Part shown: positions 1 through 32,472 of the stretch, piece after piece
Layout: every line of letters starts with the position of its first letter
How positions within the stretch are numbered: position 1 is the first letter of the stretch
DNA from: Actinomycetota bacterium
Lineage (GTDB): Bacteria > Actinomycetota > Actinomycetes > Nanopelagicales > Nanopelagicaceae
Direction: 5' to 3'
DNA: 32,472 bases
Assembly (NCBI GenBank): GCA_005787575.1
Contig: SYAN01000013.1
Coordinates: forward strand, 1-32,472
The notes under the pieces: model-generated
What the model saw: only the letters and a program-made list of their open reading frames with translations
Told to the model about the DNA's origin: nothing
The model's database searches: none
Program-made: the position numbers and the translations under genes

Positions 1-606
1 ACTTTCGGGCTACAAGCATTGGTAACTCTCCTGGTCATCATGGATCCACCTGGAGCAACGCCGCTATTCCTCACATTAGTTTCGGCAAGGCCAATGCGAG
101 AACAACGGAAATTAGCTTGGCAAGCAGCAATGACTTCATTCATAGTCATCACAATCTTTGCCATCTTCGGACAGTGGATCCTCGATTACTTGAAGATCTC
201 GCTCCCAGCGTTGAAAGGAGCCGGTGGTCTTCTTCTTTTGCTTGTCGCACTGGAACTCTTGAAGGGAGATGGAAGCCGCAGAGATGAGCGTCGTAGTGGG
301 AATGTGGCTCTAGTTCCGCTTGGTACACCACTATTAGCGGGCCCAGGAGCGATAGTTGCGATCATGCTCTTTGTCCAAGAGTCGAGTGCTTCGGGCGATC
401 AGATGAGCAAGTCTTTAGCGCTCGCTCTGGCGGTCATCATCGTCCATCTCATCATCGGTATAACTTTGATGTTCTCCACAAAGATAGTCAGAGTCATCAA
501 GGAATCCGGCGTGGAGTTACTTGCTCGAATCGCTGGTTTATTGCTGGCAGCGATTGCGGTAGAGATGTTGGTATCGGCTATCCGGGAGTTCTTCCCCACG
601 ATCTAG
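1..606 (+). CDS. MarC family integral membrane protein, 5'-truncated by the window edge
   Basis: Frame 1 is open from base 1 (TFGLQALVTLLVIMDPPGATPLFLTL...). The MDPPGATPLF motif and hydrophobic profile are MarC-like. The ORF track's TTG start at 19 is probably internal. Confidence 0.85.
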   Translation, partial: TFGLQALVTLLVIMDPPGATPLFLTLVSARPMREQRKLAWQAAMTSFIVITIFAIFGQWILDYLKISLPALKGAGGLLLLLVALELLKGDGSRRDERRSGNVALVPLGTPLLAGPGAIVAIMLFVQESSASGDQMSKSLALALAVIIVHLIIGITLMFSTKIVRVIKESGVELLARIAGLLLAAIAVEMLVSAIREFFPTI

Positions 607-613
607 CGAAGAA

Positions 614-871
614 TTAGAGAGTAGCGAAGCCTACTTTTCTCTCGGTAGGAGCGGCTATCTCAACAAAGCCAATCTTTCCGGCCGGGACAATGACCTGTCG
701 ACCCCGAAAATCTGAGAGCACCAGCGGTGTGGAAGATGCCATTGCTTCGTTTACTGCATCAATCACTGCGTCACGGGTCGAATCGCTCTCGAGCACTATT
801 TCTCTCGCGGTATCGGTAACGCTAATTCGAATTTCTATCCGCGCAGTTTCTGGACTTTTTTTGGTGGCCAT
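614..871 (-). CDS. DUF3107 family protein (small actinobacterial protein)
   Basis: 85 aa MATKKSPETARIEIRISVTDTAREIVLES...VIVPAGKIGFVEIAAPTERKVGFATL; lies directly downstream of a TetR gene, as is common in Actinobacteria. Confidence 0.8.
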   Translation of the reverse strand: MATKKSPETARIEIRISVTDTAREIVLESDSTRDAVIDAVNEAMASSTPLVLSDFRGRQVIVPAGKIGFVEIAAPTERKVGFATL

Positions 872-889
872 AGCTCTGATTGTAGTCAG

Positions 890-1597
890 CTAACTCTGAC
901 GGGGAAAACCAGAAATACCTCGCCAGATGAGATTTGAGACAAAGGCGACAGCTTCTTCTTTGCTCAAGGATCCATCACGATCTAGCCAATGACGAGCAGT
1001 GATCTGAGCGTTTCCAATGATGCCGATGGCAAGCAACATCGAAGCCTCTTTGCTTAAGCCTGTATCGATAGAGATTACTGCAGAGACAGCCGCAGCACAG
1101 TCGTAGGTCATTCGATTGAGTCGCTCGCGGACCTGTGGCTCGATGCTCATATCACTCTCAAATAGGAGTCGAAATGCCCCACCCTTATCATCAATGAAAT
1201 CAAAGTAAGCCTGGATTGTCCGGCGCACGCGATTAGAGTTATCACTCGTCGAAGCAATTGCCTTTTGGATTGCGAAAACAAGGGAATCAATATGAGTATC
1301 AAGCACTGCCAAATAGAGATCTAGCTTCGAGGGAAAGTGCTGATATAGAACTGGTTTGCTCACGCCGGCACGAACGGCAATCTCATCCATCGATGCAGCG
1401 TGATAACCAGAGAGCGTGAATGCTTCTAGGGCTGCGGTGAGCAGTTGTGCTCGACGTTCGTCTCTAGGAAGACGTCCCTTATCTGCCTTATCTCTGGGTT
1501 CTATGGAATCGTCAGACTTAGAATCATTCGACTTAGAGTCAACGACTTTGAGATTCTCTGATCTCTTCTCGTGCGATGCGCTGGCCGATGGGGTCAT
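890..1597 (-). CDS. TetR/AcrR family transcriptional regulator
   Basis: N-terminal HTH: RRAQLLTAALEAFTLSGYHAASMDEIAVRAGVSKPVLYQHFPSKLDLYLAVL. The ORF is open to 1666; the ATG at 1597 (MTPSASAS...) is preferred because TACTAT lies 7 nt upstream. Confidence 0.88.
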   Translation of the reverse strand: MTPSASASHEKRSENLKVVDSKSNDSKSDDSIEPRDKADKGRLPRDERRAQLLTAALEAFTLSGYHAASMDEIAVRAGVSKPVLYQHFPSKLDLYLAVLDTHIDSLVFAIQKAIASTSDNSNRVRRTIQAYFDFIDDKGGAFRLLFESDMSIEPQVRERLNRMTYDCAAAVSAVISIDTGLSKEASMLLAIGIIGNAQITARHWLDRDGSLSKEEAVAFVSNLIWRGISGFPRQS

Positions 1598-1723
1598 GAG
1601 TGTCATAGTAATACCAATACTGATGTCCAAAGCAATACCAGTCGCAAACCAGTGGCAAACCAGCAATGAACCCTTGAGCGTGAAATAGGCTTCACAGCAA
1701 CAAGGCGATTAGACTTCACGCTC

Positions 1724-2584
1724 ATGTCACGATTGCCATCTTTGATGCTTGTGCACGCGCATCCAGATGATGAAACCATAAACAATGGCGTGACCATGTC
1801 TCACTACGCCAAGCTTGGACATAAGGTCACATTGATTACCTGCACACGTGGTGAAGAAGGAGAGGTCCTAGTCCCAGAACTCGCGCATCTTGCAAGCTCT
1901 GATCAAGACAGACTCGGTGAACATCGTGAAATTGAGCTAGCGGATGCTATGCGTGTTCTTGGTGTCAGTGATTTTCAATTCTTAGGATCAGGAAGAGTCA
2001 GGTATCGAGACAGCGGAATGATGGGCTCTGATCAAAACCAGAGAAAAGATTCGTTCTGGCAAGCTGATCTTGAGGATGCGGCCTCCCATTTGGCAGAGAC
2101 GATGTTGGAAGTCAGACCCGATGTCTTGATTACATATGACGAATTCGGTGGTTATGGCCATCCTGATCACATCAAGGCGCATCAAATTGCGATGCGTGCG
2201 GCGGAAATGATCCGGGATAAGTGGGAGATTCGAAAGATCTACTGGAACACCATTCCGATTTCAATCATTGAAGCTGGAATAAGCGCGATGAAGGAAGTAG
2301 GAAGTGATTTCTGGGGTGTGGAAAAGGCAGAGGACTTTCCATTTGCCAAGCCTGATGAATTAGTAACTACGGTAGTGAGCAATGAGTCGCTGGTTGACTT
2401 GAAAATGCAAGCAATGAAGGCCCATGCCACACAGATCACCGTCGATGGACCTTTCTTTGCCCTTTCAAACAACCTCGGCGTCAAAGTCTGGGGTCAAGAG
2501 TTCTATACCTTGGTCTACGGAGAAAAGTCAGGACCGTTCGACGCACAGGGAAGAGAAGTCGATATCTTCTCCGGGCTCTCATGA
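1724..2584 (+). CDS. mshB: PIG-L family deacetylase, MshB-like (GlcNAc-Ins deacetylase of mycothiol synthesis)
   Basis: AHPDDE and GGYGHPDHIKAHQIA zinc motifs; MshB-like length and layout (GRVRYRDSGMMG). Confidence 0.85.
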   Translation: MSRLPSLMLVHAHPDDETINNGVTMSHYAKLGHKVTLITCTRGEEGEVLVPELAHLASSDQDRLGEHREIELADAMRVLGVSDFQFLGSGRVRYRDSGMMGSDQNQRKDSFWQADLEDAASHLAETMLEVRPDVLITYDEFGGYGHPDHIKAHQIAMRAAEMIRDKWEIRKIYWNTIPISIIEAGISAMKEVGSDFWGVEKAEDFPFAKPDELVTTVVSNESLVDLKMQAMKAHATQITVDGPFFALSNNLGVKVWGQEFYTLVYGEKSGPFDAQGREVDIFSGLS

Positions 2585-2919
2585 TCAAATCACTTCTACG
2601 TGCGATATCGATCTCAGCACTCCTCCTTGTGGTCGGAGTATTCCTGCATAACACCATCTCGCCTTACGGGCTCTTCCTCGCGATTGCGGTTGGACCGCTT
2701 GGGATTAGATTTATCGCAAAGGGAGCTATCTCTAAGTTAGAGCCAATAGTTGCTGCGATCATCTGGTTTGTACTGCTTTATCTTGCGAGCACTAACCGGA
2801 ATGGAAATGAGATCTTGGTACAGGGAGATACCAATGGCAACGCCTTCATTGTTGGTAGTAGCGCGTTAATCCTCTTGACCCTGATCACCTTTCTAAACAA
2901 CCGCAGAAGTCCTAAGTAA
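2581..2919 (+). CDS. Small integral membrane protein overlapping the mshB stop (DUF6113-like position)
   Basis: 112 aa, four hydrophobic segments, ATGA overlap with mshB. Confidence 0.7.
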   Translation: MIKSLLRAISISALLLVVGVFLHNTISPYGLFLAIAVGPLGIRFIAKGAISKLEPIVAAIIWFVLLYLASTNRNGNEILVQGDTNGNAFIVGSSALILLTLITFLNNRRSPK

Positions 2920-2922
2920 CCT

Positions 2923-4620
2923 CTATTTCCAATCCCAGACTTGTCCATCCAGTTCATCCCTTACTTCAATCCCTCGTTCGGCCAGAAGTTCGCGCAATCG
3001 GTCACTCTCGGCATAGTCCTTTGAGGCACGAGCTTGGATTCGAGCTTGGAGAAATCCTGAATCCTCCTGACTTAGTTCTCGCTTAGGTTGGATATCGACG
3101 CGCATCAGATCAAGGCCAAGCAATCGATCGGCGATTGCAAAGATTTCTGATTTGCAGGTTTCATCGAATGAATCGTCTTTTTCAAGTGAGCGCAACCGTT
3201 GTAGCGCTCGTGGAGTATCGAGGTCCTGCGCGAAATCAGATGCAATCTCGTCGATGATCAAAGTTGCTTGGGGGCTGGGTTGGTGCGAAGTGGATAGAGC
3301 TTGGTTTGCAAATCGCTCTCGCCACCTTCGAAGTAAGCGATCGGCAGCTGTGATTGATGCCCATGAGAGATCCATCTGACTTCGATAGCGATTCTCTAAG
3401 AAACAGAAGCGAACTGCCAACGGGTCCAATCCTCTTGCAATTACATCTGAGAGTAGGACAACGTTCCCCGCGCTCTTGGACATCTTCCTTCCTTCAAAGA
3501 GCAGGTGTTCGCCATGAAGCCAGAGATCTACTGCCTCATTCGTTGAATCGAGGTCCTTTGCTACGGGGTTGGACTGTGCCCGTTCATTCTCGTGATGGGG
3601 GAATCGAAGATCTATCCCACCGATATGCAGATCGATATGGCCATTGAGGAAATGAAGTGACATTGCTGAACACTCGATGTGCCAACCGGGAAAGCCCTTG
3701 CCCCACGGGGAATCCCAGATCATCTCTCTTCGGGCGCCAGCTGACTTCCAGAGTGCCCAGTCTGCATGAAAACGTTTTGCGCCGGCTTCAGTGAACTCAT
3801 ATCTGTGACCAGGCTTGAGATCGGAGAGTCGATTACCGCTGAGTGCTCCATAACTCTCAAAGCGCTCACTCGAGAAGTAGACCGAACCATCCTCACCTTG
3901 ATAAGCAAGGCCTTTATCCATCAATAGCGAAATGTGTTGATGCATCATCTCAATACATTCACTCGCGCGTGGGTAATGTTCAGCCTTCTTTATCTTGAGC
4001 AGGGCGAGATCTCTATGGAATTTAGATTCATATTCGCGTGCAATCTCAAAGGGATCGCGCTTTCGTTCCTTAGACTCCTTCAAGATCTTGTCCTCATCAA
4101 AGTCTTCGCTCATATGTCCCACATCAGTGATGTTCTGAATAACCTTGACTTTGAATCCTGCAAATTCAATCGAACGCCGAACCAGGTCAGTTAGAAGAAA
4201 TGTCCTCAAGTTTCCTACGTGGGCATCGCGATAAACGGTGGGTCCGCAGCAATAGATTCGAACCTCTTTGTTATCGCTACTTTGGATCTGGCGCACTTGT
4301 CGCGAGAGGGTGTCGTAGATACTGACTCCAGTTCCCCTCCCGCCTTCATTCATATTTTTCTCGCCATCTGCGAGTGAACGTGCAGTAGCGCTCTTAGGGA
4401 GGACCTCGCGGAATGCAAAGATTGCAGCGGGCTCGAAAGCCACAATCGAGCCATCTCTTCTTTCAACCTGATCTGCGGCAACCAATGTTCCAAGCAAGTC
4501 TCGGTATCCCCCCGCGGCCTCATGAAGGCGGATGCTGACCCGCCGGCCGATGAGTGAGGCAAGAGCGTGATGGTCTCGGCCACGCACCTGGCCTTTGGAC
4601 TCTCCACTCATCGGGCTCAT
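2923..4620 (-). CDS. cysS: Cysteinyl-tRNA synthetase-like protein with an extra N-terminal small-barrel-like domain
   Basis: CCGPTVYRDAHVGN (HIGH region), WHIECSAMS, FPHHENERAQS, GRKMSKSAGN and a full C-terminal region ending DYAESDRLRELLAERGIEVRDELDGQVWDWK. The ORF runs to 4722; the ATG at 4620 is preferred (TAACCT 7 nt upstream on the minus strand). Confidence 0.85.
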   Translation of the reverse strand: MSPMSGESKGQVRGRDHHALASLIGRRVSIRLHEAAGGYRDLLGTLVAADQVERRDGSIVAFEPAAIFAFREVLPKSATARSLADGEKNMNEGGRGTGVSIYDTLSRQVRQIQSSDNKEVRIYCCGPTVYRDAHVGNLRTFLLTDLVRRSIEFAGFKVKVIQNITDVGHMSEDFDEDKILKESKERKRDPFEIAREYESKFHRDLALLKIKKAEHYPRASECIEMMHQHISLLMDKGLAYQGEDGSVYFSSERFESYGALSGNRLSDLKPGHRYEFTEAGAKRFHADWALWKSAGARREMIWDSPWGKGFPGWHIECSAMSLHFLNGHIDLHIGGIDLRFPHHENERAQSNPVAKDLDSTNEAVDLWLHGEHLLFEGRKMSKSAGNVVLLSDVIARGLDPLAVRFCFLENRYRSQMDLSWASITAADRLLRRWRERFANQALSTSHQPSPQATLIIDEIASDFAQDLDTPRALQRLRSLEKDDSFDETCKSEIFAIADRLLGLDLMRVDIQPKRELSQEDSGFLQARIQARASKDYAESDRLRELLAERGIEVRDELDGQVWDWK

Positions 4621-4697
4621 GAGGGGAAGGTTATGCGAGAATGTCGCACCGAACATTGAGAGAATCTCAACCCCTGAGCCGAAAGGAATCTCTTTCG

Positions 4698-5024
4698 ATG
4701 ACATATGTAATCGCCGAGCCATGTATCGATGTGAAGGATAAATCGTGCATCGAGGAATGCCCAGTGGATTGCATCTATGAGGGCGGAAGGATGCTCTACA
4801 TCCAACCCGATGAATGTGTGGACTGCGGGGCTTGCGAACCCGTCTGCCCGGTCGAGGCGATCTATTACGAAGATGATGTCCCTACCCAATGGAGCGAATT
4901 CAAGGGATATAACTCGGACTTCTTCGATGAGTTAGGTTCACCTGGCGGAGCCGCAAAGGTGGGGCCAACCGGCAAAGACCACCCAGTAGTCCTTCAGATC
5001 CAGAAGAAGCCGGAGAGCAACTGA
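4698..5024 (+). CDS. fdxA: Seven-iron (3Fe-4S/4Fe-4S) ferredoxin, FdxA-like
   Basis: MTYVIAEPCIDVKDKSCIEECPVDCIYEGGRMLYIQPDECVDCGACEPVCPVEAIYYEDD; ATG at 4698 with AAGGAA upstream, so the ORF start at 4641 is too early. Confidence 0.95.
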   Translation: MTYVIAEPCIDVKDKSCIEECPVDCIYEGGRMLYIQPDECVDCGACEPVCPVEAIYYEDDVPTQWSEFKGYNSDFFDELGSPGGAAKVGPTGKDHPVVLQIQKKPESN

Positions 5025-5041
5025 GCACCTCTGACTTTGCG

Positions 5042-6100
5042 TTGCCAGATTTCCCTTGGGATCTCTTGGCCCCATACGGTGTGAAAGCAAAGAGTCATCC
5101 TGACGGTGCGATTGACCTTTCGCAGGGGACTCCTGTCGACCCAACACCAGATTTCATCCAGCGAGCTCTCCAAGAAGCATCAAATGCCCCTGGCTACCCG
5201 GTGACCACGGGTTCTGCTGAACTTCGAAGCGCAATCGCCTCGTATTGCCGTGAGGTTCTCGGTGCGCAAGGTGACTTTGATGTACTACCTGTTATTGGCT
5301 CAAAGGAATTTGTCGCATGGTTACCATTCATGTTGCGAAGCAAGCGAGTTTTGATTCCAGAGATTGCTTATCCCACCTATCGTGTTGGTGCAATCATTGC
5401 TGGTTCTCATGTGGAGGAAGTCGGTATCGAAGCAACCATGTGGAATTCGCAACCTGGTGATTTGATCTGGGTTAATACTCCCTCGAATCCAACGGGGCGG
5501 GTTCACAGCGTCGATGAGATCAAAAAAGCTATGGAACATAGATCTGTTGGCGCAGTCGTTGCTGTTGATGAGTGTTACTTCTCATTTGGTGACGCCAAGA
5601 AACCGATATCGACTTTTTCTCTCACAGAGGGAAATAACAGGAACTTTCTCACAGTGCATTCCTTATCCAAGCGTTCCAACCTAGCTGGGTATCGAGGTGC
5701 GTTTGTTGCGGGAGATCCAGATCTGATCTCTCGTCTCCTTGAGATTAGGAAGCATGCTGGGATGATGGCGCCAACTCCAGTTCAACATGCAGTTTCAGTT
5801 GCACTTGGCGATGAGGCTCACGTTGAGAAACAAGCAAAGCTTTATGCGCAGCGGAGACGGCGCCTTACTCCAGCTCTTGCGCGGAAAGGATTTCGGGTAG
5901 ACCACTCCGAAGCGGGGCTTTATATCTGGTGCTCAAATGGCGCAGAGGACTGGGCACAGGTGGCGTGGTTTGCAGATCGCGGCATTCTGGTCACGCCGGG
6001 GAACTTCTATGGCAAGGGCGGTACTAGCCATATACGAATTGCACTCACCGCTACTGATTCAAAGGTCGATGAGGCAATCGAAAGGATTCTTGCTTCCTAG
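5042..6100 (+). CDS. dapC: Succinyldiaminopimelate transaminase-like class I/II aminotransferase
   Basis: DLSQGTPVDPTPDFIQRALQEASNAPGYPVTTG; PLP lysine region HSLSKRSNLAGYRGAF; adjacent to fdxA as in other Actinobacteria. TTG start. Confidence 0.88.
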   Translation: MPDFPWDLLAPYGVKAKSHPDGAIDLSQGTPVDPTPDFIQRALQEASNAPGYPVTTGSAELRSAIASYCREVLGAQGDFDVLPVIGSKEFVAWLPFMLRSKRVLIPEIAYPTYRVGAIIAGSHVEEVGIEATMWNSQPGDLIWVNTPSNPTGRVHSVDEIKKAMEHRSVGAVVAVDECYFSFGDAKKPISTFSLTEGNNRNFLTVHSLSKRSNLAGYRGAFVAGDPDLISRLLEIRKHAGMMAPTPVQHAVSVALGDEAHVEKQAKLYAQRRRRLTPALARKGFRVDHSEAGLYIWCSNGAEDWAQVAWFADRGILVTPGNFYGKGGTSHIRIALTATDSKVDEAIERILAS

Positions 6101-6158
6101 GGCTTTTGGAAGAATTACGGTTTAAGGACAATAGAGAAAATAGAGAGGAGGGGCAGAA

Positions 6159-7148
6159 ATGGCTAGCCATGTCGCAGCAATTCTTCTTGTTGGTGGTCGT
6201 GGCACGCGTCTTGCTCCTCTTACCAATCACGCACCAAAACCTATGCTTCCTGTCGGTGGTGTCCCTTTCACCTTGCATCAAGTTCTTCAAGCCAGAGAAG
6301 CTGGTGTAACGGAAGTAGTTCTTGCAACGAGTTATCTCGCCGAGGTTTTTGAGCCTTACTTTGGCGATGGTTCTAGATTCAATATGAAGATTCGATATGC
6401 AATCGAGCGAGAAGCGCTAGGGACTGGTGGTGGCATTCGAAATGCAGCATCGCTACTAGATATAGGAAGTGAAGGATCAGTCGTAGTCTTCAATGGTGAT
6501 GTCCTTTCCGATCACGACTTGATTGGTCAGATCAATGAGCATCGTGAAGTTGATGCAGATGTAACGCTCTACCTGACAAAAGTTCCTGATGCTCGACCTT
6601 TCGGAGTGGTACCGACCGACGCATCTGGGTGGGTCACTGATTTCTTGGAGAAGATGGAGCGCCCGATAACGGATCAAATCAACGCCGGATGTTATGTATT
6701 CAAAAGGAGCGTGATTGACGAGATCCCGAGTGCGCGAGTGGTCAGTGTTGAGCGCGAGACTTTCCCCACATTGTTACGAGAAGGTCGAAGGATCCGAGGA
6801 TTTGTCGACAATGGCTATTGGCGCGATATTGGAACTCCCAGCGCTCTGATTGCAGCGTCGGCTGATCTGATCACGGGGCGATTTCACTCACCAGCTACAC
6901 CGATGAGTAACTCACCAAGTGGTCGTGGATTGATTGAATCTTCAGCAAAAATCGCTGCGAATTCAGTGATTGATGGTGGTTCGGTAGTCCTTGCAGAGGC
7001 AGAGGTTGGACAGAACTGCACCATTCTTTCAAGCATCGTTGGTGTCGGAGCGAAGATTGAAGATGGAGTGACGATTGAATCTGCCTTCGTCGCGCCGGGA
7101 TCGCGAATCACCCTTGACAATTGCCAGGGAGAAGTCCTCGGTTTCTGA
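6159..7148 (+). CDS. NDP-sugar pyrophosphorylase (mannose-1-phosphate guanylyltransferase-like)
   Basis: AAILLVGGRGTRLAPLTNHAPKPMLPVGGVPF; strong RBS gaggagggg upstream; C-terminal hexapeptide-like region. Confidence 0.88.
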   Translation: MASHVAAILLVGGRGTRLAPLTNHAPKPMLPVGGVPFTLHQVLQAREAGVTEVVLATSYLAEVFEPYFGDGSRFNMKIRYAIEREALGTGGGIRNAASLLDIGSEGSVVVFNGDVLSDHDLIGQINEHREVDADVTLYLTKVPDARPFGVVPTDASGWVTDFLEKMERPITDQINAGCYVFKRSVIDEIPSARVVSVERETFPTLLREGRRIRGFVDNGYWRDIGTPSALIAASADLITGRFHSPATPMSNSPSGRGLIESSAKIAANSVIDGGSVVLAEAEVGQNCTILSSIVGVGAKIEDGVTIESAFVAPGSRITLDNCQGEVLGF

Positions 7149-7161
7149 CCCCAATTCATAC

Positions 7162-7190
7162 TTGACTTACCCGTGTTACATGCGTGTAAT
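7162..7190 (+). promoter_or_regulatory. Candidate whiB2-like promoter: TTGACT-17 bp-TGTAAT
   Basis: -35 at 7162-7167, 17 nt spacer, -10 at 7185-7190. The spacer/-10 contains the near-palindrome TTACATGCGTGTAA. Confidence 0.6.
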
Positions 7191-7201
7191 TCAGCCTAGT
7201 T

Positions 7202-7222
7202 AAGGGGCCAGCTTGGCCCCTT
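7202..7222 (+). promoter_or_regulatory. Stem-loop at the predicted 5' end of the whiB2-like transcript
   Basis: AAGGGGCCA-GCT-TGGCCCCTT, 9-bp perfect stem with a 3-nt loop; not followed by a strong U tract. Confidence 0.65.
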
Positions 7223-7562
7223 GTTTGCGAATGGGAGTGTCGCTGGCATGCTCAAACCCTCGACCGGAGATGTCAATCCGCGGCGTGATGGAAGTTATCG
7301 AGAGACTGGTCCCAGTGTTCAGTTAGGAAGTGGGGAGATCCTTGAACTGTCTTGGCAGGAGCGGGCTCTCTGTGCTCAAACTGATCCAGAAGCTTTCTTC
7401 CCTGAAAAAGGTGGCTCCACTCGCGAAGCAAAGCGCGTATGTATGTCATGCGAAGTTCGAGCAGAGTGTCTCGAGTATGCGCTGGCACATGATGAGCGCT
7501 TTGGAATTTGGGGCGGGCTATCAGAGCGCGAACGTCGTCGCCTCAAGCGCCGTCCAGCGTAA
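7221..7562 (+). CDS. whiB2: WhiB family Fe-S transcriptional regulator, WhiB2/WhmD-like
   Basis: Cysteine pattern ALCAQTD...VCMSCEVRAECLEYAL, then GIWGGLSERERRRLKRR. The true start is more likely ATG 7248 or a nearby GTG. Confidence 0.88.
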   Translation: MFANGSVAGMLKPSTGDVNPRRDGSYRETGPSVQLGSGEILELSWQERALCAQTDPEAFFPEKGGSTREAKRVCMSCEVRAECLEYALAHDERFGIWGGLSERERRRLKRRPA

Positions 7563-7676
7563 CTCGCACTCTCCGCTCTTCTCGAATCTGTCTATTGACG
7601 CCCTGAAATATTTCTTATCTCAATTTTTTTCTAACTTTTCCTTTGATGGTTCTCGGCATAACTCTGTAGGTCAGCG

Positions 7677-10600
7677 ATGACTCGAGTCACTGCGATTCTC
7701 ATCTCTCATGACGGTGCGACGTGGTTGCCCCAGACCGTTGCGGCATTGGCGTCCCAGAGTCATCCCATAGATCGCATAGTCGCAGTAGATACTGGTTCAA
7801 CTGATGACTCAGTGAGATTGTTACGTAGCGCAGGAATTCACATCATTGAATCCAGACGCGGGATGGGGTTTGGCGAAGCAGTCCAGGTTGCCGTTGATGC
7901 AACACCTGCTTTCGTAGCTACGCAGTCGAAAGGAAAGAGTCTGCCTTCATCTTCTGGATCGAATTCACAGAAGATCGAAGAACCAAATGTGGAGCAAGAG
8001 GTTCAGGAGTGGCTCTGGATCGTGCACGACGATTGCGCCCCGGCCAAGGATGCGCTAGAGCGACTACTTGCCGGAGTTAAAGAGAAGCCACAGGTAGCCC
8101 TTGCTGGACCGAAGCTTCGAGGTTGGCACGATAGAAAGCATCTACTTGAACTCGGAGTAAGTATCGCGACCAATGGCGCGCGATGGACTGGTCTGGAATA
8201 TCGAGAGCAGGATCAGGGTCAGCATGATGATGAACGCGATGTGCTCGCAGTAAGCACCGCTGCGATGTTGATACGCCGGGAAGTTTTCACTGAACTAGGA
8301 GGCTTTGATCCCAAACTCTCGCTTTTCCGAGATGATGTTGATTTAGGTTGGCGAGTTCGAGCGGCGGGTCACTCGGTTCTTGCAGTTCCTGAAGCCATTG
8401 CTTATCACGGTGAAGCGGCATCTAATGAGCGACGTTCCATCGATGTCGATGATGCGCTTTTACACCGGCCACTTCTACTCGATCGAAGGCATGCCGCTTA
8501 CGTCCTTCTGGCTAACGCCTCCTTGATCTTTCTACCAATTCTTGCACTCCAACTGCTCCTTAGCGCTTTGGCCAGATCTATGGGATATCTCATAGCAAAA
8601 CTTCCTGGATATGCACTTGATGAGTTGGCCGCAGTCGCACTAGTTCTTATCAAGCCGCAAGAGATATTCGCTGCCCGAAAAGAACGTCGGCGCCAACGGT
8701 TGATTCCGGGATCAGCAATCAGGACATTTCTCCCGCCGCGAGGTTTTCAATTCCGCCTCGCTTTCGAGAGGGCGCGCAATGCATTCGAGCGATACCTTTC
8801 CAGGCGAATCCCTTTTCAACTCCTCCCAAATGAGAGTGAAAGTTCAGTCCTAGACATCAATGATGAAAAACTGGAAGAAGAGGAGATCTTTACTGAGCGT
8901 AAATCTACAATCCGCACGCTCTTAACCCGACCACTCTTTCTTTTCTCTTTAGCAGTGGTATTTCTTACCTTGATAGCCTCGCGCAATCGCCTTGGGGCGA
9001 TTGAGGGTGGAGCCCTTCTCCAATCACCATCATCGGGCTGGGACTTGATAGAAAAGTATCTTGAGTCTTGGCATCCGATCGCCCTTGGCTCTAGCGCGAA
9101 TACGCCAACGTGGATTGCTCTGGTGGGTCTTGCCTCAGCCCTACTGCTCGGGAATTTGAAACTGCTGATCGCACTCTTCTTCTTCGCTGCGATTCCACTC
9201 GCGCTCTGGATCGGATATCGATTCGCAAAGGCATTCACTACATCCACGTTGATAGCTCTCATGGCAGCAATTGCATTCGCTTTCTCACCACCGATACTTC
9301 ATGCCGTCACTCACGGATTAATAGGGACTCTGGTCATTGCCTTGATCACTCCACTCTTGATCAGATCAATGATGAACGCTGGCGTGATAGAACATTTGAG
9401 CTGGCGAGCAGTAGCTGCACATGCTCTTCTCTATGCGATAGCTCTTGCCTTTTCGCCACCTGCATTTATAGTTCTCGGTGCCTGGCATTTCCTAACTTCA
9501 GCCATACAGACCATCGGTGAGTTCCGTAAACGATTGATGGGAGCGAACAGCGACCTTGACCTAGTGATCACAAGAATTGTGAAGCGTTCGCTCATCCTGG
9601 TTGGTGCGATTGCGATAAATATCCCTTGGTCACTCGAGCTTTTGGCGCATCCTTCGCGCTCTCTACTTGAACCTGGTGTCAGCCTCGAGGGCGCTCATGA
9701 ACTCCTCCTCATATTCGGTAATCCAGGCTTGAGCTTTGCAACCCTATCGGCTGCACCAATCATCATGATGATTGCTCTCTTTCGTCGTGACTGTCAAGCA
9801 ATCGCTTTGATCGCCCTCTTCGTCTTTTCTGTCATCGCCCTCCTTTCACTCTTTTCAATCGCCGGACATGGCAGTAGCCAACTCGTCGCACCTTCACTTG
9901 GTGGCGCCGCGATTCTCTTCATCGCACTCTCCATTGTCGCTGGGATTCGGCTTCTTGAACTTGTTCTACCTCAGATACGCGAATCCGCCCTCAACTTCAG
10001 ACATTTCGCCGCTGCTGCAATTGCGATTTCAGTTCTCCTCACTTCACTCTCTTCCATCATTTGGTGGATAGGTCCCGGAGCAGATGGACCAGTTCGAAAC
10101 GAGGAGACCTTTTCCGTTCCGGCATTCATCATCGCCAATGCAACGACGCAAGAGCGATATAAGTCTCTGCTTATTCGTGAACGCGAGGGAAGGTTGCTCT
10201 ATTGGGTCGTGCGAGATAAGCCGTTGGAAATCGGGGATTCGGATATTGTCTATGGCAGCAGTGAACCCATTGAAGAAGCCGTTGCCGGATTAGTGACTGG
10301 CGCTGGTATTGAGAGTAGTTCTATTTTCGGTGACTATGGAATTCGATATCTATTCTTGACTCAACCAGTCAATAAGTCCCTCGCTCGAACCATTGACGGA
10401 ATCGGGGGTTTCACCCGCGCGAGTTCGACTGATGCTGGAATAGTTTGGAAGGTTGTTGGTGCATCTTCCAGAGTCTCGTTATTACCCGATGTTCTTGATG
10501 ATGGTGAGAGCGAACTCTCAATTTCTCTTGGAAGCGAAGAACTTCTCGCAGAAGGAACACTCACTCGGTCAGGGACAGTCACCATCGCCGAACGCTTTGA

Positions 10601-10844
10601 CGATCGCTGGCGGATGTTGGTCAATAACAATCGCGTTGAACTTACTCGAGGTGTCTCAGGACTGCCGCAATTCGAGATTACGTCCTCACTTCTTAGCGAA
10701 GGTGGAGACTTCATCATCTATCACGACGGGACTTCTCGACGCGGTTGGCTCTCGCTCCAATTCATCGCATTGGCGACTGTTGTGATTCTGGCTCTGCCAT
10801 CAAGGCGACGTAGAAGTGATGTGCCAATCGAGGAGCTGTCGTGA
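7677..10844 (+). CDS. Large glycosyltransferase family 2 protein with multi-TM C-terminal half
   Basis: N-terminal VTAILISHDGATWLPQTVAALASQSHPIDRIVAVDTGSTDDS, then WIVHDDCAP, then many TM segments; 1055 aa. Confidence 0.85.
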   Translation: MTRVTAILISHDGATWLPQTVAALASQSHPIDRIVAVDTGSTDDSVRLLRSAGIHIIESRRGMGFGEAVQVAVDATPAFVATQSKGKSLPSSSGSNSQKIEEPNVEQEVQEWLWIVHDDCAPAKDALERLLAGVKEKPQVALAGPKLRGWHDRKHLLELGVSIATNGARWTGLEYREQDQGQHDDERDVLAVSTAAMLIRREVFTELGGFDPKLSLFRDDVDLGWRVRAAGHSVLAVPEAIAYHGEAASNERRSIDVDDALLHRPLLLDRRHAAYVLLANASLIFLPILALQLLLSALARSMGYLIAKLPGYALDELAAVALVLIKPQEIFAARKERRRQRLIPGSAIRTFLPPRGFQFRLAFERARNAFERYLSRRIPFQLLPNESESSVLDINDEKLEEEEIFTERKSTIRTLLTRPLFLFSLAVVFLTLIASRNRLGAIEGGALLQSPSSGWDLIEKYLESWHPIALGSSANTPTWIALVGLASALLLGNLKLLIALFFFAAIPLALWIGYRFAKAFTTSTLIALMAAIAFAFSPPILHAVTHGLIGTLVIALITPLLIRSMMNAGVIEHLSWRAVAAHALLYAIALAFSPPAFIVLGAWHFLTSAIQTIGEFRKRLMGANSDLDLVITRIVKRSLILVGAIAINIPWSLELLAHPSRSLLEPGVSLEGAHELLLIFGNPGLSFATLSAAPIIMMIALFRRDCQAIALIALFVFSVIALLSLFSIAGHGSSQLVAPSLGGAAILFIALSIVAGIRLLELVLPQIRESALNFRHFAAAAIAISVLLTSLSSIIWWIGPGADGPVRNEETFSVPAFIIANATTQERYKSLLIREREGRLLYWVVRDKPLEIGDSDIVYGSSEPIEEAVAGLVTGAGIESSSIFGDYGIRYLFLTQPVNKSLARTIDGIGGFTRASSTDAGIVWKVVGASSRVSLLPDVLDDGESELSISLGSEELLAEGTLTRSGTVTIAERFDDRWRMLVNNNRVELTRGVSGLPQFEITSSLLSEGGDFIIYHDGTSRRGWLSLQFIALATVVILALPSRRRRSDVPIEELS

Positions 10845-12163
10845 GTTCTCAGGGCACTGTGCGAAGAAAATCCTTTCGAAGTTGGCGACTTCAAAGTGCT
10901 CTCCTTCTGATTGGATCGCTTCTGATTTCGTTTGTTGCCTCGCGGCAAGGGGATCCAAGTGCTCAAGTTGAGCGCACCGCCTCTATTCCTGCGACAGTCT
11001 GTCCAAATCTTGGTGGAGATGCGAGGACAGTGGCGCTACTTCCAAGTGCAGCGACAAAAATCAAAGATGCCAAGAGTAGGAAGATCAATTTCGCAAAGGC
11101 AAAGAGCAATCCCTATCTACTCGCCCGTGGTTCGATTGTGGTCTCTGGCAGTGATGTCTCCTCAACTGTCATCCGATCACGTGCCGGCAAATTCACTTCC
11201 GCAACCACATGCCTTATTGGATCTGGCGATCAATGGTTCGTCGGAGGAAGTGGTGCATTGGGATCGACTGCGAGAATCTTGGTAATCAACTCAGGACTTA
11301 GTACTTCTACGATTGAGATCCGCTCTTTTGGGAAATCAGGAAAGTCCGGTGAGAAAGTCATCGCTCTGCCGGCTGTCTCCCAGCGCGAAGTCCGTATCGA
11401 TTCGCTCGCACCTGGCGAAGAAGTGGTGGCGCTAGAAGTGATTACCCGTTCGGGAAGGGTAAGTGCATTCCTCTTCGACCAGCGTGGCCGAGGTCTTAAC
11501 TCTCTCGGTGGCGACTTCGTCTCATCAAGTGAGGCGAGCGAAAGATTGGTGATCACTTCAATTCCTGTTCGACATCGAGGTTCTGCAATCGCGACTCATC
11601 AACTTCATCTCATTGCCACAGGATCTAGGTCGGCGGTGGTTGATGTCGAGTTGGTTAGTGATGGAAGTCGTTTCACTCCGGTTGGTCTCTCTGATCGCAC
11701 AATCGAAAGTCAGCGAGTTACCTCACTTCGATTACCAAAGGAGCTTGGAAAGCGACCAGCGACGTTAATCATCACGTCGACTGAACCAGTCGCAGCCTCA
11801 GTATTTACCAGCACTGGACGCGAATTTGCATGGTCTACACCATCGATTGCACTGAAGCGCCTTGGTTGGAATGTTGGTGGGTTAGAGCCAACGATCACTA
11901 TGGTTGGCAAGAGTGTGAGAGTCACAGCGTTGGTCAAGCTTCGAAGTGGGAAAGTTCTCACCAAGAACCTCAATGGCGCGGAAGTAGTCCAGTGGAAGGT
12001 TCCACCCAATTCAAGATTGATCCGGTTTAGCAGTCTGGATCCGATTCACTTCGGGGCAACGTGGTCCAGCAGTGATGGATTCACAAGCGTTCCGCTCAAT
12101 CCTGGCACTGAACTTGAGCGGGCAACGACACCGACATTCGATCTTGGCGCGCTCTTCGGTTGA
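10841..12163 (+). CDS. DUF5719-like exported/anchored protein
   Basis: Single N-terminal TM, beta-rich remainder, 4-nt overlap with the GT2 gene, conserved position between GT2 and DUF3499. Confidence 0.7.
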   Translation: MSSQGTVRRKSFRSWRLQSALLLIGSLLISFVASRQGDPSAQVERTASIPATVCPNLGGDARTVALLPSAATKIKDAKSRKINFAKAKSNPYLLARGSIVVSGSDVSSTVIRSRAGKFTSATTCLIGSGDQWFVGGSGALGSTARILVINSGLSTSTIEIRSFGKSGKSGEKVIALPAVSQREVRIDSLAPGEEVVALEVITRSGRVSAFLFDQRGRGLNSLGGDFVSSSEASERLVITSIPVRHRGSAIATHQLHLIATGSRSAVVDVELVSDGSRFTPVGLSDRTIESQRVTSLRLPKELGKRPATLIITSTEPVAASVFTSTGREFAWSTPSIALKRLGWNVGGLEPTITMVGKSVRVTALVKLRSGKVLTKNLNGAEVVQWKVPPNSRLIRFSSLDPIHFGATWSSSDGFTSVPLNPGTELERATTPTFDLGALFG

Positions 12164-12191
12164 TTAAGTTAGTTCTACTAGGCTTTCGATA

Positions 12192-12268
12192 TGTAGTGGT
12201 TAGGTAGTTGGTAGGTAGTTAGTAGGTAGTTAGTAGGTAGTTAGTAGGCAGATAGTAAGTACTTGGTT
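12192..12268. repeat. Intergenic minisatellite, 11-bp unit GGTAGTTAGTA
   Basis: Units at 12203 (ggtagttggta), 12214, 12225, 12236 (ggtagttagta x3) and 12247 (ggcagatagta), with degenerate flanking units at 12192 and 12258. Confidence 0.92.
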
Positions 12269-12334
12269 GGCTTTGAGTCAGAGTTACTCAGTAGCGATAC
12301 TTCGTAATCGATACTGGTGGGGAAGGAGGAGGTG

Positions 12335-12688
12335 ATGGGTAAGAGTGGTGGTGTGCGACGCTGTTCGAGGACCTCATGCAATGAACGTGCTGTTGCGATT
12401 CTCTCCTATAACTACGGTGATCAGGTAGCCCAACTCTCTCCGATTCAGGGATTAGTTGAACCACACACTTATGATCTATGTTCTCGCCACAGCCAATCGC
12501 TCAAAGTCCCAGTCGGTTGGAAGATCATCATCAATGAGATCGCCGACCAACCTCTCGCTTCTAATGAGGACTTCGCTGAAATCGCCAAAGCAGTCAGGGG
12601 TGTGCTCGAGGAAGATGTAGAAGCTGATTCTTCAGAGAGTAATCTTCAACCTGAATTGCGAAGACGCGGACACCTTCGAGCCCTCTAG
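12335..12688 (+). CDS. DUF3499 family protein
   Basis: MGKSGGVRRCSRTSCNERAVAILSYNYGDQVAQLSPI...YDLCSRHSQSLKVPVGW. GGAAGGAGGAGG RBS directly precedes ATG 12335. Confidence 0.85.
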   Translation: MGKSGGVRRCSRTSCNERAVAILSYNYGDQVAQLSPIQGLVEPHTYDLCSRHSQSLKVPVGWKIIINEIADQPLASNEDFAEIAKAVRGVLEEDVEADSSESNLQPELRRRGHLRAL

Positions 12689-12724
12689 AATTCGAAGATC
12701 GCCCAACGAAGAAGTAGGGGACTC

Positions 12725-14101
12725 ATGATCAAGCCCGCGACCCTTGATCGCATCATCAAGGCGTATGACATCCGGGGTCTCGTCGGCTCCGAGATCAATG
12801 AAGAATTCACCTTCGCTGCCGGAAGTGCTTTCGCACGATTCCTTGAGATGGAGCGCGAACCTTCGAGAGTGGTCATTGGCGAAGATATGCGCCCTTCTTC
12901 GACGCCGCTTGCAGATGCATTCTCTGACGGGATAAATAGCCAAGGGCTAGATGTTCTTCGCATCGGATTAGCTTCGACCGATCAACTCTATTTTGCTTCG
13001 GGGGAGCTTGGACTTCCTGGAGCGATGTTTACCGCAAGCCACAATCCTGCCGAATACAACGGCATCAAACTCTGTCGATCGGGCGCGAAACCAATCGGTC
13101 AAGAATCTGGACTTGGCTGGATAAAGAGCGCAATACGCGAAGGAACCCCCATCGTAAATCGCCCACCGGGTCACAGTGAGAGTCGAGATCTCTTAGATGA
13201 TTATGTCGAATTCCTCTTCTCACTTTTTGACATTGACTTCTCCAAGGGGAGAAAACTCCGACTCGTGGTTGATGCTGGAAATGGGATGGCTGGGCATACC
13301 GCACCAAAAGTCTTTGATCGAATCTCTGGTGAACTATTTCCACTGTACTTCGAACTAGATGGAACATTCCCAAATCATGAAGCCAATCCGATTGAGCCGG
13401 CGAATCTCACTGATCTTCAAAAAGCGGTGAAGCAGAAGAATGCAGATCTCGGTTTGGCCTTTGATGGAGATGCTGATCGTTGTTTCTTAGTAGATGAAAA
13501 GGGCGAACTGATTTCACCCTCTGCCGTTACCGCGCTTATCGCGGCTCAAGAACTGGAGAAGAGCCCGGGAGCAAAGATCATTTACAACCTCATCTCTTCG
13601 CGCGCGGTTGCCGAAGTGATCCAAGAAAGAGGTGGTGTTGGGATTCGAAGTCGAGTCGGACACTCCTTCATCAAGAAGTTGATGGCAGAGCACCGTGCGA
13701 TTTTTGGCGGTGAACACTCAGGACATTTCTATTTCGAAAAGTTCTGGAACGCTGATTCAGGGATGCTCGCTGCTCTCTACGCCATCGCTGCTTTGAAAGC
13801 TACACGAAAGAGTATGAGTCAGATCCTCACTGATTTCGATCGTTATTTCCAAAGTGGTGAAATTAATAGCAGAGTCGATGATGTAGAAGGTGCGATGAAG
13901 CGGGTACTAGCCACATTCCCAGAGTCATCGCATAAACATGACCTTCTGGATGGACTCACAGTCGAGCCGAAAGATTCGAAGCAGTGGTGGTTCAATGTGA
14001 GAGCTTCCAATACCGAGCCGCTACTTCGCCTCAACGTGGAGGCTCAAGATGAGGCGAAGATGGTCGAGATTCGAGATCAAGTTCTCACTTTGATTCGCTA
14101 A
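12725..14101 (+). CDS. manB: Phosphomannomutase/phosphoglucomutase
   Basis: TASHNPAEYNGIK (phosphoserine loop), AFDGDADRCFLVDEKG, GGEHSGHFYF, RASNTEPLLRLNVEA. Confidence 0.93.
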   Translation: MIKPATLDRIIKAYDIRGLVGSEINEEFTFAAGSAFARFLEMEREPSRVVIGEDMRPSSTPLADAFSDGINSQGLDVLRIGLASTDQLYFASGELGLPGAMFTASHNPAEYNGIKLCRSGAKPIGQESGLGWIKSAIREGTPIVNRPPGHSESRDLLDDYVEFLFSLFDIDFSKGRKLRLVVDAGNGMAGHTAPKVFDRISGELFPLYFELDGTFPNHEANPIEPANLTDLQKAVKQKNADLGLAFDGDADRCFLVDEKGELISPSAVTALIAAQELEKSPGAKIIYNLISSRAVAEVIQERGGVGIRSRVGHSFIKKLMAEHRAIFGGEHSGHFYFEKFWNADSGMLAALYAIAALKATRKSMSQILTDFDRYFQSGEINSRVDDVEGAMKRVLATFPESSHKHDLLDGLTVEPKDSKQWWFNVRASNTEPLLRLNVEAQDEAKMVEIRDQVLTLIR

Positions 14102-15453
<1,352 letters not shown>

Positions 15454-15454
<1 letters not shown>

Positions 15455-16143
15455 TGCCATCGGTTCTGGTCGTCGAGGATGATCAAGATCTCGCTGAGAT
15501 GCTTGGGATCGTCCTCAACGGCGCCGGAATCGAAGTTGATCTTGTAAGCCGTGGCGATGAGGTCATGGATGTTTTTCGTAACAACCAACCTGACGTTGTC
15601 CTTCTGGATGTGATGCTCCCTGGCCTTGATGGAGTAGAAGTCTGTAAGGCGATTCGGGAAGAATCCCCTCGAGTTCCGATCATCTTCCTCTCCGCCAAGG
15701 GTGAAACAACTGACAAGATCAGCGGGCTTGATGCAGGAGCTGATGATTATCTCGTCAAACCAATGGAGCACTACTCAGAGTTAGTCGCTCGAATCCGTGC
15801 GCAGCTTCGGCGAAACTCACGGCAGTTAAGTGGTGCACTGACAATGGGTGACCTCAATATCGATCTCGTCGAACACACAGTGACTCGCGGAGGAAAGGCG
15901 ATCGCTTTGACTCGGCTCGAGTTCGATCTCCTCGTGGCCCTTGCCAAAGAGCCCGGACGGGTCTTCACTCGAGAAGAACTGCTCCATGAAGTATGGGATT
16001 ACCGTCACTCATCGGACACGCGGCTCGTCAATGTCCACATCCAAAGACTTCGAGCAAAGATCGAACATGATCCGGAGAATCCGCAACTGATTACCACGAT
16101 TCGTGGTGTTGGTTATAAATCCGGCGTGCTCACGGTTCGCTAA
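15454..16143 (+). CDS. mtrA: OmpR/PhoB-family response regulator MtrA
   Basis: MPSVLVVEDDQDLAEML...VLLDVMLPGLDGVEVC...winged helix ending TTIRGVGYKSG; overlaps the sahH stop (TAATG). Confidence 0.9.
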
Positions 16144-16161
16144 TTTCGGATCCAGATCACA

Positions 16162-17715
16162 ATGCTTAAGCGCCCTTTCACGGCGCTTCGCCAATCCCTC
16201 GCGCTTCGCGTCGTAGTTATTGCTATCACCTTCTTCACAATCTCTTCAGGTGTAGTCGGGACGGTCATCTTCAATCAGATTCGAGATCGAATCATCGAAG
16301 ACCGAATCGACAACTCCATCAATGAAGCAACTACGACGATTGCAGCAGCTGAATTCCGTTTCTCCATCATCCAAGGAACAGATACCTCCATTTTGGAGCG
16401 GACTTTCAACGACGTACTCCAGCTCGGCAATACCCCAGGTGCGCTTCTCTTCGGAAGGGAGATTGCGCTTGTGAAGAGCCCTGAGAATGAGATTGCAACC
16501 TTGGATTTCACAAGAACCTCAAACTTCCTCCAACTCACTTCGATACCTTCAGATCTTCGAAGCGATCTTGTCGACTCTACGGAGGTGAAGTGGCGTCTCA
16601 CTGAGATCACTTACTTGAGTGGTCGTTCTTTCCCGGGAGTGGCAATTGGCAGGAAGATCTTGGTTCAAGGCGCAGGGCCCTATGAGATGTATGTCTTCTT
16701 CTCCTTCAAGGGTCAGCAAGATTCGATCGATATTGTCGCTCGCGGTCTGCTTGTCGCGGGAATCCTGGTCTTCGTTCTGATTCTTGGAATTGCTGTATTA
16801 ATTGTCAGAAGGGTTGTGGAGCCGATTCGAAGGATCGCAGTCACTGCCGAATCCTTCACGAGTGGGGATTTCTCCAAACGGGTAGATGTTGAAGGAGACG
16901 ATGAGATTGCAGCGCTTGGACGGTCATTTAATGAGATGGCTTTCTCCATCCAACAACAGATCTCCCGGCTTGAAAACCTTTCAAGAATGCAACAACGATT
17001 CGTCTCCGATGTCTCGCATGAGTTAAGAAATCCTTTGACTACAGTGCGAATGGCGTCAGAAGTAATTCTTGCGGCCAAGAGTGATTTTGATCCGACGGTG
17101 GCAAGAAGTGCTGAGATCTTGATGACTCAGATAACTAGGTTCGATCAACTTCTCACCGACTTGCTTGAGGTGAGTCGATTCGATGCCGCAGTCGCCACTC
17201 TTGCATCAGAACCCATTGATCTTGCCGCACTTCTTCGTGAAACTATCGATGAGTTCGATCTACGTAGTACTCGCGTGGAAGTTCGCCTCATCCCCATGAG
17301 CGCCTCCACTGTGATTGCAGGCGATGCAAGGCGAGTCAAACGGATCATGCGAAACCTCCTCAGTAATGCCCTTGATCATGGTGAGGGTAAGGAGATCTTG
17401 GTGACGATTGAGCGAAAGGAGAGCAGCGTCGATCTCGGCTTTCGCGATTTCGGGGTTGGCCTCGAGCCGGAACAATTTGAGCGAGTCTTTGAGCGGTTCT
17501 GGCGGGCCGATGCATCAAGGTCTAGAGAGCGTGGCGGCACGGGACTCGGCCTTGCCATCGCAAGAGAAGATGCCAAGCTCCATGGCGGATCAATCCGAGT
17601 CTTTGGTGAGAAAGGTAGAGGAGCGCTCTTCCAAGTTACCTTGCCGATTGCTTCTGGGCAGCCGATTACTGATTCCCCAACTGACCTCCATGCACAGTTC
17701 GACTCTTTGGGTTGA
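16162..17715 (+). CDS. mtrB: Sensor histidine kinase MtrB
   Basis: Two TM segments, HAMP (RRVVEPIRRIAVTAESFTSGDFSKRV), H-box FVSDVSHELRNPLTTVRMA, C-terminal GTGLGLAIA. Confidence 0.9.
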   Translation: MLKRPFTALRQSLALRVVVIAITFFTISSGVVGTVIFNQIRDRIIEDRIDNSINEATTTIAAAEFRFSIIQGTDTSILERTFNDVLQLGNTPGALLFGREIALVKSPENEIATLDFTRTSNFLQLTSIPSDLRSDLVDSTEVKWRLTEITYLSGRSFPGVAIGRKILVQGAGPYEMYVFFSFKGQQDSIDIVARGLLVAGILVFVLILGIAVLIVRRVVEPIRRIAVTAESFTSGDFSKRVDVEGDDEIAALGRSFNEMAFSIQQQISRLENLSRMQQRFVSDVSHELRNPLTTVRMASEVILAAKSDFDPTVARSAEILMTQITRFDQLLTDLLEVSRFDAAVATLASEPIDLAALLRETIDEFDLRSTRVEVRLIPMSASTVIAGDARRVKRIMRNLLSNALDHGEGKEILVTIERKESSVDLGFRDFGVGLEPEQFERVFERFWRADASRSRERGGTGLGLAIAREDAKLHGGSIRVFGEKGRGALFQVTLPIASGQPITDSPTDLHAQFDSLG

Positions 17716-17748
17716 TTCACTCAGCAAGAGAGAAGTTTTACTAGATGA

Positions 17749-18429
17749 GTGGAAAGAGAATCGGTAGCTGAGTTCTTCTCATCGGCGATGCGGGGGCTTC
17801 GTTCACTTGTCTTTCCACCGTCATGCCCGCTCTGTGGCCTTGAGGATAGTGAAGGATGTCGAGAGTGCTTCGATTCGTGGCGAATCACGCCTGCAATTAG
17901 ATTAATTGACGCAATTCCAATCTTCTCACCCGTCCTCTATGACACTCGCGCGAGATCAGTTGTGCTTGGGGCGAAGGAACGAAGTGAGCGTCTATCGCGA
18001 TCATTCATCGTTGAGGCCATCTCATCTGTCATTGAGAGGATTGATCCGGGGAATGCGCTAGTACTGGTGCCGATTCCTTCTTCGAGGCGCGCCATGCGAA
18101 AGCGTGGTGATGATTTTCTTGCACGAGTGGTTGATGAAGTAGCGATAAAGAATCCCAGGAGATTGGGACGGCTCTCACTTTTGGACTTCAAAAAAGAAGT
18201 TCTTGATCAGAGTGGACTTTCGATCCAAAACCGAGCGAATAATCTCAACGGTTCGCTACACATATCGAAGAGAGTGCGCCATCAGCTGAGAGACCTTCCG
18301 CCACTTGTAATCATTGATGATGTGCTCACAACTGGTTCTACTATGCGAGCTGCGATAGCGGCGCTGCAAGCCGCGCCTGAATTGAGAATTATCGCTGGGG
18401 TGACGGCTTGCAGAAGTGATTGGTTCTAG
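17749..18429 (+). CDS. ComF family phosphoribosyltransferase-like protein
   Basis: CPLCG...CREC zinc-finger motif; PRPP motif VIIDDVLTTGSTMRAAI. Confidence 0.9.
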   Translation: MERESVAEFFSSAMRGLRSLVFPPSCPLCGLEDSEGCRECFDSWRITPAIRLIDAIPIFSPVLYDTRARSVVLGAKERSERLSRSFIVEAISSVIERIDPGNALVLVPIPSSRRAMRKRGDDFLARVVDEVAIKNPRRLGRLSLLDFKKEVLDQSGLSIQNRANNLNGSLHISKRVRHQLRDLPPLVIIDDVLTTGSTMRAAIAALQAAPELRIIAGVTACRSDWF

Positions 18430-18448
18430 TCTCACATCGCCTCATCGG

Positions 18449-18488
18449 TCCCAACAAATCCGAACGAGTCCCGACAAGTCCGAACACG
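18449..18488. repeat. Four contiguous 10-bp imperfect repeats upstream of secA
   Basis: tcccaacaaa / tccgaacgag / tcccgacaag / tccgaacacg, exactly 4 x 10 bp. Confidence 0.8.
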
Positions 18489-18579
18489 TATTGGTGATCG
18501 AGAGCCTAGGGCCAGTTTTTGAGGATGATAAGCGTCACCTTCGAGTCAATCTGAGTTATTTATGAGGTTCCTTCGGCTC

Positions 18580-18594
18580 TAGGATATGAGCGTG
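18580..18594 (+). promoter_or_regulatory. Candidate secA -10 (TAGGAT) and leaderless GTG start
   Basis: TAGGAT 18580-18585, six bases, GTG at 18592. Confidence 0.5.
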
Positions 18595-21297
18595 GTGGCC
18601 GTTTTTGACAAGATTTTGCGCGCAGGTGAGGGCCGCATCCTCAAACGTTTGACCAAAATTGCAGAGTCGGTCAACGAGTTTGAGTCAGAGATTTCACAAC
18701 TGAGCGACGGTGATCTTCGAGGTAAGACCGACGAGTTCAAGAAGCGCTACCAAGATGGCGAAGAATTAGATGAACTTCTCCCAGAGGCTTTCGCTGTGGT
18801 TCGCGAAGCGGCAAAGCGAACTTTGGGTCAGCGCCATTATGACGTCCAGCTCATGGGTGGAGCAGCATTACATCTAGGAAACATCGCTGAGATGAAGACA
18901 GGTGAAGGAAAGACACTTGTCTCGACTTTGCCTGCTTACCTCAATGCTCTCTCTGGTGATGGTGTGCATGTCGTCACCACCAACGACTACCTCGCTGAGC
19001 GAGACAGCGAATGGATGGGACGCATTCATCGCTTCCTAGGGCTTCGAGTAGGCGTGATCTTGGCTTCGATGACCCCAGATGAACGACGTGAGGCTTACCG
19101 TTGTGACATCACATATGGAACCAATAATGAGTTTGGATTCGATTACCTGCGCGACAACATGGCCTGGAACCTTGAAGGTTGCGTGCAACGCCAACACAAC
19201 TTTGCGATAGTCGACGAAGTTGACTCGATTCTTATCGATGAGGCAAGGACTCCGTTGATTATCAGCGGCCCTGCGGATAAGGCGACGAAGTGGTACGTCG
19301 AGTTCGCCAATATCGTTTCTCGACTTGAACGTGATCACCATTACGAAGTTGACGAGAAGAAGCGCACGGTTGGTATCGTCGATGCTGGAGTAGCTAGGGT
19401 CGAGGAATTATTGAAGATAGAGAACCTCTATGAGTCGGTAAATACGCCTCTTATCGGTTATCTCAATAATGCAATCAAGGCGAAGGAACTCTTCAAGCGA
19501 GACCGAGATTATGTAGTTCAATCGGGAGAGTTGTTGATCGTTGATGAACATACGGGTCGAATCCTCGAAGGCCGTCGCTATAACGAAGGCCTTCATCAAG
19601 CGCTTGAGGCGAAGGAGCGAGTGCCAATCAAAGATGAGAACCAGACTCTCGCCACGATAACCCTACAGAATTACTTCCGGCTCTATGAGAAGTTGAGTGG
19701 CATGACCGGTACTGCAATGACCGAAGCCTCAGAATTCCTACAAATCTACAAGCTGGGTGTTGTTCCAATCCCAACGAATAAGTCGATGCAAAGAATCGAC
19801 CAAAGCGATCTGATCTACAAGAATGAGAAAGCCAAGTTCCAGGCGGTGGCTGATGACATAACGGAACGCCATCGAAAAGGTCAGCCGGTACTTGTTGGAA
19901 CAGTAAGTGTCGAGAAGTCTGAAGTCTTATCGGAGACGTTGAAGCGACGAGGAATCAAGCACGAAGTCCTCAATGCGAAGCAACATGCACGCGAAGCTGC
20001 AATCATCGCTCGGGCTGGAAAACTAGGCGCGGTCACTGTCGCAACGAATATGGCAGGTCGCGGAACCGACATCATGCTCGGAGGCAATCCTGAGTTCATG
20101 GCAGATTTCGAACTGCAACAGCGTGGAGTATCTCCCGTCGATAGTCCTGAGGAGTACGAGCGGACTTGGCCGATTGAGTTAGCAAAGCAGAAAGAGTTAG
20201 TAGCAAGAGAACACGATCAAGTCGTCGAACTCGGGGGCCTTTATGTGCTCGGCACCGAGCGCCACGAGTCGAGGCGAATCGACAATCAGCTCCGTGGTCG
20301 ATCGGGTCGTCAGGGCGATCCAGGAGAGTCACGCTTCTATCTCTCCCTCGAAGATGACTTGATGCGCAGATTCAACTCAGTCCTGGTGGAAAGATTCCTT
20401 GGCGCTGCTGGCATACCTGATGACATGCCGATTGAATCGAAAATGGTTTCGAATGCAATCAAGTCTGCCCAGACTCAGGTAGAAGCCCAGAATTTTGAGA
20501 TGCGCAAGAACGTTTTGAAATATGACGATGTGATGAACCGGCAACGTGAAGTTATCTATGGTGAGCGACGCGAGATCTTGGAGGGTCTCGAGCTCGCAGA
20601 TCAGATTCAGGGATTCATCGACGACACCGTCTCTGCTTACATCCAGGCAGCGACCTCAGAGGGCTTTCCCGAGCAATGGGATCTTGATCAACTTTGGACT
20701 GCGTTCAAAGCGATCTATCCCGTCAGTTTCACCAAGGAGCAGGTAATTGCCCAAGTAGGTGAACTTGGTGGACTCGACCCAGACTTCCTACTCCAGCGCT
20801 TCCTCGAGGATATTCATGAGGCGTATGAGAAGCGCGAGGCAGAACTTACCTCTGCTGTGATGCGCGAACTTGAGCGAAAAGTATTGCTCTCAGTCCTCGA
20901 TCGAAAGTGGCGTGAACATCTCTATGAGATGGATTATCTTCAAGAGGGAATCGGTCTTCGAGCTATGGCTCAGCGCGATCCACTCGTTGAGTATCAGAAA
21001 GAGGGCTACGACCTCTTTGTTGCGATGATGGATGCTGTCAAAGAGGAGACAGTTGGTTTCCTCTTCAATGTCGAGGTCAAGAGTGAAGCCGGTGAAACTG
21101 GCGCCATCGAAGCTAAGGGTGCCCAAGCAAAGGCGACGCAATACTCCTATTCAAGTAGTGAAGGCTCGGGATCTGGATCTGGCGGGAGCGTTACAGTCAA
21201 TGGTCTCAAAGTCGATGGCGTTACCAGGAATTCCCCTTGTCCCTGCGGTTCGGGAAAGAAGTTCAAACGTTGCCATGGAGATCCGCGAAACCAGTAG
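18586..21297 (+). CDS. secA: Preprotein translocase ATPase SecA
   Basis: [66 protein letters not shown]-terminal [17 protein letters not shown]. Start may be 18592. Confidence 0.97.
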
Positions 21298-21301
21298 TTG
21301 A

Positions 21302-21775
21302 TCACGGAGTAGAACGCAGTGGTTCAATCACTGTGCAGAGCCATCTCTTATCTATCCCCTCAAACCTAAGGACGAGAGCGAGGATGCGCTCCCCCGTATC
21401 GATAGTGACAGTCACCTCGGCGAGGGATTCAAGTGGCTGACGGATATGCACTTTTCGAACTTTCGCACTCCTCTCGAAGAATTTAGTCATTGTGAGAAGT
21501 TGAGTGAAGGTAGCCCGGTGACACCACCTCGCAAGTTGTTGCGGAGAACGCCGCATCGACATTATCTCGATCAATCTCAGCACAAAATTCTTGACCCACT
21601 GTCTCAACTCAGGCAATTCGGATTGTGGCGTCGGAACCGGAGCAAATTCACTCTCATAGTGTTCGCCGAAATTCGATGGGATGAGGAAGAGTTTGCGTTT
21701 GATTCCGGGCTCATTCCTTCGCTCACGTGGTGGAAAAAGTGGAAGCATTGGTTCTTGCCAGTTTTGTGAACTCAT
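21302..21775 (-). CDS. DUF6459 / Rv3235-like family protein
   Basis: 157 aa; C-terminal QLARWCHRATFTQLLTMTKFF...RVLALVLRFEGIDKRWLCTVIEPL-like pattern; located next to secA as in other Actinobacteria. Confidence 0.7.
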   Translation of the reverse strand: MSSQNWQEPMLPLFPPRERRNEPGIKRKLFLIPSNFGEHYESEFAPVPTPQSELPELRQWVKNFVLRLIEIMSMRRSPQQLARWCHRATFTQLLTMTKFFERSAKVRKVHIRQPLESLAEVTVTIDTGERILALVLRFEGIDKRWLCTVIEPLRSTP

Positions 21776-21830
21776 CGGGTGAGAGTGGAATATTTACTGG
21801 TAAGACGAATCGACTAGAAGGTTGATTTCG

Positions 21831-21850
21831 ACTCACCCTAAAAGGTGAGT
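21831..21850. repeat. Inverted repeat between DUF6459 and SAF genes
   Basis: ACTCACC-CTAAAA-GGTGAGT, 7-bp perfect arms, in the divergent promoter region. Confidence 0.55.
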
Positions 21851-21897
21851 GTGCATATGGAGCTGGGCTCACTACTCCTTGGCACAAATAATGCGCC

Positions 21898-22467
21898 ATG
21901 AATCTCAGCAAGCGCGGTATCGCAGGACTCGTCTTGATAGTTGTGTCGATTATGGCCGCCGGTCTGATTGCTCGAAGTACTGATAAGACCTCGCTCTATT
22001 GGGTGGCAACGGGGGAGATTGCACCAGGGGATCGAATCAGTCCAGAACAAGTTGCCCCAGCAAGACTCTTCCTCCCAGGAAGGAGTGAGTATTACCTCGG
22101 AGCAGATGAGGATCTCACCGGCACGATTGCGACTGAATCCATCTCTCGGGGTGAAGCCTTGAATCGAAGCGATCTCTCCAGAGAATCTGATTACCGGTTA
22201 TGGCGTCTGATTTCGTTAGATATTTCGAGCGCTGATCTTCCCTACAGCGCAGTCAAAGGGTCATTGATAGATATCTATCGCCTCTCTGAAGAGGCAGGGC
22301 TTGGCGCTGAACTCGTTCTCGAATCTGTAGTGGTCGATGCGGTCAGTGAGGGCAATGGGATAAGTGATCGGATCCAGATCGTGGTCCGAATTCCCTTAAT
22401 GCAGGTACGTCCCCTCCTTGATGCCTACGCGACTTCCCGAATAACAATCTCATCTCATCTCGATTAG
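21898..22467 (+). CDS. SAF-domain protein with N-terminal TM (CpaB/FlgA-like)
   Basis: Single TM, then WVATGEIAPGDRISPEQVAPARLFLP...ISRGEALNRSDLS. Confidence 0.75.
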   Translation: MNLSKRGIAGLVLIVVSIMAAGLIARSTDKTSLYWVATGEIAPGDRISPEQVAPARLFLPGRSEYYLGADEDLTGTIATESISRGEALNRSDLSRESDYRLWRLISLDISSADLPYSAVKGSLIDIYRLSEEAGLGAELVLESVVVDAVSEGNGISDRIQIVVRIPLMQVRPLLDAYATSRITISSHLD

Positions 22468-22483
22468 CACTCACTTCCCATCA

Positions 22484-23326
22484 ATGACCATCACGGTCTC
22501 AACCATCTTCAATGACTTTGCCCTCGAAGAGAAGTCGGTCGGCCACCTCACCCAGATGGGTTATCACCTGGTGCGACGGATGGTCGGCATTGATCCTTGG
22601 CAGTCGAGTGAGTCTTTTGCTGTCGATCTCATCGTTACCGATTTAGTATCAATGACCGGAGATCGCGTCATAGTTATTCCGCCCGAGGCTATTCGATGGA
22701 GCATTGATGGTTTCATCGAGTATCTTCATCGAACTCTCTATAGAAATTGGCAGCGCTTTAGTGGAGTTCAAGAAAAATTTCTAGCTCTCGGCTCTGCGGC
22801 AGTGAGATCTGAGTCAGAAGATCTCGTTGAACTCTTAATCAAAATGCGTGCAATAGAGCCGGGAGAAAGGTCATTTGCAAATTTTCATGAGGGGGACCTC
22901 ACTCTGGCATTGATGCCCACTCGCAGAAGTATCGAAATTGACCGAATCATGCGAATTCAGAACGCGGGAAGGGCGATATTTTTGTTGAAGGAAGGTAGAG
23001 CAGAGTTAGCGGGGGCAGAAAGTTTCCTGGAGTATCAACGTCGTATCCATCCGAGTTTGAAGTTGGGTTTCATAACAATCCCGACGAGTGAGACCCAAAG
23101 AAGACGATTCATCAAAGACGCGCAGTTGCTACTCCACCCCTTCCCTGTCTTTTCCATAGGGATGAATGCTCTTCGTGCTTTGAAAGCGCGTGGCCATATA
23201 GCTGGAGCCCGACCACTTTCAAGCCTGCAGATCCAACGCCTTCGAATCAAGGAGTTGGCCAAATGGCTAGGCTCCACTCGTGGCGATCAGGAACAATCTC
23301 ACTCTCAAGCGAACATCGTTAGGTGA
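22484..23326 (+). CDS. Uncharacterised 280 aa protein downstream of the SAF-domain gene
   Basis: Long ORF 17 nt after the SAF gene, overlapping the next CDS; no Walker A motif or other motif recognised. Confidence 0.65.
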   Translation: MTITVSTIFNDFALEEKSVGHLTQMGYHLVRRMVGIDPWQSSESFAVDLIVTDLVSMTGDRVIVIPPEAIRWSIDGFIEYLHRTLYRNWQRFSGVQEKFLALGSAAVRSESEDLVELLIKMRAIEPGERSFANFHEGDLTLALMPTRRSIEIDRIMRIQNAGRAIFLLKEGRAELAGAESFLEYQRRIHPSLKLGFITIPTSETQRRRFIKDAQLLLHPFPVFSIGMNALRALKARGHIAGARPLSSLQIQRLRIKELAKWLGSTRGDQEQSHSQANIVR

Positions 23327-24845
23327 ACTCCAGAGTGCTCACTTGGGTGAACTTGTCACTGAGTGGCAACTTCTGGCAGATCTCTCCTTCGCAGACCTAA
23401 CGCTTTGGGTTCCTTTGAGACGCGATCCTTCTAGCTGGCCGGAAGGGCACTTAGCAATTGCCCACGTGAGACCAACAACGGCTTCTACCTGTTACACCAA
23501 TGATCCAATCGGTTCGGAAATTAGATGGGGTAGCAATTCAAGGATTGATGATGCGCTCGCCACCGGTGAAATAGTTAGAGACAATCAAGAACAACACCTC
23601 AACGAGTTCACAATCAAGGAAGAGGCCATTCCAGTCAATCATGACGGTCAGGTGATTGCCGTAATCTCTCGCGTTCGAAACATCGAGACTATGCGGACAC
23701 CCTCTAAGTTGGAGTTGAACTATCGAGAGATTGCAAATCAGATTTATCGAATGATCTCTCAAGGAACCTTTCCTATTGCCGGCAACGTCTATCTCTCAGA
23801 GTCGGCCCCACGGGTCGGGGATGGACTGATTCGACTCGACATCGGTGGATTGATTTCTTACGCAAGTCCGAATGCACTCTCGGCATTGAATCGCCTTGGT
23901 TGGCAATCAGATTTACGTGGCGAGAACCTTGGTGAAGTGATCGAATCTCTCCCAAAGCCCTCGATTGCTAGCCATATTCGAGAAGCAAGTGAAGAGAGTT
24001 GGCAAGTGGCATTGAGCGGGAGGTCACTTCGCAGAGCGGAGTTTGAAAACGATCAAGGAACGATAGACCTCTTCGCGATTCCGCTACTCGAGGCACTTCA
24101 GCGGGGCAGAAGCGAGCGAGTGGGAGCAATGGTCCTGGTGAGAGATGTGACTGAGCTCCGGCGCCGTGAGCGAGCACTTCTTTCCAAGGACGCAACAATC
24201 CGCGAGATTCATCATCGAGTCAAAAACAATTTACAAACTGTCTCAGCGCTACTTCGACTTCAAGCAAGACGTATCTCAGACCCAGCAGCCACTGAGGCTC
24301 TTGATCAAGCGGTAAGGAGAGTGGGATCGATAGCGCTAGTCCATGAGACCCTTGCGAGTAATACGGCAGAACTTGTCGACTTTGATGGTGTGGTCGATCG
24401 CATTATTCATAGTGAGATGGATTTGAGTTTGCGGAACTCGAGCTCACCGCTGAGTTATCACCGTGATGGATCTTTCGGAGAGTTATCAGCACAAGTGGCA
24501 ACACCGCTTGCTTTGGTCTTAACGGAGTTGATTCATAATGCTCTGGAACATGGATTACGAGACTCTGGCTCTACCTTGACAGTCCGATGCAGAAAAACTA
24601 TGGAAGATAATATGAAGAGTTCTGGGCCTATTGAAAGTCAAGTTGCGACCCTTGTCGTCGAAGTGATTGACGATGGTGTTGGAATTCCAGAAGATTTTTC
24701 GATTCAGGGAAGTGGAAATCTTGGTCTAGAGATCGTGCGTACTCTGACCGAGAATGAACTTGGCGGGGATTTGAGCTTTATCGCGAACCACCCTGGAACT
24801 GTCGTAAGGATCTTCTTGCCTGATTCAAGGGCAAGGTCACTTTGA
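23280..24845 (+). CDS. pdtaS: Sensor histidine kinase PdtaS-like (HisKA_2 type)
   Basis: EWQLLADLSFADLTLWVP N-terminal motif; REIHHRVKNNLQTVSALLRLQARRI H-box; HATPase region DDGVGIPEDF; followed by whiB1. GTG start. Confidence 0.9.
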   Translation: MAIRNNLTLKRTSLGELQSAHLGELVTEWQLLADLSFADLTLWVPLRRDPSSWPEGHLAIAHVRPTTASTCYTNDPIGSEIRWGSNSRIDDALATGEIVRDNQEQHLNEFTIKEEAIPVNHDGQVIAVISRVRNIETMRTPSKLELNYREIANQIYRMISQGTFPIAGNVYLSESAPRVGDGLIRLDIGGLISYASPNALSALNRLGWQSDLRGENLGEVIESLPKPSIASHIREASEESWQVALSGRSLRRAEFENDQGTIDLFAIPLLEALQRGRSERVGAMVLVRDVTELRRRERALLSKDATIREIHHRVKNNLQTVSALLRLQARRISDPAATEALDQAVRRVGSIALVHETLASNTAELVDFDGVVDRIIHSEMDLSLRNSSSPLSYHRDGSFGELSAQVATPLALVLTELIHNALEHGLRDSGSTLTVRCRKTMEDNMKSSGPIESQVATLVVEVIDDGVGIPEDFSIQGSGNLGLEIVRTLTENELGGDLSFIANHPGTVVRIFLPDSRARSL

Positions 24846-24855
24846 ATTGAAGAGG

Positions 24856-25140
24856 TTATTCGTTATTGCTATCAGTCATTCGACTTAGTTCAGCCATTCG
24901 AGCACGGTTTCTTGCAGCACGGCGCTTGAGTGCACGACGTTCGTCTTCCGATAGTCCGCCCCAGACTCCGGCCTCTTGACCACTTTCAAGGGCCCATTGA
25001 AGGCAAGGATCTTTGACCTCACACCGTACGCAGACTTTCTTTGCCTCATCGATCTGAGCAAGGGCAGGCCCAGTGTTACCTATCGGAAAGAAGAGTTCAG
25101 GGTCTTCGTCCCGACAAGCGGCCCGGTGACGCCAATCCAT
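24856..25140 (-). CDS. whiB1: WhiB family Fe-S regulator, WhiB1-like
   Basis: MDWRHRAACRDEDPELFFPIGNTGPALAQIDEAKKVCVRCEVKDPCLQWALESGQEAGVWGGLSEDERRALKRR. Confidence 0.95.
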   Translation of the reverse strand: MDWRHRAACRDEDPELFFPIGNTGPALAQIDEAKKVCVRCEVKDPCLQWALESGQEAGVWGGLSEDERRALKRRAARNRARMAELSRMTDSNNE

Positions 25141-25163
25141 TGTTTTTGCCCCGTCTAAATTGC

Positions 25164-25207
25164 TGATGAGTGCTCATCATGGAAATACCACAGCCGGTTG
25201 GCTGTGG
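25164..25207 (-). promoter_or_regulatory. Structured whiB1 leader: palindrome plus stem-loop
   Basis: TGATGAG-tg-CTCATCA at 25164-25179; CCACAGCC-GGTT-GGCTGTGG at 25188-25207 (8-bp perfect stem). Confidence 0.6.
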
Positions 25208-25268
25208 CTAGGTCGAAATTCTCCCCGACTAGTCCATGAATAACAAGGGTGACAGGGCCTCTATCTTT

Positions 25269-25280
25269 GTGATGTATCAC
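25269..25280. promoter_or_regulatory. Candidate operator GTGAT-GT-ATCAC in the whiB1/msrA divergent region
   Basis: 12-bp palindrome with 5-bp perfect arms. Confidence 0.45.
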
Positions 25281-25330
25281 GCCAAAAGCCTCGAAATGTG
25301 ACTTTTCTGGATATCTGCGAAGATTTCGAC

Positions 25331-25909
25331 ATGTCGCTACAAGAAAATGATCAAGCAAGCTCCGGTGGTAAAGCTGCGAATGAAGTCGCCTATTTCGCAA
25401 CAGGTTGTTTTTGGGGGGCTGAGCGGAGATTTTGGAATATCGAAGGTGTGATTGAAACTTCTGTTGGATACATGGGCGGTCGCAGAGCGAACCCTAGCTA
25501 TGAGCAAGTCTGCACCGGGACCACTGGACATACTGAGACAGTGATGGTGCGATTCGATTCCAGCAAAGTTTCCTTTCAAAGGCTCCTTGAGGAATTTTGG
25601 ACTATGCATGATCCAACCTCACTCAATCGCCAAGGCAATGACATAGGGACGCAATATCGAAGTGCGATATTCACGACCAATGATTCGCAATACGAACTCG
25701 CTCGAGTAACGCGTGAGCTCTATCAAGAAGTCATCAGGCCAGTCGGCTACGGAGATATCGTTACCGAGATTGTTGATGCTTCACTTCATCCTTACTGGAT
25801 CGCTGAGGAGTATCACCAGAGATATCTGGCTAAGAACCCCAACGGCTATGACTGTCATTCATCAACAGGTGTTCCTTTCCCTTCAAAAGTTGAAAGTATC
25901 GGTGGATGA
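25331..25909 (+). CDS. msrA: Peptide-methionine (S)-S-oxide reductase MsrA
   Basis: EVAYFATGCFWGAERRFWNIEGVIETSVGYMGG; GTQYRSAIF. ATG 25331 preferred over the ORF start at 25298. Confidence 0.95.
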   Translation: MSLQENDQASSGGKAANEVAYFATGCFWGAERRFWNIEGVIETSVGYMGGRRANPSYEQVCTGTTGHTETVMVRFDSSKVSFQRLLEEFWTMHDPTSLNRQGNDIGTQYRSAIFTTNDSQYELARVTRELYQEVIRPVGYGDIVTEIVDASLHPYWIAEEYHQRYLAKNPNGYDCHSSTGVPFPSKVESIGG

Positions 25910-26361
25910 TGAGTGAGAGCGTCGAACCACTTCCTTCAGTCGATCCTGAAGGAAAGCCTTATCGCATCCAACTAGATGATGGAGTTCTCGCTCAACAACT
26001 TGATCCCCTCGCATTCCAAGTCTTACGTCATGCCGGAACCGAGCGAGCATTCACAGGGGAATACACCGATGAAGACACCGTAGGCGTTTACAGATGTAGA
26101 GCCTGCGATGCCGAGTTATTTCGGAGTGAGGAGAAATTCCACTCTGGATGTGGTTGGCCTTCTTTCTACGCGCCACAAAGTGGTGATGCCGTAGTGCTTC
26201 TTGAAGACCGATCTCTTTTTCCGAGGGTCCGCACAGAAGTGCGATGTGGATCTTGCGGTTCTCACTTAGGCCATGTCTTTGAAGGTGAAGGTTATGACGT
26301 CCCTACAGATCAGCGCTGGTGCATCAATTCAGTAGCGCTCCGCCTTGAACCAAAATCTTAA
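25906..26361 (+). CDS. msrB: Peptide-methionine (R)-S-oxide reductase MsrB
   Basis: CRACDAELF, HSGCGWPSF, CGSCGSHLGHVF, RWCINSVAL; overlaps the msrA stop. Confidence 0.95.
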   Translation: MMSESVEPLPSVDPEGKPYRIQLDDGVLAQQLDPLAFQVLRHAGTERAFTGEYTDEDTVGVYRCRACDAELFRSEEKFHSGCGWPSFYAPQSGDAVVLLEDRSLFPRVRTEVRCGSCGSHLGHVFEGEGYDVPTDQRWCINSVALRLEPKS

Positions 26362-26380
26362 GTTCTGACTTCGAGGCAGA

Positions 26381-26412
26381 TGCTCAAAAAGCCAGAGCTT
26401 TCTATTTGAGCA
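26381..26412. terminator. Candidate hairpin between convergent msrB and alkA-like genes
   Basis: TGCTCAAA ... TTTGAGCA outer 8-bp stem, with inner AAGC-CAGA-GCTT stem; no obvious long T tract. Confidence 0.5.
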
Positions 26413-26416
26413 AACT

Positions 26417-27046
26417 TCACCTCATTTCAGTCGCTCGCCAGCAATACCAAGCGAGGTGGCTTCGGTAGGGCCGAAAAGCATCACCCTTCATCGCTAGATT
26501 CTTTGGATCAATCTCGCCTCTCATTTTGTGGACTTTCTCCCAACCTCTTCTCACTCCAAGATCGCCAGTCGGCCAGATGTCCTCTCTTCCAAGTTGGAAG
26601 ATGAGAAACATCTCCACGGTCCACCTACCAATGCCGAATATCGGAAGTAGTTTGCGAAAAATCTCCTCATCATCTTCTATCCGATTTAGTTGTGAGAGCG
26701 AGAAATCTCGATTGAATTCCGAAAGTTCTTTCAGCGCTCTCACCTTCGCAGTCGAGACCCCTGCGCCGCGGAGCTGTGAATTCCTTGCCTCAAGAATTTT
26801 TTGGGGCGTGATGCCACCAATCTCCGTGCTGACTCGCGAGGTGATTGTTGCTGCAGCTTTAGTTGAAAGCTGCTGGGAGAGGATTGAGGTCGCAAGGGAA
26901 TAGAAGTTGCTGACTCGTTTCTTGCGATCGCGCTTGGAATTTAGATCTGCCGCGATCGGGGAGAGTCCCGCGAAGTCCACGACTGCTTGAAAGCGAGGCT
27001 CAATCGAGACGATCAGATCTGCAATCCGCTTGGGCCGAGAAGGCAT
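26417..27046 (-). CDS. DNA-3-methyladenine glycosylase II-like (HhH-GPD superfamily)
   Basis: ATSILSQQLSTKAAATI; LLPIFGIGRWTVEMFLIFQLGREDIWPTGDLGVRRG. Confidence 0.9.
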   Translation of the reverse strand: MPSRPKRIADLIVSIEPRFQAVVDFAGLSPIAADLNSKRDRKKRVSNFYSLATSILSQQLSTKAAATITSRVSTEIGGITPQKILEARNSQLRGAGVSTAKVRALKELSEFNRDFSLSQLNRIEDDEEIFRKLLPIFGIGRWTVEMFLIFQLGREDIWPTGDLGVRRGWEKVHKMRGEIDPKNLAMKGDAFRPYRSHLAWYCWRATEMR

Positions 27047-27139
27047 GTCTCGAGCGTAAGCCTCTTTCAGTAATACGGAGTCAAGGGGGTCAAAGCCGTC
27101 GTTAATCGAGTCGCAAGATTGAGTGCTTCTTGAAAGATA

Positions 27140-27166
27140 TTCAGAAAAGTATGGAGTTTTTCTGAA
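27140..27166. promoter_or_regulatory. Inverted repeat upstream of the lacI-family gene
   Basis: TTCAGAAAA (27140-27148), 9-bp spacer, TTTTCTGAA (27158-27166), just upstream of TACCTT-N6-ATG. Confidence 0.6.
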
Positions 27167-27186
27167 AATTCACCTACCTTCGCGGT

Positions 27187-28218
27187 ATGTCTTTGGATGA
27201 AGGCACTGGAGTGAAGGCTGGGATCAAAGAAGTCGCATCCCTGGCTGGGGTCTCGATTGCCACCGTTTCACGGGCGCTGCGCGGGTTCCAGCATGTCTCG
27301 GCTGAGACTAGAAAACGCATACTTGCCGCAGCAGAAGCGCTCGCTTATCCCATTCCTAATCCACCGAATCGAAGGATCTATGGTCGGACCAATAGCGTTG
27401 GGGTCGTTGCTCCCTACATTTCGCGATGGTATTTCGCACAGGTTATTAGCGGAGCGGAACAGGCGCTTCGCGAGACTGGCCTAGATCTCTTACTCTCCAA
27501 CTTCAGTCAGATGAAAGGTCGTGAACGGCTATTCCAGCATCAACTTCTCAAAGGTCGTGTCGATGCCCTTATTGTGATCAGCCTGCCACCGACTGAAGAA
27601 GAGTTTGATTCGATGTTAAGCCTCGGAATTCCTATCGCCTTAGTTGGGATGCATCATGAGAATTGCTCGAGCATCGCCATCGATGATGTTGGAGCGGCGC
27701 GTACTGCGACACAACACCTAGTGAATCAAGGTCACCGAGAGATTGCGATTATTTCCGGTAGCCCTAAAGATCCGTTCAATTTCAGCGTCCCGGAGGATCG
27801 ACGAAAAGGATTTATGCAAGTTCTTGCAGAGAGTGGACTTGCCTGGCTACCAACGAGGGAAGTCTTTGGGGAATTCACGATGCAGGGTGCCGAGCGAGCG
27901 GTCGATGAACTTCTTGCACGGCCCAATCGTCCGACGGCAATTTTTGCTCAATCCGATGAGATGGCGATCGGTGCGATGCGGGCAATAAGAAGGCATGGAC
28001 TACGGGTACCTGATGACATATCGATAGTCGGTTTCGACGGCCACGAGTTTTCGGAATTCTTTGAGCTTACAACCGTAGAACAGCCGGTCGTGAAAATGGG
28101 GGAGATGGCTGCGTGGTCAATCATGGAGCGACTTAAGAGTCCGAGCAAAGAATTCCATTCGATTACCCTCCCGACTACCTTGGTGGTGAGGAACTCAACC
28201 CGTAGGCTCTCAACATGA
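27187..28218 (+). CDS. LacI family transcriptional regulator
   Basis: IKEVASLAGVSIATVSRALRGFQHVSAETRKRILAAAEALAYPIPN; periplasmic-binding-like C-terminal domain (ISIVGFDGHEFSEFF). Confidence 0.95.
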   Translation: MSLDEGTGVKAGIKEVASLAGVSIATVSRALRGFQHVSAETRKRILAAAEALAYPIPNPPNRRIYGRTNSVGVVAPYISRWYFAQVISGAEQALRETGLDLLLSNFSQMKGRERLFQHQLLKGRVDALIVISLPPTEEEFDSMLSLGIPIALVGMHHENCSSIAIDDVGAARTATQHLVNQGHREIAIISGSPKDPFNFSVPEDRRKGFMQVLAESGLAWLPTREVFGEFTMQGAERAVDELLARPNRPTAIFAQSDEMAIGAMRAIRRHGLRVPDDISIVGFDGHEFSEFFELTTVEQPVVKMGEMAAWSIMERLKSPSKEFHSITLPTTLVVRNSTRRLST

Positions 28219-29372
28219 TCACCTTCTCTACTCTTTCGCAGTTGCGCGGGAGAAAGAGCGAGAAATGGCGAAGGTTTCCTTCTGATGTCTTACCACTACC
28301 CGTAGCTGAGATGGATGTGGAGATTGCCCCTTCGATAAAGAGTGCGCTGATTGATATGGTCGAGCGCTCCGATACCGGATACCTTGGATTGATTCCAGAA
28401 CTTGGTACTGCTTTCTCTTCCTTTGCGGGTGACCGGTGGGGTTGGGCGGTTGATCCAACGAAAGTTCGAGTCGCAGTCGATGTCGGTGTTGCAACGATTG
28501 AAGTCTCAAGGCTCTTCATCAATCCAGGTGATCGAATTTTGGTCAACTCGCCGGTTTATCAGAATTTCTATACCTGGATAAAGGAACTTCACTGCGAGAT
28601 GGTTGATGCCCCAATGGTCGAAATCGAGCGTGATGGAACAAGGACACATCGTCTGGATTTTGAGGCAATCGAACGTGCCTATGACTCAGGAGTGAAAGTT
28701 CATCTACTGTGCAATCCGCATAATCCGCTCGGGATCATCTTTACCCACGAAGAGCTAACGACGATTGCTGATCTTGCTCACCAGTATGAAGTCCTTGTCA
28801 TCTCGGATGAGATTCACTCTCCGCTTCTATACGAGTCAGAAGCATTCGTTCCATTTCTCTCAGTTTCAGAGAATGCGAGAGAGGTCGGCGTAACGGTTAC
28901 CTCTGCAAGCAAGGCATGGAACCTTGCTGGGCTCAAATGTGCGCAGTTGGTGAGTTCAAGTGATCGAATCGAGAGCAAACTCCGGCTTCTTCCAGAAGCA
29001 GTGCATTTTCGCACCTCGCTATTCGGTGCGATCGCTGCCGTTGCTGCCTATGAGGGTGGCCGTGAGTGGGTAGATGAACTGACTCGAGAACTCGACCGGA
29101 AACAAAGACTACTCAATGAACTTTTGCATGAACGACTTCCGAATACATATCTTTACCGGCCTTACTTTGGTTATCTGGGTTGGGTGGACCTAAGGAGTTC
29201 AGGTCTTGGTGATGATCCCGGAAAAGAACTCCTTGAGCGTGCGAAGGTAGCTTTCAATTCCGGTCACACCTATGGACCTGATGGAAAAGGATTCATTCGC
29301 CTCAACTTCGGTACCTCTGATGAGATCATCTCAGAGGCAGTGGATCGCATGCGACAAGTAATAGGCGCCTAA
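28215..29372 (+). CDS. MalY/PatB-type PLP-dependent aminotransferase / C-S lyase
   Basis: LPLPVAEMDVEIAPSIKSAL, NPHNPLGIIFTHEEL, SDEIHSPL, SASKAWNLAGLKCAQ; ATGA-type overlap with lacI. Confidence 0.9.
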   Translation: MITFSTLSQLRGRKSEKWRRFPSDVLPLPVAEMDVEIAPSIKSALIDMVERSDTGYLGLIPELGTAFSSFAGDRWGWAVDPTKVRVAVDVGVATIEVSRLFINPGDRILVNSPVYQNFYTWIKELHCEMVDAPMVEIERDGTRTHRLDFEAIERAYDSGVKVHLLCNPHNPLGIIFTHEELTTIADLAHQYEVLVISDEIHSPLLYESEAFVPFLSVSENAREVGVTVTSASKAWNLAGLKCAQLVSSSDRIESKLRLLPEAVHFRTSLFGAIAAVAAYEGGREWVDELTRELDRKQRLLNELLHERLPNTYLYRPYFGYLGWVDLRSSGLGDDPGKELLERAKVAFNSGHTYGPDGKGFIRLNFGTSDEIISEAVDRMRQVIGA

Positions 29373-29374
29373 CA

Positions 29375-30898
29375 TTGAGTGATGTACTCGTCATCGGAGG
29401 TGGCCATAACGGTTTAGTCGCGGCCTGTTACCTCGCAGATGCTGGACTTGATGTCCAACTGATCGAAGCCCGGGAAGAACTTGGCGGAGCCACGACAAGT
29501 AAGGAAGTCTTCAAAGGAGTTGGGGCGAGACTCTCCCGTTATTCGTATCTGGTCTCTTTACTTCCCGATCAAATCGTTACTGACCTGAATTTGAACTTTG
29601 AGACCATCAGTCGCGAGATTTCTTCGTTCACTCCCACTGCTGATGATCGAGGTCTTTTGATCTCGCGCAAATGGGATGAACGGACTGAGCAATCTTTTTC
29701 TACAGTAGGAGTGGGAAGCGATGCCAAAGCATGGCAGGACTTCTATGGAGAAATCGCGGAGGCAGCCCCAATAATTGCCGAAACTTTCCTGAAGCCACTG
29801 CCCACTCGTGAGGAATTGCGACGCGCGCTCAAGCCCTCGACTTTTTCAACACTTTTCACTCAGCCGCTAGGCCGTAGTTTGAGCGAGCGTTTTCGTAGTG
29901 ACCTAGTTCGGGGCATAGTCCTCACCGATGGATTGATCGGGACTTTTACCGATGCCTTTGATCGCTCTCTTTTAGCCAATCGTTGCTTTCTCTATCACTT
30001 GGTGGGAAATGGCACCGGCGAATGGCGCGTTCCGAAAGGCGGCATGGGCGCACTTGTTGACCAGCTTGTTGCAAGAGCAAGGACGCTAGGCGTGAAGATC
30101 TCTCCTGGAGTACGAGCGAAATCTATTGAATCTGGAGAAGTCTTCGTAGAAGGTAGCGATCATCAGATGATTCGCCTCAAACCTCGATTCATCGTCGCTG
30201 CAATCTCTCCGAGGGAAATCGATCGGCTCATGGGTAGATCGAGTCACCGTCCATTCGCACCTGGTTCTCAGTTGAAGATAAATATGGTCCTCGAGAAACT
30301 ACCAAGGCTTCGAAGTGGTGTCTCACCCGAGGATGCATTTGCTGGAACCTTTCATTTTGATGAGGGGATGGATGAGATGCAACGGGCATTCGCTGAGGCG
30401 AGTGCCGGATCACTTCCTCGCCAGATCCCAGCCGAGATTTACTCGCATACGCTTGCTGATCGAAGCATTCTCGATGCAGACCTTGATAAAAGAGGCTTTC
30501 ATACCTTGACGCTTTTCGCCCTTCATACTCCCTACCAACTCTTCACGAGAGGCAACGAATCGGTGAAGGAGGAAGCAAAGAGGCGATTGCTCCACCAACT
30601 CAATAGTTATCTAGAAGATCCGATTGAGGAGTGTCTGGCCAAGGATGAAGATGGTCAATTCTGCATCGAAGTGAAATCACCATTCGACCTGGAAAGTGAA
30701 CTGGGGCTGCCAGAAGGCAACATTTTCCATGGAGATCTGGAGTTTGCGTTTCGTGAGGAATCTGAGAATTTGCTCTGGGGGAGTGAAACTCGAACTGAGA
30801 ATCTCTTTCTCGCTGGCGCAGGCGCACGACGCGGTGGTGGTGTCTCTGGGATAGGTGGTCACAATGCTGCGATGTCAATCCTCGAACACCTAGCCTGA
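29375..30898 (+). CDS. FAD-dependent oxidoreductase, phytoene desaturase/PYROXD2-like
   Basis: DVLVIGGGHNGLVAACYLADAGLDVQLIEAREELGGATTS; C-terminal FLAGAGARRGGGVSGIGGHNAA; TTG start 2 nt after the aminotransferase stop. Confidence 0.88.
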   Translation: MSDVLVIGGGHNGLVAACYLADAGLDVQLIEAREELGGATTSKEVFKGVGARLSRYSYLVSLLPDQIVTDLNLNFETISREISSFTPTADDRGLLISRKWDERTEQSFSTVGVGSDAKAWQDFYGEIAEAAPIIAETFLKPLPTREELRRALKPSTFSTLFTQPLGRSLSERFRSDLVRGIVLTDGLIGTFTDAFDRSLLANRCFLYHLVGNGTGEWRVPKGGMGALVDQLVARARTLGVKISPGVRAKSIESGEVFVEGSDHQMIRLKPRFIVAAISPREIDRLMGRSSHRPFAPGSQLKINMVLEKLPRLRSGVSPEDAFAGTFHFDEGMDEMQRAFAEASAGSLPRQIPAEIYSHTLADRSILDADLDKRGFHTLTLFALHTPYQLFTRGNESVKEEAKRRLLHQLNSYLEDPIEECLAKDEDGQFCIEVKSPFDLESELGLPEGNIFHGDLEFAFREESENLLWGSETRTENLFLAGAGARRGGGVSGIGGHNAAMSILEHLA

Positions 30899-30928
30899 CT
30901 CGAATAACTGCTCACCCCCTTATAGACT

Positions 30929-31087
30929 ATGCACATGTTGAAAATCCTCAAGCGCCTCATCGCCTTAGTGGCAGTAGCTGCGGTGGCAATCAAGGGTGTT
31001 TTCTCATTCCTTTCATGGATTGAGAAGCAAGAGGAGCTCGATGGCAACATCTGGAGCGAGGACGAAGAATTCGAAGAAGTTCAGTAG
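30929..31087 (+). CDS. Small membrane-like protein (52 aa; 50 aa if started at 30935), not in the supplied ORF track
   Basis: MHMLKILKRLIALVAVAAVAIKGVFSFLSWIEKQEELDGNIWSEDEEFEEVQ*: hydrophobic N-terminus, acidic C-terminus, TAGACT-N6-ATG(30935) upstream. Confidence 0.6.
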   Translation: MHMLKILKRLIALVAVAAVAIKGVFSFLSWIEKQEELDGNIWSEDEEFEEVQ

Positions 31088-31096
31088 GTTTTTGCG

Positions 31097-31477
31097 ATGT
31101 CACAGGTTTACATTCCCGGCACTTGCAATCTTGGTAAATCCGAAGTCAAACGACGTCAGTTTGTCGCACTTCTCGGGCTCGTCCTCTCTGGCTTTTCTGC
31201 AGTTAGTCTCTGGAACGCCGCCATTGCAACTAGAGCAACATTGATCTTGCCTCTCTTTGTCTTTTCCGTTGGGTACGTGCAGTCGAGAAAGAAATTCTGT
31301 ATGGCTTATGGTTTCGCCGGCGCTTTTAATTTGGGCAAACTGGGCGAACTCGCTCGAGTATCTGATCCTGCCGATCGCGCATCCGACCGCAAGATGGCTT
31401 TTCGTATCCTTGTAGAAGCGGCAACGCTTGCGGTGGCACTCACTTTCTTTTATCTGATTCTTACTTCGCTTCTCTAA
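31097..31477 (+). CDS. Conserved-looking membrane protein with CNLGK and FNLGK motifs
   Basis: MSQVYIPGTCNLGKSEVKRRQ...QSRKKFCMAYGFAGAFNLGKLGELARV...; three hydrophobic segments; TAGGTT-N6-ATG upstream. Confidence 0.75.
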   Translation: MSQVYIPGTCNLGKSEVKRRQFVALLGLVLSGFSAVSLWNAAIATRATLILPLFVFSVGYVQSRKKFCMAYGFAGAFNLGKLGELARVSDPADRASDRKMAFRILVEAATLAVALTFFYLILTSLL

Positions 31478-31490
31478 GCAAAAATACTCT

Positions 31491-32024
31491 TCAGACGTTT
31501 GTTAAGGCTGTACTCAGGTTGTCCGTCGCTGAGTAGAAGGCGTTGTAAAAACTCGAATCCCAAAATCCTTCATCCGGATCAAAGATGTTGCCATCTACCT
31601 CTTTGCCCTTTGTCAGATAGTCGATTGTGTCCTTTGTGCTTTTGATCCACTCTTGCATCTCACTCCTAAAGTCATTTGTGAGGCATTCAGGTTGCTTGCG
31701 CATCTTCTTATAAATCCGAAGGTCTGACTCCAAAACCACCAAGACTTGGCTAGAGATAGTACGCACCAGCGCCGGCCGCTCCTTCTTAGGTATACCTTTT
31801 TCATATTTCATGACGCTTCGATGGTATTTCTTCCAATTCTGATAGGAAGTCTCTTCTTCTTTTACTATGAACTCTCTAAGTTGGTCACAGGTAGTAAGCG
31901 CAATTTCCTTCTTCTGAGAAGGCTCACTCTTGCTTTGGAATCTATAGACACCCCAACCGATACCGGATGCGCCAGCAATAAGCATGATGACCATCACCCA
32001 GATCATGGCGGGTCGCAATCTCAC
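31491..32024 (-). CDS. Uncharacterised single-TM protein with charged helical ectodomain
   Basis: 177 aa, N-terminal TM (AMIWVMVIMLIAGASGIGWGVY), then Lys/Glu-rich region; GTG start. Confidence 0.6.
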   Translation of the reverse strand: MRLRPAMIWVMVIMLIAGASGIGWGVYRFQSKSEPSQKKEIALTTCDQLREFIVKEEETSYQNWKKYHRSVMKYEKGIPKKERPALVRTISSQVLVVLESDLRIYKKMRKQPECLTNDFRSEMQEWIKSTKDTIDYLTKGKEVDGNIFDPDEGFWDSSFYNAFYSATDNLSTALTNV

Positions 32025-32050
32025 GGCGGTATTCTTTCATGAGCCAGTAG

Positions 32051-32472
<422 letters not shown>

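Follow-up and report, generated by a model that had tools for sequence, protein, structure and literature searches.

Canonical cysteinyl-tRNA synthetases (CysS; TIGR00435; Escherichia coli structures 1li5 and 1u0b) have a catalytic domain, a zinc site, a KMSKS motif and an anticodon-binding domain. Two related enzymes are without the anticodon-binding domain: MshC (TIGR03447; 3c8z), the CysRS homolog of mycothiol synthesis, and CysRS* of the Desulfobacterales, a paralogous CysRS that is coupled to SelC* and charges it (review, PMC9437257). A further system of relevance is the Rv0428c/CG3035-type GNAT acetyltransferase, in which an N-terminal SH3-like domain (PF24551) precedes the acetyltransferase domain (PF24553). 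Our literature search found no paper joining Nanopelagicales with a cysteinyl-tRNA synthetase. We analyzed a window of 32,472 nucleotides from a Nanopelagicaceae genome (1.24 Mb in 105 contigs, 88% complete; here G000, contig C34), in which elements of the CysS and GNAT systems occur in a single reading frame.

The long open reading frame lies on the minus strand and runs from an ATG at 4722 to the stop at 2923 (599 aa); with the likely leaderless start at ATG 4620, the fused coding sequence occupies positions 2923 to 4620 and encodes 565 aa. On the same strand, the protein consists of an SH3/Sm-like small barrel (4408 to 4551), a linker (4327 to 4401) of low model confidence with a possible internal ATG at 4353, a class I CysRS catalytic domain (3343 to 4287; PF01406, E 8.7e-91) and a C-terminal anticodon-binding domain (CysS_C, 2935 to 3078; PF23493, 30.5 bits against a cut-off of 23). 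The HIGH-like motif, HVGN (4210 to 4221), and KMSKS (3472 to 3486) are intact, the zinc ligands align with C28, C209, H234 and E238 of E. coli CysRS, and the protein scores 375 bits against TIGR00435 (cut-off 340). In a model of the 565 residues, the barrel and the CysRS form two separate, well-predicted units, and the synthetase most closely matches 1u0b, E. coli CysRS bound to tRNA-Cys, in structure. On the plus strand, the gene is flanked by mshB (1724 to 2584; TIGR03445, 338.7 bits, cut-off 224), a small membrane-like protein with conserved synteny between mshB and the synthetase (2581 to 2919), and a divergent actinobacterial fdxA (4698 to 5024; 181.7 bits to NF045480, with the alignment beginning at residue 20 of ORF 4641), with dapC confirmed as a further neighbor. 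The first-pass annotation had described a small-barrel-like N terminus and a CysRS core with intact HIGH-like, zinc-ligand and KMSKS motifs in one frame, next to mshB and fdxA; the reading frame, the fold, the alignment with E. coli CysRS and the family models all agree with that description. The named relatives carrying the locus are Nanopelagicaceae, the freshwater acI actinobacteria.

A phylogeny of the synthetase core with CysS and MshC placed the window protein in a clade of its own with a support of 100, which we call CysRS2, apart from both the canonical CysS of Nanopelagicaceae and MshC. CysRS2 shares the domains and motifs of canonical CysS but differs in the HVGN form of the HIGH motif, a TDVGH insertion and the extra N-terminal barrel; its best-scoring NCBIfam model, the PRK14536-type cysteine–tRNA ligase (NF011108), gives 376.6 bits, far under the curated cut-off of 780. 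From MshC it is further separated by a score of 227.6 bits against TIGR03447 (cut-off 485.1), by the presence of the anticodon domain and by the fourth zinc ligand (the E238 equivalent), which CysRS2 keeps and the MshC proteins aligned here are without. A search of the window genome recovered, beside CysRS2, an MshC homolog (L002, contig C24; 474 bits to TIGR03447, curated cut-off 485, next best family 270) and the C-terminal 42 residues of a canonical CysS, of which a contig end has left just the 3' part of the gene, followed by an rlmB-like gene. The full canonical cysS is present in the sister genome G003, and we rejected the idea that the gene is missing from the window genome.

The first-pass annotation had left the choice among a housekeeping CysRS, a second CysRS and a substitute for MshC. 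The first and the third gave way: the enzyme is not the housekeeping CysRS by itself but a lineage-specific second CysRS, distinct from canonical CysS and MshC. That it replaces MshC in mycothiol synthesis was suggested by its position beside mshB and by the kinship of MshC to CysRS, but we consider the probability negligible and rejected the idea, because the genome keeps its own MshC homolog, as do the relatives checked. The adjacency to mshB is uninformative, since relatives that yielded no CysRS2 (G008, G013, G059, G067, G074 and G080) share the order mshB–(GNAT)–fdxA–dapC.

Matches of CysRS2 strength were present in 121 of the 151 family genomes (counted from result rows); the other 30 gave none, some of them being incomplete. 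Relatives at 52–55% identity occur in a few other families of the class; beyond these, 396 Actinomycetota genomes were sampled, and 18 of them have relatives at 41–48% identity. In six of these 18, all from one actinobacterial family in another part of the phylum (f32: G190, G205, G216, G227, G238 and G260; 90–96% complete), a protein of the CysRS2 type was the sole member of the CysRS family found, with no match to canonical CysS or MshC. This argues that an enzyme of the CysRS2 type is able to do housekeeping work as a CysRS, and its ancestral job was probably the charging of tRNA-Cys. Combining the clade, the motifs and the f32 genomes, we infer that CysRS2 charges tRNA-Cys, and the window gene would encode an additional cysteinyl-tRNA synthetase, apart from CysS and MshC, in which the activation of cysteine has most likely been retained. 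A distinct role for CysRS2 is nevertheless likely because these streamlined genomes already have a canonical CysS, and a plain duplicate should be lost.

We considered a second or special tRNA-Cys, or a tRNA-Sec, as the partner of the enzyme and rejected it on evidence from relatives, the tRNA pattern having matched no true tRNA-Cys in G000 or G001. The complete genome G019 has one tRNA-Cys (GCA) among 37 tRNAs, all assigned and none with a UCA anticodon; most other genomes tested have one tRNA-Cys by pattern, no tRNA-Sec above the gathering score was found in eight genomes, and no tRNA lies in the window or in the neighborhoods scanned.

One fused subclade is truncated at the C terminus. Its proteins end just before the anticodon-binding domain (L113, L127, L130 and L132; genomes G068, G092, G111, G115 and G119 of group g8), and the three truncated fusions scanned (L113, L127 and L132) gave no match to PF23493. 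The catalytic motifs are kept, and the five g8 genomes also give canonical-type and MshC-type matches. A clean loss of the anticodon domain, as in MshC, hints at a changed acceptor by analogy, and CysRS2 might have left translation to ligate cysteine to an acceptor other than tRNA-Cys, as do MshC, which has the same truncation, and CysRS*, which charges SelC* without an anticodon domain (PMC9437257). We find this unlikely: in the window protein and the majority of CysRS2 the anticodon domain is present with its conserved residues, the zinc ligand lost from the MshC examined is retained, the searches gave neither a tRNA-Sec above the gathering score in eight genomes nor, in G019, a second tRNA-Cys, and the truncated form probably reflects a single event. 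A single truncation event is not enough to show that the barrel took the place of the anticodon domain. A more far-reaching proposal, in which the fused barrel took over the recognition of acceptor or RNA and CysRS2 is becoming a new cysteine ligase, one subclade having shed the anticodon domain in a repetition of the step that made MshC, is more speculative still, and we give it a low probability.

The barrel itself gave a weak match to a known domain. Queried alone, residues 58 to 105 of the 599-aa frame, the segment quoted in the first-pass annotation, hit PF24551 (SH3_Rv0428c) with an E value of 6e-4 and 20.3 bits, under the cut-off of 27 bits. Since the true GNAT homologs encoded at this locus fall short of that cut-off as well, we attribute the low score to divergence of the lineage and not to a false match. 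The homology to the N termini of these GNATs is clear: over 61 aa, the window barrel is 57% identical to that of the intact GNAT which G001, a genome of the same genus, has at this position. The acetyltransferase domain PF24553 was not found in the window protein in a Pfam profile search but is present in the homologs of G001 and G007; the GNATs of the relatives score 109–143 against an N-acetylglutamate synthase model with a cut-off of 280. AlphaFold2, given an alignment of 70 rows, predicted five strands and a helix for the barrel, where pLDDT exceeds 90; the N-terminal region has a confidently predicted small-barrel fold. Foldseek matches to the barrel model included GerQ and Hfq among the best, with E values of 0.02–0.2 and none below 0.001; homology to Hfq is not supported, as the fold is similar but the matches are not significant and Pfam gave no Hfq match. 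Taken together, sequence comparison identifies the N-terminal domain of Rv0428c-type GNATs as the source of the barrel, a resemblance already named in the first-pass annotation.

Comparison among relatives placed the fusion in a series of locus states. The family-wide gene order is mshB, the small membrane-like gene, CysRS2 with the barrel or GNAT gene, fdxA and dapC, with either half of the CysRS2–barrel unit sometimes missing. Among 99 CysRS2 loci, several of which are repeats of an assembly that a different collection also holds, we found 28 with an intact GNAT just upstream, 34 with a barrel-only mini-gene, 27 fusions and 10 with no barrel found. Two of the barrel-less loci start at contig ends (L086 and L088) and a third, L137, falls outside the clade of the family. 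With fusion at 27 of 99 loci, the extended N terminus is not routine in the clade. Within one genus and one unchanged neighborhood, the full GNAT (G001), the barrel alone (G002) and the fusion (G000, G003 and G004) coexist. The full GNAT also stands at the locus where no CysRS2 was found (G008, G013, G015, G059, G067, G074 and G080), and we infer from this that the GNAT state is ancestral and the barrel-only and fused states are derived. These relatives, in which its stages are represented, support the earlier suggestion that the acetyltransferase part was lost and its N-terminal domain joined to a CysRS near fdxA. We propose that CysRS2 came to lie in the mshB–fdxA interval directly behind a GNAT gene of the Rv0428c type; that several lineages deleted the acetyltransferase part and kept a leaderless barrel gene of 60–70 aa that usually overlaps CysRS2 by four bases; and that, again in several lineages, an in-frame fusion of the two genes followed. 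We regard the architecture and this history as well supported. Many stages can be seen at the locus in which a domain is excised from one enzyme, persists as a free-standing protein and becomes attached to a second enzyme, a course taken more than once. It is a natural experiment that bears on the reasons for which synthetases acquire extra domains and on the route by which one of them may come to resemble a ligase of the MshC type.

The fused genes are not an artifact of assembly, as complete genomes carry them too, among them G019 and CP015603, the record of the cultured acI strain IMCC25003. On the CysRS2 tree, for which five duplicate loci were dropped, fusion requires six changes, at least four of which are unavoidable given branches with good support, and the full set of states requires 18; the counts are undirected and refer to gene lineages, since the tree may include transfer of the whole locus. 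Constraining the fusions to a single clade lowers the log-likelihood by 178 units, and the AU test rejected a single ancient fusion (p-AU 3e-134). By this phylogeny, the fusion arose several times. The fused form has been kept across whole clades, including a set of 11 Planktophila-like loci. The linkers of Planktophila-like fusions, among them L089, L092, L041, L068 and relatives, carry a recurrent motif, PVFNRRD.

An internal start codon could make a fusion only apparent. In 11 of the 27 fusions, this is impossible because the linker contains no ATG, GTG or TTG, and these genes are expected to yield the fusion protein alone; in the window itself, ATG 4353 would allow an internal start. The concern raised in the first-pass annotation, of a start within the CysRS part, thus falls for those 11 fusions but stands for the window. 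For the start of the fused gene, we consider ATG 4620, the end coordinate already given in the first-pass annotation, likely because fdxA begins at 4698 by family alignment, a −10-like box of the TAnnnT type, TAACCT (4628 to 4633, minus strand), lies 7 nt upstream in leaderless geometry, and TAnnnT boxes cluster at similar distances in relatives. Such a box precedes the candidate start by 6–7 nt in 50 of 89 barrel genes or loci, the spacing being 6 nt in 39 and 7 nt in 10, and this recurrence at the starts of barrel genes points to leaderless initiation.

The same boxes, and the four-base overlap with the CysRS2 start at 28 of the 34 barrel-only loci, would also fit a barrel segment kept only for its leaderless promoter and operon start codon, serving as a translation leader of CysRS2 and not as a functional domain. 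We regard this as improbable: the segment has a confidently predicted fold and is retained where CysRS2 is absent, no barrel was found at ten CysRS2 loci, of which at least two begin at contig ends, and selection acts on its amino acids. Purifying selection on the barrel is seen in all of the states, including where the synthetase gene is absent. Computed for pairs with unsaturated pS, pairwise dN/dS of the barrel was 0–0.08 in mini-genes, 0.05–0.15 in GNATs and 0.02–0.32 in fusions, with 0.03–0.09 in mini-genes without CysRS2 (two estimable pairs); estimable values from pairs with substitutions span 0.02–0.32. The pair including the window is among the loosest, with 0.32 for the barrel and 0.05 for its core; pooled pN/pS of the barrel was 0.26 in fusions versus 0.11 in mini-genes, values subject to saturation of pS.

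The barrel has two candidate roles: a cis-acting accessory module, or a small protein in its own right whose fusion is incidental. In the latter case, the barrel would have a function apart from cysteine charging, and the fusions would be largely neutral in-frame joins of overlapping, translationally coupled genes. Its persistence and low dN/dS in genomes without a CysRS2 found, the looser constraint in fusions and the mechanistic ease of fusion across a short overlap are in keeping with such a protein; repeated fusion and the persistence of the fused form across whole clades, as in the Planktophila-like loci, are less so, and we see this as possible but on the unlikely side. We favor, with somewhat better than even confidence, an accessory CysRS2 that charges tRNA-Cys and has repeatedly been joined to the GNAT-derived barrel as a module. 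The barrel would then be a cis accessory that binds RNA or a partner, the fusion guaranteeing one barrel per synthetase. Counted against this explanation are the canonical CysS already present in these streamlined genomes, the genomes without a CysRS2-strength match (30 of 151), the loss of the anticodon domain in one subclade, the looser constraint on the barrel in fusions, the occurrence of the barrel without CysRS2, and the weakness of its likeness to Sm and Hfq.

Barrel-only genes without a CysRS2 found occur at the same locus in G113, G127, G130, G140, G131 and G152 (66–72 aa), with a longer one in G107. Conserved barrel-only proteins of 66–72 aa at this locus, from genomes with no adjacent GNAT domain and no CysRS2 found (L169, 4913–5113; L170, 5003–5221; L171, 4831–5049; L172, 4921–5139; L174, 5078–5278), are a candidate family of free-standing small proteins. 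The assembly G004 contains, beside its fused gene, a second, unfused CysRS2 (contig C66, 1191–2573) that is 64% identical to the window protein; this assembly may be a mixed bin.
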